From: Paludisphaera rhizosphaerae
Lineage (GTDB): Bacteria; Planctomycetota; Planctomycetia; Isosphaerales; Isosphaeraceae
Reading direction: 5' to 3'
Length of the DNA stretch: 64,000 nucleotides
Assembly: GCF_011065895.1 (NCBI RefSeq)
Contig: NZ_JAALCR010000004.1
Coordinates: 186,001 to 250,000, forward strand
A program made the translations under genes and the position numbers. Below, one piece after another: positions 1 to 64,000 of this stretch. Within the stretch, counting starts at the first letter, position 1; every line of letters begins with the position of its first letter. A model generated the notes under the pieces. It saw only the letters and a list, made by a program, of their open reading frames with translations, was not told where the DNA came from and ran no database searches.

Positions 1-1
1 C

Positions 2-334
2 CTGGGTGTACGCGGCCCAGAGGCTCTTAAATTGGCGGAGCGGGCCATCGAGCTGAACGGCCCCAGGCCCGACCTGATCGACACGCGTGGGGTCGCCCAC
101 CTGGCTATGGGCCACGCCGACCTGGCGGCTAGAGACCTGCAAGACGCCGTCGCCGTCACCCCTGCCCCAGATAAGTACTTCCATCTCGCACGCGCCTATT
201 TGATGGCGAAGAAGATCGACGAGGCACGGGCTGCGCTTCGCGAGGCCGTCGATCTGGGGCTCCAGGAGGGCTCGCTCCACCCGCTCGAGAGGCCCGCTCT
301 CCGAACCCTGACGGCTGCCCTCGCCCGCCACTGA
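2..334 (+). CDS. TPR-type repeat protein, C-terminal end (5' partial)
   Basis: The frame is open from the first bases of the window, so the start lies upstream and only about 110 residues are seen. The visible part has the helical spacing of tetratricopeptide repeats: an 'AERAIELN-RPDLIDTRGVAHLAMGHADLAARDLQDAV' type unit is followed by a second unit with FHLARAYLMAKKIDEARAAL. Such repeats bind partner proteins; nothing here shows which. Many planctomycete TPR genes are large and carry a protein kinase or sulfotransferase domain upstream, but that cannot be checked here. The ATG at 32 is internal to the repeat and is unlikely to be the true start. Confidence 0.75.
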   Translation: MGVRGPEALKLAERAIELNGPRPDLIDTRGVAHLAMGHADLAARDLQDAVAVTPAPDKYFHLARAYLMAKKIDEARAALREAVDLGLQEGSLHPLERPALRTLTAALARH

Positions 335-555
335 GCCGTCAGCACGAGCGCCTCTGCTCCGAAGTGCCGCAAGGCCACGGCGGCACCAGCCGTCGAGGCC
401 GAGATTTTGGGGACGTTCGGGCAGCCAGAACCCGCCCGGACGACGCAACGGTCGGACGGCGGCGGTACATGATACGCGCCTTCCTAAGACTGGGGGCGGT
501 CTTTCCTCTTTAACGCGCCGAAATTCTGGCGTCCGGCACTATTGGACGTGGAATC

Positions 556-1872
556 ATGAATTATACAAGAACTATTGTATGTTGTACTGGCCATGAAACT
601 GTTGCATCAGGATTAAGCGGTCCAACATCCGCCGCCGGGGGGCGAGCCGTCGAACTGTCGACATGCTGCAGTTCGTCATTGAACCTGGAGAAGCGCTCCA
701 GTGAGCCCTTCCTGGCAGCATGCGGAGCGGCCGAACCCCTCCGCCTGCTTGTCGAAGTGCCTGGGGAGTACCATCCGAGAGAAATTGTCCTGCCTGGACC
801 GTTCGCCGTCGTGGGACGCGACCCACAGGCCGACGTCTACCTGAACCACCCGCAAGTGAGCATGCGCCACGCCTATCTGCAGGTCGCCTTCGGGCGACTC
901 TTCTGGTTCGACCTCGGCAGCCGAACCGGGACGGTTGGTTGCTCCGGGAGCCGTCCCGCCGGGCGGCTAGTATTTGGCGACAGGCTTGGCATCGGGCCGT
1001 TCATCCTCCGCCTAGCGGCAGCCACAGATCCGGCCGTGAACGACGAGGACTCGGAAGGTCTCACCCCACTGTCGTCCCGATTCGTCGGCAAAGACGACTT
1101 GCCGAGCAGAGCGTTGGAGATTCGAAGCGAGTCGAGAGGCAGCTCAGTCCACGAATTACAGAGGTTGCTGACGCTGGTGGGGCGCTCGCCGATCTGTCGT
1201 ATCTGCCTTAGCGACGCGACCGTCTCGAGGGCCCACTGCTCCCTGGTCCTGACGCCGCATGGCCTCTGGGTCGTCGATCTACTTGGTCGCGGCGGGACTG
1301 CCGTCGACGGCGATCGGGTACGATTCTCCCGGCTCGATGCGGGCGACACCCTATCCGTTGGCAGCCTCAGATTGCGCGTGCGCGACGATGCGGCGCCGTG
1401 TGTGGAGGGACCTTTTTCCATAGGTGCTGACATCACGCCCGGCGTGCTGGCCCCATCGGAGGCGCTGATCGCGCCGCTTATTCAGCAGTTCGGTCAGATG
1501 CAGGACCAGATGTTCGACCAGTTTCGCTCATTGCTCGTGGCGACCTTCCAGATGTTCGGAAAGCTGCAGCGTGACCAGATCGACTTTCTGCGCTCGGAGC
1601 TCGACCAGATCCGCCGGCTCTCCGAGGAAGTCGCCGAGATCAAGGCCGACCGCGCGGGAGCCTCGAGATCCTTAACTTCTGAGCCACGCCAAGCCCAGGC
1701 CGTCCAGTCGCCTCGCTCACGCAACGGGCACCGCCCGCAGCCAAAGCCCCTCGACCCTCAAGTCCACTCGCTGCTCGACCGCCGCATCGCAGCGATGGAG
1801 CAAGAATCCCAGGATCGCTGGAGCTCGCTGGTTCAAACCCTCCTTGGCGGCTCCTGTCCTCCACGTGTTTGA
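556..1872 (+). CDS. Protein with two FHA domains and a C-terminal coiled coil
   Basis: Two forkhead-associated domains are visible. The first is at about residues 62-150, with VGRDP, then SMRH and LGSRTGT. The second is at about 183-275, with VGRSP, then SRAHC and LLGRGGTAVDG. FHA domains bind phosphothreonine peptides, so the protein probably reads out a Ser/Thr kinase. A Gln/Phe-rich amphipathic helix (FGQMQDQMFDQFRS, then RDQIDFLRSELDQIRRL) at about 310-365 predicts a coiled coil. No signal peptide or membrane segment is seen, so it is likely cytoplasmic. The first FHA domain has Arg-Thr where the usual Asn is expected. The start is doubtful: the first ~25 codons are AT-rich, unlike the rest, with only a weak ribosome site, but no later ATG precedes the first FHA domain. 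Confidence 0.75.
   Translation: MNYTRTIVCCTGHETVASGLSGPTSAAGGRAVELSTCCSSSLNLEKRSSEPFLAACGAAEPLRLLVEVPGEYHPREIVLPGPFAVVGRDPQADVYLNHPQVSMRHAYLQVAFGRLFWFDLGSRTGTVGCSGSRPAGRLVFGDRLGIGPFILRLAAATDPAVNDEDSEGLTPLSSRFVGKDDLPSRALEIRSESRGSSVHELQRLLTLVGRSPICRICLSDATVSRAHCSLVLTPHGLWVVDLLGRGGTAVDGDRVRFSRLDAGDTLSVGSLRLRVRDDAAPCVEGPFSIGADITPGVLAPSEALIAPLIQQFGQMQDQMFDQFRSLLVATFQMFGKLQRDQIDFLRSELDQIRRLSEEVAEIKADRAGASRSLTSEPRQAQAVQSPRSRNGHRPQPKPLDPQVHSLLDRRIAAMEQESQDRWSSLVQTLLGGSCPPRV
563..580. promoter_or_regulatory. Dyad ATACAA-N6-TTGTAT at the 5' end of the FHA gene
   Basis: A perfect 6-bp inverted repeat with a 6-bp spacer lies just inside the annotated start of the FHA gene, in an AT-rich patch. If translation really begins downstream, this would sit in the promoter or leader and could be an operator. 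No protein is known to bind it. Confidence 0.25.
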
Positions 1873-2032
1873 TGCCGGCTCCATTGACGAGCCCTGAAGG
1901 ACTTCACTGCGGCGAAGCCAGCCAACAAAGCGGCAACGGATCCCTGAGTCACCCGCCCAGCATCCCCTCGATTCCGCCACGCGACAATTCGGGTGGAATA
2001 GCTGCAGACCCGCATAGAGTGGGAGGTTCGCC

Positions 2033-2797
2033 GTGTCGCTTCCAGAACGAATCCTGAACCCTTTCACGCTGTCGGTCCTTCTGACTTGGGTCGCCGTCGT
2101 TCGCATGTGGTGTCGGCCCCGGCCGCCCAGGCGTCGCTTGGCCGGCCTGACGGCTGCCGTCCTATGCCTGACCACGGTCAGTCAGCCGGTGGTGGCTTAC
2201 TCTTTGCTAGGGAGCCTGGAATGGAGATACCCACCCCTGGAAATCAGGCCGCCTGGGGCCAAGGTGGTAGTGGTCCTCGCCGGTAGCGCTGCGGCCGCGG
2301 ATGGCTGGCGTCGAACCGCTGAACTGGGCCCCAGCACGCTCTATCGTTGCCTACACGCCGCCGAAGTTGCGCGTAAGTGCGGCAATCTGCCCATCCTGGT
2401 CAGCGGCGGCCCGATCGATGCCTCACCAGCCAGCCCGACCTGCGCGAGATTGATGCGAGATTTTCTCGTGGCTCAAGGCATTCCCTGCTCGACCCTGGTC
2501 GAGGAAGCTGCCTCGCGCACGACGTACGAGAACGCCGCAGAATGCCGTGAGAAACTCGGCCTTCGACCTCCTGGGGCCGTCATCCTAGTCACCGAGGCGA
2601 TCCACATGGAGCGAGCCATGCGCTGCTTCCAGAAGCAGGGAATCGACGCCGTGCCGGCTCCCTGCCACCACCAGGCGATCCGATTCCGACCCTCGCTCCG
2701 AGCTCTCTTGCCTAGCGCAGCTGCGGTCCAATCTTGTATGGACGTCGCTCACGAATGGATCGGCCTGGGTATATACTGGATTCGAGGCCGGATTTGA
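2033..2797 (+). CDS. YdcF/SanA-like DUF218 protein, membrane-anchored
   Basis: The protein has 254 residues and starts at a GTG with a good ribosome site (GGGAGG, 6 nt upstream). Two hydrophobic segments near the N-terminus (about 7-22 and 36-52) are followed by a DUF218 domain. That domain shows the family marks VVVVLAG near its start, ILVSGG, then the Glu-x-x-Ser-x-x-Thr-x-x-N signature as EEAASRTTYENA, and VILVTEAIHMERA. DUF218 proteins (YdcF, SanA, ElyC) act at the cell envelope; ElyC and SanA affect envelope barrier and lipid carrier metabolism, but the reaction is not settled. The gene follows the FHA gene by 160 bp on the same strand. The domain call is firm and the substrate unknown. 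Confidence 0.85.
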   Translation: MSLPERILNPFTLSVLLTWVAVVRMWCRPRPPRRRLAGLTAAVLCLTTVSQPVVAYSLLGSLEWRYPPLEIRPPGAKVVVVLAGSAAAADGWRRTAELGPSTLYRCLHAAEVARKCGNLPILVSGGPIDASPASPTCARLMRDFLVAQGIPCSTLVEEAASRTTYENAAECREKLGLRPPGAVILVTEAIHMERAMRCFQKQGIDAVPAPCHHQAIRFRPSLRALLPSAAAVQSCMDVAHEWIGLGIYWIRGRI

Positions 2798-3307
2798 CAC
2801 AAAACAAGTCAATCCAACTGTCGCAACACGAACATAGAGACCTCAAGAGACGAAACATGGCCTGATGAAATCAGTTTCCATATTTATATTGTCAGTAGAC
2901 TCCCGCCACACTTCCCTCCCGAGCGGTCGCGCGACGCACTCGGACGGCTCGCCGTCGAGGGCCTAGCCGAGCTTGTCACATCCCCCCACCCCGCCCTGGA
3001 GCCGGCCTCAGCCGCGCGTACAGACTGCCGTTCAGGCATAGTCAACCTCGCCTGTGCTGCCTCCGAGTCTTCAGCCAAGGCCGCTGGAACCGCTCTGATA
3101 GACGAGGAACGTTTCCGCTCGCAGCAGTGCTGAAGTGGTCCCCATGGTCGAGACCACTCATGAGGGCTCATGTCCCTCCTCTCGCACTTCGATGGAACAC
3201 AACGGGTTCCGTTGCATCCCCGACGAGCGATGACGCTCGACCTCGAGTCGGGTAACCGGCGCGACCGCCGGTTGGCGGCCGCGCTAGGTCCAGGTTCCGA
3301 AGGAAGC
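2798..3307. other. Intergenic stretch between convergent genes
   Basis: The first ~90 bp are AT-rich (around 2853-2892). Positions 2890-3133 have codon-like composition on the plus strand and stay open to a TGA at 3131-3133, but there is no usable start codon and I do not recognise the translation; it may be gene debris. A hairpin (3254-3273) follows. No RNA gene is seen. Confidence 0.4.
3254..3273 (-). terminator. Possible terminator hairpin after the propeller gene
   Basis: AACCGGCG and CGCCGGTT form an 8-bp stem with a CGAC loop, about 35 bp past the stop of the minus-strand propeller gene. There is no U-run, so this is weak evidence for intrinsic termination. Confidence 0.35.
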
Positions 3308-4312
3308 TCACTTCACGCGGAGAAGCTTCATGATTCGGCCGGAGACGTTCCAGTCCTGAATGTAGAGGTTCCCGTCCTGGTCCCACGACGAACCGTGGGT
3401 TCCGCTGAACACTCCTTCGATCCACTGGTTCTGCGGCACGTTGTAGCTGCCCCCCTTCTTCGCGTCGGGGTTGTTGCCCAGCACGGCGATGATCGTGTTG
3501 TTTTTGTCCAGGATCACCAACCGCCCGTGCAGGTCGGGAACGGAAACGAAGTCCCCCTGAACGTTGGCCGAGGTCGGCATGCCCAGGCCGGTGACGACCT
3601 CGCCGATGAACTTGCCGTCCAGGTCGTAGTGCAACAGACGCCCCTTGGGCAGGTGGTTGCGGTCGCAGATCAGGAGCCGCGGGGGCTCGTACCGCGTGTC
3701 GAGCGTCATGCCGTGAGCGGTGTGGAACTCTTGCAGGCCGTCGCCGTGCGTCCCGAAGTGCATCAGATACTTGCCGGTCTTGTCGAACTTGAAGATGCGG
3801 TCGCTGGCGTAGCCGTCGGAGAGGAAGATGTCGCCGTTGGGTGCGACGGTGATCGCGGTCGGGTTGAACTTCTTCAGATCCAGGCCCGACTCCTTCGGGA
3901 ACGGCAGCTTCAGGACGATTTCGCCGGTCTGGGCGTTGAGCTTGACTCCCTCGGCGTTGTTGTTGCGGGCCCCGTAAAGGAACTCGCCCCCCTCTTCCGA
4001 GCGGATCTTGATGTCGTGCATGTCGGAATAGTTGTCGCCGAGGAAGGTGCGGATCACCTTGCCGTCGGGCGAAAAAACGAAGACGCCGGCGTGAGCGCTC
4101 GTGTAGATGCTTCCGTCCTTGCCCACTGCGACGCCGCCATGGCACGGGCCAATCGCCGACTTGCCGTCGGCCGCCAGGCCCCAGCCCGGCACGGTGTCGA
4201 ACGTCATCGCGCCGCAGCCCATCCGGACGGGCAGCGGCGTATCGGCCGCAAAGCCTGCCGACACGGTCCCGAGGGCGAATGCGAGTGCAACAGATGCGAG
4301 GCGGCTGGTCAT
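3308..4312 (-). CDS. Secreted NHL-type beta-propeller protein
   Basis: The protein has 334 residues with a clear Sec signal peptide (MTSRLASVALAFALGTVSAGFA). I chose the ATG at 4312, not one 17 codons earlier, because AGGAGA lies 8 nt before it and the signal peptide begins there. The mature part repeats blade-like units such as GVAVGKDGSIYTSAHAGVF, AITVAPNGDIFLSDGYASD and IFKFDKTGKYLMHFGTHG, typical of NHL or 6-bladed propellers (SMP-30/peptidylglycine-lyase type folds). Such planctomycete proteins are annotated as NHL-repeat proteins without known substrate. It stands alone between a convergent gene and the ABC operon. Catalytic function cannot be deduced. Confidence 0.8.
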   Translation of the reverse strand: MTSRLASVALAFALGTVSAGFAADTPLPVRMGCGAMTFDTVPGWGLAADGKSAIGPCHGGVAVGKDGSIYTSAHAGVFVFSPDGKVIRTFLGDNYSDMHDIKIRSEEGGEFLYGARNNNAEGVKLNAQTGEIVLKLPFPKESGLDLKKFNPTAITVAPNGDIFLSDGYASDRIFKFDKTGKYLMHFGTHGDGLQEFHTAHGMTLDTRYEPPRLLICDRNHLPKGRLLHYDLDGKFIGEVVTGLGMPTSANVQGDFVSVPDLHGRLVILDKNNTIIAVLGNNPDAKKGGSYNVPQNQWIEGVFSGTHGSSWDQDGNLYIQDWNVSGRIMKLLRVK

Positions 4313-4427
4313 GATCAAGTCTCCTGCAGGCTGGGGTGACGCCCTTGGAAGGGGAATTCGCAAAGCCTACCGGGCCCGAAGACCAAGAGAAAGACCACGC
4401 CGCCTACCGGGCGACACGTTCTTTTGA

Positions 4428-5300
4428 TCAGCTTCCCTCAGGTGTTTTCACGCGGAACTCGCGGACGCTGAACAGCCAGGCCCCCAGGGCGAGGAACACG
4501 GTCGACACGCCAAGCAAAACCGATATGGAAGTCGCGGCGGTCGGAGCCTCGTCCAAATCGATCGACCAGTCGCTGCCGTTCCCTCCTAGCAGGCGTAGGA
4601 TCAGGACGCGCATGTGGAAGAGGATCGTTCCATACCGCACCAGGAACGGAATCGTCGAGACGACCCCCTCGAAGACCAGGGTATACCCCACGCCGACGAC
4701 CAGCACTCGTTTCGTGAGCAGCCCGAAAAAACCGAAGATCGAGATGTAGGCCAGCAGAGCCAACGCCCAGAGTCCGGCCGTCGCCCCCGCCTGCTCGATC
4801 AGTTCGGCCGCGCCATAGTGGTCGATCCCCCAGTTCACGGCTGCGATGGCGGCCGTCGTGAAGAGACCCGCGAGGGCCGCGGTGACGAGCGTAGCCCCGA
4901 GAACCTTCGCCAGGTAAATCGCCCAACGAGGGATCGGGCGGATCAGCAGATAGGTGAGCGTCTGCTCCTCCACGTCGTCCTGCACCAGGCTCGACGCGAA
5001 CAGCAGTGCAGCCAGTGGCAGGACCGCCTGGGGGATCAGTCTGAAGATCAGAGCCCGCTCGCTGTCCCCGGCGTCGTATGGGACCTCGTTCCGACGAACG
5101 AGCAGAGCGACTGCGACCGGGGCCGCAAAGATCAAAACGAACAGCCAGATCCGCTTGCCGCGGAGCTGCCGTTCGACTGTGATCCTGAGCACCGTCGCCA
5201 GGGCCCCAAGTGAGGGGACGTTCGAGACCGGCACGGGATCGACCCAGGGCGGGCCCCCGACGGGCGGCGGGGTGGCGGCGGGCGTTGAAGCCGAGGTCAT
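4428..5300 (-). CDS. ABC-2 type transporter permease (second pair)
   Basis: The protein has 290 residues. After a Pro-rich N-terminus come about six hydrophobic helices (for example IWLFVLIFAAPVAVALLV, LVTAALAGLFTTAAIAAV, LALLAYISIFGFFGLLT and a last one near the C-terminus). The segment VQDDVEEQTLTYLLIRPIPR matches the cytoplasmic loop typical of ABC-2/NosY-like permeases. It is the last gene of a four-gene operon; its start overlaps the stop of the upstream ATPase by 4 nt (ATGA), so the two are translationally coupled. The exported substrate is unknown. Candidates from the family are drugs, polymers or lipids. Confidence 0.85.
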   Translation of the reverse strand: MTSASTPAATPPPVGGPPWVDPVPVSNVPSLGALATVLRITVERQLRGKRIWLFVLIFAAPVAVALLVRRNEVPYDAGDSERALIFRLIPQAVLPLAALLFASSLVQDDVEEQTLTYLLIRPIPRWAIYLAKVLGATLVTAALAGLFTTAAIAAVNWGIDHYGAAELIEQAGATAGLWALALLAYISIFGFFGLLTKRVLVVGVGYTLVFEGVVSTIPFLVRYGTILFHMRVLILRLLGGNGSDWSIDLDEAPTAATSISVLLGVSTVFLALGAWLFSVREFRVKTPEGS

Positions 5301-6247
5301 GAGTTCACCAGATACTTGAAGACGGCTTCCAGGTTGTCGTCGTCGGAATAGATTTCCTCGATCGGGGCGTCAGCCTCGCGCGCCAGGGCCGGCAGCCGCT
5401 GGTAGAAGACGTCGGGAGCGCGGGTCTCGACGACGATCGAGCGTTCGTCGCGGGGCAGTTCCACTCCCTCCACGTCGTCCCAGCGAACGAGCTTGGCGGC
5501 CAGGGCGCGGCGGTTGGGTCCCTTCAAAACGATCCGGTGCGGGTGGGCGTCGATCAGACCGCGAATCTGACGAACATCGCCGAAGGCGACCAATCGCCCG
5601 TGGTTCATCAGCACGATCTGCGAGGTGAGTGACTGAACCTCGTAGAGCACATGGCTGGAGACGAGGATCGTCTTTCCTTGCTTCGCCAGCGATCCAACGA
5701 GTTCCATCAGCTCATGGCGGGCGACCGGATCGGTGCCGGTGAGGGGCTCGTCCAGGAAGAGGACCTCGGGGTCGTGGACGAGAGCCTGGGCGAGCTTGGT
5801 CCGCTGCCGCATCCCCTTCGAGTATCCGCGCACCGGGCGATCGGCGGCGGCCGTCATCCGGACCTGTTCCAGAACCCGGTCGGCGGCCTTGCGCGCCTCA
5901 CGGCCCCCCAGGCCGGCAAGCGTCCCGCAGGTGCGGAGGAAGTTGCGGCCCGTCATCCACTCAAACATTGCGTCCTGTTCGGGGCAGAGTCCGATGTATC
6001 GGTTGAGGCCGGAGTTGCTCCAGGGCCGCACGCCCAGCACGCGGACTTCCCCCTGGCTAGGGCGAAGCTGGCCGGTCGCCAGTTGCAGCAGCGTGCTCTT
6101 CCCCGCGCCGTTGGGCCCGAGGAGACCGGTCACGCCCCGCCCCACTCGGAGCGACAGGTTGTTCAGACCGATCACCTGGCCGTACCACTTGGAGACCGAG
6201 CGGAACTCGATCACCGCCGGAGTCTCGGGGGGGGCGGTCGTGCTCAT
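5297..6247 (-). CDS. ABC transporter ATPase (second pair)
   Basis: The protein has 316 residues. It has Walker A GPNGAGKS at 44-51, the ABC-2-type signature YSKGMRQR at 142-149 in place of LSGGQ, and Walker B VLFLDEP at about 162-168, followed by the H-loop in ILVSSHVL. A C-terminal domain of ~90 residues follows, as in CcmA/DRR-type export ATPases. The start has a good ribosome site (AGAGGGA). It overlaps the downstream permease gene by 4 nt and follows the first permease by 18 nt, so it is in the same transcript. The role is ATP hydrolysis at the inner face of the membrane to drive export by the neighbouring permease. Confidence 0.92.
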   Translation of the reverse strand: MSTTAPPETPAVIEFRSVSKWYGQVIGLNNLSLRVGRGVTGLLGPNGAGKSTLLQLATGQLRPSQGEVRVLGVRPWSNSGLNRYIGLCPEQDAMFEWMTGRNFLRTCGTLAGLGGREARKAADRVLEQVRMTAAADRPVRGYSKGMRQRTKLAQALVHDPEVLFLDEPLTGTDPVARHELMELVGSLAKQGKTILVSSHVLYEVQSLTSQIVLMNHGRLVAFGDVRQIRGLIDAHPHRIVLKGPNRRALAAKLVRWDDVEGVELPRDERSIVVETRAPDVFYQRLPALAREADAPIEEIYSDDDNLEAVFKYLVNS

Positions 6248-6265
6248 CTCGTCGAGGTCCCTCTT

Positions 6266-7356
6266 TTACTTCAGACGGTCCAGCGAACGGACCCTCGTGG
6301 ACAGGACGACCGCCGACGCGACTGCGAGCCCCGCCAGCACTCCAGCCGACCATTTCCAGGGAGGACGGCGCTGAGCGGCGGATTCCACGCGGATCCGAGG
6401 CGGAGGCGGACCCTCGTCGGGGGCACCTGGGGGCGGCGGGGGGCCGATGGGAATGCCGAAGATTCTGGGTCGCCGCGGGCGCTGGCGTGAGCGCGCCGCC
6501 GCCTCCATCGCCTCGCGACTTGCTCGGAAGACGCCCGCCACGCGTTCCCACTGGGCGTCGTAGTCGAAAAGGGCGTCGCGAACCGAAACGAGGTCGGCGG
6601 AGTACGAGGCCAGAGGCGCCCACTCCTCGGCTCCGCCACGTCGAATCGCGTCGGCCGCCGCTCCTCCGAGCATCCAGACGCCGACCCACATCGCCGTGAC
6701 GAACCGCGAATTGCGCGAGAGCGACGAGAAGGCCAGAATGAGCAGCCCCGTCGAGCCCGCAACCACAAGGCTGAACGCGACCGACGCCGCAAGCACTCGC
6801 CAGGTGTCCGTGAGCGTTGCTGGATCCAGACTGAACGCGAGCCCCAGCAGGTACGCCAGAATCGCCGGAGCCAGCATCACCGCCAGCAGGAATGCGGCGA
6901 TCACGCCGAACTTCCCCAGAAAATAGTCGATTCGACGAAGAGGACGGGAGAGATACAGCGGCAGGGCGTTGAACCGGAGATCCTGGCTGATGAGGTCCGG
7001 CCCGACCAGCATCACCAGCAGGAAGCTGAAGACGAGTTGGACCTGAAAAAACTGCACGAAGGCCAGAGTCCAGAACGTCGTCCGAAAGCCTTTCGGCCCA
7101 GATGAGATCTCCTCGGGAAGCCCCTGGAAGAGAAACAGGAACGGAGCGAGGATCGACGACTTCTGTTCAAACAGGCCCCACAGCGCCAGGAAGGCGGCCA
7201 GCAGGAGTGCGGGAGCCAGTGCACCGATCAGGGTGGTGACCAGCCATCGGTTCTTGAACTGGGCCTTCACGCCGTTACGGGTGATGGCCAGCCACCGAAA
7301 CGCGTGGCCGGCGAGCTTGCCGTCCCAGTGTTGATATCCCTGGTCCAGGATCGGCA

Positions 7357-7357
<1 letters not shown>
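6266..7357 (-). CDS. ABC-2 type transporter permease (first pair)
   Basis: The protein has 363 residues with a cytoplasmic N-terminus, several membrane segments (starting with TTLIGALAPALLLAAFLALWG near 40-60) and the loop LISQDLRFNALPLYLSRPLR, which is the permease coupling region of ABC-2 exporters. A charged Pro-rich cytoplasmic stretch near residues 270-325 precedes the last membrane segment, which is unusual for the family. Its start shares one base with the stop of the upstream ATPase (TGATG), indicating translational coupling. It presumably forms a complex with the ATPase encoded just upstream. Substrate unknown. Confidence 0.85.
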
Positions 7358-8268
<911 letters not shown>

Positions 8269-8397
8269 CGGGCACCGGGATGAGGCCGTCGCGGCGTCGG
8301 GGCGTCCACAACAGGCGTTCGCGAACGCCGCCCGATTATTGTGCGGCCCCGGCGCGCCGGCCGCAATCGGCCGGCGGCGGAACCGATCGACGCTCGA

Positions 8398-9486
8398 TCA
8401 ATTGAACAGGAAGTGGCAGATATCGCCGTCCTGCATCACGTAGGCCTTGCCCTCGACGCGGAGCTTGCCCGCGGCGCGGATTTCCTTCTCCGACTTGTAG
8501 GTCTCCAGGTCGTCGAGGGTGTAGACCTCGGCCCGGATGAACCCCTTTTCGAAGTCGGTGTGGATCACGCCGGCCGCCTGAGGGGCCGTCGCGCCGACGT
8601 GGACCGTCCAGGCCCGAACTTCCTTTTCGCCGGCCGTGAAGTAGCTCTGCAACCCCAGGATCCGGTAGGCCTCACGGGCCAGGACCGCCAGCGCGGGCTC
8701 GTCGAGACCGGAGGAGTGGAGCATTTCCAAGCGGTCGGCCTCGTCTAGCTCGGCGATCTCGGCTTCGAGCTTGGCGCAGACGGCGACGACCCCTGCCCCG
8801 ATCTCCTTTGCTCGCTGACGGACCTTGATCGCCAGCGGTCCCTCACCGTGCAGGTCGTTCTCGTCGACGTTCGCGACGTAGAGGATCGGCTTGGCCGTCA
8901 TCAGGCCGAAGCTGGAGATCGCCGCGGCCTCGGCCGGGTCGAGCGTCAGCGTTCGGAGCGGCTGGTCCTTGCCGAGGTGCTCCAGACAGTGCTTGATCGC
9001 CTCGACGCGGAGCTTGGCTTCTTTCTCGCCGCTCTTGGCCGTGCGCTCAGCCTTGGGCAGGGCGTTCTCCAACGTCTGGAGGTCGGCCAGCATCAACTCG
9101 ATTTCGACCGTCTCGACGTCCGAGAGCGGATCGACGGCCCCAGCGACGTGGACGACGTCCGGGTCCTCGAAGCAGCGGACGACCTGAAGAATGGCGTCGA
9201 CCTCGCGGATGTGGCTGAGGAACTTGTTTCCGAGCCCCTCGCCCTCGCTGGCCCCCTTGACGATGCCGGCGATGTCCACCAACCGCAGCGCCGCAGGCAC
9301 CAGCTTTTTGGGGACGATGTATCGGCTGATCCGCTCCAGCCGCCCGTCGGGGACGCTGACGACCCCCTCGTTCGGCTCGATGGTGCAGAAAGGATAGTTC
9401 GCGCTCTGAGCCGCCTTGGAGCTGGTCAGTGCGTTGAAAAGCGTACTCTTGCCGACGTTCGGCAAACCGACGATGCCAGCCCTCAT
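8398..9486 (-). CDS. ychF: Redox-regulated ATPase YchF (Obg-like)
   Basis: The protein has 362 residues, the usual family length. It starts at the ATG at 9486, where the family N-terminus [20 protein letters not shown] begins; the open frame upstream is not part of the gene. The G1 loop GLPNVGKST is at 7-15, followed by [17 protein letters not shown] (switch II/G3) and the ATP-type G4 NVDE in place of NKxD. The C-terminal TGS domain ends [21 protein letters not shown], the nearly invariant YchF tail. YchF is a cytoplasmic ATPase that binds ribosomes and is linked to oxidative stress and translation. It lies upstream of the ABC operon on the same strand. Confidence 0.96.
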
Positions 9487-9691
9487 AGCGAAGCGACGCC
9501 CTTGTCCCTTGGTGGTTGAATCTCGCCGGCCCGACGGCCGATGAAGCGGATTATCGTACCCGGCGACGCCCCACGGCGTCTCCACGAATTCCGAAGGCCC
9601 GCGTTCCCATCCAGGCGAGCCGGCGCTTAGATTCGGGAGTAAGGCCGACGCTGGGCCGGCCGCCCCCGCCTCACCTCTCGGACGCCCGCTC

Positions 9692-10612
9692 ATGCGCCCG
9701 ATCGGTCTACTGTGCTTCGCGATGGCCTCGGCGGGGGTTCCCACCTACGCGGAAGAACCAGCGGAAATCCCCGCAGCGCTCGACCGGGCCGCGAAGGAAG
9801 CAGCCGTACAGGTCGTGAATGTTCGGACCGATCTCGACGTCGAGACCCCATTCGGGCCCATAACGGCGAAGCCGACCGGCTCCGGCCTGACGAAGTACGC
9901 CCGACTCCTCTCCGAGGAATTTGCCCTCTACCCCGCATCCCTGGTTCGAAAGGCTCGCCTACGGCGGCTGGTTCTCTGCTCAGACCTGGCGTTCAACGGG
10001 GAACTTCGAGGAGCGATCCCCGACTACTGGCACGGGGACCTTTATCTGGATGTCGTCCGAGGCTCCGCCAGCCCACCTTACCAGCGAACCGCGATTCATC
10101 ACGAATTCTTCCACCTCGTCGACTACCAGGACGACGGCGAGGTCTATCGTGACGACGCATGGTCGGCGCTGAACCCGATCGACTTCCGCTACGGTCCGGG
10201 AGGCGCCAACGTCCAGGACGACCCCTCTGGTTCCCTGCCGAACGAAAAGACCCGCGGCTTTCTGACGGCTTACGCGACCTCCGGCGTCGAGGAAGACAAG
10301 GCGGAGGTCTTCTCACGGCTGATCATGATCCCTCGCGAGGTCGAACGTCGGAGCAGCGCTGATCCAATCATCTGGCGCAAAGTCGCCCGCATGAAAGACA
10401 TGCTCAAAGCGTTCGAGCCATCCGTCGACGAGGTGTTCTGGAAGCGCATCGCGGAACGACCGGACACGCCCATTGGGCCTGTCCGGTCGCCAGCGGCCCC
10501 CCCTCCTCATCCTGAGGCTCACTTCGAATCGATGCTCGGCAACGGGAAGAGCGTCGAGGGGACGTGGGACCGTTCCATGATCTCCTTGATCCGAGCGACG
10601 ATCTCCGGCTGA
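9692..10612 (+). CDS. Putative secreted zinc metallopeptidase (HExxH)
   Basis: The protein has 306 residues with an N-terminal hydrophobic stretch ending in a likely signal-peptide site (VPTYA). It carries a clear zinc motif HHEFFH (HExxH, His137/Glu138/His141). About 60 residues later comes EEDKAE (200-205), where Glu201 or Glu205 would supply the third ligand, as in gluzincin-type peptidases of the putative zinc-binding metallopeptidase group. The protein ends 94 bp inside the 3' end of the convergent sulfatase gene, so its last ~30 residues are written opposite sulfatase codons; that tail looks non-conserved. No ribosome site is obvious. Substrate unknown. Confidence 0.75.
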
Positions 10613-11943
10613 TCGGCGGCGACGTCGTGCGACTCCCTGGGATCGGCGTCCAAGTTGTAGATCTCGATCGCCGTCTTCCCCTGGCGGAGGTTCTGTCGAA
10701 CTCCCTTCCAGGGTCCCATCCGAACCGCCTGCTGGCCACCGTAGGAGGCGAACTCCCAGTAGAGGAAATCGTGGGCCTTCTGGGCGTCCGGACGGCCGAG
10801 GAGCGTCGGGGCGAAACTCACTCCATCCAGCCCCGGCGGCAGGGCGTCGCCGATCCCCGCCAGATCCAACAAAGTCGCGGGGACGTCCGGAAAGTAGCCG
10901 ATGAAGTCGCTCGTGGTCCCCGGCTTGATCCGTCCTGGCCAACGAACGATGAAGGGGACCGCAATCCCCCCCTCATAGACCGAGCCCTTCAGCCCCCGCA
11001 AATCGCCGCCGGACTTGAAGAATCCAGTGTCCGCGCCGCCGACGTCGTGGGTCGGCCCGTTGTCCGAGGAGAAGATCACGATGGTGTCGTCGTCGATACC
11101 CGTCGCCTTCAACTCGTCGAGAATTCGTCCGACGGTTCGATCCATCCGCGTGACCATCGCAGCGTAGGCGGCGTGGGGCTTTGGGTGGGGCAGATATCCC
11201 TTGTCGCCCTTGTACGGATTGGCGTCTTCGAGCTTATCGGTGTACTCGGCCAGCGAATCCTCCGGAACCTGAAGGGCGACGTGCGGGATGATGAACGGCA
11301 GGAACAGGAAGAACGGGGCGTCCTTGTGCTCGCGGATGAATTTCAAGGACTCGGCCTCGAAAAGGTCGTGCGAGAAGGTCTCGCCCGTAAGTCCGGCCGT
11401 GTTTCCCTTGAGCATCACCCTCTCGTGGTCGTTCCAAAGGTATGTTGGATAGTGGTTGTGGGCGTGTCGCTGGCAGTTGTACCCGAAGAAATGGTCAAAC
11501 CCTTGCTTGAGCGGCTCGCCTTCGGACCCGGGAAAGCCCAGGCCCCACTTGCCGATCGCCGCTGTGGCGTAGCCGCGCGACTTGAACATCTCGGCCATCG
11601 TGATTTCGGAGTCGGGGATCGGCGCCTGGCCCTCCGGCTGGATCTCTCGATTGTCTCGGACGAAGCCGTGGCCCGAGTGCTTGCCGGTCATCAACGTGCA
11701 GCGCGACGGCGCGCAGACGGGTGACCCCGAGTAGAACCGGTCGAAACGCATCCCCTCGGCGGCGAGATGGTCGATCGAAGGCGTCCGGATCTTCGCCTGC
11801 CCATGCACGCCCACCTCGAACTTGCCAAGGTCGTCGGCGAAGATGAAGACGACGTTCGGCTTGCCGTCGCGGGCCCATACCGGAGCCGCTGTCGCCAGAA
11901 GCAGAAAGGCGCAAAGCCTGTTCGTCCAGGTTCGTCCGCTCAT
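10519..11943 (-). CDS. Secreted arylsulfatase-type sulfatase
   Basis: The protein has 474 residues with a signal peptide (CAFLLLATAAPVWA). The active-site motif CAPSR at 77-81 is the type I sulfatase signature, whose Cys becomes formylglycine. The metal-binding pair FADD is at about 35-38, and GKWGLG and SSDNGP are also present. The family removes sulfate esters from carbohydrates or other compounds in the periplasm, and planctomycetes carry many copies. I chose the ATG at 11943 because the signal peptide starts there; an in-frame start 27 codons upstream has no signal-like sequence. No maturase gene is nearby. The 3' end overlaps a convergent peptidase gene. Confidence 0.93.
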   Translation of the reverse strand: MSGRTWTNRLCAFLLLATAAPVWARDGKPNVVFIFADDLGKFEVGVHGQAKIRTPSIDHLAAEGMRFDRFYSGSPVCAPSRCTLMTGKHSGHGFVRDNREIQPEGQAPIPDSEITMAEMFKSRGYATAAIGKWGLGFPGSEGEPLKQGFDHFFGYNCQRHAHNHYPTYLWNDHERVMLKGNTAGLTGETFSHDLFEAESLKFIREHKDAPFFLFLPFIIPHVALQVPEDSLAEYTDKLEDANPYKGDKGYLPHPKPHAAYAAMVTRMDRTVGRILDELKATGIDDDTIVIFSSDNGPTHDVGGADTGFFKSGGDLRGLKGSVYEGGIAVPFIVRWPGRIKPGTTSDFIGYFPDVPATLLDLAGIGDALPPGLDGVSFAPTLLGRPDAQKAHDFLYWEFASYGGQQAVRMGPWKGVRQNLRQGKTAIEIYNLDADPRESHDVAADQPEIVARIKEIMERSHVPSTLFPLPSIDSK

Positions 11944-12111
11944 GAGAGTCTCCGAAGCTGCGCCGAATGGGGATAAGTCGCGAGGGGAGGGCGACCCCTC
12001 TTTGTAATCGACCGAAAGGCGCACGGCCAGATCGCCGGCTTCGGGGCTCGCTTCGCGGCTATGCGCCGGTTACGATGCCGCGACGACCTCGAGAACGACC
12101 GGAGGTAGACG

Positions 12112-13530
12112 ATGACGATCCGACGAGCGGCGGCGTACCTTCTGGCGATCGCAACCGCAGCCTCCTCTGCAGAAGCCGCCGAGGGCTGGTCGGCAGGCGC
12201 TGCGGCGGCCGACGTCACGCCGCCAGGACCCGTCTGGCTCGCGGGCTATGCCTCCCGCAAATCACAGTCGGAAGGCGTGACGCTTCCGATCAAGGTGAAG
12301 GCGCTGGCCCTTCGGGATCCTTCCGGGTCGACGGCCGTGCTGCTCACGGCCGACGTCGTCGGCTTCGATCGTGGGTTCGCGTCCCGGGTGTTCGATCGGA
12401 TCGGCCAGGCCCATGGGCTGCCTCGAGGGTCAGTCGCCCTCTTTGCGTCGCACACCCACACGGCCCCGCTCGTCCGCGACGCCCGGCCGATGCTGACCGA
12501 GCGCGGCATGGATCTGGCGCAAGCGAAGCCCAACGACGACTTCCGCCGCGACATCGAGGAAAAGCTCGTCGGCGTCGCCGCTTCGGCTCTGCGCTCGCTA
12601 CGGCCTGTCGAGTTGGCCAACGGCGAGGGTGAGGCGCGTTTCGCGATCAACCGCCGCGAGAAGACGCCGAACGGCTACAAGATCGGCCTCAATCCCGACG
12701 GCCCCGTCGATCGCGCCGTGCCGGTGCTTCGGGCCGTCGACTCGGAGGGGAACCTCGTGGCCGTGCTGTTCGGCTACGCCTGCCACAACACGACGCTAAC
12801 CGACAAGATCATGACGATCTCTGGCGATTACGCCGGCTTCGCGCAGGCGAAACTCGAAGCCGACCACCCCGGCGTCGTCGCCCTCTTCGCCATGGGATGC
12901 GGCGCCGACGCCAATCCGAATCCTCGAGGGACCGTCGAGCTGGGACGGCTTCACGGCGACGAGCTGGCGAAATCGGTCGAGGATGTGCTGGCTCGCCCCG
13001 ATCGGCTGCGAGCAATCGAGGGCGCTCTGCGAACGGCCTTCGCCGAGCCCGGCCTCCCGCTCGCCGGGCCAACCGACCGCGCCTCGTACGTCGCCCGACT
13101 CGAGGAAACGCCCGAGAAGCCCGTCCAACGCGCCCACGCACGGAGGCTGATCGCCGCGATCGACGCGGGCCGCCCGATCCCGTCGACCTATCCGTACCCG
13201 ATCCACGCTTTCTCCTTCGGCGACTCCTTGGTGCTGGTCGCGCTGGCTGGCGAGGTTGTTGTGGACTACTCATTGCGGCTCAAGCGCGAGGCCGCCGCGC
13301 CGGGGCGGTCGCTCTGGGTGGCCGCCTACGCCGACGACGTCTTCAGCTACGTCCCGTCCGCCCGCGTCCTGGCCGAAGGAGGCTATGAGGGAGGCGACGC
13401 GATCTTCGGCTCCTACGCGAACCTCCCGGGCCCGTTCGCCTCCGAAGTCGAAGCGACGATCGTCGGAACCGTCCGCGACCTGATCGCCAGGATCGCACCG
13501 ACGCCGTCGAATCGGGAGCCGTCGCGATGA
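12112..13530 (+). CDS. Neutral/alkaline ceramidase-like secreted hydrolase
   Basis: The protein has 472 residues, with signal peptide MTIRRAAAYLLAIATAASSAEA and a strong ribosome site (GGAGGTAGACG before the ATG). The N-terminal domain of neutral/alkaline non-lysosomal ceramidases is recognised from GWSAGAAAADVTPPGPVWLA, LLTADVVGF and SHTHTAP (113-119), with further FGYACHNTT and MGCGADANPNPRG. These supply zinc ligands in the family. Full ceramidases cleave the amide bond of ceramide, but many bacterial proteins with only this domain have no known substrate, and the C-terminal Ig-like domain of true ceramidases is absent here. The stop overlaps the next gene by 4 nt, suggesting joint expression with the phosphoesterase. 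Confidence 0.85.
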   Translation: MTIRRAAAYLLAIATAASSAEAAEGWSAGAAAADVTPPGPVWLAGYASRKSQSEGVTLPIKVKALALRDPSGSTAVLLTADVVGFDRGFASRVFDRIGQAHGLPRGSVALFASHTHTAPLVRDARPMLTERGMDLAQAKPNDDFRRDIEEKLVGVAASALRSLRPVELANGEGEARFAINRREKTPNGYKIGLNPDGPVDRAVPVLRAVDSEGNLVAVLFGYACHNTTLTDKIMTISGDYAGFAQAKLEADHPGVVALFAMGCGADANPNPRGTVELGRLHGDELAKSVEDVLARPDRLRAIEGALRTAFAEPGLPLAGPTDRASYVARLEETPEKPVQRAHARRLIAAIDAGRPIPSTYPYPIHAFSFGDSLVLVALAGEVVVDYSLRLKREAAAPGRSLWVAAYADDVFSYVPSARVLAEGGYEGGDAIFGSYANLPGPFASEVEATIVGTVRDLIARIAPTPSNREPSR

Positions 13531-14195
13531 GGATCTGCTGCATCTCGGACCTCCACGGCTACCTGCCTGAAATCCCCGAGTGCGACTTGCTCCTGCTCGC
13601 GGGCGACCTCGTCCCCTTGAACGCGCACGGCAAGGCCGAGGGACGCATCTGGCTGGACGGTACGTTCCGTGTCTGGCTGGACGGACTCTCCGAGCGGCTG
13701 ACGGTCGTGGGCGTGGCGGGAAACCATGATTTCGTCTTCGAAGACGGCGAACCACGATTCTCCCGCCCCTTGCGGTGGACTTACCTCCAGGACTCGGCGA
13801 CGACGTTCGAGGGTTCGTCCATCTGGGGGACGCCCTGGCAGCCGACCTTCTACAACTGGGCGTTCAATCTCGATGAGCCTGAGTTGGCCTCCCGATGGGA
13901 CCTCATCCCCGAGGCGACCAATATCCTCCTGCTGCACGGACCGCCCTTCAGCTACGGCGACCCCACACCCAGCGGCCCCGTCGGCTCGCGCAGTTTGCTG
14001 CGCCGAATCCAGGCCGTGAAACCCACGCTCGCCGTGGCGGGACATGTCCACTCGGGCTACGGTGTCTACTCGATCGGCCCGACGACGTTCGTGAACGCCT
14101 CGTTGCTCAACGAGGACTACAGGCCCGCGAACCGCCCCGTCGTCCTCGACGTGACGGAGGCTGGGACGACGGTCGTGGAATGCGGCCCCCTTTGA
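13527..14195 (+). CDS. Calcineurin-like metallophosphoesterase
   Basis: The protein has 222 residues with all metallophosphoesterase motifs: D8-x-H10 (SDLHG), GDL at 26-28, GNHD, LLHGPP and GHVHSG. These bind two metals in the active site. No signal peptide, so probably cytoplasmic. Proteins of this size (MPPED/Icc type) hydrolyse phosphodiesters or cyclic nucleotides, but the substrate here is unknown. The start codon overlaps the stop of the ceramidase-like gene (ATGA), so translation is coupled. Confidence 0.9.
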   Translation: MRICCISDLHGYLPEIPECDLLLLAGDLVPLNAHGKAEGRIWLDGTFRVWLDGLSERLTVVGVAGNHDFVFEDGEPRFSRPLRWTYLQDSATTFEGSSIWGTPWQPTFYNWAFNLDEPELASRWDLIPEATNILLLHGPPFSYGDPTPSGPVGSRSLLRRIQAVKPTLAVAGHVHSGYGVYSIGPTTFVNASLLNEDYRPANRPVVLDVTEAGTTVVECGPL

Positions 14196-14217
14196 CTTCG
14201 CATCACGCGACCCTACA

Positions 14218-15438
14218 ATGCGTCGCGATATGGCACTCACAACACGCTTGACAGCCCTGTTTCTGCTTACGGCGGCCGCGGCTGCCTCACCGATCGCACA
14301 CGCCGGCGACGAGATTCGTCGGCTCCGCCTGGAGCCCGATCAAGCGGGCGCAGCGGCGGTGATCGTGCCGCTCCAGACCAATCTCATCCACACGACCCAG
14401 GTCTTTCCTGTCGACGAACTCGACCGGGTCGTCGCTGAAGCCCAGCAGATCGAGACGACGCTTGACCGTCTCGATAGGCTGATCCTGGCCTCCGGTTCTC
14501 ATCTCGCCGACGTCGTCCGGCTCCATGTGGTGCTGGGCCGCGAGGACTGGCGAGAGCCGCTGCGGGCGGCTCTCGCGAAACGCCTCGGAGGGGCCGAGGC
14601 CCCGGCCTGGACCTTTGTCGGCGGCACGCCAGCACGGCCCGGAGCCATCCTGGCGATCGACGCCGTGGTGAGCGTCGCGGAAAGTCCCGCTCCGGGCCGT
14701 CGTGTGACGAAAGGCGTTCTGACCGGGTTCACGAAAGGCTCGGCGGCTTTCTCGATCCTCTCCGGAGGCCCCCGCGTCTTCATCTCCGGCCAGGCCGAGC
14801 AGGACGCCGACCTCGCGACGGCGACTCGCCAGACGCTTCGCAGCCTGGGAGATTCGCTCCGCACGCTTGGACTGGGCCGGGAGCATGTCGCCCAGTTCAA
14901 AGCCTTCGTGCAACCGGCCGACTCGACCGATGTCGTCGAGCGCGAACTCGCCGCTTTTTACGAGGGTGACACGCCCCCGCCGTTGGTGCTCGTCGGCTGG
15001 AAGTCGCCGGCCACGACGCCCATCGAGATCGAGTTGATCGCCGCTTCGGACGCGCCGGCCGGAGCAGACGCCGTGGAATACCCACCGTTGCCGCCGTTGA
15101 AGCCGTCTCCGGTTTTTAGCCGATCAGCGCGCGTGAACCGCGGCTCACTCGTCTACACATCGGGACTCCTCGGTCCCAAGGGCGCCGACGGGGCGGGCCA
15201 GGTCCAGGGGATCTTCGACGATCTCCGCGGCCTGCTGACCGAAGCCGGATCAGACTTCCGCAACATGGCCAAGGCCACCTATTACGTCTCCGATCCAACC
15301 GCCGACGCAGCGTTGGGTGCGATTCGCCCCAAGCTGTACGACCCCGCCCGGCCTCCCGCCGCCTCCAAGGCCATCGTCCCCGGCGTCGCCTCTCCCGGCC
15401 GGGGCATCGAGATCGACATGATCGCCGTCACCCCCTGA
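14218..15438 (+). CDS. Secreted protein with three RidA/YjgF-type domains
   Basis: The protein has 406 residues: an N-terminal signal peptide (LTALFLLTAAAAASPIAHA) and then three RidA-like (YjgF/YER057c/UK114) units at about 30-155, 156-275 and 295-406. The third is the most recognisable, with GSLVYTSGLLGP and ATYYVSDP. Cytoplasmic RidA proteins hydrolyse reactive enamines/imines with a conserved Arg. Here the corresponding position in the third unit reads PPAASKAIV, without that Arg, so deaminase activity is doubtful. Export and triplication within one chain are also unusual. It follows the phosphoesterase by 22 bp and may share its transcript. Confidence 0.82.
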   Translation: MRRDMALTTRLTALFLLTAAAAASPIAHAGDEIRRLRLEPDQAGAAAVIVPLQTNLIHTTQVFPVDELDRVVAEAQQIETTLDRLDRLILASGSHLADVVRLHVVLGREDWREPLRAALAKRLGGAEAPAWTFVGGTPARPGAILAIDAVVSVAESPAPGRRVTKGVLTGFTKGSAAFSILSGGPRVFISGQAEQDADLATATRQTLRSLGDSLRTLGLGREHVAQFKAFVQPADSTDVVERELAAFYEGDTPPPLVLVGWKSPATTPIEIELIAASDAPAGADAVEYPPLPPLKPSPVFSRSARVNRGSLVYTSGLLGPKGADGAGQVQGIFDDLRGLLTEAGSDFRNMAKATYYVSDPTADAALGAIRPKLYDPARPPAASKAIVPGVASPGRGIEIDMIAVTP

Positions 15439-15483
15439 TCCGCCTTTTGACGGCTCCTTTTCTCCTCATTCATGGAAATCGAC

Positions 15484-16536
15484 ATGAGCACCAAGGCCTA
15501 CGCCGCTCGCGCGGCTGATTCCCCGCTTTCGCCGTTCTCACTGAGTCGCCGCGATCCTCTCCCGAACGACGTTCTCATCGACATCCTCTACTGCGGCGTT
15601 TGCCACTCCGACCTCCACCAGGTCCGCAACGAGTGGCACAACACGGTCTATCCCTGCGTCCCCGGCCATGAAATCCTCGGCCGGGTCTCAAAGGTCGGGA
15701 AGGACGTTAAGAAGTTCAAGGAAGGCGACCTGGCGGCCGTCGGCTGCATGGTCGACTCCTGCCGCACTTGCCCTTCCTGCAAAGCCGGCCTGGAGCAGTT
15801 CTGCGAGACCGGCGGCACGGTCTTCACGTATAACGGCCCCGACAAGCACCTCGGCGGCGTCACCTTCGGCGGATACTCGGAGAACGTCGTCGTCGACGAG
15901 GCGTTCGCGCTCAAGGTGTCGGACAAGGTCAAGGATCTCGCCGCCGCGGCTCCCCTGCTCTGCGCCGGGATTACGACGTATTCGCCCCTGAAGCACTGGA
16001 AGGTGGGGCCCGGACAGACGGTGGGGATCGTCGGCCTCGGCGGGTTGGGGCACATGGGGGTGAAGTTCGCGCACGCCTTCGGCGCGCACGTCGTCCTGTT
16101 TACGACATCCCCCGGCAAGGCCGAGGACGCCAAGCGGCTCGGCGCTGACGAGGTCGTCGTATCCAAGGATCCCGACGCGATGGCCGCCCGGGCTCGCAGC
16201 TTCGACTTCATCCTCGACTGCGTCTCCGCCCAGCATGACGTCAACGCCTACCTGAACCTTCTGAAGCTCGACGGCACTCTGACCCTCGTCGGCGCTCCGG
16301 AAAATCCCCTCCCCGTCGCTGCCTTCAACCTGATTCTCCCTCGACGCAACTTCGCCGGTTCGGCCATCGGCGGCATCCCCGAAACCCAGGAGATGCTCGA
16401 CTTCTGCGCCGAGCGCGGAATCGGCTGCGACGTCGAGTTGATCAACATTCAGGACGTCGAGACCGCCTACGATCGACTCCTCAAGAGCGACGTTCGGTAC
16501 CGATTCGTCATCGACATGGCCTCGCTGAAGAACTGA
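15484..16536 (+). CDS. Zinc-dependent alcohol dehydrogenase (cinnamyl-alcohol/YahK type)
   Basis: The protein has 350 residues in the medium-chain dehydrogenase family. Catalytic zinc ligands are Cys40 in CGVCHSDLH and His62/Glu63 in GHE; structural zinc ligands are Cys93, 96, 99 and 107 (CRTCPSCKAGLEQFC). The nucleotide-binding motif GLGGLGHMG follows at about 185. This pattern fits the CAD/YahK branch, which reduces aldehydes with NADPH in the cytoplasm. I prefer the ATG at 15484, preceded by GGAAA, over the ATG four codons earlier at 15472. It lies downstream of the RidA-like gene on the same strand. Exact substrate unknown. Confidence 0.92.
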   Translation: MSTKAYAARAADSPLSPFSLSRRDPLPNDVLIDILYCGVCHSDLHQVRNEWHNTVYPCVPGHEILGRVSKVGKDVKKFKEGDLAAVGCMVDSCRTCPSCKAGLEQFCETGGTVFTYNGPDKHLGGVTFGGYSENVVVDEAFALKVSDKVKDLAAAAPLLCAGITTYSPLKHWKVGPGQTVGIVGLGGLGHMGVKFAHAFGAHVVLFTTSPGKAEDAKRLGADEVVVSKDPDAMAARARSFDFILDCVSAQHDVNAYLNLLKLDGTLTLVGAPENPLPVAAFNLILPRRNFAGSAIGGIPETQEMLDFCAERGIGCDVELINIQDVETAYDRLLKSDVRYRFVIDMASLKN

Positions 16537-16569
16537 GCCTGAGTCGATCGTCCACCGCCCCGGACCTAA

Positions 16570-17466
16570 TCATGTCGTCCTCGACGACGGGTGAACCGGG
16601 GCGTGTTTCAGGGTTTCCAAAAAGCTGAGCATCAGCCGAGACTGATACCGGTCCGGGTTCCAGCAGGCGGTAACCGTCCGCGACGGCTTCTCGCCGTCGA
16701 GCGAGCGGAACCGCAGCCGCGGCGTGGGCTCGGCCGGGACGGCCATCTGGGGGATCAGCGAAATACCGAACCCCTGAGCCACCAGTTGCTGAACCGTCGC
16801 AAGCTGGCTGACGCGCCCTGTCGTCACCGGCTGGAATAATCGGCGTCGGCAGAAGCCGCGGATGTCGTCGGAGAGGCAGTGGGCCTCATCCAGCAGGACG
16901 AACGGAAGATCGCGGAGATCGTCCAGCTCAACCTGATCGCGTCCGACGAGCGGATGATCGGCTGAGGTGGCCAGGAGGAGTTCCTCTTCAAAGAGGGTCT
17001 CAAACTTCAAATACCCGCGCGACGCCGGCATCGCCAGAACGCCGACGTCGATTTCCCCAAGGGCGCAGCGGCGAAGGATGACCTCGGTCACCTCCTCGTT
17101 CACTTCAACTCGCGCCCGGGGATATTCCTCGTGGAAGGCTTCCAGCAAGCCGGGCATCAGATAGGGGGCGATCGTGGGAATCGCCGAAACCACGATCTTT
17201 CCCGTCTCGCCGTCGTCGCAGAGGAGTCTCGCCGTGTCGTCCACCAGCGAGACGATCTGCAGCGCCCGCCGCCTCAGCAATTCGCCCGCCTCGGTGAGCG
17301 CCACCTGTCTCCCCTGACGCTCAAAGAGCTGCCGCCCCAACGACTGCTCCAGCCGACCGATCTGCTGGCTGATCGCCGGCTGACTCACTCCGAACTCTCG
17401 CGCCGCCCCCGTGAAACTCCCCAACTCGGCCGCCTTGAGGAACATCCGAAGCTGCTGGAATTCCAT
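16570..17466 (-). CDS. oxyR: LysR-family peroxide sensor OxyR
   Basis: The protein has 298 residues. An N-terminal LysR helix-turn-helix (residues 1-60, SFTGAAREFGVSQPAISQQI) is followed by the effector domain. The segment HCLSDDIRGFC places cysteines at 197 and 206, the same spacing as the redox pair Cys199/Cys208 of E. coli OxyR, in the same local context. This supports a true hydrogen-peroxide sensor and not just a LysR homologue. It is divergent from ahpC and ahpD, the classic OxyR targets. The intergenic region holds overlapping promoters and an OxyR-like site that covers its start codon, so it is probably autoregulated. Confidence 0.92.
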   Translation of the reverse strand: MEFQQLRMFLKAAELGSFTGAAREFGVSQPAISQQIGRLEQSLGRQLFERQGRQVALTEAGELLRRRALQIVSLVDDTARLLCDDGETGKIVVSAIPTIAPYLMPGLLEAFHEEYPRARVEVNEEVTEVILRRCALGEIDVGVLAMPASRGYLKFETLFEEELLLATSADHPLVGRDQVELDDLRDLPFVLLDEAHCLSDDIRGFCRRRLFQPVTTGRVSQLATVQQLVAQGFGISLIPQMAVPAEPTPRLRFRSLDGEKPSRTVTACWNPDRYQSRLMLSFLETLKHAPVHPSSRTT

Positions 17467-17490
17467 AATTGCACCTTATGAATCCTATAG
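17465..17490. promoter_or_regulatory. Candidate OxyR binding site
   Basis: Read on the plus strand, ATAA-N7-TTAT-N7-ATAG matches three of the four OxyR half-sites (ATAG-N7-CTAT-N7-ATAG-N7-CTAT) at the right 11-bp period. The fourth position (17498-17501) does not match. It lies about 45-70 bp upstream of the predicted ahpC start point and over the oxyR start codon, fitting activation of ahpC and autorepression of oxyR. Confidence 0.5.
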
Positions 17491-17502
17491 CTCGACCCGG
17501 CG

Positions 17503-17530
17503 TTGAATTATAGACCAAAGCCCTTATGAT
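17503..17530 (+). promoter_or_regulatory. Predicted ahpC promoter
   Basis: TTGAAT (17503-17508), 16 bp, then TATGAT (17525-17530) fits a sigma-70-type promoter (4/6 and 5/6 matches). It would give an mRNA leader of about 165 nt before ahpC, in which I see no clear gene. Confidence 0.45.
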
Positions 17531-17535
17531 GACCA
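17507..17535 (-). promoter_or_regulatory. Predicted oxyR promoter
   Basis: On the minus strand TGGTCA (17535-17530), 17 bp, then a perfect TATAAT (17512-17507). It overlaps the ahpC promoter face to face, so the two probably interfere, and transcription would start near 17500, upstream of the candidate OxyR site. Confidence 0.5.
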
Positions 17536-17700
17536 TGACTGAGGAGACCTCCCGGACGAGCCGTCCCAGGACGACCTGGGCGGGGCGGCGTCGATTGAGC
17601 CGTCGAGGGCGGTCCTCGGGAACCTCTCATTCAGCCCGTCGCGCGTCGTGGACGCGTCGAACGAGCGCCCTGTTGAAATGCGATCTGGAGATCGATCGAA

Positions 17701-18228
17701 ATGTTGACCGTCGGCGACAAGTTCCCTGAGTTCACGGCGAAGGCGAGTCTTGGCAGCGGCCCCGAGGCGTTGCTCACGATCAGCAGCGAGCAGTTCGCGG
17801 GCAAGTGGGTTGTCTACTTCTTCTATCCCAAGGACTTCACGTTCGTCTGCCCGACCGAGCTGGTGGCCTTCAGCGAGCGTCTGGAAGACTTCAAGGACCG
17901 CGACTGCGAGGTCGTGGGCGGAAGCACCGACAACGAGTTCTCGCACCTCGCCTGGTGCAAGGACCACGACGACCTCCACGACCTCGGCTATCCGCTGGTC
18001 GCTGCTCAGAAGCTGGCCCCGGCGCTGGGGATCTGCGACCCCGTCGAAGGCTACGCCAATCGCGCCACGTTCCTCGTCGATCCCAACGGCGTGATCCAGT
18101 GGGCGGCTGTTTACAACGGCAACGTCGGCCGGAGCGTCGACGAGGTCGTTCGCGTTCTGGACGCCGTCCAGTCCGATGAACTCTGCCCCTGCAACTGGAA
18201 GAAGGGCGAAGCGACCATCGCGGTCTGA
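17701..18228 (+). CDS. ahpC: Peroxiredoxin AhpC
   Basis: The protein has 175 residues. The peroxidatic Cys50 lies in the AhpC/Prx1 motif DFTFVCPTE. A C-terminal LCPCNWKKGE (Cys162, Cys164) holds the resolving cysteine of 2-Cys peroxiredoxins; the family usually has CPANW, so the second Cys is unusual. It reduces hydrogen peroxide and organic hydroperoxides in the cytoplasm. It is divergent from oxyR and 81 bp upstream of ahpD, which can act as its reductant in bacteria lacking AhpF; no ahpF is seen here. Regulation by OxyR is likely. Confidence 0.95.
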   Translation: MLTVGDKFPEFTAKASLGSGPEALLTISSEQFAGKWVVYFFYPKDFTFVCPTELVAFSERLEDFKDRDCEVVGGSTDNEFSHLAWCKDHDDLHDLGYPLVAAQKLAPALGICDPVEGYANRATFLVDPNGVIQWAAVYNGNVGRSVDEVVRVLDAVQSDELCPCNWKKGEATIAV

Positions 18229-18249
18229 GCCCCTTCCCGACCGATTTCA

Positions 18250-18291
18250 GCGGGGCCGTCGCCGCGATGTTGCGATGATCGGCGGCCCCGC
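18250..18291 (+). terminator. Hairpin between ahpC and ahpD
   Basis: GCGGGGCCG and CGGCCCCGC form a 9-bp stem with a 24-nt loop in the short gap between the two genes, with no U-run. It could be a partial terminator or an mRNA-processing structure that lowers ahpD relative to ahpC. Confidence 0.35.
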
Positions 18292-18309
18292 CTTCACTCC
18301 CACGACCCA

Positions 18310-18864
18310 ATGAGGATTCCGAAGATGCGGTCCCTTGACGACCTGAAAGCGTCCCTGGGCGACGACACCAAAGACCTGCGACTCAATCTGGGAAACGTCC
18401 TGGACAACGGCGACCTGCTCCCCGTCGAACGCTGGGCCGTGGCGCTGGCGTCGGCCTATTTCCTGAGGGCCGGCGAGTTGGTCGAGGCTCTCACCGCGGC
18501 TGGTTCCGTTCACCTGACGCCTGAGGCGATCGCCGACGCCCGCGCCGCCGCCGCGATCATGGGAATGAATACGGTCTACTATCGCTTCCGCCACATGATC
18601 GGCAAACCGAGCTATTCTCAGCGTCAGGCCGGTCTGCGGATGTCGCGGATGGCCAAGCCGGCGGCCGGCAAGGGACTCTTCGAACTCGCCTCGATGGCCT
18701 GCGCCGCACTGGCCGGCTGCGAGATGTGCATCAAGGCCCACGAGCAGAGCCTGCTGCACGAAGGTTATACGGAGGACAAGGTTCACCAGGCCGTCCGGAT
18801 CGCCGCCGTGGTCAACGGCTTCCTGATTGCGACCGCGGCTGAGGCGACTGAAAGCGTGGCCTGA
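18310..18864 (+). CDS. ahpD: Alkylhydroperoxidase AhpD
   Basis: The protein has 184 residues. The active-site motif CEMCIKAHE gives Cys137, Cys140 and His144, the CxxC-x3-H pattern of AhpD, in an all-helical fold. In mycobacteria AhpD re-reduces AhpC through lipoylated dihydrolipoamide succinyltransferase and also has weak peroxidase activity. Its position directly after ahpC fits this partnership. The ATG at 18310 follows GAGG-like sequence poorly; a second ATG at 18325 is possible and would shorten it by five residues. Full-length compared with the family (~175). Confidence 0.94.
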   Translation: MRIPKMRSLDDLKASLGDDTKDLRLNLGNVLDNGDLLPVERWAVALASAYFLRAGELVEALTAAGSVHLTPEAIADARAAAAIMGMNTVYYRFRHMIGKPSYSQRQAGLRMSRMAKPAAGKGLFELASMACAALAGCEMCIKAHEQSLLHEGYTEDKVHQAVRIAAVVNGFLIATAAEATESVA

Positions 18865-18991
18865 CCGCGAGCCGCCGTCCCGGCTGATTGACCGTCCTTC
18901 GCACGCTTCCTAGAATGTCGTGGTCCCGACCGTCGCAGGCGGCTGTTCGGAGTGGTCGGGAGGCGTGGTACGGCGGGTATTCAGACGTCCG

Positions 18992-19522
18992 ATGGCGATA
19001 ACGTACTACAAACGCCTGCGCATGGAGTTGGACCTCGACGGGTCGAACCTGTCGCCGCCTCTTCCCGGCCAGTTCTTCTGGGCCCCCTGGGACGAGACGC
19101 TGCTGATCCAGCATGCCGAGGTCAAATACCAGAGCTTCCGCGACGCGATCGATTCGGCCGTCTTCCCCTGTCTGGGAGACCGCCAAGGTTGTCAACGCCT
19201 GATGCGGGAGATCCGCCGCAAGCCCGGCTTTCTGCCCGCGGCGACCTGGCTGATCGCCTGTCCCGACGGCTACGTGGGGACGATCCAGGGAGTCGTCGAC
19301 TACGGCCCGATCGGCGCAATCCAGAACGTGGGCGTGCTGCCGGCGTATCGTGGATTGGGTCTCGGCCGAGCCCTCGTCAATCGTGCGCTTTGGGGCTTCC
19401 ATCAGGCGGGCCTTCGCCGCGCGTATCTGGAGGTGACGGCCGAGAATCGGTCGGCCGTCATGCTCTACAAGACGCTCGGTTTCCGAAAGGCAAAAACGCT
19501 TTATAAAGCTGTTGACGGCTGA
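18992..19522 (+). CDS. GNAT-family N-acetyltransferase
   Basis: The protein has 176 residues from the ATG at 18992; a longer open frame starts 24 codons earlier but that part is not GNAT-like. The acetyl-CoA-binding loop is IQNVGVLPAYRGLGLGRAL, with the R-G-x-G-x-G/A pattern. The end LEVTAENRSAVMLYKTLGF is the usual GNAT C-terminal motif. It acetylates an unknown amine, in the cytoplasm. It is not clearly tied to its neighbours. Confidence 0.88.
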   Translation: MAITYYKRLRMELDLDGSNLSPPLPGQFFWAPWDETLLIQHAEVKYQSFRDAIDSAVFPCLGDRQGCQRLMREIRRKPGFLPAATWLIACPDGYVGTIQGVVDYGPIGAIQNVGVLPAYRGLGLGRALVNRALWGFHQAGLRRAYLEVTAENRSAVMLYKTLGFRKAKTLYKAVDG

Positions 19523-19729
19523 CCACTCCTGGGCGGGACGTTCTTCCGCGCGGGCGGTCGGCCGGTTATCCTCAGAAGAGTCCTTGCGAGGAGGTCCGAG
19601 GAGCGCCGCTGCCGTGCCCAGCCGCGGCAAGCGATCGCGCTGCTCGCCGATCGGTATCCGACAATAAACTCTAGCGGATTCCGGCGTCCGAGGCGGGCGT
19701 CCGGCGACGCTCGCATTTGGGGGAACGCC

Positions 19730-20998
19730 GTGCCGGCGCCATCCGCGACGATCCAGCAGCACGAGTACCCCAACGGCCTGGTGCTCGTCGCCGAGGCGAT
19801 GCCCGGGGTCCAGTCGGCCTCGTTCACGCTCTTGATTCCGGCCGGGGCCGCCTACGAAGCCGCCGAGGGGCTCAACGCCGGCGGCGGGGCCGCCGCCATG
19901 ACCTGCGAGTGGCTGATGCGGGGCGCCGGCGACCGCGACAGCCGCGCCCTCCTCAACGCCCTCGACAACCTGGGCGTGAGTCACTCCGAGAGCGCCCAGA
20001 CGGTCCACACGAGCTTCGCCGCGGCCACGCTGGGCGTCAACCTGATCCCCGCGCTGGAGATCTTCGCCGACGTCGTCCTGCGGCCTCGTCTGGACGATCA
20101 GGAGGTTGAGCCGATTCGCGCGCTCTGCCTCCAGAACCTTCGGAGCCTGGAGGACGACCCTGGGTCCAAGGTCATCTATGAGCTGCGGCGTCGACACTTC
20201 CCGGAGCCCTGGGGCAGACCCTCCCCCGGATCGGCCGAAGACGTCGCGCGGATCACGCCGGCGGCCCTGCGGACCTTCCACCGAACGATGTTCCGCCCCG
20301 GCGGCGCGATCCTGGGCGTTGCCGGAGCGATCGATTGGCCTCGGCTTCGCGACGCCGTCGACCGCCTCTTCGGAGGATGGAAGTCCTCTCCCGAGCCCGT
20401 CCTGGTGGAAAAGCCGGCAGGCCCCAGCATCGACCACATCACTCGCGAGACCCAGCAGATCCAGATCGCCATGGCGGCCCCCGCGGCGACCGTGGCCGGC
20501 CCCGACTATTATCGAGCCCGAGCGGCCGTCGCCATCCTCGGCGGCTATTCCTCCGCCAGGCTGTTCACCGAGGTCCGTGAGAAGCGCGGGCTGTGCTATT
20601 CGGTCTACGCCAGTTACGAGGGCCAGCGTAACCGGGGAGCCATGCTCAGCTACGCCGGCACCTCCACCGACCGCGCCCAGGAAACTCTGGACGTCATGCT
20701 GGCCGAGTTCCGACGCCTGGCCGAAGGGGGCGTCGAAATGGAAGAACTGGAGACCATGCGGGCCGGCCTGAAGAGTTCGCTGATCATGGCGCAGGAGTCG
20801 AGCATGAGCCGCTCCAATGCGCTGGCCTCGGACTGGTACTTCCTCGGCCGCGTCCGATCGCTCGACGAGATCGCCGCCGAACTCGACGCGCTGACTCCCA
20901 CGTCGGTCTCGGACTACGCCAGGACGCTCCTGAACCTTCGCGACCTGACCGTTCTGACGCTCGGCCCCACCCCCCTGAACGTCGACATTCCGGCCTGA
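19730..20998 (+). CDS. M16-family peptidase-like subunit lacking the zinc motif
   Basis: The protein has 422 residues from a GTG with GGGGGAA just upstream. The fold is the M16 (insulinase/processing-peptidase) type: the substrate-side motif VREKRGLCYSVYASYE in the C-terminal half is well conserved. The inverted zinc motif HxxEH is missing; the equivalent place reads AAMTCEWLMRGAG. M16 enzymes often act as a pair of an active and an inactive subunit, and the next gene supplies the active one 23 bp downstream. This protein probably contributes substrate binding. Confidence 0.88.
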   Translation: MPAPSATIQQHEYPNGLVLVAEAMPGVQSASFTLLIPAGAAYEAAEGLNAGGGAAAMTCEWLMRGAGDRDSRALLNALDNLGVSHSESAQTVHTSFAAATLGVNLIPALEIFADVVLRPRLDDQEVEPIRALCLQNLRSLEDDPGSKVIYELRRRHFPEPWGRPSPGSAEDVARITPAALRTFHRTMFRPGGAILGVAGAIDWPRLRDAVDRLFGGWKSSPEPVLVEKPAGPSIDHITRETQQIQIAMAAPAATVAGPDYYRARAAVAILGGYSSARLFTEVREKRGLCYSVYASYEGQRNRGAMLSYAGTSTDRAQETLDVMLAEFRRLAEGGVEMEELETMRAGLKSSLIMAQESSMSRSNALASDWYFLGRVRSLDEIAAELDALTPTSVSDYARTLLNLRDLTVLTLGPTPLNVDIPA

Positions 20999-21021
20999 GC
21001 CGCCCTCTAAGGACCGCCCTG

Positions 21022-22260
21022 ATGCGTTTCCATCACACGACGCTCGATAACGGCCTGGAAGTGATCGCCGAGCTGAACGACGACGCGCACTCGATCGCCG
21101 CCGGCTTCTTCGTCAAGGCCGGCAGTCGCGACGAGTCGCCGGAGTTGGCCGGCGTCTCCCATTTCCTTGAGCACATGACGTTCAAGGGGACCGCCCGCCG
21201 AGACGCGCTGACCGTCAACAAGGACTTCGACCGGGTCGGCGCCAAACACAACGCGCAGACGTCCGAGGAAGACACCTTCTACCACTTCACCGCTCTGCCT
21301 GAGTATCTCCCCAAGGCGTTCGACGTTCTGGCCGACATCCTCCGTCCCACGCTCCGCGAGGACGACTTCGAGACCGAGAAGAAGGTCATCATCGAAGAAA
21401 TCCGGATGTACATGGACAACCCCATGTCGGTCGCCTACGAGGCCGCCAAGGCCGCCCACTTCGGCGCGCATCCGCTGGGCAACAGCATCCTCGGCACGGT
21501 CGACTCGATCACGGCGATGAAAGCTGAGGACATGCGGACGTATTTCGCCAGCCGGTACAGCCCGGCCAACATCGTCCTCGGGTTCGCCGGCAAGGGCGAC
21601 TGGGACAGCCTGGTCGATCTGGCGAAGAAGCACTGCCAGTCCTGGACCGGCGAACATCCTGTCCGCGACGCCCGTCCCGCCCACGGCCGACTCGCCTTCG
21701 AAGCCATTCTGCGCGAGGAAGACCAGCAGCAGACCGTCGTCGGCGTCAGCGACGGGCCGCCGCTCGAGAGCGACGACCGTTACGCGGCCCATCTGCTGGC
21801 GACGATCATCGGCGACCACACCAGCTCCCAGCTCTACTGGGCCCTCATCGACCCCGGCTACGCCGACGGCGCCGAGATGAGCTACCAGGACTACAATCAG
21901 GCGGGGGGCTTCTACTCATTCCTTTCGTGCGAGCCCCAGGACGTCCAGGCTAACCTCGCCCGGATGGCAAAGGTCTACCGCGGAGTGATGGAACGCGGGG
22001 TCACGGTCGAGGAACTCTCTCAGGCCAAAAACAAGGTCCAGGCGCGAACCGTCCTCCGGAGCGAACGCCCCATGGGCCGTCTGGCCTCATTGGGCTTCCA
22101 CTGGGTCTACCGTCGCGCTTACCTCCCCGTCGAACAGGAACTCGACGCCTTCTCGCGCGTCACTGTCGATCAGATCCGCCGCCTCGTCCGCGAGTACCCT
22201 CTCTGGCCAATGACCATCGTCTCCGTCGGACCGACCACGAAGGTCAAGCCGCCGAAGTAA
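21022..22260 (+). CDS. M16-family zinc peptidase, active subunit
   Basis: The protein has 412 residues. The inverted zinc motif HFLEH is in GVSHFLEHMTFKGT (about residue 48-60), and the third ligand is expected in the EKKVIIEEIRMY segment near 120. The family cuts peptides or leader sequences with a clamshell fold; bacterial pairs of this type are related to mitochondrial processing peptidase. No signal peptide is seen. The gene follows its non-catalytic partner by 23 bp, so the two are likely co-translated and form a heterodimer. Confidence 0.93.
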   Translation: MRFHHTTLDNGLEVIAELNDDAHSIAAGFFVKAGSRDESPELAGVSHFLEHMTFKGTARRDALTVNKDFDRVGAKHNAQTSEEDTFYHFTALPEYLPKAFDVLADILRPTLREDDFETEKKVIIEEIRMYMDNPMSVAYEAAKAAHFGAHPLGNSILGTVDSITAMKAEDMRTYFASRYSPANIVLGFAGKGDWDSLVDLAKKHCQSWTGEHPVRDARPAHGRLAFEAILREEDQQQTVVGVSDGPPLESDDRYAAHLLATIIGDHTSSQLYWALIDPGYADGAEMSYQDYNQAGGFYSFLSCEPQDVQANLARMAKVYRGVMERGVTVEELSQAKNKVQARTVLRSERPMGRLASLGFHWVYRRAYLPVEQELDAFSRVTVDQIRRLVREYPLWPMTIVSVGPTTKVKPPK

Positions 22261-22280
22261 GCCGAGCTTGGAGAGGTCCC

Positions 22281-23198
22281 ATGAGGATCGTCAGCCTGCT
22301 CCCGGCGCTCACGGAACTGGTTTGCGCCCTCGGTCGAAGGGAGGACCTCGTCGGCGTCACCCACGAGTGCGACTTCCCGCGCAACGTCGCCGAACTCGCC
22401 CGCCTGACCCGGAGCCGCCTCCCAGACGACGCCACAAGCGCCCAGATCGACGCCCTCGTCGCCGAGCAGGCGAACGGCCTGTTCGATCTCGACGAGGCGA
22501 GGTTGGGCGAACTCGCCCCCGACCTGATTCTCACCCAGGAGCAGTGCGACGTTTGCGCGGTGAACGAAGCGACCGTCCGTCGCGTCGCGGCGAAACTCGC
22601 TGGAAAGCCGCACGTCGAGAGCGTCGATCCCCGAACGCTCGACGAGATCTTCGCCATGTTCCGACGTGTAGGGGACCTGCTGGAACGCCCCCTCGAGGCC
22701 GAGCATCATGTGGCCGGCTTCCACCGGACGATCCGCTGGATTCGGGAATTCATCGCGCCCACTCGTCCCAAGCCCCGCGTCTTGCTCCTGGAGTGGCTCG
22801 ACCCTCCTTACAGTTGCGGGCACTGGAATCCCGAGATCGTCGAACTGGCCGGGGGCCGCGAGATGATCGGGCGACCGGGAGAACGTTCAAGACGTGTTAC
22901 CTGGGAGGAAATCGTCGAGACTAGCCCCGAGGTCCTCATCCTCGCTCTCTGCGGGCTCCCTCTCGATCGCGCCGAACGCGAAGCCGCGGCGATCGTCGAC
23001 CGCCCCGAATGGCGAGAGCTTCCGGCGGTGCGTGACGGCCGCGTCGCGTTGGTGGACGGATCGTCCTTCTTCACCCGACCTGGGCCGCGTCTGGAGGTAA
23101 GCCTCCGAATCGCCGCCGCCGCGATCACCCCCCACATGTTCGCCGCGAGCGACACACGCCGAGGACAGGCGTGGAAGTTTCTTGAGCCCCCAAACTGA
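22281..23198 (+). CDS. Cobalamin-binding-type (BtuF-like) substrate-binding protein without signal peptide
   Basis: The protein has 305 residues with a fold of class III periplasmic binding proteins: RIVSLLPALTELVCALG at the start, DLILTQEQCDVCAV in the middle, then a long linking helix and WNPEIVELAGGREMIG. This matches BtuF-like proteins that bind vitamin B12 or iron chelates. The start is fixed by GGAGAGG 5 nt upstream, and the protein begins directly with the binding domain, with no signal peptide or lipobox, so it is probably cytoplasmic. No ABC transporter for B12 lies nearby. It follows the M16 pair by 20 bp. Ligand not proven. Confidence 0.83.
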   Translation: MRIVSLLPALTELVCALGRREDLVGVTHECDFPRNVAELARLTRSRLPDDATSAQIDALVAEQANGLFDLDEARLGELAPDLILTQEQCDVCAVNEATVRRVAAKLAGKPHVESVDPRTLDEIFAMFRRVGDLLERPLEAEHHVAGFHRTIRWIREFIAPTRPKPRVLLLEWLDPPYSCGHWNPEIVELAGGREMIGRPGERSRRVTWEEIVETSPEVLILALCGLPLDRAEREAAAIVDRPEWRELPAVRDGRVALVDGSSFFTRPGPRLEVSLRIAAAAITPHMFAASDTRRGQAWKFLEPPN

Positions 23199-23203
23199 GC
23201 GCA

Positions 23204-23246
23204 CAAAAAACGTCGGCCGTCGCGGAGGCTTCCACGACGGCCGACG
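23204..23246 (-). terminator. Rho-independent terminator of the first Gly/Met-rich gene
   Basis: A perfect 12-bp inverted repeat (23211-23222 and 23235-23246) lies between the two convergent genes. On the minus strand it is followed by six U residues (23210-23205), giving a textbook intrinsic terminator about 35 bp beyond the stop at 23282. Confidence 0.8.
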
Positions 23247-23280
23247 CATAAACAAACTATAAGGCGATCAGGCCGATCGG

Positions 23281-24748
23281 CTCAGAGTCCGCTGAGGTCA
23301 GCGGCGCTGATCCGGATCCCCTTCTTCAAGCCCAGCCCTTTCACCACCTCGTCGGTCGCCGGGAAGGTCATGCTCCGACGCGGACCGATGCTCACTCCCG
23401 AAAGCTCCTTCGGCTCCGACGACGGATCGTCGGCTCCCGCAATCGCCAGACCATTGAGCACCAGCGGCGACGCGTTCTCGATCTTCACCTGGTACGTCGG
23501 CTTCCCCTTCGACCGCGGCCCCTGGCTCAACTGCGCCCGAACCAGACGGTTCAGCACTCCGCCGGCCAGCTCGTCGGCCGTCGCCTTGGCGTCGAACTTG
23601 CCGTCCGACTCCGTCACCGGCAGCGTGAACTTGCCGAACGGCACCCACGCCTGAGCCGTGCTGTTGCTCGAAGCCACCTGAACCAACGCCTCCTTGCCGT
23701 CGACCCGGATCCGGCAGGCCACCGCCGGCCCTTCGGGCTCCGCGGGAACGCCTTCGCGAGCCCACAGACCCAGCACCGGCTTGTCCTTCAAAGCCTTGGT
23801 CAACTCGTCGGCCGCCGCCTGCGACTCCGGCCCCTTGGCGTCGACCTGGAACAGCAGCACCCCCGTCTCATCGTCGGGCAGCGTGGCCAGCCGATCCACG
23901 AACTCCTGAGCCAGCGTCAGCTCGTACTCGTAGTTCTTGCCCCGCTTCTCGGCCATCCGAGCGATCACGTCCCAGTCCAGCCCCTGGGCCAGACGCCACA
24001 TCACCAACTGGCTGATCGACTCCGGAGCCTTCTCGGCGGCCAGCCGACGCAGCGCCTTCTGCACCCGAGCGTCGGCGTTGATCTGCGACACGTCGCCGAG
24101 TTGGAGCTGCTCGCCCTCGGCGGGCAGCCGCACCGTGCCGTCCTCGTTGGGAGCGCTCAGGCTGACCAGACGGGTGGGCAGCTTGCGGTTCTGGCCAGGC
24201 TTGAGCGAGGCGTAGGGCAGCCCGGTGGGAGCGACCGACCGCATGCCCATACCCATGCCGCCCATGCCGCCGCCCATGCCGCCCATGCCACCCATGCCGC
24301 CGCCCATGCCCATGCCGCCCATGCCGCCCATCATGCCGGTAGCGAGGCTGCGCTGGTCCCACGAGTCGTAGTCGCCGCAGAGCGACATGATCAGGCGGGC
24401 GAGCATCATCATGCCCATCATCGGCGGCATCGTCCCCGACATGCCGCCGCCCATGCCGCCGCCCATGCCGCCGCCCATCCCGCCGCCCATCCCGCCACCC
24501 ATGCCACCCATACCGCCGCCCATACCACCCATGCCGCCGCCCATGCCACCCATACCGCCCATGCCGCCGCCCATGCCGCCCATGCCGCCCATCTGGCCGG
24601 CGGCGCCCTGAGCGATAAGACCGGGGGGCAGAACGACGTTGAGCTGGCGCTTGGACTTGTTGGTGACCGAAACGGTCATCCGGCCGTCGCCTCGGCCCTC
24701 GGCTTGCACGTCCACCAGGCCGTCGCGCATCGCGTCCAGCAGGTTTAC
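23281..24748. repeat. Tandem duplication, copy A (about 1.47 kb)
   Basis: This segment is almost identical to 24986-26459. The match starts at the stop codon of each gene and ends abruptly after AGGTTTAC in both, just downstream of the signal-peptide codons. By eye only a handful of substitutions are seen in the first ~1 kb, plus a 6-bp length difference in the repeat tract. Confidence 0.95.
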
Positions 24749-24865
24749 CGGCGCTGGTTCCGACTCTGCCGCTGGCGGCTCGCCGGCCCTCGCGCCCGCC
24801 GGAGAAAGGGCGAGCACGAGAAGTCCGGGCGCAAACCTAGCACACGCCGATCTAAGAAACCTCAT
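23282..24865 (-). CDS. Secreted Gly/Met-rich (GMGG) repeat protein, copy A
   Basis: The protein has 527 residues and a signal peptide (LLVLALSPAGARA), with a strong ribosome site (GAGGGGGG) before the ATG. An N-terminal ~70-residue domain (LLDAMRDGLVDVQAEG, then MTVSVTNKSKRQLNVVLPPG) leads into a long GGMGGMGG tract (about residues 90-145). A short hydrophobic Met-rich stretch, a second GMGG tract (about 185-215) and a ~300-residue globular C-terminal domain follow. I do not recognise the family; it looks planctomycete-specific. Met-rich repeats could bind copper(I), which is only a guess. It is a near-perfect duplicate of the gene upstream, with a different signal peptide. Confidence 0.85.
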   Translation of the reverse strand: MRFLRSACARFAPGLLVLALSPAGARAGEPPAAESEPAPVNLLDAMRDGLVDVQAEGRGDGRMTVSVTNKSKRQLNVVLPPGLIAQGAAGQMGGMGGMGGGMGGMGGMGGGMGGMGGGMGGMGGGMGGGMGGGMGGGMGGGMSGTMPPMMGMMMLARLIMSLCGDYDSWDQRSLATGMMGGMGGMGMGGGMGGMGGMGGGMGGMGMGMRSVAPTGLPYASLKPGQNRKLPTRLVSLSAPNEDGTVRLPAEGEQLQLGDVSQINADARVQKALRRLAAEKAPESISQLVMWRLAQGLDWDVIARMAEKRGKNYEYELTLAQEFVDRLATLPDDETGVLLFQVDAKGPESQAAADELTKALKDKPVLGLWAREGVPAEPEGPAVACRIRVDGKEALVQVASSNSTAQAWVPFGKFTLPVTESDGKFDAKATADELAGGVLNRLVRAQLSQGPRSKGKPTYQVKIENASPLVLNGLAIAGADDPSSEPKELSGVSIGPRRSMTFPATDEVVKGLGLKKGIRISAADLSGL

Positions 24866-24985
24866 GAAGCCCCCCTCATAATAAACCCGCCGTAAACGAA
24901 AGAAGGACCGCGATTAGCGGCCCTTCGTTTCGACGATTTGAGATCGACAAGCTTACGATCTGAGCTGCGGCCCAGCGGCCAACTT

Positions 24986-26459
24986 CTCAGAGTCCGCTGA
25001 GGTCAGCGGCGCTGATCCGGATCCCCTTCTTCAAGCCCAGCCCTTTCACCACCTCGTCGGTCGCCGGGAAGGTCATGCTCCGACGCGGACCGATGCTCAC
25101 TCCCGAAAGCTCCTTTGGCTCCGACGACGGATCGTCGGCTCCCGCAATCGCCAGACCATTGAGCACCAGCGGCGACGCGTTCTCGATCTTCACCTGGTAC
25201 GTCGGCTTCCCCTTCGACCGCGGACCCTGGCTCAGCTGCGCCCGAACCAGACGGTTCAGCACTCCGCCGGCCAGCTCGTCGGCCGTCGCCTTGGCGTCGA
25301 ACTTGCCGTCCGACTCCGTCACCGGCAGCGTGAACTTGCCGAACGGCACCCACGCCTGAGCCGTGCTGTTGCTCGAAGCCACCTGAACCAACGCCTCCTT
25401 GCCGTCGACCCGGATCCGGCAGGCCACCGCCGGCCCTTCGGGCTCCGCGGGAACGCCTTCGCGAGCCCACAGACCCAGCACCGGCTTGTCCTTCAAAGCC
25501 TTGGTCAACTCGTCGGCCGCCGCCTGCGACTCCGGCCCCTTGGCGTCGACCTGGAACAGCAGCACCCCCGTCTCATCGTCGGGCAGCGTGGCCAGCCGAT
25601 CCACGAACTCCTGAGCCAGCGTCAGCTCGTACTCGTAGTTCTTGCCCCGCTTCTCGGCCATCCGAGCGATCACGTCCCAGTCCAGCCCCTGGGCCAGACG
25701 CCACATCACCAACTGGCTGATCGACTCCGGAGCCTTCTCGGCGGCCAGCCGACGCAGCGCCTTCTGCACCCGAGCGTCGGCGTTGATCTGCGACACGTCG
25801 CCGAGTTGGAGCTGCTCGCCCTCGGCGGGCAGCCGCACCGTGCCGTCCTCGTTGGGAGCGCTCAGGCTGACCAGACGGGTGGGCAGCTTGCGGTTCTGGC
25901 CCGGCTTGAGCGAGGCGTAGGGCAGCCCGGTGGGAGCGACCGACCGCATGCCCATACCCATGCCGCCCATGCCGCCGCCCATGCCGCCCATGCCACCCAT
26001 GCCGCCGCCCATACCCATGCCGCCCATGCCGCCCATCATGCCGGTAGCGAGGCTGCGCTGGTCCCACGAGTCGTAGTCGCCGCAGAGCGACATGATCAGG
26101 CGGGCGAGCATCATCATGCCCATCATCGGCGGCATCGTCCCCGACATGCCGCCGCGACCACCCATCATGCCGCCGCCCATGCCGCCGCCCATACCACCCA
26201 TACCGCCGCCCATACCGCCCATACCGCCGCCCATGCCACCCATGCCGCCGCCCATGCCACCCATACCGCCCATGCCGCCGCCCATGCCGCCCATGCCGCC
26301 CATCTGGCCGGCGGCGCCCTGAGCGATGAGACCGGGGGGCAGAACGACGTTGAGCTGGCGCTTGGACTTGTTGGTGACCGAAACGGTCATCCGGCCGTCG
26401 CCTCGGCCCTCGGCTTGCACGTCCACCAGGCCGTCGCGCATCGCGTCCAGCAGGTTTAC
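24986..26459. repeat. Tandem duplication, copy B (about 1.47 kb)
   Basis: Partner of 23281-24748. The intervening 237 bp hold the 5' end of copy A, its leader and nothing else recognisable. Identity continues through third codon positions, so the duplication is recent or the copies are kept alike by gene conversion. Confidence 0.95.
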
Positions 26460-26612
26460 GACAGGAACGTCGGCTTCGTTGTCAGCCTTGGCCGCGTCAG
26501 GCGCGGGCTTCGTTGGCTGTGCCTTGGGGTCATCGGCCCAGGCCGGCATAGCGGCGGAGACCAGGAGGAATCCCCCGGCCAGAAAACGAGTGCGGAACCG
26601 AGATGTCGACAT
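24987..26612 (-). CDS. Secreted Gly/Met-rich (GMGG) repeat protein, copy B
   Basis: The protein has 541 residues from the ATG at 26612, preceded by GGAAGGGCG; an in-frame start 31 codons upstream is not supported. Its signal peptide (FLAGGFLLVSAAMPAWA) and the following ~30-residue linker (AQPTKPAPDAAKADNEADV) differ completely from copy A, while everything from NLLDAMRDGL onward is nearly identical, apart from small changes in the GMGG tract (here with MMGGRGGM). The shared domains are described under copy A. Two almost identical exported proteins with different leaders suggest different expression or targeting. Function unknown. Confidence 0.85.
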   Translation of the reverse strand: MSTSRFRTRFLAGGFLLVSAAMPAWADDPKAQPTKPAPDAAKADNEADVPVVNLLDAMRDGLVDVQAEGRGDGRMTVSVTNKSKRQLNVVLPPGLIAQGAAGQMGGMGGMGGGMGGMGGMGGGMGGMGGGMGGMGGGMGGMGGGMGGGMMGGRGGMSGTMPPMMGMMMLARLIMSLCGDYDSWDQRSLATGMMGGMGGMGMGGGMGGMGGMGGGMGGMGMGMRSVAPTGLPYASLKPGQNRKLPTRLVSLSAPNEDGTVRLPAEGEQLQLGDVSQINADARVQKALRRLAAEKAPESISQLVMWRLAQGLDWDVIARMAEKRGKNYEYELTLAQEFVDRLATLPDDETGVLLFQVDAKGPESQAAADELTKALKDKPVLGLWAREGVPAEPEGPAVACRIRVDGKEALVQVASSNSTAQAWVPFGKFTLPVTESDGKFDAKATADELAGGVLNRLVRAQLSQGPRSKGKPTYQVKIENASPLVLNGLAIAGADDPSSEPKELSGVSIGPRRSMTFPATDEVVKGLGLKKGIRISAADLSGL

Positions 26613-27076
26613 GGCAAACGCCCTTCCGTCGAATTGGCCCGGGAGAGCCGCGCGCCGTGGCCGCCGTCTCGATCGAAGGACGCCGGGAGCGGGGCGTCGC
26701 GTCATCGCGGACTCGGCTCGGGTGGATCGTCGCCCCGGAGAGATCGTGTGGTGGTCTCGAGAAACTGGATAACCGTGGGAACCGATCTCCGCCGGGCCAG
26801 GCGGGTCCCCTGAGCGGGCGGGATCGGATTGGGTCGAAGCAGACGCCTATTTGGGAGCAGCTTAGATGATGGGGAGTTCGGTCGATTTGGTCTTTCAACC
26901 GGGACTCGTCCTATCACTTTCCAGTTTAACAGACGATTCTCCAGCGGCCCCTATTCGCGCCGATTCCCGCAGTTCGGCGCGGCGGTTCTGACGCCCGAGC
27001 GGGAGTCGACGGATAGGCTAAACTCGGCGGCGCATGCTCTCGGCGAGGCTTACGGAGAGTCTGCGGCCGTCCGGCC
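26613..27076. other. Intergenic stretch upstream of copy B
   Basis: This stretch is GC-rich except around 26905-26940 and carries the 5' region of the copy B gene and the 3' flank of efpL. Short open frames on both strands have no ribosome site and no recognisable product. No strong hairpin or RNA gene is seen. Confidence 0.5.
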
Positions 27077-27640
27077 TTAGACGCGGCCCAGGTACTCGCC
27101 CGTGCGAGTGTCGACGCGCACAGTGGTACCTTCTTCAAGGTGTTCGGGAACCTGCACGACATGGCCGGTTACGAGCGTCGCCGGCTTTGTACGGCCGGTC
27201 GCCGAATTGCCGCGGACTCCCGGAGCGGTTTCCACGATCGTCATCTCGATCGTGTCCGGCAGGTCGATGGCGATCACCTCGTCGTCGACGACGAGCGCCT
27301 CGATTCCAGGCATGTTCTCCGTCAGGAACGGAATCTGGTCGGCCAGATCGTCGGCCTTGAACGAGAACTGGGAGAAGTCGCCCGAGTCCATGAAATGAAG
27401 GTCGTCGGCGTCCCGGTAGAGATACTGGATCGGCTTGCGCTCGAAGCTGGACTCGTTGAGCGAGTCGGTTCCTCGATACGCCTTCTCGACCCGATTCTTG
27501 GTCTTGAGGTTACGGGCTTTGACCTTGTAGAGCGTGGCGGCTCCGCGGGCCGACGGCGTTTGGACCTGGATGTGCTCGATCATATGCGGCGCGCCGTCGA
27601 TCTCGACGACCATTCGACGCTTGAAATCCTTGGCGGGCAC
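27077..27640 (-). CDS. efpL: Elongation factor P-like protein EfpL (YeiP)
   Basis: The protein has 187 residues from a GTG at 27640 (a second GTG one codon upstream is equally possible; AAGGGAG lies ~10 nt before). The family marks are IQVQTPSARGAATLYKV, ending with VKGNS-type VRGNSATGRTKPATL and RVDTRTGEYLGRV. EF-P rescues ribosomes stalled at proline-rich sequences with a loop lysine. In this protein the loop reads PSARGAAT with Arg32 at the tip, as in EfpL/YeiP, which works without the lysine modification. No modification enzyme is nearby. It is divergent from the DUF1015 gene. Confidence 0.9.
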   Translation of the reverse strand: MPAKDFKRRMVVEIDGAPHMIEHIQVQTPSARGAATLYKVKARNLKTKNRVEKAYRGTDSLNESSFERKPIQYLYRDADDLHFMDSGDFSQFSFKADDLADQIPFLTENMPGIEALVVDDEVIAIDLPDTIEMTIVETAPGVRGNSATGRTKPATLVTGHVVQVPEHLEEGTTVRVDTRTGEYLGRV

Positions 27641-28023
27641 CACGGCGGGCGAACTCCCTTGGGACTGAAAGCAGGTGATTGAAGCGGGGCGACAAGTGTG
27701 TCGTGACGACCGAGACATCTTACTCAGCGGCCTCGCAAACGGTCAAAACCGTCTGGCGGGCGGCCTGGTGCGGAGAAATCGGCCGAGGGGGGTTCTTAAC
27801 ATACTCCCAGACTTATGTTAGACTGGTCGTTTCATCGAGCCGCAGCGCTCATCCAGAAAACCCACCCAACGGCACGAGGCCGACGAGCAGGGCGAGTACC
27901 TCGAGTGCTGGGAATTGGGCGCCTGAGCCCGGAACACACGAATCTCGCCGACCGCCCCGGGCTGACTCGGTCCGGGGCGTCGCGTTTCCCTGCCTCCCAC
28001 TTACGAGACGAGAGACCTTCGCG
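27641..28023. other. Divergent intergenic region efpL / DUF1015 gene
   Basis: It holds the control regions of both divergent genes. The only marked element is an AT-rich dyad at 27797-27820. The open frame that extends upstream of the DUF1015 ATG through this region lacks conserved protein sequence. Confidence 0.5.
27797..27820. promoter_or_regulatory. Dyad TAACATA-N10-TATGTTA
   Basis: A perfect 7-bp inverted repeat with centre spacing of about 1.6 helical turns, in the only AT-rich patch of the efpL/DUF1015 divergent region. It could be a regulator site. The binding protein is unknown. Confidence 0.35.
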
Positions 28024-29325
28024 ATGCCCGACGTACGTGCTTTCCGCGGCGTCCGTTACGATGTGGCCCAGGTCGGCGCGCTGTCCGACGTGGTTGCGCC
28101 CCCCTACGACGTGATCGGCCCCGAGTTGCAGGACAAGCTCTACCAGGCCAGCCCCTACAACAGCATCCGGATGGAGCTGAACCGGGCCGAGCCGGGCGAC
28201 TCCGCCTCCGAAAGCCCCTACACTCGCGCCGCCCGGTTCCTCCGCGACTGGCAACGCCAGGGCGTGCTCCGGACCGAGGAACAGCCGGCGTTCTACGTCT
28301 ACGAGCAGACCTACCAGGTCGAGGGCGAGACCCACGTCCGCAAGGGCTTCTTCGCCCGTGTCCGGCTTGAGCCGTTCGGCGAGGGGAAGATCTACCCCCA
28401 CGAACAGACGCTCGCCGGCCCCAAGGCCGACCGATTGGCTCTCTACCATGCGACGGGCTTCAACCTCAGCCCGATCTTCGGCCTCTACCCCGATTCGACC
28501 AACGAGGTCCTTCGCAAGGTCGAGGAAGGGATCAAGGACAAGACCCCGCTGATCGCCGAGGACCACCTCGGCGTCGTCAACAAGCTCTGGCTCTGCACCA
28601 ACCCCGAGGTGATCTCGGCCGTCGGCGGGCTGATGGGGGGCCGACCGACGTTCATCGCCGACGGCCACCACCGCTACGAAACCGGGCTTCGCTTCCGCAA
28701 CGAGAAGGAAGCCGCCGGCGAGTTGACCGGACCCGACGATCCGGCCAACTTCTGCCTGATGATGCTGGTGTCGATGAGCGATCCCGGCCTGCTCATTCTG
28801 CCCACCCATCGCCTGGTGAAGGGCTTCCCCGGGCTGACCGCCGAGGAGTTGGCGAACCGGCTCTCGCCTGAGTTCGACGTCAAGGTCGTCGGCGAAGGGG
28901 ACGACGGTCTGGAAATCGCCGCTCTGGCGACCGAGGGGAGCGACGAGCAGGACGTGCTCGCCTTCGGCACGGTCGCCGACGGCAAGTGGACCGTCGCCCG
29001 GCTCCGCTCCGACGCGACGATGGACCGGCTCGCCCCCGACCACGGCGCCGACTGGCGTTCGCTGGGCGTAAGCATTCTTCAGGTGCTCGTCCTCGACCAT
29101 CTGCTCGCCCCGTTGGCCAAGGATCGGTCGATCCGATACGTCCACCTGACCAGCGAGGTCCACGACGACGTGGCCGCCAAGGGCTGCGACCTCGCCTGCC
29201 TGGTTCCTCCGGCCAGCATGGAGCATGTCGAGGCCATCGCCTCGGGCCTGGAGACCATGCCCCCCAAGAGCACCTACTTCTATCCCAAGCTGCTCACCGG
29301 TCTCGTCTTCAACCCGATCCGTTGA
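28024..29325 (+). CDS. DUF1015 family protein
   Basis: The protein has 433 residues from the ATG at 28024, where the family N-terminus begins (MPDVRAFRGVRYD, then VVAPPYDVI). Other DUF1015 marks are FYVYEQTY, GKIYPHEQT, IADGHHRYETGL and the C-terminal region with TYFYPKLLTGLVF. DUF1015 proteins are widespread, cytoplasmic and often near serine-biosynthesis genes; a role in serine or phosphoserine metabolism has been suggested but is not established here. The length is typical of the family. It has its own terminator-like hairpin downstream. Confidence 0.9.
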   Translation: MPDVRAFRGVRYDVAQVGALSDVVAPPYDVIGPELQDKLYQASPYNSIRMELNRAEPGDSASESPYTRAARFLRDWQRQGVLRTEEQPAFYVYEQTYQVEGETHVRKGFFARVRLEPFGEGKIYPHEQTLAGPKADRLALYHATGFNLSPIFGLYPDSTNEVLRKVEEGIKDKTPLIAEDHLGVVNKLWLCTNPEVISAVGGLMGGRPTFIADGHHRYETGLRFRNEKEAAGELTGPDDPANFCLMMLVSMSDPGLLILPTHRLVKGFPGLTAEELANRLSPEFDVKVVGEGDDGLEIAALATEGSDEQDVLAFGTVADGKWTVARLRSDATMDRLAPDHGADWRSLGVSILQVLVLDHLLAPLAKDRSIRYVHLTSEVHDDVAAKGCDLACLVPPASMEHVEAIASGLETMPPKSTYFYPKLLTGLVFNPIR

Positions 29326-29361
29326 AAAGCCCCGCAAAGTCGGCAAATCCCAATTGACGAG

Positions 29362-29402
29362 CGCCCGAGGGCCGCATAACACTAGTTGGCGGCCCTCGGG
29401 CG
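29362..29402 (+). terminator. Terminator-like hairpin after the DUF1015 gene
   Basis: A perfect 14-bp stem (29362-29375 with 29389-29402) with a 13-nt loop lies 36 bp beyond the stop. The downstream sequence is only weakly U-rich. Confidence 0.6.
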
Positions 29403-29466
29403 TCGTCGCTTTCCTTCGCGACGGATCACGCCTTCCACCGAGGCCGCTGGGAGTCGATTCCTCACC

Positions 29467-29811
29467 ATGCCGGCTCGATCCAGACGGATCCTGCTGAACC
29501 TGTTCGCGATCGCGTACGGAATCGTCGCGATCGCCGGACCGGCGTTGCATGCGCTCCCGGGCCTCGGGCATGAGGGCCCTTCCTGCGTTCACCGCGACGG
29601 CGTGTCGTCCTGCCCGGACTCCCGTCCGGTCGACGCCCATCATGACTGCGTCGTCTGTCATGTTCAGGCCCAGTCGTCGCTCCACCTCGACGCCGACGGC
29701 TCCCTGATCGCCGAGATCATCGCGACGCAGCCGCCCGACGAGCCTCCGCTCGTCTCTCCCGCGCCGATCGAGGCTCCCTCCTCTCCACGCGCTCCACCGA
29801 CCCTCGCCTGA
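29467..29811 (+). CDS. Small secreted or membrane-anchored His/Cys-motif protein
   Basis: The protein has 114 residues. After a basic N-terminus (MPARSRR) comes a hydrophobic helix (about 10-28), then a short domain with His and Cys: GHEGPSC, DAHHDCVVCHVQAQSS, and a Pro-rich tail. The pattern HHDCxxCH resembles the small metal-associated DUF2946-type proteins, some of which occur with copper genes, but no copper gene is here and the match is only by motif. The CxxCH could also be read as a haem-binding site. The start is the ATG at 29467, where the membrane helix begins; the frame is open further upstream. Function unknown. Confidence 0.6.
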   Translation: MPARSRRILLNLFAIAYGIVAIAGPALHALPGLGHEGPSCVHRDGVSSCPDSRPVDAHHDCVVCHVQAQSSLHLDADGSLIAEIIATQPPDEPPLVSPAPIEAPSSPRAPPTLA

Positions 29812-30032
29812 CCCGAGGACGCCGGGGTTTCGCGCGCCTCGACCTCGCTCGCTCTGATCTCATGGAGTCGAGCGTCCCCCGCTCCTGACGTCCTCTCTCG
29901 CAAGGCGTTCCGGCGCACCCCTGCGCCGATCGCCCACATCCCCGGCGGTTTGCCGCCTCAACATCCACCATCTCATTCCCGCGCTGTCACGCGCACTGCA
30001 TACATCCATACGGGTCAGGAGCTACAGAGAAG

Positions 30033-30995
30033 ATGAGGAACCGGAAAGTTCGTCTCCAGCAGGCCTTTACGCTGATCGAGTTGCTGGTCGTTATTGCGAT
30101 CATCGCCGTGCTGATCGCCCTTTTGCTCCCGGCCGTGCAGTCGGCCCGCGAGGCCGCCAGGCGGGCGCAGTGCGTCAACAACCTCAAACAGATCGGCCTG
30201 GCGCTTCACAACTACACCGACTCGAACGGATATTTCCCGCCGGGCTATTCAAGCTTCTACCGGATGGATTCCGGCGATGCCGGCACGGCCGAGGATGACA
30301 TCGGTCCCGGTTGGGGGTGGGCCAGTTTCATCCTTCCCCAGATGGAACAGCGGAACCTATACGACTCGATCAACTTCAACTACACGCTGACGCTGCCGCA
30401 CAACACCACCGCTCAATTCCTTCGGGTGAACAGCTACCTCTGCCCGTCCGATTCCACTCCCATCACCGTTCCCGTCCGCAACGAGGCCAATACCCAGACG
30501 ATGTACACCGTCGGCTGCGCGAACTACGTCGGGATGTACGGGATCGGCGAGATCGGCGACGCCCCGGGCCGGGGCGCCGGCATCTTCTTCCGCAACAGCA
30601 AGATCAACTTCGCGGCGATCACCGACGGCACCAGCAACACGATCGCCGTCGGCGAGCGGAGCCACAACCTCAGCTACGTCACCTGGACGGGCCGGGCCGT
30701 CGGAGGGTGGCTTTTCAAGACGTCGTCCGTCGAGGGGGGAACCGACCAGTTCATGGTCGACCCGGAAGAGGCTTTCACCATGATCCTCGGCCCGGTCGGG
30801 ACCGAAGACGGCGGTCGGACTCCGAACGATCCCGAGGCTCACGTCGAGGACTACTGGAGCCGACACCCTGGAGGCGTCAACTCGCTCTTCGCCGACGGCT
30901 CCGTCCGGTTCATCAAGAGCAGCATCAACCCCATCCCCTGGCAGGCGCTGGCCACCCGGGCAGGCGGCGAGATCCTCTCGTCTGACTCGTACTGA
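30033..30995 (+). CDS. DUF1559 pseudopilin-type protein (first)
   Basis: The protein has 320 residues. The N-terminus [19 protein letters not shown] is a class III (type IV pilin-like) signal: a prepilin peptidase would cut before Phe12, and the helix then anchors the protein. Next comes the DUF1559 consensus [28 protein letters not shown]. The C-terminal [13 protein letters not shown] is also invariant in the family. DUF1559 proteins are greatly expanded in planctomycetes and are thought to be extracellular or pilus-related; individual roles are unknown. It is the last plus-strand gene before a convergent pair. Confidence 0.95.
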
Positions 30996-31024
30996 GCGAC
31001 GAGGCAGGTTTGGCGGGGGCTCCG

Positions 31025-31369
31025 CTACCACCTGATCAGCATCGGCCAGAAAAAGAGGGCCCCCGCCAGGCCGACTCCGACGTAGAAACCGGCGGCCTGT
31101 CGCATCCCTTTCTCGGGAAGGGCGGGTAGGACGAGCGCAACAAAGCCCGAAAACATGAGCGACAGACCCGTCAACTCGACCAACCCGCAAAACGTCCCTT
31201 GATCGCCGAGTAGACCACTGTCCGGCAAAACGATTTCGAGGGGACCGACGACCACGTAGAACGCGTCACTCCCCTCGATCGTCAGATTGGAAATCGCGAA
31301 GCAAACGACTCCCGCCGTCGCGAGGGTCGAACCGACCAACCTCCAGAGGATCGAAAGAGGCGTTCTCAT
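31025..31369 (-). CDS. Small membrane protein, unknown
   Basis: The protein has 114 residues from the ATG at 31369; a TTG start four codons earlier would touch the upstream stop. Three or four hydrophobic segments are visible: LVGSTLATAGVVCFAISNL, LVELTGLSLMFSGFVALVL and AGFYVGVGLAGALFFWPML. No family is recognised. It begins 8 bp after the HEAT-repeat gene and is probably co-transcribed with it. Confidence 0.6.
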   Translation of the reverse strand: MRTPLSILWRLVGSTLATAGVVCFAISNLTIEGSDAFYVVVGPLEIVLPDSGLLGDQGTFCGLVELTGLSLMFSGFVALVLPALPEKGMRQAAGFYVGVGLAGALFFWPMLIRW

Positions 31370-31377
31370 TGGAGTCT

Positions 31378-32469
31378 TCAAGGAACCGGCGTCGGCGCTG
31401 GCGGCGGGATGCGGTCGCCCAGGGGCTCGATGTCGACGGGGGATTCCAGCGGGATCGTGTTCTCCTCGGCCTTCTTCCAGGCTGAGGGGCGAGCCGGCGC
31501 GGGTGCGGGAGGGGTAGGAACAGTCCGTCGAGTTGACGAGGAAGTCGACGAGACGGTGCGCGGCAGCGGTTCAACGCGAGACTCGATGACGGTCTCGCCT
31601 GGGACCGGTTGAGAGACGGCCATCGCGGCCGTCTTGGCGCGGGCGACATTCAAGGCGTGGGCGGCGGCCTCGCGGACCGAGTCTTTCTTCTCGTAAACGA
31701 CCGCGCGTCCCAGCACCACCACCGCTTCAGGGCCGCCGATCTGGCCGATGGCCTCGGCGGCGGCGATCCGGACGCTGGGGTACCAGTCGTTCTTGAGGAC
31801 GTCGACGAGCGGCGCAATGCCTCGGGGATCTCCGAGCATGCCGAGCGACTGGGCGGCCTCGCGGCGGGTCCCGTAGTGGATGCTCTGGAGCCGTTGCGCC
31901 GCGAGGGCGACCGGATCGAGGGGATCGACGGCCGACGCGACGACGGTCGGCTGCTGCACCACCACGGGCGGCGCGGCGATCACGGCCGGAGCAGCCACAA
32001 AGCCCGGCTGCTGAACGACCACAGGCGGCGACGCCACGACGACCGTCTCAGGGGCGGTCGCTCGCGCGACGGTCGCCCCAATTGCAGCGCCGGCCAGTGA
32101 ACCGATGCCGAACGACACCAGCGGATTCATTCCACCTCCGCCGCGCGGCGGCGGAGGGCCGAACCACGGGCCGGGATGAGGCCCCCAGCCGGGACCGGGG
32201 CCAGGGCCTGGAGGCCCGCCCCGGAATGCGGGTGCGGCCGAGGCGTGGACGCTCCGCTCCAGGGTTCCGGCCGGCCGACTGACCGAGAGCTGACGATCGA
32301 CGTAACCCGGTCCGCGAGTCGCCGACATATGGCGTTCCAGGGTTCGCCCGCCAGGGCCCGTGACCGAGACGTCGCGTTCCCTCGTCGCCGTCTGGGCGGC
32401 GGCCGTCCCTTCAATCAGGCCGGACCAACCGACGCATCCGCACAGAACGAGTTTCATCCAGCGGTTCAA
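31378..32469 (-). CDS. Exported HEAT-repeat protein with glycine zipper
   Basis: The protein has 363 residues from a TTG at 32469, chosen because GGGAGG lies 6 nt upstream and the signal peptide (MKLVLCGCVGWSGLIEGTAAA) follows at once; the open frame further upstream has no such features. The order is: a Gly/Pro-rich stretch with GPGPGPGWGPHPGP, a glycine-zipper-like SFGIGSLAGAAIGATVARA, repeats of PPVVVQQP, two or three HEAT units (RREAAQSLGMLGDPRGIAPLV, then SVRIAAAEAIGQIG) and a Pro-rich tail. HEAT repeats are protein-binding scaffolds. The protein probably sits in the envelope. Partner unknown. Confidence 0.7.
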   Translation of the reverse strand: MNRWMKLVLCGCVGWSGLIEGTAAAQTATRERDVSVTGPGGRTLERHMSATRGPGYVDRQLSVSRPAGTLERSVHASAAPAFRGGPPGPGPGPGWGPHPGPWFGPPPPRGGGGMNPLVSFGIGSLAGAAIGATVARATAPETVVVASPPVVVQQPGFVAAPAVIAAPPVVVQQPTVVASAVDPLDPVALAAQRLQSIHYGTRREAAQSLGMLGDPRGIAPLVDVLKNDWYPSVRIAAAEAIGQIGGPEAVVVLGRAVVYEKKDSVREAAAHALNVARAKTAAMAVSQPVPGETVIESRVEPLPRTVSSTSSSTRRTVPTPPAPAPARPSAWKKAEENTIPLESPVDIEPLGDRIPPPAPTPVP

Positions 32470-32590
32470 AGCCCACCTCCCTGCTTGCGGGGTCGTCGAC
32501 GCCGCCATCCAACCTGTATCGGCGTTCGTCGGGTCCGTCCTTGACGGAATTCTCTCCGCCCCGACGATTTTGGGAAGCTCAAACAACGAA

Positions 32591-32624
32591 AGGCCTCGGA
32601 CCCTCTCTTGACGGTCCGAGGCCT
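32591..32624 (-). terminator. Terminator of the di-haem peroxidase-like gene
   Basis: A perfect 12-bp stem (AGGCCTCGGACC with its complement) and a 10-nt loop lie 29 bp after the stop; the minus strand then runs into U-rich TTCGTTGTTT. Confidence 0.75.
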
Positions 32625-32652
32625 CGTATTCCAATCGTCGAATCGACCGCGA

Positions 32653-34209
32653 TCAGAGCGCCCGCATGAAGGCGACGAGATCGGCCTTCTCCTGCGGGGT
32701 GAGCTTCAATTCCTGGACGAGATTGAAAAACTCCACCGTGTCTTCCAGCGTCAGGCAGCGGCCGTCGTGCATGTACGGCGGGCTGTCCTTGATTCCCCTG
32801 AGGGTGAACGTCTTGATCGGGCCGTCGCCCGGTTCGTCCTTCAGGAACCGCTCCAGGTGCAGGTCGTGGAGCTTGTCGTCCAGGAAGAACGGTGCGGGGT
32901 GGCAAACGGCGCACTGGGCCTTGCCCGTGAAGAGGGCTTCGCCTCGAAGCTCGGATTCGGTGGCCTTGCGCGGGTCGAGTTTGCCGGTGATCGTCAGTTT
33001 GGGCGCGGGAGGAAAATCCAGCATGTTCTGGAACTGAGCCATATGCGGGATGACCTCGCGCGGCAATTCTGTGAAGCCCTTCTTCATGGCCCGGATCGGA
33101 TCGCCGTTGAAGTAGGCGGTACGCTGCTCGAACTCGGTGAAGTCCTCAACCGAGCGCAGACTCCGCTTGGATCCGTGGACCTGCTGATTGAACATCCCCC
33201 GGAGACTGACGGTGTCGATCCGGAACCGACGGTCTTCGGGGCGGGTGTCTGGGTTCAGGTGGAACTGCCCCGTGGTGTGACCGTTCACGTGGCAGTCGAA
33301 GCAGGCGACGCCGAGTTGAGGATTCGGACTCTTGCGGTCGTCGGTCAGGTTGAATTCCTCCTGCGGCAAGGGAGTCACCAGCATCCGCAGGCCGTCGAGC
33401 TGCGTCTGGGTCAGGAGGTCCTTGAACAACTCATAGTAATTGTGCAGCGCGACGACCTGCCCGCGCGAGACGTCTCCGAGTTCCGGCCGGTTGGTCAGGT
33501 AGATCGCCGGCGGGAACTCGGGGAGGAACTCGTTGGGGAGGTCGAATTCGACGTCGAACCGTTCAAGGCGCGGGAACATCGCGATCTGTACGGGCGGAAA
33601 GACCTGTCCACCGTTCGCGTGGAAAGGGTGAGGCAGCGCCGGATATGGAAAGAGCCCCTGTTCCTTGATCTGTTCGGGAGCCATCGCGGCGAGAGAGTCG
33701 AAAGTCTGCCCCTCGGCGAGCTTCGCCGTCGGGCCGACCGGCACGGGCTTTCCGCGCGACATCGTGAGGACGGGGTCAAGCCTGGGCGTGAGGTTGAAAC
33801 GGCCCTCCAGGTACTTGCGGTGCGCCGCCATGATCTCGGGCTTGGCCGCGGATTCCTTGGCTTTGACCTCAGCCGCCGAGGTGAACGGCTTCGGCGAGCC
33901 GTACGGGTCGCGCGAGAAGTCGAAGCCCAGCACGCGTCCCTGGTTGGGCTGCGATTTCAGGGCGTCCGAAACCGGCGCGGGCTTTCCCGCCTCGAACATC
34001 GGCGAACGGTCGTGGTCGGTCAGCTTCTGCTCGGGCCGTTCCATGGGGACGGCCTTGACAGCCACGGCCTCAGCGGCTGGATCGACAGGCCGCTTGGCCG
34101 GTGCGGCGGTTTCTTGCGCACCGGCGGCGAACGCCCCGCCAAGAGTTGCCAACGACGTCAGTAGCGCTTTGTGCGCGAGGCTTCGAGCCGAGAGCGATCG
34201 GGGTTGCAT
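32653..34209 (-). CDS. Di-haem cytochrome c peroxidase-like (MauG/CcpA type) protein
   Basis: The protein has 518 residues and begins at the ATG at 34209, with an N-terminal signal-like stretch (ALLTSLATLGGAFAAGA). Two c-type haem motifs are present: CFDCH (303-307) and CAVCH (433-437). TLRGIKDSPPYMHDGR (about 469-484) holds the distal Met/His region of bacterial di-haem peroxidases. The spacing fits the CcpA/MauG superfamily, which reduces hydrogen peroxide or oxidises protein substrates in the periplasm. The ~200-residue N-terminal part before the haem domain is longer than in classical CcpA and is not recognised. Confidence 0.88.
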   Translation of the reverse strand: MQPRSLSARSLAHKALLTSLATLGGAFAAGAQETAAPAKRPVDPAAEAVAVKAVPMERPEQKLTDHDRSPMFEAGKPAPVSDALKSQPNQGRVLGFDFSRDPYGSPKPFTSAAEVKAKESAAKPEIMAAHRKYLEGRFNLTPRLDPVLTMSRGKPVPVGPTAKLAEGQTFDSLAAMAPEQIKEQGLFPYPALPHPFHANGGQVFPPVQIAMFPRLERFDVEFDLPNEFLPEFPPAIYLTNRPELGDVSRGQVVALHNYYELFKDLLTQTQLDGLRMLVTPLPQEEFNLTDDRKSPNPQLGVACFDCHVNGHTTGQFHLNPDTRPEDRRFRIDTVSLRGMFNQQVHGSKRSLRSVEDFTEFEQRTAYFNGDPIRAMKKGFTELPREVIPHMAQFQNMLDFPPAPKLTITGKLDPRKATESELRGEALFTGKAQCAVCHPAPFFLDDKLHDLHLERFLKDEPGDGPIKTFTLRGIKDSPPYMHDGRCLTLEDTVEFFNLVQELKLTPQEKADLVAFMRAL

Positions 34210-34348
34210 GGGTGCCTCTCGTCTGGACGGTGACAAGGTCGAGACGCGGCGATCGGCGTTGCGCGTCCTCGAGGTCCAACGAGATGACCTTAAGCAACCG
34301 ACATGCCCAGATCGCCCCGACATCCCCGAGGGGCGGCCGGGGCTCAGA

Positions 34349-36664
34349 TCACTTCTTGCGCTTCTTGGAACTCTTACGCGCCTTGAGCTTGGCCTTTTTC
34401 TTCTTCTTGGCCTCGAGTCGAGCCGCCTTCTCAGCCGGCGAGGGAGCCGGCGCCCCTCCGCGCTGGGGTCTCGGCCCGCCGGGACCTGCGGGGCGAGGTC
34501 CGGCGCTCGACCTTCGAGGAGGCTTCGCTCCCGCCTTGGTTTTCGAGACGGGCGTCGTCGCGAGAACGAGATCCAACTCGCGACGGTCCACATCCACGCG
34601 AGCGACGCGGACCTCGATGCGGTCCCCCAACCGGTGTCGGGCCCCGCTCCGACGGCCGACGAGCGTGTGCGTCCCTTCCTCCAGGTAGTAAAAGTCGTCG
34701 GCCAGGCTGGTGACGTGAAGCAGACCTTCGACGGGGAGTTCGACGAGCCGACAGAAGAGGCCGAAGTCTTCAACGCCCACGACGATCGCGTGGAAGGCCT
34801 CGCCCACGCGCCCTTCCAGATGCGTCAACAGCTTCACGCGGTTCAGCTCTCGCTCAGCGGTCTCGGCGCGACGCTCCGTGCGGGTGCAGTGCTCGGCGAG
34901 AACGGCCAACTCGTCCTGGTTGCTCCTCGGCTTCCTCCCGTCGATCAGGGCGGTGATTTGACGGTGAACCTGGAGGTCGGGATAGCGGCGGATGGGCGAG
35001 GTGAAGTGGCAGTAGTCGTCGGAGGCCAGGGCGTAATGGGTCTCGTGCTCCGGCGTGTAGACGGCCTGTTTGAGGCTCCGGAGGAGGCCGTAGTGGACGG
35101 CGTATTCCTCGGGCTTTCCCTTGGCCTCGTCGAGCACGCGCTGGAGTTCGAACCGGCTCTGGGGAAGGTCGATCGAGAAGCCCAGACTGCGGACGAAGTC
35201 GGCGAACTCGCCCAGCTTGTTCGGCTCCGGGTCGGGGTGGACGCGGCGGAGGAAGCCGACGTGATTCTCCGTCAGGTGCGAGGCCGCCGCCTCGTTCGCG
35301 GCCAGCATGAACTCCTCGATCACCTGGTGGCTCTCATCGTTGACGGCCAGGTGGGCGCCGGAGACCTTCCCCTGGTCGTCGAGGTCGATCTCGACTTCAG
35401 GCAGGCTCAACTCCAGCGCTCCGCGGGTGAACCGCCGCCGGCGCAGGGTCATCGCCAGTTCCAGCATGTCCACGACCATCTTCACGACCTCGGGAGCGAC
35501 GCCCACATGCTCGGCCGTCGGGTTCTTCATGACCTCGAAGGCATGCTCGTAGGCGAACCGATGGTCGACGTTGATGGCCGTCCGGGCGAACCGCTTCGAG
35601 GTCAGTACGCCCTCGGGGGTGAATTCGAGGAAGGCGGTCACGGTGTACCGCGTGTGGTGGGCCTGGAGGCTGGCGAGGCTGTTGGAAAGGACCTCGGGGA
35701 GCATCGGGATGACGCGGTCGGGGAGATAGACGCTCGTCCCCCGCTTGCGGGCGACGTCGTCGATCTCGGAGCCGGGGCGGACGAAGTGGGAGACGTCGGC
35801 GATGTGGACGCCCAGGCTCCAGTAGCCGTTCTCGTCGCGTGAGAGCGAGATCGCGTCGTCGAAGTCGCGGGCGGTGGCCGGGTCGATCGTGACGGTGAGA
35901 ACGCCTCGGAGGTCCTCGCGGCCGGACACGTCGTCCTCGTGGAATCGCTTGGCCAGATCGCGCGCTTCGTCCAGGACCGAGTCGGGGAAGACGTCGGGGA
36001 TGTTGAACGCGCGGATGACGGTCAGCGTGTCGACGCCGGGCGCCCCACGCTCGCCGAGGATCTCGACGACCACTCCCTCGCCCTCGGCGTAGGGGGTGGG
36101 GTAGCGAACGATCTCGATGGCCACCTTGTCGCCGGGCTTGGCGCCCTTCGCCCCCGGATCGCCGACGTAGATCAGGTCGTGGAACGTCGTGCCGTCGACC
36201 TTGACGTAACCCGCCCCCCCCTCTTCCCGGTACGTGCCGACGAACGCCCCGCTCGCCCGGGCGACGATCTGGATAATCCGCCCCTCGTCGTTCGTCCCTT
36301 CGCGGCGGGCGCGTTTGACGATCTTGACGGCGACCTCGTCCCCGCTGGAAGCGTCCTTGGCACCCTCGACGGGGATGTAGATCTGCTCGGCCTTGGAGTT
36401 GGCCCCGTGGGGGCGGACGAAGCCGAACCCCTTCGCGGAACGGCGGAAGAGGCCGATGATCGCGCCCGAGGTCTCCGCCTTCGCCAGCGTCTTGTCGCGG
36501 CCGACGTCAAGCTTCCCCTCCTTGACGAGCCCCTTGATCTCGGCCCGGAACGCCGGATAGTCCTCGGGGTCGATCTCAAGCTGACGCGACAGCGCCTTGA
36601 GCGTCCGAGGCTTGTACGACGGCTCGGCGACGAGTTTGAGCACGCGTTCGGCGTAACTGGCCAT
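34349..36664 (-). CDS. rnr: Ribonuclease R (RNB-family 3'-5' exoribonuclease)
   Basis: The protein has 771 residues from the ATG at 36664 (GAGGGCG upstream). The order is typical of RNase R: an N-terminal helix-turn-helix-like segment, two cold-shock domains (GFGFVRPHG in the first), the RNB catalytic domain with TIDPATARDFDDAISL and HIADVSHFV, and an S1 domain near 640-730. A Lys/Arg-rich tail ends the chain. The Asp cluster of the RNB motif binds magnesium. RNase R degrades structured RNA in the cytoplasm. Length and domains are as expected. Confidence 0.95.
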   Translation of the reverse strand: MASYAERVLKLVAEPSYKPRTLKALSRQLEIDPEDYPAFRAEIKGLVKEGKLDVGRDKTLAKAETSGAIIGLFRRSAKGFGFVRPHGANSKAEQIYIPVEGAKDASSGDEVAVKIVKRARREGTNDEGRIIQIVARASGAFVGTYREEGGAGYVKVDGTTFHDLIYVGDPGAKGAKPGDKVAIEIVRYPTPYAEGEGVVVEILGERGAPGVDTLTVIRAFNIPDVFPDSVLDEARDLAKRFHEDDVSGREDLRGVLTVTIDPATARDFDDAISLSRDENGYWSLGVHIADVSHFVRPGSEIDDVARKRGTSVYLPDRVIPMLPEVLSNSLASLQAHHTRYTVTAFLEFTPEGVLTSKRFARTAINVDHRFAYEHAFEVMKNPTAEHVGVAPEVVKMVVDMLELAMTLRRRRFTRGALELSLPEVEIDLDDQGKVSGAHLAVNDESHQVIEEFMLAANEAAASHLTENHVGFLRRVHPDPEPNKLGEFADFVRSLGFSIDLPQSRFELQRVLDEAKGKPEEYAVHYGLLRSLKQAVYTPEHETHYALASDDYCHFTSPIRRYPDLQVHRQITALIDGRKPRSNQDELAVLAEHCTRTERRAETAERELNRVKLLTHLEGRVGEAFHAIVVGVEDFGLFCRLVELPVEGLLHVTSLADDFYYLEEGTHTLVGRRSGARHRLGDRIEVRVARVDVDRRELDLVLATTPVSKTKAGAKPPRRSSAGPRPAGPGGPRPQRGGAPAPSPAEKAARLEAKKKKKAKLKARKSSKKRKK

Positions 36665-36880
36665 GGCTGGATCGCCCTCGTGACGCGGACGGGGTGCGAC
36701 GGAATGTCTCACCGGTTCCAGGATATCATCCTCGGCGTCCGCGGGTCGCGTGCGTCTGGAAGAGAAGGAGAAGCACGCAAAAATAGACGCAATGGCGAAC
36801 TTTTTGTTTTCATTTTCGACTTAGGCCATGGATGATGAATCGCCCGTTCCGCGTCGGTCACGCCCATTCGGAGCCGATCC

Positions 36881-38371
36881 ATGGTCCGCCGTCTGTACTC
36901 GCTCCTGGCCTTCCCGCTCTTCCTCCTCGGCGGCGTCGCCCTCGCGGGGCCGCCCGAGGAGTCTGTGGTGAGGGTCTTCGCCACGCTTCGACTGCCGAAC
37001 CCGATCCGTCCATGGGCTCGGCAGAATGCGATCGAGACGAGCGGAACCGGCGTCGTGCTCGACGACCATACGATCCTGACCAACGCGCACGTCGTCTCGT
37101 ATGCGACCCGGGTGTCGGTTCAGAGCGCCAAGGGGGGCGACCGCTTCGAAGCCAAGGTCGTCACCTCGGGGCCGGACATCGACCTGGCGACGCTCTTGCT
37201 GGAGGACGAGACTTTCTTCAAGTCCGCTCCTGCCATGCCCCGAGCCGCCGTGCGGCCGGCGCCGAACGCCGCGGTGGCCGTCTACGGGTTCCCCGTGGGG
37301 GGCACCGGGATGGCGGTGACTCGGGGGGTGGTCTCCCGGATTGACTTCGGAGACTATCCCAGCGGCGAGTTCGGGATGCGAATCCAGATCGACGCGGCGG
37401 TGAACCCCGGAAGCAGCGGCGGCCCGGCGCTGGTGGACGATAAGATGATCGGCCTCACCTTCGGCCAGCTCGGCATGGCGGAGAACGTCGGCTACGTCGT
37501 CCCCAACGAGGAGATCGACTCCTACCTCGCCGACATGAAGGACGGTCGCTACGACGGCAAGCCCGGAATCTTCGATCGCTTCCAGACGATCGAGAATGAG
37601 GCTCTGCGCGCCAAGCTCGGCCTTGACCGTTCGGTTCGCGGCGTGATGGTGAGGAAGCCCTGGAGGACCACCGACGACTATCCCCTGCGCGAATTCGACG
37701 TGATCACCCAAGTCGGGGGATCGGCGATCGACAACGAGGGCTTCGCCGACGTGGACGGCATCCGTCTGCCGTTCGACGCCGTCGTCCCCCGCCTGGCCGC
37801 GGCCGGGCCGGTGGCGGCGAAGCTCATCCGCAACGGCAAGACGATCGACGGCGTCTTGCCGGTCTCGTCGGAAGACGTCGGGCTGCTGAAATCATACCGG
37901 GGCCGCCAGCCGAGCTTCTTCGTCCATGGACCGCTCGTCTTCTCGCCGGTCTACGCGGATGCCGTTCCGATCTACGCAAAAGCCAACCCCCTGGCCATGC
38001 TCGGCAGCCCGATCATCAGCCGTCGCGGCGACTTCGTCGCCTTCCCAGGAGAGGAACTCGTGATCGTCACCGCCCCGATGATGCAGCACAAGCTGACGCG
38101 GGGTTACGACGAGCACTTCGGCCAGATCATCCGCGACGTCGACGGGCATCCGGTGCGGAACCTTCTGCACCTGGTCGAACTGCTGCGGGACGCCCAGGGC
38201 GAGTACGTCACCCTGCGATTCGATGGGGACCTCATCGCCGAAACGATGGTCTTCCCGCGCAAGGCGCTCGACGACTCGACGGCCGAACTGATGGAGGACA
38301 ACGGCATCCCCCGTCGCGGCTCAGAAGACGCGATCGCGGTCTGGGAGCGGAAGGCTCCAGCAGCCAAGTGA
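36881..38371 (+). CDS. Exported trypsin-like serine protease (DegP/HtrA-like) with PDZ-like region
   Basis: The protein has 496 residues with a signal peptide (MVRRLYSLLAFPLFLLGGVALA). The catalytic triad is readable: His70 in TNAHVV, Asp101 in DIDLATL and Ser179 in NPGSSGGP. A C-terminal ~280-residue part contains PDZ-like signals (VITQVGGSAIDNEGF and IIRDVDGHPVRNLLHLVELL), so it resembles the HtrA/Deg layout but is longer. It would degrade or check proteins in the periplasm. It is a monocistronic gene facing the YhaM-like gene. Confidence 0.9.
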   Translation: MVRRLYSLLAFPLFLLGGVALAGPPEESVVRVFATLRLPNPIRPWARQNAIETSGTGVVLDDHTILTNAHVVSYATRVSVQSAKGGDRFEAKVVTSGPDIDLATLLLEDETFFKSAPAMPRAAVRPAPNAAVAVYGFPVGGTGMAVTRGVVSRIDFGDYPSGEFGMRIQIDAAVNPGSSGGPALVDDKMIGLTFGQLGMAENVGYVVPNEEIDSYLADMKDGRYDGKPGIFDRFQTIENEALRAKLGLDRSVRGVMVRKPWRTTDDYPLREFDVITQVGGSAIDNEGFADVDGIRLPFDAVVPRLAAAGPVAAKLIRNGKTIDGVLPVSSEDVGLLKSYRGRQPSFFVHGPLVFSPVYADAVPIYAKANPLAMLGSPIISRRGDFVAFPGEELVIVTAPMMQHKLTRGYDEHFGQIIRDVDGHPVRNLLHLVELLRDAQGEYVTLRFDGDLIAETMVFPRKALDDSTAELMEDNGIPRRGSEDAIAVWERKAPAAK

Positions 38372-38386
38372 CCTCTCGCCGCTCCC

Positions 38387-38413
38387 GCGCTCAGGCCTCT
38401 TCCGCCTGAGCGC
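38387..38413 (+). terminator. Hairpin between convergent protease and YhaM-like genes
   Basis: A perfect 10-bp stem (GCGCTCAGGC with its complement) and a 7-nt loop sit 16 bp after the protease stop. It includes the last codons of the opposite gene, so it can act on the plus-strand transcript. Confidence 0.5.
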
Positions 38414-39383
38414 CGCGGCTCGGGGAGCCCTTGAAAAGCCGGCGTCCCAGACTCTGTTGAAAGGGGGTCCAGGTGGACTCCCGGATTGGGTCGTCGCGGA
38501 TCTCTCGGCCGAAGGTGTGGAGCTTGGCGTCGAGGTTGTCCAGATAGTGAAGGGCGACCGCCTCCAGCGTCATCGGGAGCTTCGGGCTGCCGTACTCAAG
38601 CGCGCCGTGGTGGCTGACGATCATGTGCTTCAGGCGCAGGAGCAGCTCGTTGGGGAACGGCTCGCCGGTGAGGTCGGCCGTCTGCTCGACCTTGTCGCGG
38701 AGCATCTCCACGCCCATGACCAGGTGGCCGACGAGTTGGCCCTCGTCGGTGTAGCCGAAGGCCCGGTCGTACGAGAGTTCCTCGATCTTGCCGACGTCGT
38801 GCAGGAAGACGCCCGTCAGAAGCAGATCCCGGTCGACGTCCGGGTAGAACTCCACGATCCTGTCGGCCACGTTGAGCATCGTGACGACGTGTTCCAGCAG
38901 CCCCCCCTGATAGGCGTGGTGGTTCTTGATCCCGGCGGGCGCGGCGGTGAACTTCGCCACGAACTCCTCGTCGATCAGGAAGCATTCCACCAGAGCCCGA
39001 AGGTGGGTGTCGTGCATCCCCAGCAGGACGTCGCGAAGCCGGTTGTACAGTTTGGCCACGTTCTGCGAGCTTTGCGGCAGGAAGTCCTCGGGCTCGACTC
39101 GCGAGGAGTCGACGACCTCGATGTGGCTCAGGATGATCTGGAGCGACCCCTGGAAGATCTGAGTCTTGCCGCGAACCAGGAGGTAGTCGCCCGGCTCGAA
39201 GGTTCGGGCCAGCTCCTCGGTGGCGTTCCACAGCCGCGCGCCGACGCTGCCGGTCTTGTCGCGCAACTCGAGCTGCAGGTAAAGGTTCCCCTGGCGGTTC
39301 GCCCGGAGTTGCTTGTCCGCGACCAGAAACGCCTCGTCGACCGAGTCGCCGTGCGAGAGTTGATTGACGTAACGACGGCTCAT
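38391..39383 (-). CDS. yhaM: YhaM-like 3'-5' exoribonuclease (OB fold plus HD domain)
   Basis: The protein has 330 residues. An N-terminal OB-type nucleic-acid-binding domain (about 15-95, LYLQLELRDKTGSVGARLW) is followed by an HD domain. Visible metal ligands are His155/His156 in NHHAYQGGLLEH, His195-Asp196 in FLHDVGK and SHHGALEYGSPK later. This order and length match Bacillus YhaM, a manganese-dependent 3'-5' exoribonuclease involved in RNA turnover. With RNase R it makes a second RNA decay gene in 5 kb, but they are not in one operon. Confidence 0.88.
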   Translation of the reverse strand: MSRRYVNQLSHGDSVDEAFLVADKQLRANRQGNLYLQLELRDKTGSVGARLWNATEELARTFEPGDYLLVRGKTQIFQGSLQIILSHIEVVDSSRVEPEDFLPQSSQNVAKLYNRLRDVLLGMHDTHLRALVECFLIDEEFVAKFTAAPAGIKNHHAYQGGLLEHVVTMLNVADRIVEFYPDVDRDLLLTGVFLHDVGKIEELSYDRAFGYTDEGQLVGHLVMGVEMLRDKVEQTADLTGEPFPNELLLRLKHMIVSHHGALEYGSPKLPMTLEAVALHYLDNLDAKLHTFGREIRDDPIRESTWTPFQQSLGRRLFKGSPSRGAQAEEA

Positions 39384-39419
39384 GGGCGAATCCGCTCGGC
39401 TTGGCTAGGGGGGAGGCTG

Positions 39420-41285
39420 TCAGTCGGGCGGGCTCGGCTCGGTGGGAGGGCGCCGCGGAACGGGGGTCGATTCTAGGGAGGCCGGCGGAGCGGGGTCAAG
39501 GGAGCCGGTCCCGTCTCCAGGAACCTCCTCGCTCTTCTTGATCGACAGGCCGTTCTCACGGATATAGGCGTCCTCCAGGCGCTGACGGGCCTCCACCAGC
39601 CTCTTCAATTCGACGGCCCGCTTGAGGAAGCCGCCGTCTCCCTGGATCCAGGCAAGGTCGTTCGTCCGACGAAAGCTCTGGACGGCCTCGACGGACGCAA
39701 TCTGCTCGCTCTGGGCCGCCGCAAGCAGGCCGACCGCCTTCGCGAGCTTCGGATCGGGGGTCCAGATCCGCTCCACGGCTTTGAGGTTCTCGCGCCCCTC
39801 CCGGTCGAGGCGGGCGAGCAACTCGTCGAGGCGACGGTCCGATTGGTCTCGATTGACCTGGTCCTTCAGGAGATTGGCGATTTCCTGATTGATCGCGGTG
39901 AGCTTGTAGAGCTTCTCGGAAATCGGCTCGACCTGGAGATCGTACTCGAGGAACTGTTCCGCCGGACCGATCGTCAACGCCCGGCTGTGGATCGCCCAGT
40001 CGGTCGCCTCGACCACCATCACGGCGACGACGGCCGAGAGCGCCGCGGACCGCATCGTGTCGGCGAAGGTCGGCTTACGTCGAGGCCAGCCGGGCGCAAG
40101 CAACAACCCGGCGAGGAAGCCGACCACCAATCCGCCCACGTGCGCCGCCTGGTCGATCCTTGCGAGCGTCGCCCCGAGGGTGAGGTTAAACACGATGAAG
40201 ACCAACGCCTGGCTCTTCAGCGGCCTCAAGATCGACGGCGGCACGGCGTGTCGTCGGACGATCAGGAATGCCGGCAAAGCCCCGACAACGCCGAAAATCG
40301 CACCCGAAGCACCGGCGCTGGTCCCGCCGTATGGCGGGAGAGCCAGGCTGGCCGCGGCTCCTCCAACTCCGGCCGCCATGTACAGGACGGCGAAGCGGAG
40401 GTTCCCGTACAGCCGCTCGACCAGAGGCCCCAGCGCGGCGAGGGCCCACATGTTGAACGCCAGATGGATGAAGCCGATGTGGAGGAAGACGCTCGCGGGC
40501 AACCGCCACCACTCGCCTCGGACCGTCACGCGGAGGTCGTCGTTGGCCCCCCAGGCGATCAGGTCGCTCGTGGTGGGATCGAGCGGATTGACCCCCTTGG
40601 CGACCATCGCCGCGAAGACGAGAACGCAAGCCGTGATGACGAAGCGGGAGACGAACGCGCTCGGGACCGCCGCGAACAGGTCACTTCGGAACTGGATTCT
40701 GTCCTCTCCCTGGACTCGAAGCGAGGCGTCCATTTCCATGGCTCGGGGGATCGTTTGGACGATCCGTTGGGCGAGGGCCGCGTCGATGGGCGCAGCCTCT
40801 CCCGTCCGGGCGGCGTGCGAGATGGCCTGGAGCGCGGCGGCGAGGGCTCCGGCGAGGCCCGGCTCCTGGGGAGGAACCTCCACGAGGCGGCCGCCGCCGA
40901 TGTTCACCACCGGGGCGCCGGCCCCGGTCTCGGCCGCGACGTCGGGCCCGATATCGTTGTAGGCTGCCGCGTGGCCCGTGAACGTGGGCTTGCCGCCCCC
41001 CGATTGCTGCCGATCGAACCAAACCAGTTTATGATTCGTGAGCAGGATCGGGACGACGCCCTCGGGGGACGTCCGGCGGATCACCGCGACCAGGAATTCG
41101 CCTGGTGCGCGGGGGATGGAGACGTCGGCCACGATACCCAGATCGGCCCGCAGCAGCCTGGGGGTCAGTCCGACCTCCGTGAAACCGCCGAGCGGTGCGA
41201 ACGTGGCCATCGCCAGCACGTCCCAGCGGCGGGAGTCCCCTCCCGTTTCCACCCCGAGATCCGCCGCCTTTTCGCTCTCCGCCAT
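39420..41285 (-). CDS. Rhomboid-family intramembrane protease with long soluble ends
   Basis: The protein has 621 residues, much larger than typical rhomboids (~200-300). The catalytic core is at about 210-400: WRLPASVFLHIGFIHLAFNMW, then GASGAIFG with Ser327 and AHVGG with His382, which form the Ser-His dyad. An N-terminal ~190-residue soluble part (with LLTNHKLVWFD) and a C-terminal ~200-residue helical, charged part (KAVERIWTPDPKLAKAVGLL and more) with no family I recognise flank it. It cuts membrane proteins within the bilayer. Substrates unknown. Confidence 0.9.
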   Translation of the reverse strand: MAESEKAADLGVETGGDSRRWDVLAMATFAPLGGFTEVGLTPRLLRADLGIVADVSIPRAPGEFLVAVIRRTSPEGVVPILLTNHKLVWFDRQQSGGGKPTFTGHAAAYNDIGPDVAAETGAGAPVVNIGGGRLVEVPPQEPGLAGALAAALQAISHAARTGEAAPIDAALAQRIVQTIPRAMEMDASLRVQGEDRIQFRSDLFAAVPSAFVSRFVITACVLVFAAMVAKGVNPLDPTTSDLIAWGANDDLRVTVRGEWWRLPASVFLHIGFIHLAFNMWALAALGPLVERLYGNLRFAVLYMAAGVGGAAASLALPPYGGTSAGASGAIFGVVGALPAFLIVRRHAVPPSILRPLKSQALVFIVFNLTLGATLARIDQAAHVGGLVVGFLAGLLLAPGWPRRKPTFADTMRSAALSAVVAVMVVEATDWAIHSRALTIGPAEQFLEYDLQVEPISEKLYKLTAINQEIANLLKDQVNRDQSDRRLDELLARLDREGRENLKAVERIWTPDPKLAKAVGLLAAAQSEQIASVEAVQSFRRTNDLAWIQGDGGFLKRAVELKRLVEARQRLEDAYIRENGLSIKKSEEVPGDGTGSLDPAPPASLESTPVPRRPPTEPSPPD

Positions 41286-41417
41286 CGTGGCCGGACCTTT
41301 CTGGATCGCCGTCCTGAGTTCACGGCGATCACGCCGCTCGGTTTCGTCCCATCATTGTCGGTATCCTGGAGCGGATCGTAAAGGCAGACAGTGCGAGGGT
41401 CCGAGACGGGGAGAGGC

Positions 41418-42203
41418 ATGGAGAGAATGCTCATCGGGCCGATCGTGGCCCTCTACCGTTTCCTCGTCTTCGCGGTTCGGGTGGCGATGGCGGTCCCGAG
41501 CGCTTTGCTCCGCCATGGCGGCGAGGTCGTTCGGCTCTTCGAGGAAGTCGCCGTGAAGAGCCTGCCGATCGTGGTCGGAGCGGGCCTGAGCGTCGGCCTG
41601 GTGACGTGGTTTCAAACGCATCGCCTCCTGGCCGCTCAGGGCGCGGAGGCGGCGCTGCCGAGCTTCCTGTCGGTGGCCGTGGTCGTGGAGTTGGGCCCGC
41701 TCCTGGCCGGTGTGCTCGCCGCGGGCCGCGTCGGCGCGGGGCTCGCGGCGGAGATGGGGGTCATGACTCTGAACGAGGAGATCGACGCCCGGATCGTCCT
41801 GGGCTCCGACCCGATCGGCGGATTGGTGGCCCCTCGGGTCATCGCCTGCGTCCTCGCCGCGCCGCTGCTGACGATCCTGGTCGATTCGGCCGCCCTGGTC
41901 GGAGCCCTGACGGCTGAAGGAATCGGCGGCAAGCTCTCGCCCGAGCTGTTCTGGCGGCAGTCGCTGGTCTTCCTACGGCTCCCGGACGTGGTGTCGGCGA
42001 CCTTGAAGACGGCCGTCTTCGGGCTGATGGTCGGGCTGGTCGGATGCTGGGTCGGGCTCGAATCGGAGCGGTCGGCCGAGTCCGTCGGTCGGGCGGCGAC
42101 GCGGGGGGTCGTCTGGTCGACGCTGGCCGTCTTCGCGGCCAACGTCGCCCTGGTCCCGGTCATCCCCTGGGCCGTGGCATGGCTGGAACGGGCTGGGCTT
42201 TGA
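41418..42203 (+). CDS. MlaE-family ABC permease, without partner genes
   Basis: The protein has 261 residues and five or six membrane segments. The MlaE signature is ELGPLLAGVLAAGRVGAGLAAEMGVMTLNEEIDA, in the middle of the chain. MlaE permeases work with the ATPase MlaF and the lipid-binding MCE protein MlaD to move phospholipids between membranes. None of these partners lies here, which is unusual. The start could be the ATG at 41418 or 41427, both preceded by GGAGAG. The 3' end overlaps the convergent alkyltransferase gene by 44 bp. Confidence 0.88.
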   Translation: MERMLIGPIVALYRFLVFAVRVAMAVPSALLRHGGEVVRLFEEVAVKSLPIVVGAGLSVGLVTWFQTHRLLAAQGAEAALPSFLSVAVVVELGPLLAGVLAAGRVGAGLAAEMGVMTLNEEIDARIVLGSDPIGGLVAPRVIACVLAAPLLTILVDSAALVGALTAEGIGGKLSPELFWRQSLVFLRLPDVVSATLKTAVFGLMVGLVGCWVGLESERSAESVGRAATRGVVWSTLAVFAANVALVPVIPWAVAWLERAGL

Positions 42204-42735
42204 CCGGCGCTGCGGCGTCGGCCCAGGCGGCGGGGACCTCGCGGCCGAGAACGTGAGCCTCGTGCTGGAGCAGCCAGAGCTTGCGATCGAGCCCGCCGCC
42301 GAAGCCGCCGAGCCGGCCGCCGGCGGCGATCACGCGGTGGCAGGGAATCACGATCGCGATGCAGTTCCGCCCGTTCGCCCCGCCCACCGCCCGCGACCCC
42401 GAGGGATTCCCGATCTTGCCGGCGAGTTCGGCGTACGAGACCGTCTCTCCATAAGGCACCTTCGCCAGCGCCTTCCAGACCTTCTCCTGGAACGGGGTCC
42501 CGCTGATGACGAGCGGCAGTTCGAAGCCCTGCGAGCGACCGTCGAAGTAGGCGTCGAGCTGCCGCCGAGCCTCGTCCAGGATCGGCGAGCCCCCTGCTTC
42601 CAGTTGGGCCTCGGCGAGCCGGGGATCGGCCGATCCCCGGAGCATGTGGAGACCGCTGATGCGGTCGCCCCGAGACTCCAGGAGCAGATCCCCGATCGGG
42701 CTGGCGTAACGGATGTGTCGAGACGTCTCGGTCAT
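42160..42735 (-). CDS. ogt: Methylated-DNA--protein-cysteine methyltransferase
   Basis: The protein has 191 residues. The active-site motif IPCHRVI contains the Cys that takes the methyl group from O6-methylguanine, and FQEKVWKALAKVPYGETVSYAELA is the DNA-binding helix region. The length suggests an Ogt/MGMT-type suicide repair protein in the cytoplasm. The C-terminal ~25 residues after HEAHVLG are low complexity and partly overlap the mlaE-like gene on the other strand. Confidence 0.93.
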   Translation of the reverse strand: MTETSRHIRYASPIGDLLLESRGDRISGLHMLRGSADPRLAEAQLEAGGSPILDEARRQLDAYFDGRSQGFELPLVISGTPFQEKVWKALAKVPYGETVSYAELAGKIGNPSGSRAVGGANGRNCIAIVIPCHRVIAAGGRLGGFGGGLDRKLWLLQHEAHVLGREVPAAWADAAAPVKAQPVPAMPRPRG

Positions 42736-42759
42736 GGAGAGGCTCCGCGATTCGCTCGC

Positions 42760-44865
42760 TCAGGGTCGCTTGGCCGTCGATCGCCGCTGATACGCCTGAG
42801 AGTGGACGGCGCGGGCGGCGGCGACGAGTTCGGGATAGGCCAGGTCGGCGACGTTCAGGAATCCAATGTTGTAGTTTTCTCCATCATAGGATCGGCCGGT
42901 GATCGGCTCGTCGATGAACTGGAACCAGTGACAGCCGACGAACGACGGGTGGTCGAGCACGCTCTGAACGTAGGTCGCGTAGGCCGCCGCTCGTTCCTCC
43001 TGGGAGCCGGTCGGCACCAGTCCGGTGTGGAACATACCGCGGTCGAGGGCTCCGAAATGGAACTCGCCGATGATCGCCGGCTTGTCGATCTTCTCCAGGA
43101 ACGACCACTCGGCCGGGTCGACGGACTTCTTGTAGATGTTGAAGCTGACGACGTCGCAAATCTCGCCGGCGGCCTCGATCGCCTCGGGCGTCTTCCAGGC
43201 GAAGCGGCAGCCCATGTAGAGGTGGTTCGGGTCGGCCTTCTTCAACTCGTCGCGGATCGTCTTGAAGTAGGCGCGGGCGAACTCCTTGACGAAGCCGCGA
43301 AGGTCGTCGTGGAACGCCTTCGTCCACGAGGAAGGCTCGCCCTGGGGCTTCCACGAGGCGTCGAGCGCGAACCAATCCTTGAAGTCGGTCTTCCAGGCAG
43401 AGTTCAGGCGGGCGACCTCGCCGTACTGCTTCTTGAGACGGTCGACCAGGGCCCGCTTGGCGGGAGATGAGACGGCGGATCCGTCGAGCGTTCCGAGCGC
43501 CAGGCCGACGCGGCCGCGATCGCCCGCTCCTCCCCAGCTCAGCTCGTTGTCGACGAAGTAGCCAAGGCACCAGGGATCGCCCTTGGTCGAGGTGGTTCCC
43601 TCGGCCACGCTACGGCGGACGGCCTCGGCGAACTTCGGGTCGAAGGGGTCTTTCATCTTGCCCCAGTAGTCGTCGCCGCTGGAGATCGTGGCCATGTCGC
43701 CGTAGACGCCGAGCGTCGCGACATAAGGCATCCGCTGCTTCCGGGCGAGGCGCACGTCCGACCAGTTGCCGATCGTGTTGAACCCCCACGAGGAAAGCCG
43801 CTTGAGCGAGGCGTCGGCCCAGGGCTCGAACGTCTCAGTGCCGTAGAGACGGACGAGGTTCGCCTGGTAGAAGCTGAAGGTCTCCCCCTTCTTGACCGGC
43901 CCGGAGTGGACGTTGGTGACCCGACCGAAACCTCGAGCCAGCGGCTCGCCCGTCTTCGGCAGCCAGGTGAAGAGGTTCTCGCGGCCGGTGACGATCGTCG
44001 CCACGTCGTTCATTCGGACGCAGTCCGCTCCCATTGAGAAGAAGAGCGAACCTTCAGGGTCGACGAGCCACCAACGGCCGTCGCGTTTGGCGGCGTGGAA
44101 GAATCCGGTCGCCTTCTCCTTCGGCCCGGACCGCCAACCGCCGTACTGGTTGCGATCCGCCGGCGCGGGGTGGGCGGCGACGTCGGCGAGGTCGGCCTTG
44201 TGCAGGGTCTTCAACTCGGACTCGGAGTGGACCTTGCCGGGCCAATCGGCCTCGGTGTACTGGCCGAAGGCGTCGACGATCCCGGTGATCGACGCGGCCG
44301 GTGCGAACTCGGCCGAGCGGATCTCCAGCGTCCGCGGAGTCTTCGGGGCGTGAAGGAAGACCTGGACGGCGACGACGTGGCCGAGGTTCAGCGACTCGTC
44401 GCCGTGGAGGGCGAGGACCTGCTCCCCCTTTCGGCCGGGGAGCCCGCGCATGCCCAGCGACATCGGCCCCTCTTTACCCAGCTCGATCGCGAAGACGCCG
44501 GCTTCGCCTCCCCTGAGTCGTCCCTGGGCGGTCCGGCAGTGGTGAATGCCGTCGGCCTTCGGGTCGTCGTCGATGCGGACGCCGAATTCGACCTCCTCGG
44601 CCCCCGGATTCTTGAGGTCGAGGACCAGCCGGCCCGCTCCCGTCCAGGAAAAGGGCGCATCTCCGGCGTCGATTCGCGCGTTGGGCCATTCCGCGGTCTG
44701 AAACGTAATTCGGACGCCCCGAGGCGTGCCGGCGAGCGGCTCAACCGTCGCGCGGTTCCCCTTGAACGAGCGAAGACTCAGGTCAGGCTTGGCGGCGGCG
44801 AGGACGATGGTCGGCGTAAGAGCCATCAGGGCGAGAGGGACGATCCCGAACAGGCGAGGGTTCAT
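42760..44865 (-). CDS. GH50-like (beta-agarase-type) secreted glycoside hydrolase
   Basis: The protein has 701 residues with signal peptide MNPRLFGIVPLALMALTPTIVLA. A ~190-residue beta-rich N-terminal domain precedes a TIM-barrel domain. Likely catalytic residues are Glu441 in YFVDNELSWGG (acid/base, Asn-Glu) and Glu601 in AIIGEFHFG (nucleophile), as in clan GH-A families; GWWSRWWLVDPEG-type RWWLVDPEGSLFF and the overall length match GH50 beta-agarase. The frame extends 29 codons upstream but the signal peptide fixes the ATG at 44865. With a sulfatase in the same window, it hints at use of sulfated galactans. The true substrate is not proven. Confidence 0.8.
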   Translation of the reverse strand: MNPRLFGIVPLALMALTPTIVLAAAKPDLSLRSFKGNRATVEPLAGTPRGVRITFQTAEWPNARIDAGDAPFSWTGAGRLVLDLKNPGAEEVEFGVRIDDDPKADGIHHCRTAQGRLRGGEAGVFAIELGKEGPMSLGMRGLPGRKGEQVLALHGDESLNLGHVVAVQVFLHAPKTPRTLEIRSAEFAPAASITGIVDAFGQYTEADWPGKVHSESELKTLHKADLADVAAHPAPADRNQYGGWRSGPKEKATGFFHAAKRDGRWWLVDPEGSLFFSMGADCVRMNDVATIVTGRENLFTWLPKTGEPLARGFGRVTNVHSGPVKKGETFSFYQANLVRLYGTETFEPWADASLKRLSSWGFNTIGNWSDVRLARKQRMPYVATLGVYGDMATISSGDDYWGKMKDPFDPKFAEAVRRSVAEGTTSTKGDPWCLGYFVDNELSWGGAGDRGRVGLALGTLDGSAVSSPAKRALVDRLKKQYGEVARLNSAWKTDFKDWFALDASWKPQGEPSSWTKAFHDDLRGFVKEFARAYFKTIRDELKKADPNHLYMGCRFAWKTPEAIEAAGEICDVVSFNIYKKSVDPAEWSFLEKIDKPAIIGEFHFGALDRGMFHTGLVPTGSQEERAAAYATYVQSVLDHPSFVGCHWFQFIDEPITGRSYDGENYNIGFLNVADLAYPELVAAARAVHSQAYQRRSTAKRP

Positions 44866-45085
44866 GACGTCTTCCCGAATCTGGGCGAGGAGGGCCGGGT
44901 CGACGACCCGGGACGCCGCGGGGGACGAGAAGGCCCGTGCGCGGCGTCCCACCGATTATACCGGTTGGAGAACCGCGAAACCTGGGTCCGGTCCCCTCCC
45001 TGAGGTGGTGTCCTCTCAGCCTCCCGTGGATATGATGATAGAGTCGATGGTCGCCCTGGGACGGAGCCGAAAGAAGAGAATTCGC

Positions 45086-45682
45086 ATGATGATGTCTCGG
45101 CTGAAGGAGGCGACGCGTCTCCATCACGAAGCCGTCGAGACCCGGTTGGGCTCGTACCGGCTGACGCGCTCGCTCGACGGCTACAAACGCGTCCTTCGGC
45201 GGTTTCTGGGCTTCCATCGCCCCGTGGAGGACGCGCTCGTCAAGATCCCCGGCTGGCCGGCCGTCGGGATCAACCCCGACGAACGGCGCAAGGCTCATCT
45301 GCTGGAGGCCGACCTGCGGACTCTCGGAGTCTCCGAGTCGGAACTCGCCGCTCAGCCCAACTGTCCGTTCCCGCCGCCGCTGACCAGCCTTCCGGAAGCC
45401 CTCGGCGTCATGTACGTCCTGGAGGGTTCGACGCTCGGCGGTCAATACATGCGAAAGCTCGTGCGCGAGACGCTGGGCCTGACGCCGGAGTCCGGCTGCG
45501 CCTACTTCGCCAGCTACGGCGAGAGCGTCGGCCCCATGTGGAAGGCGTTCGGCGCCGCGGTCGACGCCTTCGCGACGACCGACGAAATCCGCGCGACGAT
45601 CGAGCGGTCGGCCGTCGCGACTTTCGAGGCCGTCGACGGTTGGTTCGCCGAAGGCCTCGCCTCGGACCGGTCTGCGTCCTAG
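45086..45682 (+). CDS. Haem oxygenase-like protein
   Basis: The protein has 198 residues. The start RLKEATRLHHEAVETRLG contains the proximal His of bacterial haem oxygenases, and MYVLEGSTLGGQYM is the second conserved region. Such enzymes open haem to biliverdin with release of iron and CO; many supply the chromophore of bacteriophytochromes. No phytochrome gene is in the window. Three ATGs in a row at 45086-45094 follow AAGAAGAGAA, and I chose the first. Upstream in-frame ATGs lack a comparable ribosome site. Length is normal. Confidence 0.83.
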   Translation: MMMSRLKEATRLHHEAVETRLGSYRLTRSLDGYKRVLRRFLGFHRPVEDALVKIPGWPAVGINPDERRKAHLLEADLRTLGVSESELAAQPNCPFPPPLTSLPEALGVMYVLEGSTLGGQYMRKLVRETLGLTPESGCAYFASYGESVGPMWKAFGAAVDAFATTDEIRATIERSAVATFEAVDGWFAEGLASDRSAS

Positions 45683-45864
45683 GTTTATGACGTCGTCATC
45701 CCCTGTTGGGGCTTGAGCAGAGAACCTCGACGACGGCATACTGTTTTTCTCGCGGCCCGGCGAAACGACGATGCGGGCGGCCAACAAATCGTCGCGCCGC
45801 GCGATCAACGGGGACGCGCCGGCCGGCTTCCGAGGTTCCTCTCCATAATTCCTTTGGAGAATGC

Positions 45865-47997
45865 ATGGTCGGCCAAACGAACCTCCTCGACAAACTCAAG
45901 GAACTCGCCCGCAACCTCTGGTGGTGTTGGCAGGCCAACGCCATCGACCTGTTCCGCGAGTTGGACCCGATCCTGTGGCGCGAGGTCGACCACAACCCGG
46001 TCGAGTTCCTCCAGCGGCTACCGGCCGATCAGCTTGAGAAGCGGGCCGCCGAGATGGCCTTGGACTCCCGGATCGACTCGGCGTTCCGACGTCTCTCCGA
46101 ATACCTCAAGGACGCCGACTCCTGGGGGTCGATCCACGCGACGATCCTCCGGGCCCGGCCGGTGGCCTATTTCTCAGCGGAATTCGGCCTGCACGAGAGC
46201 CTGCCGATCTACTCCGGCGGTCTGGGCGTCCTGGCCGGCGACCACCTCAAGAGCGCCAGCGATCTGGGCATCCCGCTGATCGGGGTGGGCCTGCTGTACA
46301 ACCAGGGCTACTTCCGCCAGTCGCTCGACGCCAACGGCTGGCAGCAGGAAAGCTATCTGAACACGGACGTGGAGAAGCTCCCGATCGAGCCGGCCGTCGC
46401 CGCCGACGGGTCCCCCCTGCGCGTGGCCGTGGAAACCACCAACGGCACGCTCCACGCCAAGGTGTGGCGGGTCGAGGTCGGCCGGACGACCCTGCTGCTG
46501 CTGGACGCGAACGTCCCCGAGAACAACGAGTCCGACCGCCAGCTCACCGCCCGACTCTACGGCGGCGACGCCCGGACCCGCATCCGGCAGGAGCTGCTGC
46601 TGGGCGTCGGCGGCGTGCGGGCGATCCGAGCCTTCGGGATTCGGCCGTCGGTCCTCCACCTCAACGAAGGGCATAGCGCGTTCGCCGTGCTGGAGAAGAT
46701 CCGCGAGTTGATGGAGGAGACTGGCCTCCCCTTCGGCGAGGTCCTCCGCGACGTCGCCCAGATGACGGTCTTCACCACCCACACCCCCGTCGCCGCCGGC
46801 CACGACCGCTTCCCTCCTCAACTCGTCGAGGAGCACCTGGGCCGCATTCGCGAGGCGCTCAACCTCTCGTACGACGACTTCATGGGGCTGGGCCGGGTCT
46901 ACCCCCACGACCTCAACGAGCTCTTCACGATGACCGTGCTGGCCCTGAAGCTCTCGCGTTACGCCAACGGCGTCAGCGCGTTGCACGGGGTCGTCTCGCG
47001 CCGGATGTGGCACCCGCTCTACGCAAACCTCCCCGAAGAGAACGTCCCGATCGGCCACATCACGAACGGCGTCCACGTTCAGACGTGGATCGCCCCCCAG
47101 GTGGCGCGGCTGTTCAACCGCCATCTCGGGATCGATTGGGCCAAGCGCCAGCGCTACGCCGAGACGTGGACGGCCATCGACAAGGTCGACGACGGCGAGC
47201 TGAATGAAACGCAGCAGATCCTCAAGGCCCGGCTGATCCACTTCGTCCGCAGCCGCCTGGCCGCCCAGGCCAAGAAGCGCGGCGAACCGGATGCGACGGT
47301 CGAGCGGTTCGCCAACGTCCTGGACCAGAACACGCTGACGATCGGCTTCGCCCGCCGGTTCGCGACCTACAAGCGGGCCGGCCTGGTGCTCCAGGACATC
47401 GACCGGATGGTCGACATCATCCGGAACGCCGAGAAGCCCATCCAGTTCGTCTTCGCGGGCAAGGCCCACCCTGAGGACCGGATGGGCAAGGAGCTGATCC
47501 AGTACATCGTCAAGAACGCCTGGGACAGTCGGTTCCGCAACAACATCGTGTTCGTGGAAGACTACGACATGAACGTCGCCCGCCACCTGGTTCAGGGGGT
47601 CGACGTCTGGCTGAACAATCCTCGACGGCCGCAGGAGGCCAGCGGCACCTCGGGTGAGAAGGCCGTGCTCAACGGCGCCTTGAACTTCTCGATCCTCGAC
47701 GGCTGGTGGGCCGAGGCTTACGACGGCGCCAACGGCTTCGCGATCGGACACGGCACGACCCACGCGTCGATCCAGGTCCAGGACGAGCGCGACCACGCCT
47801 CGCTCCTCGAAGTGTTGACCACCAAGGTCGTCCCCACCTTCTACGACCGCGACGCCGAGGGCCTGCCTCGGAAGTGGCTGGCGATGCAGAAGCACGCCTT
47901 CCGCACGCTGGCCTGGAAGTTCAACGCCGACCGCATGGTCATGGACTACGTCAAGCGGAGCTACCTGCCGGCGGCCGGCGGCGTCGCCTGCCTGTGA
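45865..47997 (+). CDS. glgP: Alpha-glucan (glycogen) phosphorylase
   Basis: The protein has 710 residues of the shorter archaeal/bacterial alpha-glucan phosphorylase type. Features: LARNLWWCWQANAIDLFRELDP at the start, YFSAEFGLHESLPIYSGGLGVLAGDHLKSASDLG, then RFATYKRAGL, and the C-terminal PLP region with GEKAVLNGALNFSILDGWW, whose Lys binds pyridoxal phosphate. It releases glucose-1-phosphate from storage glucan in the cytoplasm. The ATG at 45865 is preceded by TTTGGAGA. A Ser/Thr kinase gene follows by 106 bp and may be co-transcribed. Confidence 0.95.
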   Translation: MVGQTNLLDKLKELARNLWWCWQANAIDLFRELDPILWREVDHNPVEFLQRLPADQLEKRAAEMALDSRIDSAFRRLSEYLKDADSWGSIHATILRARPVAYFSAEFGLHESLPIYSGGLGVLAGDHLKSASDLGIPLIGVGLLYNQGYFRQSLDANGWQQESYLNTDVEKLPIEPAVAADGSPLRVAVETTNGTLHAKVWRVEVGRTTLLLLDANVPENNESDRQLTARLYGGDARTRIRQELLLGVGGVRAIRAFGIRPSVLHLNEGHSAFAVLEKIRELMEETGLPFGEVLRDVAQMTVFTTHTPVAAGHDRFPPQLVEEHLGRIREALNLSYDDFMGLGRVYPHDLNELFTMTVLALKLSRYANGVSALHGVVSRRMWHPLYANLPEENVPIGHITNGVHVQTWIAPQVARLFNRHLGIDWAKRQRYAETWTAIDKVDDGELNETQQILKARLIHFVRSRLAAQAKKRGEPDATVERFANVLDQNTLTIGFARRFATYKRAGLVLQDIDRMVDIIRNAEKPIQFVFAGKAHPEDRMGKELIQYIVKNAWDSRFRNNIVFVEDYDMNVARHLVQGVDVWLNNPRRPQEASGTSGEKAVLNGALNFSILDGWWAEAYDGANGFAIGHGTTHASIQVQDERDHASLLEVLTTKVVPTFYDRDAEGLPRKWLAMQKHAFRTLAWKFNADRMVMDYVKRSYLPAAGGVACL

Positions 47998-48103
47998 TCC
48001 CATCCCAGGGCGCGGCGGCCGGGTCCTTCCCGGCCGCCGACAGCCCACGGCACCCTTCACTTGAACCCAAGCCGCCGCGCGTCGGCGAGGGTGGATCGCC
48101 CCC

Positions 48104-49843
48104 ATGAGCAGCAGCCAGGGCTTTATCGGCGAACAGCTCGGCTCGTTTCGACTCGAACAGGTCCTGGGCTCCGGCGCGATGGGCGTCGTCTACAAGGCGA
48201 CGCACGAGACCACCGGCCGGCCGGCGGCGGTGAAGGTCATCCAGGGCGAGGTGGCTTCCAACACCAAGATGCTTGAGCGGTTCAACCGCGAAGCCGAGAT
48301 CGTCAAGCAATTCCGCCACCCCAACATCGTCCGCTGGCTGGCCACCGGCAAGTTTCGCGGCACCTACTACTTCGCCATGGAGTACGTCGAGGGCGTCACC
48401 CTCGACCGGCTTCTCCAGGAGCGCGGAGACCTCCCCTGGCGCGTCGTCGTCGACCTGGGGATCCAGATCTGCGACGCCCTTCAGTACGCCCATCAGCAGG
48501 GGATCGTCCACCGCGACCTCAAGCCGTCGAACCTGATGGTGACGAAGGAAGGTCGGATCAAGCTGACCGACTTCGGGATCGCCAAGGACCTCGACCGCAC
48601 GGCGTTGACGCTTCCCGGCCGGACCCTGGGAACCGCCGCCTACATGGCGCCGGAGCAGATCCGGGGCACTCCGGCCGTCAGCCACAAGACCGACCTCTAC
48701 GCTCTGGGGGCCCTGCTCTACCAGATGCTCGTCGGCCAGCCCCCCTTCTCCGGGGCGACGGCCATGATGCTGATGCACTGCCATCTCAACGAGACGCCCC
48801 CCCGCCCCAGCGCCAAGGTCCAGGAGATCCCCAAGGCTCTCGACAACGTCGTCGTCTCGCTCATGGCCAAGGCCCCGGCCGACCGCCCCTGGGACGCCGA
48901 GGCCGTCGCCGTGATCCTCCGCGACCTGCGCGACAAGGACGAGAAAAAGGAGAAGGTGGCGATGGTCTGGCCCGAGCCTGGCTCGGCCGCCGCCAACCCG
49001 ACCCGCGCTGGGATGGAAGTTCAGACGAGCCGGCCCAACGCCAAGACCGGCGGCAAGAAGAAGACGAAGTCGTCGACCCTCGCGGCCATCGGCAACGAAG
49101 GAGCCGGCTTCTTCACCCCTGAGCGACTTCAAATCGGCGGCCCGATTCTGGGCATGCTCGTCATCGCCGGAATCATCGCCTACGGTGTCTGGCCCCCCAG
49201 CGCCGAGTATCTCTACAAGCACGCCGAGCCGCTCATGGCGTCGTCCCGACGATCCGACTGGATCACGGCCCTCTCCGAATACGTCGATCCGCTCGACTCC
49301 CGCTTCCCCAACCACCCCTACCGCGAGCAGACCAAGGCCTGGAGAGACAAGATCATCATCGACGAGGCCGAAGGCCGCGCCCGGATGCTCGCCAGCGCGA
49401 CCGCCACGCCGTTTTCTCAGCCGCAAACTAACGGCGAGCGCCAGTTCGCCGCTTTCAACGCCCTGGCCTCCAAGTCCGAGGCCGGCGGCGACGAGGTCTC
49501 GGCGGAACGCTTCTGGCGCGAGATGGCGGGAGTTCTCTCGCCGGACGATCCCGATGACCGCAAGTGGAGCCTCCTGGCGGCGAAGCGAGCCGACGAACTG
49601 GCCGCGAAAATCAAGACGCGTCGCGAGTACGTCGAAAGCATGCTCCGTCGCGCCGTCGCGGCGCTCCAGGCCGGCCGCCCCACCGAGGCGATCCAGATTC
49701 AGGCCATGCTTCGCGAGCAGTACGGCCGATTCACCGACCTGGGCGATCTCTTCACTCCCCAGCCGCAGGAGACCGAGCCGCCGGCCGCGCCCGATACCCC
49801 TGCGCCGGCACCGGCCGAAGCCGCGGCCCCGAAGTCCGAATAA
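48104..49843 (+). CDS. Membrane Ser/Thr protein kinase (Hanks type)
   Basis: The protein has 579 residues. The N-terminal kinase domain has all main motifs: GSGAMGVVY (22-30), Lys44 in AAVKVI, HRDLKPSN (136-143), DFG (156-158) and APEQ, so it should be active. A single membrane helix (about 345-365, GMLVIAGIIAYGVW) is followed by an extracellular ~200-residue helical part and a Pro/Ala-rich tail. This is the PknB-like one-helix receptor layout; the outer part has no PASTA repeats and no recognised sensor fold. The ribosome site is GAGGGTGG. It follows glgP. Confidence 0.93.
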   Translation: MSSSQGFIGEQLGSFRLEQVLGSGAMGVVYKATHETTGRPAAVKVIQGEVASNTKMLERFNREAEIVKQFRHPNIVRWLATGKFRGTYYFAMEYVEGVTLDRLLQERGDLPWRVVVDLGIQICDALQYAHQQGIVHRDLKPSNLMVTKEGRIKLTDFGIAKDLDRTALTLPGRTLGTAAYMAPEQIRGTPAVSHKTDLYALGALLYQMLVGQPPFSGATAMMLMHCHLNETPPRPSAKVQEIPKALDNVVVSLMAKAPADRPWDAEAVAVILRDLRDKDEKKEKVAMVWPEPGSAAANPTRAGMEVQTSRPNAKTGGKKKTKSSTLAAIGNEGAGFFTPERLQIGGPILGMLVIAGIIAYGVWPPSAEYLYKHAEPLMASSRRSDWITALSEYVDPLDSRFPNHPYREQTKAWRDKIIIDEAEGRARMLASATATPFSQPQTNGERQFAAFNALASKSEAGGDEVSAERFWREMAGVLSPDDPDDRKWSLLAAKRADELAAKIKTRREYVESMLRRAVAALQAGRPTEAIQIQAMLREQYGRFTDLGDLFTPQPQETEPPAAPDTPAPAPAEAAAPKSE

Positions 49844-50006
49844 CCGTCCTCGCCAGAACATGCGGCCCCGGATTGACGATCCAACGTCCAATCCGATACG
49901 CTACATACACCTATCATTTGGCAGCCGGTGCGGCTCCCGTCCGTTAGTCCGTCCCGGCTTTGAAACCTTCGCTCGATATGGGCCGTCCGAGGCCCCGAGG
50001 ATGATG

Positions 50007-50291
50007 ATGCCTCCGTCTCCGTCCCGCGTTCGATTCATTGGCAGCCGCGAGCTCCACCGCGATCTTCCGAAAGTCCTGGAAAGCCTTGAAACTCCTGAGA
50101 ACCGCTATGTCTTGACCGTCCACAGCAAGCCCAAGGCCGTCCTCATCGGCGCCGAAGCCTTCCTCAGCCTCCTCCGCGGCGCGACCCCCGAAGACCGCCT
50201 GCTGGCCCTCCAGCTCGGCGCTCTCGTCCAGGGTCTCGAAGCCGCCGAGTCGACCGCCGAGGAGCCCGAAGACGATCTGGTCGGCGTCTGA
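50007..50291 (+). CDS. Phd/YefM-type antitoxin-like protein, no toxin seen
   Basis: The protein has 94 residues from the third of three ATGs (50001, 50004, 50007); GAGG lies just before the first, so the third has the best spacing. FIGSRELHRDLPKVLESLE followed by RYVLTVHSKPKAVLIGAEAFLSLL is the DNA-binding fold of Phd/YefM antitoxins, which repress their own operon and neutralise RelE/Doc-type toxins. No toxin gene lies upstream or downstream; the next 500 bp are palindromic repeats. It may be a solitary regulator or a remnant of a toxin-antitoxin pair. Confidence 0.7.
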   Translation: MPPSPSRVRFIGSRELHRDLPKVLESLETPENRYVLTVHSKPKAVLIGAEAFLSLLRGATPEDRLLALQLGALVQGLEAAESTAEEPEDDLVGV

Positions 50292-50816
50292 TCGAGATTC
50301 GTTCGCCAAGCCGTGGCGGCCCACTCCTGCCGCGGTCGCCGCAGGTTGCCGGATTTTTTGATAAGCACGGTCTTCCCCCCTCGCGGGGGAAGACAGACCC
50401 CGAAGGGGCAATACTGTTCGGCACGACTTGCATATAAGCCATCGGAGGCGATTGCCTCCCTTCTCCCCTGGTGGGAGAAGGTGCCCCGTAGGGGCGGATG
50501 AGGGGGGTCATAACCGGCGGCGGACGCTGGGATCCCCCTCATCCGGCCTTCGGCCACCTTCTCCCACCAGGGGAGAAGGGAGGTTTCCATCGCTTCTTCT
50601 GAAGCTCAATTCCCGTGCCGAACAGTATTGCCGAAGGGGTCAGTTGAGGGGGCGACCGGCTTCGAACGCGCATCCCTATTGGTCGGCTTCGAGGCCGCGC
50701 CGATCCCCCCTCATCCGGCCGCTTCGCGGCCACCTTCCCCCGCGAGGGGGGAAGGCCGTTGAGACCAGGACTGTCGAGCGCAGGCGACTTTCACGCGTCG
50801 CTCGTCTCGTGTCTCA
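50292..50816. other. Gene-free stretch packed with inverted repeats
   Basis: No gene is supported. Nearly all of 50371-50755 belongs to a nested palindrome cluster described as a repeat. Open frames through it translate only the repeat. Confidence 0.75.
50371..50755. repeat. Nested palindrome cluster (REP/MITE-like)
   Basis: Three pairs of arms can be read. The outer hairpins CTTCCCCC-loop-CGGGGGAAG are at 50371-50391 and 50733-50755. The 17-bp arms CAATACTGTTCGGCACG and its perfect complement are at 50409-50425 and 50614-50630. The 26-bp arms starting CCCTTCTCCCCTGG are perfect complements at 50458-50483 and 50555-50580. Inside lie copies of CCCCTCATCCGGCC followed by CACCTTC. The middle two pairs share one centre (about 50519), so the region can fold into one long stem. 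No transposase is present. Confidence 0.9.
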
Positions 50817-52088
50817 TCAATCGTCCTCATCCTTCCGGACGTGCTTGATGTCGTCCACCTGCGGCGGCGTCTTCTCGGCTTGCAGCCGCTTCGCCACGAC
50901 CTCGGCCTCGCGCAGGACGCGAAGGGCGTTGCCGCCCAGGATCTTGTGGACGTCGGCTTCGGAATATCCCCGGCGGAGGAGTTCCTCGGTGATCCTCGGG
51001 TAGTCCGACACGTCCTCCAGGCCGACGGGCCAGGAGTCGATCCCGTCGAAGTCCGAGCCGATCCCGACGTGGTCGATTCCCGCCACCTTCACGATGTGGT
51101 CGATGTGATCGACGACGGTGGAGACGGTGCCTCGGATCGCCTTGGCGTCGTTCTTGTACCAGTCGGCAAGGGCCTTGTCGCGCTCGGCCTTGTCGGGGTG
51201 GGCCTTGCGGATCGCGGCCTTCGCTTCGCGGGACTTCTTGCCCGACTCGGGGACCAGGAAGCCCGAGTAGAAGTTGACCATCACGACGCCCCCGTTCGAC
51301 TTCAGGCGGGCGAGGATGTCGTCGGGCACGTTCCGGGGGACCGGACAGAGCGCGAAGGCGCTGGAGTGGCTGGCGATGACCGGGGCCTTGGCGACCCGCA
51401 GAACGTCGTCCATGGTCTCGGCCGAAACGTGCGAGATGTCGACCAGCATCCCCAGCCGGTTCATCTCGGCGACGATCCGCTCGCCGAACGGAGTCAGGCC
51501 TCCGTGTTTGTGCTCGTCGCTGGCGGCGTCGGCCCAGGCCAGGGTCTTGTTGTGGGTCAGCGTCATGTATCGCGCGCCGAGCGCGTGGAAGGCCCGCAAC
51601 TCGGCGAAGCTGTCGTCGATCGCCACGCCCCCCTCGATCCCGATCAGGCTGGCGATCTTCCCCGCCTTAACGGCCTTTTCCACGTCGTCGGCCGTCAGGG
51701 CGAGTTGGAGGTCGTTCGGGTACTTCTCGACAAGCCGGTTCACGAAGTCGATCTGCTCGACCACGGTCTTCGTGGGGTTGGCATGCTCACTGGGGATGTA
51801 GACCGACCAGAACTGGGCCTTGAGGCCCCCCTTTCGGAGCCGGGGGACGTCCGTCTGACCGGGTTCGACGTGGCCGGCGAAGTCGAACTTCTTCATCCCC
51901 AGGTCGTTCTGGGCGCGCATCAACCAGGGATAGTCGTTGTGGCCGTCGAACAGCATGCCGGCGGCATGCACGGCGCGGGCCCGTTCGGAGACCGGAGGCA
52001 GGTCGTCGGCCTGCGCCTTCGCGGATCCCGCAAAAACCATGGCCATCGCAGCGCACGTCCAGGCCCCCGCCACTCTCGCTTCCATCAT
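50817..52088 (-). CDS. Membrane dipeptidase-type (M19) peptidase, exported
   Basis: The protein has 423 residues from the ATG at 52088 (AGGAGA about 10 nt upstream) with a signal peptide ending near AKAQA. The M19 zinc residues are visible: His50 and Asp52 in FDGHNDYPW, a Glu in IGIEGG, His in LTHNK, ISHVS and ASHSSAFAL. The family cleaves dipeptides with a two-zinc centre and includes bacterial renal-dipeptidase homologues. GIGSDFDGIDSWPVGLEDVSDY is the usual C-terminal signature. It stands alone between two repeat-rich stretches. Confidence 0.93.
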   Translation of the reverse strand: MMEARVAGAWTCAAMAMVFAGSAKAQADDLPPVSERARAVHAAGMLFDGHNDYPWLMRAQNDLGMKKFDFAGHVEPGQTDVPRLRKGGLKAQFWSVYIPSEHANPTKTVVEQIDFVNRLVEKYPNDLQLALTADDVEKAVKAGKIASLIGIEGGVAIDDSFAELRAFHALGARYMTLTHNKTLAWADAASDEHKHGGLTPFGERIVAEMNRLGMLVDISHVSAETMDDVLRVAKAPVIASHSSAFALCPVPRNVPDDILARLKSNGGVVMVNFYSGFLVPESGKKSREAKAAIRKAHPDKAERDKALADWYKNDAKAIRGTVSTVVDHIDHIVKVAGIDHVGIGSDFDGIDSWPVGLEDVSDYPRITEELLRRGYSEADVHKILGGNALRVLREAEVVAKRLQAEKTPPQVDDIKHVRKDEDD

Positions 52089-52338
52089 CGTCAAAAGTCT
52101 CCTGCGTAACTCTCCGGCCGTCGACAGTCCCTTATTGTCGTTCGACGCCTCCTCCGGGGACAACCTCCCGCCGTCCCCCGCGAGTCGGAAAGCGAATTCG
52201 CCCCAGAACATGATCCGAAATGGCCGGCCGAGTCCATATTGCAGATAGAGGCCGCGACGCCTCGGCTCTTCCTCAATCCGCTAGTCCGTAGCGAACGCCG
52301 AACGCTGAGCTTCGACGGCGAAGTTCATCATTCTGGCC

Positions 52339-52828
52339 AAACGAACCCACCAAGTTGACCGGCCGCAAATCGTTCCAAGATAGGACTTTCGGCGTGATTC
52401 AAGGCACCCTCGCCTGGGGCGAACGAAGCCATTCCAAAGCCAATCGCGAAGCGCATGCGGCCAGCGGCGATACCACGAAACCAGAGCAGAGACACACATC
52501 TGGGTGCCATGGTCACGCTTGCGTGGCCATGAACCGGCATCGGCTACAGCGTGATGGTCGCCGCTCTCATGGCCACGCAAGCGTGACCATGGCACCCGAG
52601 TTCACCCTCAACCCAGAAACGAGTTCCGGCGAGGCTGGGGATGTCCCAAGAGGACAGTCCGAATGCCATCCGATTCCCGAAAACGGCTTTGCTCAAGACC
52701 CCGACGCGTTGAGTACCGTTGCAAAAGCCGCCGAACGAAGCCGCCCGAAAATCGCACCTCAAACGCCTACAAGATCATGACTTGCGTGGCCAAACCAACC
52801 CCAAGGAGGCGACAAACGAAGCCATTGG
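52339..52828. repeat. Scattered copies of a (G/A)AACGAA(G/C)CC motif
   Basis: Copies are readable at 52339-52349 (AAACGAACCCA), 52421-52435 (GAACGAAGCCATTCC), 52732-52743 (CGAACGAAGCCG) and 52812-52828 (ACAAACGAAGCCATTGG), with a weaker CAAACCAACCCC at 52791. From memory, similar degenerate intergenic repeats occur in other planctomycete genomes; not checked. Confidence 0.5.
52502..52597. repeat. Perfect 31-bp inverted repeat with self-complementary arms
   Basis: The arms are 52502-52532 and 52567-52597, exact complements with a 34-bp loop. Each arm also contains its own near-palindrome CATGGTCACGC-TT-GCGTGGCCATG (one G:T pair), so each can fold alone or with the other. No U-run and no nearby stop codon, so an ordinary terminator is unlikely. 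Confidence 0.9.
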
Positions 52829-52903
52829 CCAGTCGGACGGGCTGGCGTTCGGCGGAGAGGAGTCGAGCGGGCGATTCCGAGATCGACTCGGAACCGATCG
52901 AGG

Positions 52904-53257
52904 TCACTTCTTCGGATCGTCGACGATGAAAACGGGGAGCGTCCCAGCGTCGACGAGGAACTTGGGAGCCTCGTCGGGAAGCCGGCGGGCCTCGTAGGAA
53001 ATGATCCCGCGGCGCGAGGCGCAGGCCAGGCAGACGCGTTCATCGTCCTGATGGAGGTAAAGCTCACCGTCCAGCAGGCGGTGGTAGTAGTCCTGGCCGG
53101 GGGTCATCGTATGGCAGAAGACGCGATCGCTGCCGCGCTTGATGGTGACCCGCCAGCCGGGCTCATGGACGTACATCCGCACGCCCGGCTGAAGCTCGGG
53201 GCCCGGTTCGGTTGGGGCGTCGTCAAAGTCCCTGTCCCTGGAGGTATAGATTCCCAT
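52904..53257 (-). CDS. Small hypothetical protein (117 residues)
   Basis: No family is recognised. The protein is acidic and has no membrane segment or signal peptide. It has a fairly ordered middle (PGWRVTIKRGSDRVFCHTMTPGQDYYHRLLDGELYL) and a Cys pair in VCLACASRRG. The gene begins 9 bp after the HTTM gene on the same strand and so is probably in its operon. The codon use is like its neighbours, which supports a real gene. Confidence 0.65.
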   Translation of the reverse strand: MGIYTSRDRDFDDAPTEPGPELQPGVRMYVHEPGWRVTIKRGSDRVFCHTMTPGQDYYHRLLDGELYLHQDDERVCLACASRRGIISYEARRLPDEAPKFLVDAGTLPVFIVDDPKK

Positions 53258-53266
53258 GGATGCACC

Positions 53267-54742
53267 TCAGCGAGGTTGAGCATGGTCTCGGGCGCGCCCG
53301 GCAGCCGTTGGAGTATTGCGGCTGGAAGTCGAGGAGGTCGACGTCGAGGGGGGCGTGAGCCCGCAGACTTCGTCCGTGCAAACCACGTCACGCGGTCGAG
53401 AGGCCGCAATTCGATTGTAGACGATCCGCCCGAGATTGACGACTCCCGGCAATCCCCCCAGCAAAGCAGGCAACCGGAACAGCGGCAGCCAGGACGCGAT
53501 CTTCAGGACCGCGTCGTACCCGGCCGCCACCTTCCCCGACTGCGAAACCACGTGCATCGACTTCATGCACTCCTCGCGCCGGAGCGACGGGTGGATCGTC
53601 GAAACGTCGACGGCTGTCAGGTCGATCGGCTCGACGACGTGGTCGGGGTCGGCCGCCGTGACCAGAGCCATCGAGGCGCGGCACCTCGGGCAGGCTCCGT
53701 CAAAGAGGACGCGGATCGCGGGTTGCTCTTCTACGCGGCCCGTCGCCAGGCTGCGGAGCCAGGTCCCCGAGACGAACGCCAAGTTCGCCGCGATCATCCC
53801 CAGACCGAACTCCGTCAGACCGGGGCTCACCACGGCGATCCCCAGGTGCAGGAGCACGGCGCCGAGAACCACCAGCGGCCGGGTCGCCCGGAACCAGACC
53901 AGCACCGGGTAGGAGATCTCCAGCGCGAGGCTGCCGTGGGTCATCGCATTGAGGACGACCGGCCAGGCGGCGAGCCGAGTGAAGTCGAGCGAGACGAACT
54001 CGCCGGCCGTCATCGTCCCCCAGAGCGCCATCCCGGTCCACCACGAAGGCCCCTGGAGCTTTGCCAGCCCGGCCATGCCGTAGATGAACGCCAGGTGGAG
54101 TTGGATCAGCCGCAGGCCGAGGTTCGCCGACACCGTCGGCCGAGGCTTGCCCGGCTCGACCGGCGAGACGACCCGCGCCCCCTGAGGCCGGACGACGGCC
54201 GCGCGGCTGCGGGCCTCTCGCCAACGCTTGAGGAAGCGGTCGAGCGACACCGCCTGACCGCTCGCGCCGGTGGCCGCGACGTACAGGGCGAGGGTCGACA
54301 GGATCTGGTCGAAACCGAAGACCGCCACCGGCGACCGCCGCACCGTCGAGACGATCACGATCCACGCCAGGACCGACGCCGTCCGACTGAACAGGCCCAC
54401 CGTCATCAAGCCGAACACTCCCAGCGCGGCGAGCCAGACGAGCCGGAGCATCGCGTCGGGGACGTAGAACCAGATCGACCAGGCGAACGGCGGCAGGCTC
54501 CGATAGGCGTCCGTCGCATTCGTCCAGCCCTTCGAGCCCAGGTAAGCGTCGAGGTCCAGACCGATGACGAAAAGGCTCCAGAACGCGAGCAGTCCCACGG
54601 CGATCCGGATCAGGCCCAGGGGGGTCGGATCGGCGGGGAGGAAGAAGAACCGAGACCAGCCCCGGGCGAAGCCCGCGACCAGGCCGGACAGATAGTCCGC
54701 CGCATCGGTCAGAAGCCGTCGCACGGGAAGTCTCCGATCCAT
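53267..54742 (-). CDS. HTTM membrane protein fused to a DCC (DUF393) thiol domain
   Basis: The protein has 491 residues. The N-terminal ~330 residues hold several membrane segments with the HTTM (vitamin K-dependent carboxylase-related) pattern: LGLIRIAVGLLAFWSLFVIGLDL, then LIQLHLAFIYGMAGLAKLQGPSWW and more. The C-terminal part is a DCC-type domain, starting IRVLFDGACPRCRASMALV with the D-x-x-C-P-x-C motif of thiol-disulfide oxidoreductases. HTTM-DCC pairs are common in planctomycetes, and function is unknown. The start overlaps the upstream gene by 34 bp, indicating coupling. Confidence 0.85.
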   Translation of the reverse strand: MDRRLPVRRLLTDAADYLSGLVAGFARGWSRFFFLPADPTPLGLIRIAVGLLAFWSLFVIGLDLDAYLGSKGWTNATDAYRSLPPFAWSIWFYVPDAMLRLVWLAALGVFGLMTVGLFSRTASVLAWIVIVSTVRRSPVAVFGFDQILSTLALYVAATGASGQAVSLDRFLKRWREARSRAAVVRPQGARVVSPVEPGKPRPTVSANLGLRLIQLHLAFIYGMAGLAKLQGPSWWTGMALWGTMTAGEFVSLDFTRLAAWPVVLNAMTHGSLALEISYPVLVWFRATRPLVVLGAVLLHLGIAVVSPGLTEFGLGMIAANLAFVSGTWLRSLATGRVEEQPAIRVLFDGACPRCRASMALVTAADPDHVVEPIDLTAVDVSTIHPSLRREECMKSMHVVSQSGKVAAGYDAVLKIASWLPLFRLPALLGGLPGVVNLGRIVYNRIAASRPRDVVCTDEVCGLTPPSTSTSSTSSRNTPTAAGRARDHAQPR

Positions 54743-55398
54743 CGGGGAGAGGTGAACATCGACTCGGCGAACAGGTCGAACCGCTCGCGGCCGCCGGTCT
54801 CCTCCAGGAACTCCAGGACGCGTCCGGGGTCGGGAATCAAGTGCTGCTGAATCCGCAACGTCACGCTGCTCGTCCCCGGGTGCGTCAGGCAGAGTCGCCG
54901 GGCGTACGAGCGAGCCAACCAGAGGTCATGCTCATGAGCGTCGGCCCCTTCCTCGTGCATCGCAGCTCGGCTGCCGGCGAACAGGGCGTTCGCCAGAGCG
55001 AGCTGCCGCTGTCTCCGCATCGGCGGGCCAGAGACGTAACGCTCGGGGATCCGGATCGTCTCGTCCGATCCATCAGCCCGGCGCAAGGTCGCCACGACCA
55101 CCGGCGTCGGCGGCGGCTCCGCGTAGTAGCGGTAGGCGTAACCCTGGTCGAACAGTCCATGATGCCAGGTGAAGAGGTCCGCGAACCAGCGCTGAAGCAC
55201 CGACGACGGCGGAACCCCCAACGCCCCCCCCGCAACGGCCGCGATATGCACGGCCAGGACGACCGTCGCCAGCCTTCGCGCCCAGGCAGGCCAGGGCGAG
55301 GCCTCCGCGACCGGCTCCGGAGGCGCAACCTCGATTTCTCGGACCTCGACGGCCTCTTCCGTGTCCGGTCCCCTGCGGCTCCCTGCCTTCCTCGCCAC
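54709..55398 (-). CDS. Single-pass membrane protein of the HTTM cassette
   Basis: The protein has 229 residues. A charged cytoplasmic N-terminus (EVREIEVAPPEPVAEA) is followed by one helix (about 42-62, LATVVLAVHIAAVAGGALGV) and then an outer domain with WFADLFTWHHGLFDQGYAYRYYAEPPPTP. The latter resembles proteins encoded next to HTTM genes in planctomycetes, but I know no function. It ends inside the HTTM gene (34-bp overlap), so the two are made together and probably act together. Confidence 0.7.
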   Translation of the reverse strand: MARKAGSRRGPDTEEAVEVREIEVAPPEPVAEASPWPAWARRLATVVLAVHIAAVAGGALGVPPSSVLQRWFADLFTWHHGLFDQGYAYRYYAEPPPTPVVVATLRRADGSDETIRIPERYVSGPPMRRQRQLALANALFAGSRAAMHEEGADAHEHDLWLARSYARRLCLTHPGTSSVTLRIQQHLIPDPGRVLEFLEETGGRERFDLFAESMFTSPRWIGDFPCDGF

Positions 55399-55736
55399 CC
55401 GACGCCCCCTTTCGACGACGGCTCGATGCGGTCTACGCCTCGCGATGCTCCCTCATCATAGCCTACCGCCGCTGAGAGGCCTTCGTCGGATTCTCGATCC
55501 AAACCCACCCGTCATCCTCGCGCCAGGCCGCGCAAGCCCTAAGGACATTTTATCCAGTTATCCTGTGTTTCCTAATCGTCCAACTTTTTGTTGTGTGGTC
55601 GGCAATCAGACACTAGAATTTGGACTGCCTGGACAGAGATTAGCAATCAAGGCGACTCAGCGGGCTGCGGGACGTGCGCGGATCACCTCTTCGAATCGTC
55701 TCGCCCACTTTTTGATTACGCAACGGGAGCAATGAC
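55399..55736. other. Intergenic stretch upstream of the CYS-repeat gene
   Basis: The section 55540-55660 is AT-rich compared with the surroundings and contains a promoter-like sequence (55591-55619). The remainder holds the 5' flank of the HTTM cassette. No gene or RNA is seen. Confidence 0.55.
55591..55619 (+). promoter_or_regulatory. Candidate promoter of the CYS-repeat gene
   Basis: TTGTGT, 17 bp, TAGAAT (5/6 match to the -10 box) in an AT-rich patch. It would give a leader of about 110 nt. The -35 match is weak. Confidence 0.35.
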
Positions 55737-56486
55737 ATGCATGGGACGGTCGTGATGCTGATGGCCCTCAGCGGCCTGGGCTGTCACTACAAGCACGCGG
55801 ACGTGGCTTTTGTCCCGTCGTGCTACAGCAGCTCGGACAGCTGCTACAGCAGCAGCTGCTACAGCGGCGGCTGCTACAGCAGCTGCTATGCGTCGATCCA
55901 GTCGACGTACTACGGCAGCACCTCTTACTACAACGGCTGCTACTCGTCGGCCGACTACATCGGCGGCTGCTACAGCGAGAGCTGCTACTCCGACCCCTGG
56001 CCGAGCTGCTACAGCGAGAAGAAGGGCTGCTGCTTCCTCAAGAAGCTGTTCGGCGGGCACGGCGGCGGCGGGCTCTTCAAGAAGCACCACAAGTCGTATG
56101 ACTCGTGCTACAGCAGCTGCTACTCCTCGATGTACGAGTCCTGCTACAGCGGCTGCTACTCGTCGGTCTACGAGCCCCCGGTCTTCGGCTCGGCGATGCC
56201 GATCTACGAGACCCCCTACGCGACCTCGCAGGCTCCTGCGAAGTCGTCCTACGTGGCCCCCGCGGCCAGCGAGGCTGTGAAGCCAGCCACGGTTCCCGAC
56301 GCCCCGGCCGCCGCTCCCGCGGCTCCGGCTCCCGCCGCGGTTCCTGACGCCCCGGCCCCGGCGACCCCGGCCGACGCGCCGGTCGTCACCCCTCCGCCGC
56401 CGCCGACCCCGGCCTCGGCCGTTCAGGACGCGGTCAACTCGGTCGCGCCGGCGGGTGTCACCCCGGCCCCCACGATCAAGCCCTGA
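55737..56486 (+). CDS. Exported or anchored CYS-repeat protein, unknown family
   Basis: The protein has 249 residues. A short hydrophobic N-terminus (MHGTVVMLMALSGLGCHY) could be a signal with a lipobox-like Gly-Cys. Residues 28-140 hold thirteen Cys-Tyr-Ser/Ala units (SCYSSS, SCYSGG, GCYSSAD and so on), interrupted by a Lys/Gly/His block (KKGCCFLKKLFGGHGGGGLFKKHH). The rest is an Ala/Pro-rich tail without Cys. The ribosome site is GGAG, 9 nt upstream. Regular Cys and Tyr suggest a cross-linked surface or sheath protein, by disulfides or dityrosine; this is inference. The DNA is built on TGCTAC/AGC trinucleotide-like runs. Confidence 0.8.
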   Translation: MHGTVVMLMALSGLGCHYKHADVAFVPSCYSSSDSCYSSSCYSGGCYSSCYASIQSTYYGSTSYYNGCYSSADYIGGCYSESCYSDPWPSCYSEKKGCCFLKKLFGGHGGGGLFKKHHKSYDSCYSSCYSSMYESCYSGCYSSVYEPPVFGSAMPIYETPYATSQAPAKSSYVAPAASEAVKPATVPDAPAAAPAAPAPAAVPDAPAPATPADAPVVTPPPPPTPASAVQDAVNSVAPAGVTPAPTIKP

Positions 56487-56511
56487 TCTCGGACCTCGCG
56501 AGAATGAGCAA

Positions 56512-56551
56512 GCGACGCCCGCCGGCGGCCCTCCCGCCCGGCGGGCGTCGC
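56512..56551. terminator. Terminator hairpin between convergent genes
   Basis: A perfect 14-bp stem (56512-56525 with 56538-56551) and a 12-nt loop lie 26 bp after the CYS-repeat stop and 23 bp from the end of the convergent HAD-HerA gene. Only a short U-run (CTTTC) follows on the plus strand. Confidence 0.7.
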
Positions 56552-56573
56552 CGCTTTCGAACGGATGGCGGGC

Positions 56574-58310
56574 TCAGGCGGAGGTCACTCGCTCGGCGGG
56601 AAGCGTGTAACGCTCCTCGATCGCCTGCTTGATCTGCTCACGACTCTCCTGAGCGGAGAGCCCGGCGGTGGCGGCGATCCGCTCGGCCGCTTCGCCCAGG
56701 TCGTCGTCCTTGATCCCCTCGTGGAACCAACGGGCGTAATCCCCCTGCTGGAGGTGGTGCTCCCAGGTGGCGTCGTCAACGCCCTCGGCAAGCTGAAGGA
56801 AGGCCACCAGGTTCTGAGCCCGGAGGTTCAGCTTGTCTTCGGGCCCCTTGAAATAGAAGCTGCGATCCGGCCCCAGGTTCCCCTCGGCGTACTTGCGGCT
56901 GTGCCTCCGTCGCTGGACCTTCGGCGGCGTGGTCTTCACGCGCAACGGCGGACGATCGTCGTTACGGAACCAGGCCAGGGTCTCGCCTCGCTCCAACTTG
57001 ACGGCTTCCAGGCCGGGTGGTTCGGAGACGCCGACGGTCTCGCAGAAGAGGCGGATCGTCTTCTCCGGATGCTCGCCGATCGCCAGCAGTACGTCGACCG
57101 CCTCAAGAAGAGCCGGCGCGATGCTGTCGGGGTGGACGGTGATGTAGAGCATTCCCCGCAGCTCCTTCGGGATGACCAAGGGCGCGGGCTGCCAGGCGGC
57201 GGGCATCAGGTGATGGACCTCGTCCACCACGATCCAGTGCGGCCTCCCCGTGTGCGCTCGAAGATCCTGGAGCCGAGGCAACAGTTGATCCGAGAAGCCG
57301 GGGCGATCCTTCAGATCGATCCCCAGCATGTTCACGGAGGCGTCCGGCATTTCCGGCCGGGAGAGCAGCTCCTCGACTTCCTCCACGGTCGGCGGGTTAT
57401 GGGGGTCGCCGAGTTTCATCGTCAGTTCAAGCTCGTCGTAGTCCCCCTCGGGATCGACGATCACGAACTGGTAGCGAGCCTCGCTCAGGCGTTCGAGCAG
57501 GCCGGTCGTGAGGGTGGACTTCCCGCCCCCCGACGTGCCGGCGACCAGCACGTTCAGGCCGTATGGGTTGATCCGAACCTCGCGGCCTTCATCGTCCTCG
57601 CCGAGCAGGATCTCGTGACGGGAGAGCTTGGGTTGCAACCCGACGAGATCGTCGTCGAGCAGTTGCTGGATCAGTTGCGTCACGCCAGGACCGTGATCGG
57701 CGGGCGTCGTCCAGTCAGCCCGCTCCTTCACGGTGTCGAGGGCGTTCGAGACCGCCACGGCGCACTCGCAGGAGGCGAGGAAGGCGTGATCGTTCTCCGC
57801 ATCCCCCACGGCGACGACGTTGTGGGCGGAAAGCCGCAGGTCGCGCAGGGCAGCCTCCAGGCCGGTCGCCTTGTTCACCCCCGAGGGGAGGACCATCACC
57901 GCCCCCTTGTTGAAGATGACCTGCAACTCCAGGCCCATCTCACGGACGACGTCGAAGACGACTGTCTCGTGGGGCTCCCAGGTCGCCACGATCACGCGGC
58001 CGACCGAGATCGGCCCGACGCCCCGAGCCTTCAAACGCTCGACGAATTCCGTGGGCGCGGCCTCGGCCAGCTTCTCCTCTTCCTTCACGTCGGGGCGATA
58101 GAGGAGTGCTCCGTTCTCCGCCACGATCCGGTCGAAGAGCGCAGGGTCCGGAACCAATTCCAGAAGTTCGTCGAGTTCCCGCCCGGTCACCATGATCAGC
58201 TTCCGGCCCGATTCCTTGAGCCGGCGGAGAGCGTCCAGGGTCGGTGGATCGATACGTCCGTCGGTGGCGAGGGTGCCGTCATAGTCCGCGGCAAGTACAT
58301 GGTAGCGCAT
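56574..58310 (-). CDS. Fusion of HAD-IIB phosphatase and HerA/FtsK-like ATPase
   Basis: The protein has 578 residues with two domains. The HAD domain (1-200) has DYDGT (Asp9 and Asp11), VTGR at 41-44, Lys147 and GDAEND at 169-174, so all catalytic residues are present (Cof/sugar-phosphatase type). The P-loop domain (about 230-430) has Walker A GTSGGGKS at 258-265, VIVDPEGDY at 283-291 as in HerA/DUF87 ATPases, and Walker B WIVVDEVHH at 359-367. A ~130-residue C-terminus (helical, charged) follows. No DNA-processing partner such as NurA is nearby. A 36-bp piece of its 5' end is copied at 59766. Confidence 0.87.
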   Translation of the reverse strand: MRYHVLAADYDGTLATDGRIDPPTLDALRRLKESGRKLIMVTGRELDELLELVPDPALFDRIVAENGALLYRPDVKEEEKLAEAAPTEFVERLKARGVGPISVGRVIVATWEPHETVVFDVVREMGLELQVIFNKGAVMVLPSGVNKATGLEAALRDLRLSAHNVVAVGDAENDHAFLASCECAVAVSNALDTVKERADWTTPADHGPGVTQLIQQLLDDDLVGLQPKLSRHEILLGEDDEGREVRINPYGLNVLVAGTSGGGKSTLTTGLLERLSEARYQFVIVDPEGDYDELELTMKLGDPHNPPTVEEVEELLSRPEMPDASVNMLGIDLKDRPGFSDQLLPRLQDLRAHTGRPHWIVVDEVHHLMPAAWQPAPLVIPKELRGMLYITVHPDSIAPALLEAVDVLLAIGEHPEKTIRLFCETVGVSEPPGLEAVKLERGETLAWFRNDDRPPLRVKTTPPKVQRRRHSRKYAEGNLGPDRSFYFKGPEDKLNLRAQNLVAFLQLAEGVDDATWEHHLQQGDYARWFHEGIKDDDLGEAAERIAATAGLSAQESREQIKQAIEERYTLPAERVTSA

Positions 58311-58752
58311 GGCGGGGCGTCCTCAAAATCGACAGGAGAGCCTCCCGACGCAAAGCAAATAACGCGCCGATGGAGGATCGACAGAGGCCGTGCGAGACAG
58401 GCTGCCCGCCATGCAATTAACAATTGTTTTCAAATACATGCCTGTGTATCTGCCGCAATTCCTCTTGAGCGGCACAACCGATCTTCGAAAGATTCCGGCA
58501 CTTTCGCGTCCACCGCCCGGCGAGCCTTAACGATCTCCCTTCAGACCAGCCACGTATGGCGTATTGGGGCGACCGCGAACGACGGTCGTCATCGAAAACA
58601 TGGCTCGACTTGATTTCATGGACTAAAAAACACTGAATCGCAAACATGGCCTATTGAAACCAGCCATACCGTTATGATAAGAAATCAGACAATCGGTTAT
58701 GCGGCCACCGTTCGTGCCGAGGCTTCTTTTTCTCTCTGAGGAGGCTGTGGTC
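58311..58752. other. AT-richer intergenic region between divergent genes
   Basis: This region is less GC-rich than its surroundings, with a perfect palindrome AACAATTGTT at 58419-58428 and an AT-rich patch at 58620-58700 just before the next gene. No gene is supported: the short frames have no ribosome site. Confidence 0.5.
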
Positions 58753-59667
58753 ATGACACTTCTTGCGCAACCCAGTACTCGACAGTCTCGCAAACGCCCG
58801 ATCAGACAGTTCCCGCTCGACTGGAAGAACAGCGAGAGTGGTGGTCGACTTGAGCCACGGCTGCCGACCGTGCCGATCTTCTTCAAAGTGAATAACGGAG
58901 CGTTAGAGTTCGCCAGCATTTGGGGCCCCAACCTGGCGCAGACTAATGACGCCAATCCAACGACTGCCTATGTGGCCGGGACAGACCAGCAGTTCTCGTT
59001 CTTGGGCCCGGGAGTTAATATCGCGTACGCGGGCCAAGTGCAGGCCAATTTAATCGATGTGCCGAACACCTCGCCTCCGACTTCCCCACCTACGGGCGGG
59101 TATGCCGTCGAGACCAATTCGGCGCATCAGATTTCCGCAGTCTTCCCCGGAATGGTTCCCGGAACCCCGGAGTTTATGACCACTACCGCCCTAGGCGGAG
59201 CAGCTTACACACTGGCAGACGATCAGGTTCCCGCAACCACGCCCGTGACACTAGTGGAGAACTACGAAGTCGTGTACTTTCCCACGGTTGGCGACACATT
59301 CGCCTCGGCGGCGGTCGTCATAATGAACTTCGGCAGCAATCTTACATTTACCCTAAACGGAGATCAAACCGGACTTATTCAAGTCGGAGTCGCCACGGCG
59401 CCGGGCTTGTCTCCGCCGTGGGGGACAGCGACCTTCGGAGCTACGACGATCAATTGGTCGATGTCTGCAACGACATTCGTGGCAACTGCTCAGACCGTTT
59501 TTCCGACGGGGCTTCCTTCGACGGGAGGGGCTAACCCACCCACCGGTATCGCTTGGAACGCGGCTTACGCATCGATTCTCACCGTCGGATACGGCGGAGG
59601 GCCGATTGGAACTGTAACGAACGATCTGGCCGAATTGACCACGCACTACGACGCATCATTCGTATAA
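58753..59667 (+). CDS. Unknown protein, AT-richer than its neighbours
   Basis: The protein has 304 residues from the ATG at 58753 (GAGGAGG about 11 nt upstream). I recognise no domain. The N-terminus is basic (RQSRKRPIRQFPLDW) without signal peptide. The rest is rich in Thr, Ala, Gly, Asn and small hydrophobic residues (TAYVAGTDQQFSFLGPGVNIAY, then FGSNLTFTLNGDQTGLIQVG), which suggests a beta-sheet protein. Codons such as TTA, ATA and AAT are more common than in the rest of the window, which points to horizontal gain or a young gene. It lies between the HAD-HerA gene and the copied piece of that gene. Confidence 0.7.
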   Translation: MTLLAQPSTRQSRKRPIRQFPLDWKNSESGGRLEPRLPTVPIFFKVNNGALEFASIWGPNLAQTNDANPTTAYVAGTDQQFSFLGPGVNIAYAGQVQANLIDVPNTSPPTSPPTGGYAVETNSAHQISAVFPGMVPGTPEFMTTTALGGAAYTLADDQVPATTPVTLVENYEVVYFPTVGDTFASAAVVIMNFGSNLTFTLNGDQTGLIQVGVATAPGLSPPWGTATFGATTINWSMSATTFVATAQTVFPTGLPSTGGANPPTGIAWNAAYASILTVGYGGGPIGTVTNDLAELTTHYDASFV

Positions 59668-60007
59668 CCTCGGTTCAGAGGAACGTCGGCGGAATCGTCT
59701 CTGTCGTCAGGGCTCTGCCTTCTCAGGCTGCGGGTCGACACCCTGGTTCAGGAAGAGGGCCTCCGGGGTCGGTGGATCGATACGTCCGTCGGTGGCGAGG
59801 GCCCCCCTCATAATCAACTGCGCACGCCTCGAAGTGCATTAGATGACGCCCCCTGGGTTGACCAGGGGGTCTGCATCAGACGTCGCAAGCAAATGCGGCG
59901 CCGTCTACAGCGCTTGATTGACGAGGCCGATCCGAGCGATTATCTTCGCGCCGTCACCTGTCCGAGGCAGGCGATCCATCATTTCCTCTTCAGAAACAGG
60001 GTCGAAT
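59668..60007. other. Intergenic stretch with HAD-gene fragment
   Basis: It holds the fragment at 59707-59811, and otherwise no gene. The open frame upstream of the small lipoprotein through this stretch has no conserved content. A short GC-rich palindrome CCCCCTGG-N6-CCAGGGGG lies around 59850-59870. Confidence 0.5.
59707..59811 (-). pseudogene. Fragment copied from the 5' end of the HAD-HerA gene
   Basis: Positions 59766-59801 are identical over 36 bp to 58238-58273 of the HAD-HerA gene and are in the same orientation; weaker match extends ~8 bp on each side. On the minus strand it forms a 34-codon frame that starts at an ATG (59811) and reads ALATDGRIDPPT as in the HAD domain, then runs into unrelated sequence and stops. 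It lacks the catalytic DYDGT and cannot be an enzyme. Confidence 0.6.
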
Positions 60008-60202
60008 ATGAACAGGCGATATTTCTTGACGGGCCTCGCCGCTGTCCTGGGCGCGGGGAGTCTTTTTATGACGGGGTGCGGCGGGTCGGTCGGCGACAAC
60101 CTTCCCCCACCGAAGCCTGCGACGTCGGAGGAAATCGAGAAGAACAACCAGGACATGAAAGACCAGATGAAGGCGATGGGCAAAGGCCCCAAGACCAACT
60201 GA
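60008..60202 (+). CDS. Small lipoprotein, unknown
   Basis: The protein has 64 residues. The N-terminus MNRRYFLTGLAAVLGAGSLFMTGCGG is a lipoprotein signal with a twin-arginine start and Cys after MTG. The mature part (GGSVGDNLPPPKPATSEEIEKNNQDMKDQMKAM) is short and helical. Tiny lipoproteins of this form are frequent in planctomycetes, often next to DUF1559 genes; here a DUF1559 gene is convergent to it. Function unknown. Confidence 0.8.
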   Translation: MNRRYFLTGLAAVLGAGSLFMTGCGGSVGDNLPPPKPATSEEIEKNNQDMKDQMKAMGKGPKTN

Positions 60203-60222
60203 GCATCGGTTCCTAAACGCGG

Positions 60223-60260
60223 AGAGGCCGCCGCCGGAAACCATTCCGGCGGCGGCCTCT
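60223..60260. terminator. Strong hairpin between convergent genes
   Basis: A perfect 17-bp stem (from AGAGGCCGCCGCCGGAA) with loop ACCA, 20 bp after the lipoprotein stop and 60 bp from the end of the convergent DUF1559 gene. No long U-run on either strand, but the stem is very stable and could stop transcription from both sides. Confidence 0.75.
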
Positions 60261-60320
60261 TGTGCTTGAACGGGGGTCGGCTCCAGCAGCCTTAACCCGA
60301 AGACGCCTCGGGGGAGGACG

Positions 60321-61427
60321 TCAATACGAGTCTGCGGAGATGACCTCGCCATTGCCTCTGGTGCCGAGGGCGTACCAGGTCTGGACGTTGATCGAGTTCT
60401 TGATGAACCGGACCGAGCCGTCGGCCAGGCAGACGTTCACGCCGCCCGAGTGGTTGCTGCGAGGAGTGTGAAACCCGTAGCCGACCCCCGACGATCCCCA
60501 GTTGGAGCAGTCGGGAGTCGAGTTGTTGGGTGTGATCATGAAATTGAACGTCGACTGATTGTAGTTGTCCGACGCCCATTGATACCCACCATAGTTCCAC
60601 GTCTGGAGGGGGTTCGCCTTGGCGAACGCGGAGCAGGCCGGCATCATCGAGCTGACGATGAAGGCTGCGTCCATCTGGGCGATGTAGAACGTGGGCGCGG
60701 GCATGTTGGCACCGACATAGATGTCGCTGGGACTGAACTTGGTGTTGCTGCCGTCGCCTCGGTTGCGCTCGGCAAAGGCCACGGTGTTCGATGTGCCGTC
60801 GGTAATCCCCGCGATCGTCCCCGCGCCGTAGTTGGTCGAGGCTGCGTAGCATACAGTGGGGATGACCGTGGAATCATTGTCGGGCCGTCCGAAGACGCCG
60901 GCACCGCCGGCGCGGGAGTGCCAGTCGTAATTCGTCCCGTTCGACAAATAGTAGTTGTTGCGACCAACGCCGGTGCCGTCGCTGGGGCAGAGCAGCGAGG
61001 CGATCGTCGTGCTAACGGCGGTGAACTGGATAATGTCGAAACCGGAGACGCTGGTCGTGTTACCGCCGAACGTAACACCCCACATAAAGTTCATGGAGTT
61101 CGCCACCGCCTGCTGCTCGAAATACGGCAGCATCAGGGCGATACCGCTGATTCCCTGGTGCGGTTGAAGTTGTGCCGTGGGAGCGGCAGGGTTGCCAGGA
61201 CGGCCGCAGACCTGGTTCCACGGGAAGCCGCTGTTGGCCGACTCGTAGTTGTGCAACGCGAGGCCGAGTTGTTTCAGATTGTTGACGCATTGAGCCCGAC
61301 GAGCGGCCTCGCGGGCCGCCTGGACGGCGGGGAGTAAGAGGGCGATCAGGACCGCGATGATCGCGATCACGACGAGCAACTCGATCAGCGTGAAGCCGAT
61401 TCGAGCGCGTGGGGAGACGACGCGCAT
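60321..61427 (-). CDS. DUF1559 pseudopilin-type protein (second)
   Basis: The protein has 368 residues from the ATG at 61427 with GGAGGTG about 8 nt upstream; a longer open frame upstream is ruled out by the leader. The type IV pilin-like signal is [19 protein letters not shown], cut before Phe12. The family sequence [29 protein letters not shown] follows, and the C-terminus is [17 protein letters not shown]. Two DUF1559 copies in 31 kb fit the strong expansion of this family in planctomycetes. The exact role, probably at the cell surface, is unknown. Confidence 0.95.
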
Positions 61428-61791
61428 TCGAGACACCTCCGAATTGGACGAGGACGCTGGAGTTGATGAAGGATCTAAACCGGCACGACTCAGAGATCCA
61501 ACAAGCAGGGACGGGTGGCCGCGTTGGGCCTGATTGACACTTAGACAACATTCCGCGGCGGGGATCAAGGGACGACACCGCAAATACTTCTGAAATCAAG
61601 CGACGCGTTGCATTTTTCGGCTCAACCAATTTCGTCCACGCTCGGTTTCAACTGAATTTTTTCACGCCGACGAGAGCGACCCACGAAAAAGTACCGACCT
61701 CTGACGTCACGACCGATTTGACCCAAGCCTACTATTAGCTGAATGGAACGCCGAAGGACCGACGAATACTCTCGTTTTGGAGCGTGTGCGG
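61428..61791. other. Divergent intergenic region
   Basis: It carries the control regions of the second DUF1559 gene and the small gene at 61792. It is AT-richer around 61610-61700. No dyad or clear promoter pair stands out and no RNA gene is seen. Confidence 0.5.
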
Positions 61792-62124
61792 ATGTCGAGA
61801 CGTCCCTTGAATCGTCGTGAGTTGAGGGCGGCGGCGGAGGCCGCCGAGGCGCGAGGCATCCCCCTGGGACCGGATTCGGGATCACGACCCCGAAGCCGAT
61901 CGGACTCGTCCCCTGCTCGGCCGAAGCCGTCGCCGACCACACGCATGAAGGTCGTCTGGGCAGTCTGCGACGTCGGCGGACGAACGGTCGCCACGTTCGA
62001 CTACGTCGACAAGGCCGCCGCCGAGGCCCGCGCCGCCGAACTCAAGGCGAAGGGAAAGGGCAACCACTTCGTCCGCTCCGTAAAGGAGCCGTTCAGCTCC
62101 CATGGGACCTCCTCGCCCGATTGA
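61792..62124 (+). CDS. Small basic protein, unknown
   Basis: The protein has 110 residues from the ATG at 61792 (GGAG 10 nt upstream). A basic, Ser/Pro/Arg-rich N-terminal half (MSRRPLNRRELRAAAEAAEARG, then SRPRSRSDSSPARPKP) is followed by a compact part KVVWAVCDVGGRTVATFDYVDKAAAEARAAELKAKGKGNHFVRSVKEP, which looks like a small alpha/beta domain. I recognise no family. The nearest downstream gene is ilvB, 206 bp away, on the same strand. Confidence 0.65.
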   Translation: MSRRPLNRRELRAAAEAAEARGIPLGPDSGSRPRSRSDSSPARPKPSPTTRMKVVWAVCDVGGRTVATFDYVDKAAAEARAAELKAKGKGNHFVRSVKEPFSSHGTSSPD

Positions 62125-62330
62125 CGGGACGGGCGCGAACATCTCGGGGAACACGCCCCTCTGGAGAGACGCCCGAATCGGAGGGACGAAACTCCACGCG
62201 CGTCGGGTTGTCGCCGCGCCGGGCCGTTGGCTAGAATGACATGTTTCCGGGACCCGCCGGCTCCGAGGCCGAATCGAGACGTCACCGGAACGACGAACGC
62301 AAGTCAAGTAAGTACGACGAGGGACGCACT

Positions 62331-64000
62331 GTGGCCGCCACAGAGAATTGCAAGCTTCCGACCGCAACCAGGCCCACGACCGGGGCAGACGTCCTGGTCG
62401 AGTCTCTGGCGAGGCACGGCGTCGACGTCGTATTCGCTTACCCGGGCGGGGCGAGCATGCCCATGCACCAGGCCCTGACCCGCTACCGCGACCGGATCCG
62501 GACCATCCTCCCCCGCCACGAACAGGGGGGCGTCTTCGCGGCCGAGGGTTACGCGCGGGCCAGCGGCAAGCCTGGCATCGTGATGGCCACCTCCGGGCCC
62601 GGCGCCCTGAACCTGGTCACCGGCCTGGCCGACGCCAAGATGGACTCGATCCCGCTGATCGCCATCACCGGGCAGGTGCCGACCCACGTCATCGGGACCG
62701 ACGCCTTCCAGGAAACGCCGACCGTCGAAGTCTGTCGCGCCATCTGCAAGCACGCCTACCTCGTGCAGGACGCCCGCGACGTCGCTCGGGTCGTCAAGGA
62801 GGCGTTCTATCTGGCGACCACCGGCCGTCCGGGCCCCGTCCTCATCGACATGCCCAAGGACGTCCAGAACACGATCGTCCAGAACCCCGACTACGACGTT
62901 GAGATGGATCTCCCCGGCTACCGCCTCCCCCCCCCGCCCTCCCAGGCGAGGATTCGTGAGGTGGTCGAGGCCCTGCGCACGGCCGAGCGGCCCATCATCT
63001 ACTGCGGCGGCGGCGTCCTGGCCTCCAACGCCGGCGATGAACTCCGCGAGTTCGCCGCCAAGACGGGCATCCCGGTGGCCATGACCGTCCACGGCCTGGG
63101 GGCCATGCCCAGCGACCATTACCTCTCGCTGGGCATGCTCGGCATGCACGGCACGGTCTACGCCAATGAGGCCGTCAACGGCGCCGACCTCTTGCTGGCC
63201 CTGGGCGTCCGGTTCGACGACCGCGTCACCGGCAAACTGACCGAGTTCGCCAAGCACGGCAAGATCGTCCACGTCGACATCGACGCCTCGGAGATCAACA
63301 AGAACAAGTACGCCCACATTCCGATCCACTCCGACGTCAAGTCGTTCCTTCAGGAAGTGACGCCTCTGGTCTCCACCGGCGACTACCGCGCCTGGCACAA
63401 GCAGGTCGACGAGTGGCGCGCCAGCGACCCGATGGCCTACGACCAGCGCGACGACGCGATTCTGCCCCAGTACGTCCTCGACGAGTTCTCCAAGATCACG
63501 GAGGGCGAGTTCATCATGTCGACGGGCGTCGGCCAGCATCAGATGTGGGCCGCGCAGTGGACGAAGTTCAAGCGGCTGCGGTCGTGGATCACGTCCGGCG
63601 GCCTGGGCTCGATGGGTTACGGCCTCCCCGCCGCCATGGGCGCGCAGGCGGCCTTCCCCGACGCCCTGGTGGTCGACATCGACGGCGACGGCAGCTTCGT
63701 GATGAACATCCAGGAGCTGGCGACGGTCTTCTGCGAGAACCTGCCGATCAAGATGATCGTCCTGAACAACCAGCACCTGGGGATGGTCGTCCAGTGGGAA
63801 GACCGCTTCCACCAGGGGAACCGCGCCCACACCTACCTGGGCCCCGTCGACCACCCCGAGGCGGTCGGCAAGGGGGACGGCGAACTGCCGGCCGTCACCT
63901 ATCCGGATTTCGTGACGATGGCCAAGGGCTTCGGCATCGCCGCCCGCCAGATCCGCAAGAAGTCGGACGTCGCCGACGCCCTCAAGGAGATGATCGCCCA
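62331..64000 (+). CDS. ilvB: Acetolactate synthase large subunit (3' end outside window)
   Basis: About 556 codons are in the window and the frame stays open to its edge. It starts at a GTG with GAGGGA 6 nt upstream. The ThDP-enzyme fold is clear: [15 protein letters not shown] with HEQGG (catalytic Glu), then [10 protein letters not shown] in the FAD-binding middle domain, and [16 protein letters not shown] followed by [15 protein letters not shown], the ThDP/magnesium site typical of acetohydroxyacid synthase. It makes acetolactate from pyruvate as the first step of valine and leucine synthesis. The small subunit gene would be expected downstream, outside the window. Confidence 0.96.

Follow-up and report, generated by a model that had tools for sequence, protein, structure and literature searches.

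The question raised by this locus is how a short piece of a protein-coding gene came to be repeated, without a single mismatch, on the far side of an AT-richer gene. The window, i.e. the whole stretch of 64,000 nucleotides from Paludisphaera rhizosphaerae that has been analysed, contains two identical stretches of 36 bp, located at 58238-58273 and 59766-59801, in the same orientation and at a spacing of 1528: the left 36-mer (minus strand) corresponds to codons 13 to 25 of the HAD-HerA gene, and the right 36-mer (minus strand) is an identical island within a decayed relic of the 5' end of that gene. The original prediction had reported this pair as identical and had taken it for the scar of an insertion or of a past partial duplication; the match is indeed exact, and the uniqueness of the 36-mer, together with an empty site in related genomes, points to duplication plus insertion, with a duplicated unit that is longer than was first seen.

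The repeat stands out both in the window and in the genome. A repeat search widens the match to 60 bp at 85%, and the 36-mer is the longest exact repeat pair in the window, if the tandem duplication at 23-26 kb is excepted. The idea that the 36-mer might be a common genome repeat does not hold: the 21-base core of the 36-mer occurs at two exact places in the 8,048,700 bases of the genome (110 contigs), with one more place at three mismatches, and a DNA search of the genome with positions 59700-59900 has returned the query itself, the 5' end of the HAD-HerA gene (E 2.4e-13) and 21 other matches with E of at least 0.2.

The parent of the repeat is the live HAD-HerA gene (56574-58310, minus strand), which encodes 578 aa with a HAD-IIB domain followed by a HerA/DUF87-type ATPase domain, as is supported by Pfam (Hydrolase_3, 2.6e-26; DUF87, 7.6e-07), by NCBIfam (HAD-SF-IIB, above its cut-off) and by four congeners, with which the protein shares 83-86% identity. 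At E <= 1e-20, a match to HAD-HerA is found in 22 of the 45 family genomes (own genome included), with one match each, some of them partial; a further search has found at least 80 relatives among the matches listed, of which the contig of P. soli alone was taken into the analysis. The HAD-HerA genes of genomes G057 and G056 (L050 and L053) carry one TGA stop each and a fifth congener (G003) is without a match, so that the gene seems to be dispensable in the family. Upstream of the start codon, a leader motif (58353-58369, minus strand) aligns in the four congeners; a motif like GGCGCGTGANTTGCT precedes the HAD-HerA start codon by about 40-60 bases, both in the window and in the same four congeners (L033-L036), with weaker forms in some other family members, and is a candidate promoter or regulatory site.

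Local alignment pairs 58196-58397 with 59723-59937, and by this comparison the 36-mer is seen to be the portion of a decayed duplication, about 200 bp long, that has been preserved best. The left, live unit (58196-58397, minus strand) comprises HAD codons 1 to about 39, together with the leader and a piece similar to the -35 region of the promoter of the neighbouring lipoprotein gene, in which the unit ends, near 58397. The right, decayed unit (59723-59937, minus strand), recognised by alignment, by a profile match and by its start peptide, holds the relic of the HAD 5' end and leader, and the relic leads into the promoter-like site (59918-59946) of the lipoprotein gene; the order of the elements has been kept, i.e. 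a HAD codon stretch, the old start codon, the leader and the promoter of the next gene.

The support for this longer homology comes from the start-codon side of the 36-mer. The old start codon of the relic is located at 59839, where the relic reads MHFEACAVDYEG as against MRYHVLAADYDG in the live gene, one base out of frame. When MRYHVLAADYDG is slid over all frames of the window, its own gene scores best and the second place is taken by 59839-59804 on the minus strand, i.e. by MHFEACAVDYEG, with a score of 32, followed at a distance by the next score of 23 among the 127,930 positions scanned. The relic start peptide keeps collinearity with the true start, apart from one base that has been added between the old start codon and the 36-mer. 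The start-plus-leader homology is equalled by 0 of 1000 shuffles if gap costs are loose and by 26 of 1000 if they are strict, and its score is reached by 6 of 3875 random segments of the window (for the leader alone, by 5 of 3879). A profile of the four congeners, from which the own gene was left out, matches the relic at E 1.9e-11, and after masking of the 36-mer it still matches the collinear place, weakly (E 0.39, as computed for two copies of the window); the corresponding values for a profile built from 15 relatives are 3.8e-11 unmasked and 0.2 masked. The flank on the far side, taken alone, has no significant homology (329 and 73 of 1000 shuffles score as well). Of the weaker match that had been proposed for both sides of the 36-mer, the start-codon side is thus upheld by the second-best start peptide of 127,930 and by collinear homology to the parent gene beyond the exact repeat, and the far side is not.

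The relic no longer codes for the HAD-HerA protein: it carries the extra base, and the frame that opens at an internal ATG stops after 34 codons. The original prediction had let the copy begin with an in-frame ATG of its own; this ATG exists, at 59811, and opens the 34-codon frame, but it is internal to the DYDG codons, the ancestral start being the one at 59839. The same decay bears on the suspicion that the arrangement is an assembly error that joins repeated DNA, for which the draft state of the genome, with its 110 contigs, might speak: a copy that is collinear, decayed and frameshifted is not the product of a misjoin, and the position of the locus is internal to a contig of 376,795 bases, so that we find such an error scarcely credible.

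The comparison with five genomes of the genus Paludisphaera (G001-G005, with G004 being Paludisphaera soli JC670) has revealed an empty site. HAD-HerA is present in four of the five congeners, and both the relic and the orphan gene that separates the two units in the window are missing from all four; the possibility that the arrangement is fixed in all relatives is thereby answered in the negative. In G001 and G005, HAD-HerA directly faces the lipoprotein gene, with the two start codons 332 and 239 bp apart, as compared with 1,697 bp in the window, i.e. a version of the locus without about 58400-59720, for which the original prediction had suggested looking, does exist in these two relatives. 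In G002 and G004 (L034 and L035), other sequence is found at the HAD-HerA junction, including matches to a DUF1559-type gene, so the intergenic place is variable within the genus. A profile scan of the four congener loci has found a single HAD 5' end, the native one, at each, with the next-best match at E 0.14 and about 4.7 kb away; an intermediate, i.e. the duplication without the insert or the reverse, was not seen in this comparison.

The native right-hand neighbour at the junction is the small lipoprotein-like gene (60008-60202, plus strand), as similar proteins of 62 residues are located at the same place in G001 and G005. Its promoter-like site (TTGACG, 17, TATCTT; 59918-59946, plus strand) is the one site found in a scan where 0.6 are expected in shuffles, and a similar TTGAC element is seen by eye before the lipoprotein gene in G001, G002 and G005. 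Just after the gene, a perfect 17-bp inverted repeat with a 4-base loop occurs at 60223-60260, and G001, G002 and G005 have a comparable hairpin behind their lipoprotein gene.

Between the two units lies an insert of about 1.3 kb (58398-59723), which is absent from the junction in G001 and G005 and which contains an open frame of 304 aa (58753-59667, plus strand), with AGGAGG just upstream of its ATG. The GC content of the insert is 51.3% before this orphan gene and 57.6% within it, and the GC3 of the orphan gene is 63%, as opposed to 82-87% in three neighbouring genes, in agreement with the AT-richer gene that had been noticed between the copies. The GC content of the lipoprotein gene (59.5%) is also below the 65.6% of the window; low GC alone, therefore, does not mark foreign DNA.

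No relative of the orphan has appeared in the sets that were searched. The protein has no match up to E 1 in Pfam, NCBIfam and PHROGs, its best match among PDB sequences is at E 0.19, and in three overlapping sets of 40, 45 and 294 genomes, each of which includes the own genome, it is found in the own genome only. Six short peptide patterns have picked out 40 candidate stretches in genome contigs and 5 in viral contigs, none of which is a relative, and tblastn of the orphan against phages and plasmids has returned nothing. The AlphaFold model has a mean pLDDT of 30.6 and is useless for fold comparison. An RLEPRL stretch in the orphan recalls the planctomycete LEPR-XLL signal; no NCBIfam match was obtained for the orphan, and a literature search that paired LEPR-XLL with Planctomycetes found nothing.

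The content of the insert also bears on the alternative that the whole HAD-HerA gene was first duplicated in tandem, with the right copy then losing its body by deletion and decay, and the orphan entering later or arising in the remains. Such a course would leave the same 5' relic beside the lipoprotein gene, and it agrees with the direct, collinear order of the units. A full-length HAD-HerA profile that was run over the insert, however, finds no similarity inside it, only the relic, so that a decayed second HAD-HerA body within the insert was rejected; moreover, the 22 family genomes with a match, among 45, have one each, and there is no second copy at the congener loci. We regard this alternative as unlikely.

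At both borders of the insert, at 58398 and 59724, the 7-mer CAGGCTG is found, which has only these two places within 58300-60000 and 11 in the whole plus strand; the pair may be a 7-bp target duplication, microhomology or chance, and its right member also lies within the HAD-aligned stretch. In the insert, no mobility gene is recognised (its one gene has no family match), and the inverted repeats that are listed for 57500-60500 do not pair its ends. An identical core in diverged flanks, placed at the 5' end of a gene and on both sides of a lower-GC insert, could also recall site-specific integration, with the 36-mer as the core of two attachment sites and a small non-autonomous element that re-supplied the HAD 5' end. 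Against this stand the lack of a recombinase in the insert, whose one gene is without a Pfam, NCBIfam or PHROGs match, the extension of the homology past the core through the start codon and leader, the contrast between a decayed right side and a live left side that, as far as the start codon, resembles the congeners, and the presence of only two copies of the core in the genome; we attach only a very slender chance to such an integration.

The locus can be set beside three known situations. With a partial tandem gene duplication that has left a relic, it shares the direct, collinear 5' copy, one of the pair being functional and the other frameshifted and truncated, but here the units are separated by about 1.3 kb that hold an unrelated gene, and the 36-bp island has not decayed. 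With an insertion that carries a long target duplication, it shares the target on both sides of a foreign-looking insert and the empty site in relatives; transposon target duplications are usually of a few bases, however, whereas the target here is about 200 bp, and no transposase or integrase is recognised, only the 7-bp CAGGCTG at the borders. With gene conversion between repeats, it shares a short identical tract between otherwise diverged copies, but the tract here is only 36 bp long in very diverged flanks, and would be closer to a template switch than to an ordinary conversion.

Our best explanation, which we consider probable, is the entry of about 1.3 kb with some 200 bp of target on both sides, followed by the decay of the right HAD part and the re-homogenisation of the 36-bp tract. 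The ancestral order would have been HAD-HerA on the minus strand, its leader, the lipoprotein promoter and the lipoprotein gene. A segment of about 1.3 kb, of lower GC and with a single gene, would then have entered between HAD-HerA and the lipoprotein gene in this lineage, and some 200 bp of target (HAD codons 1 to about 39, the leader and the beginning of the lipoprotein promoter) would have come to flank it on either side. The left unit, which still leads into HAD-HerA, would have stayed intact; the right unit would have kept the lipoprotein promoter, and its HAD part, with no gene behind it, would have decayed and acquired a frameshift. Later, the 36-bp tract of the relic would have regained identity with the live gene, for which a short template switch between the direct repeats, or a conversion between them, is the most likely route. 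Insertion and duplication would thus be one event, with the decay and the homogenisation of the tract coming later and late, respectively; a single insertion would be the simplest account, and a duplication that came first, with the insertion later, would leave the same picture.

The identity of the island is what most needs explaining in this history. Between the own gene and the relic, all 36 columns are identical in the tract, as compared with 58 of 112 and 26 of 58 aligned columns on its two sides, and the identity of the relic around the island is about 45-52%. At sites where the own genome differs from the four agreeing congeners, the own state recurs in the relic at 2 of the 2 sites that fall in the tract, at none of the 6 on the start side and at 3 of the 5 on the far side (small numbers all). 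This pattern of private sites would fit a recent homogenisation with one clear tract border and one unclear one; as three of the five private sites on the far side are shared and the flank there is not significant, the tract has one clear border at best. A caveat for conversion is that flanks of only about 45-52% identity need very short seeds.

Selection on the tract of the relic, which might serve as a binding site or, within the 3' part of the orphan transcript, as an antisense element, would account for the same contrast between 36 of 36 columns and the columns beside them; the tract follows the orphan stop at a distance of 99 bases, on the strand required for an antisense RNA, is perfectly complementary to the HAD-HerA mRNA just after the start codon, and is separated from the orphan stop by none of the terminator-like sites listed. 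On the other hand, no promoter-like site for an antisense RNA is among those listed, the RNA fold of the tract is not unusual (z -0.50), no Rfam element is found in 56000-62500 up to E 0.5, and the two private changes that are common to both copies fit copying better than constraint. We hold selection to be very unlikely and favour recent homogenisation as the source of the identical 36 bp. A specific form of constraint, in which read-through RNA of the orphan gene would pair perfectly, over 36 nt, with the start region of the HAD-HerA mRNA, the decayed duplication having been co-opted as a regulator that ties the new gene to its neighbour, is in our view extremely improbable.

Taken as a whole, the locus shows a familiar type of scar, with a lineage-specific gene at its centre, and the identical island and the orphan gene are not wholly routine. 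The duplicated target marks the borders of the insert and so locates the arrival of a lineage-specific gene in a planctomycete, and the decayed relic provides a rough internal clock: if the insert and the duplication came together, the 304-codon orphan frame has stayed open over the period in which the flanks of the relic came to differ by about half, an argument for the orphan being in use. The 36-bp island itself is a modest, testable example either of co-option or of conversion over a very short tract.

Two further features of the window may be mentioned. Beyond the 3' end of HAD-HerA, an open frame of 249 aa (55737-56486) is rich in SCYSS-type Ser-Cys-Tyr repeats and has a Pro/Ala-rich tail; it has no Pfam match, and DNA similarity is seen on the same side of HAD-HerA in four congeners. 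At 23281-26459, a large direct duplication occurs, whose copies are spaced about 1705-1711 bp apart and agree exactly over stretches that reach 666 bp; this tandem duplication is much more recent than that of the HAD-HerA 5' end.
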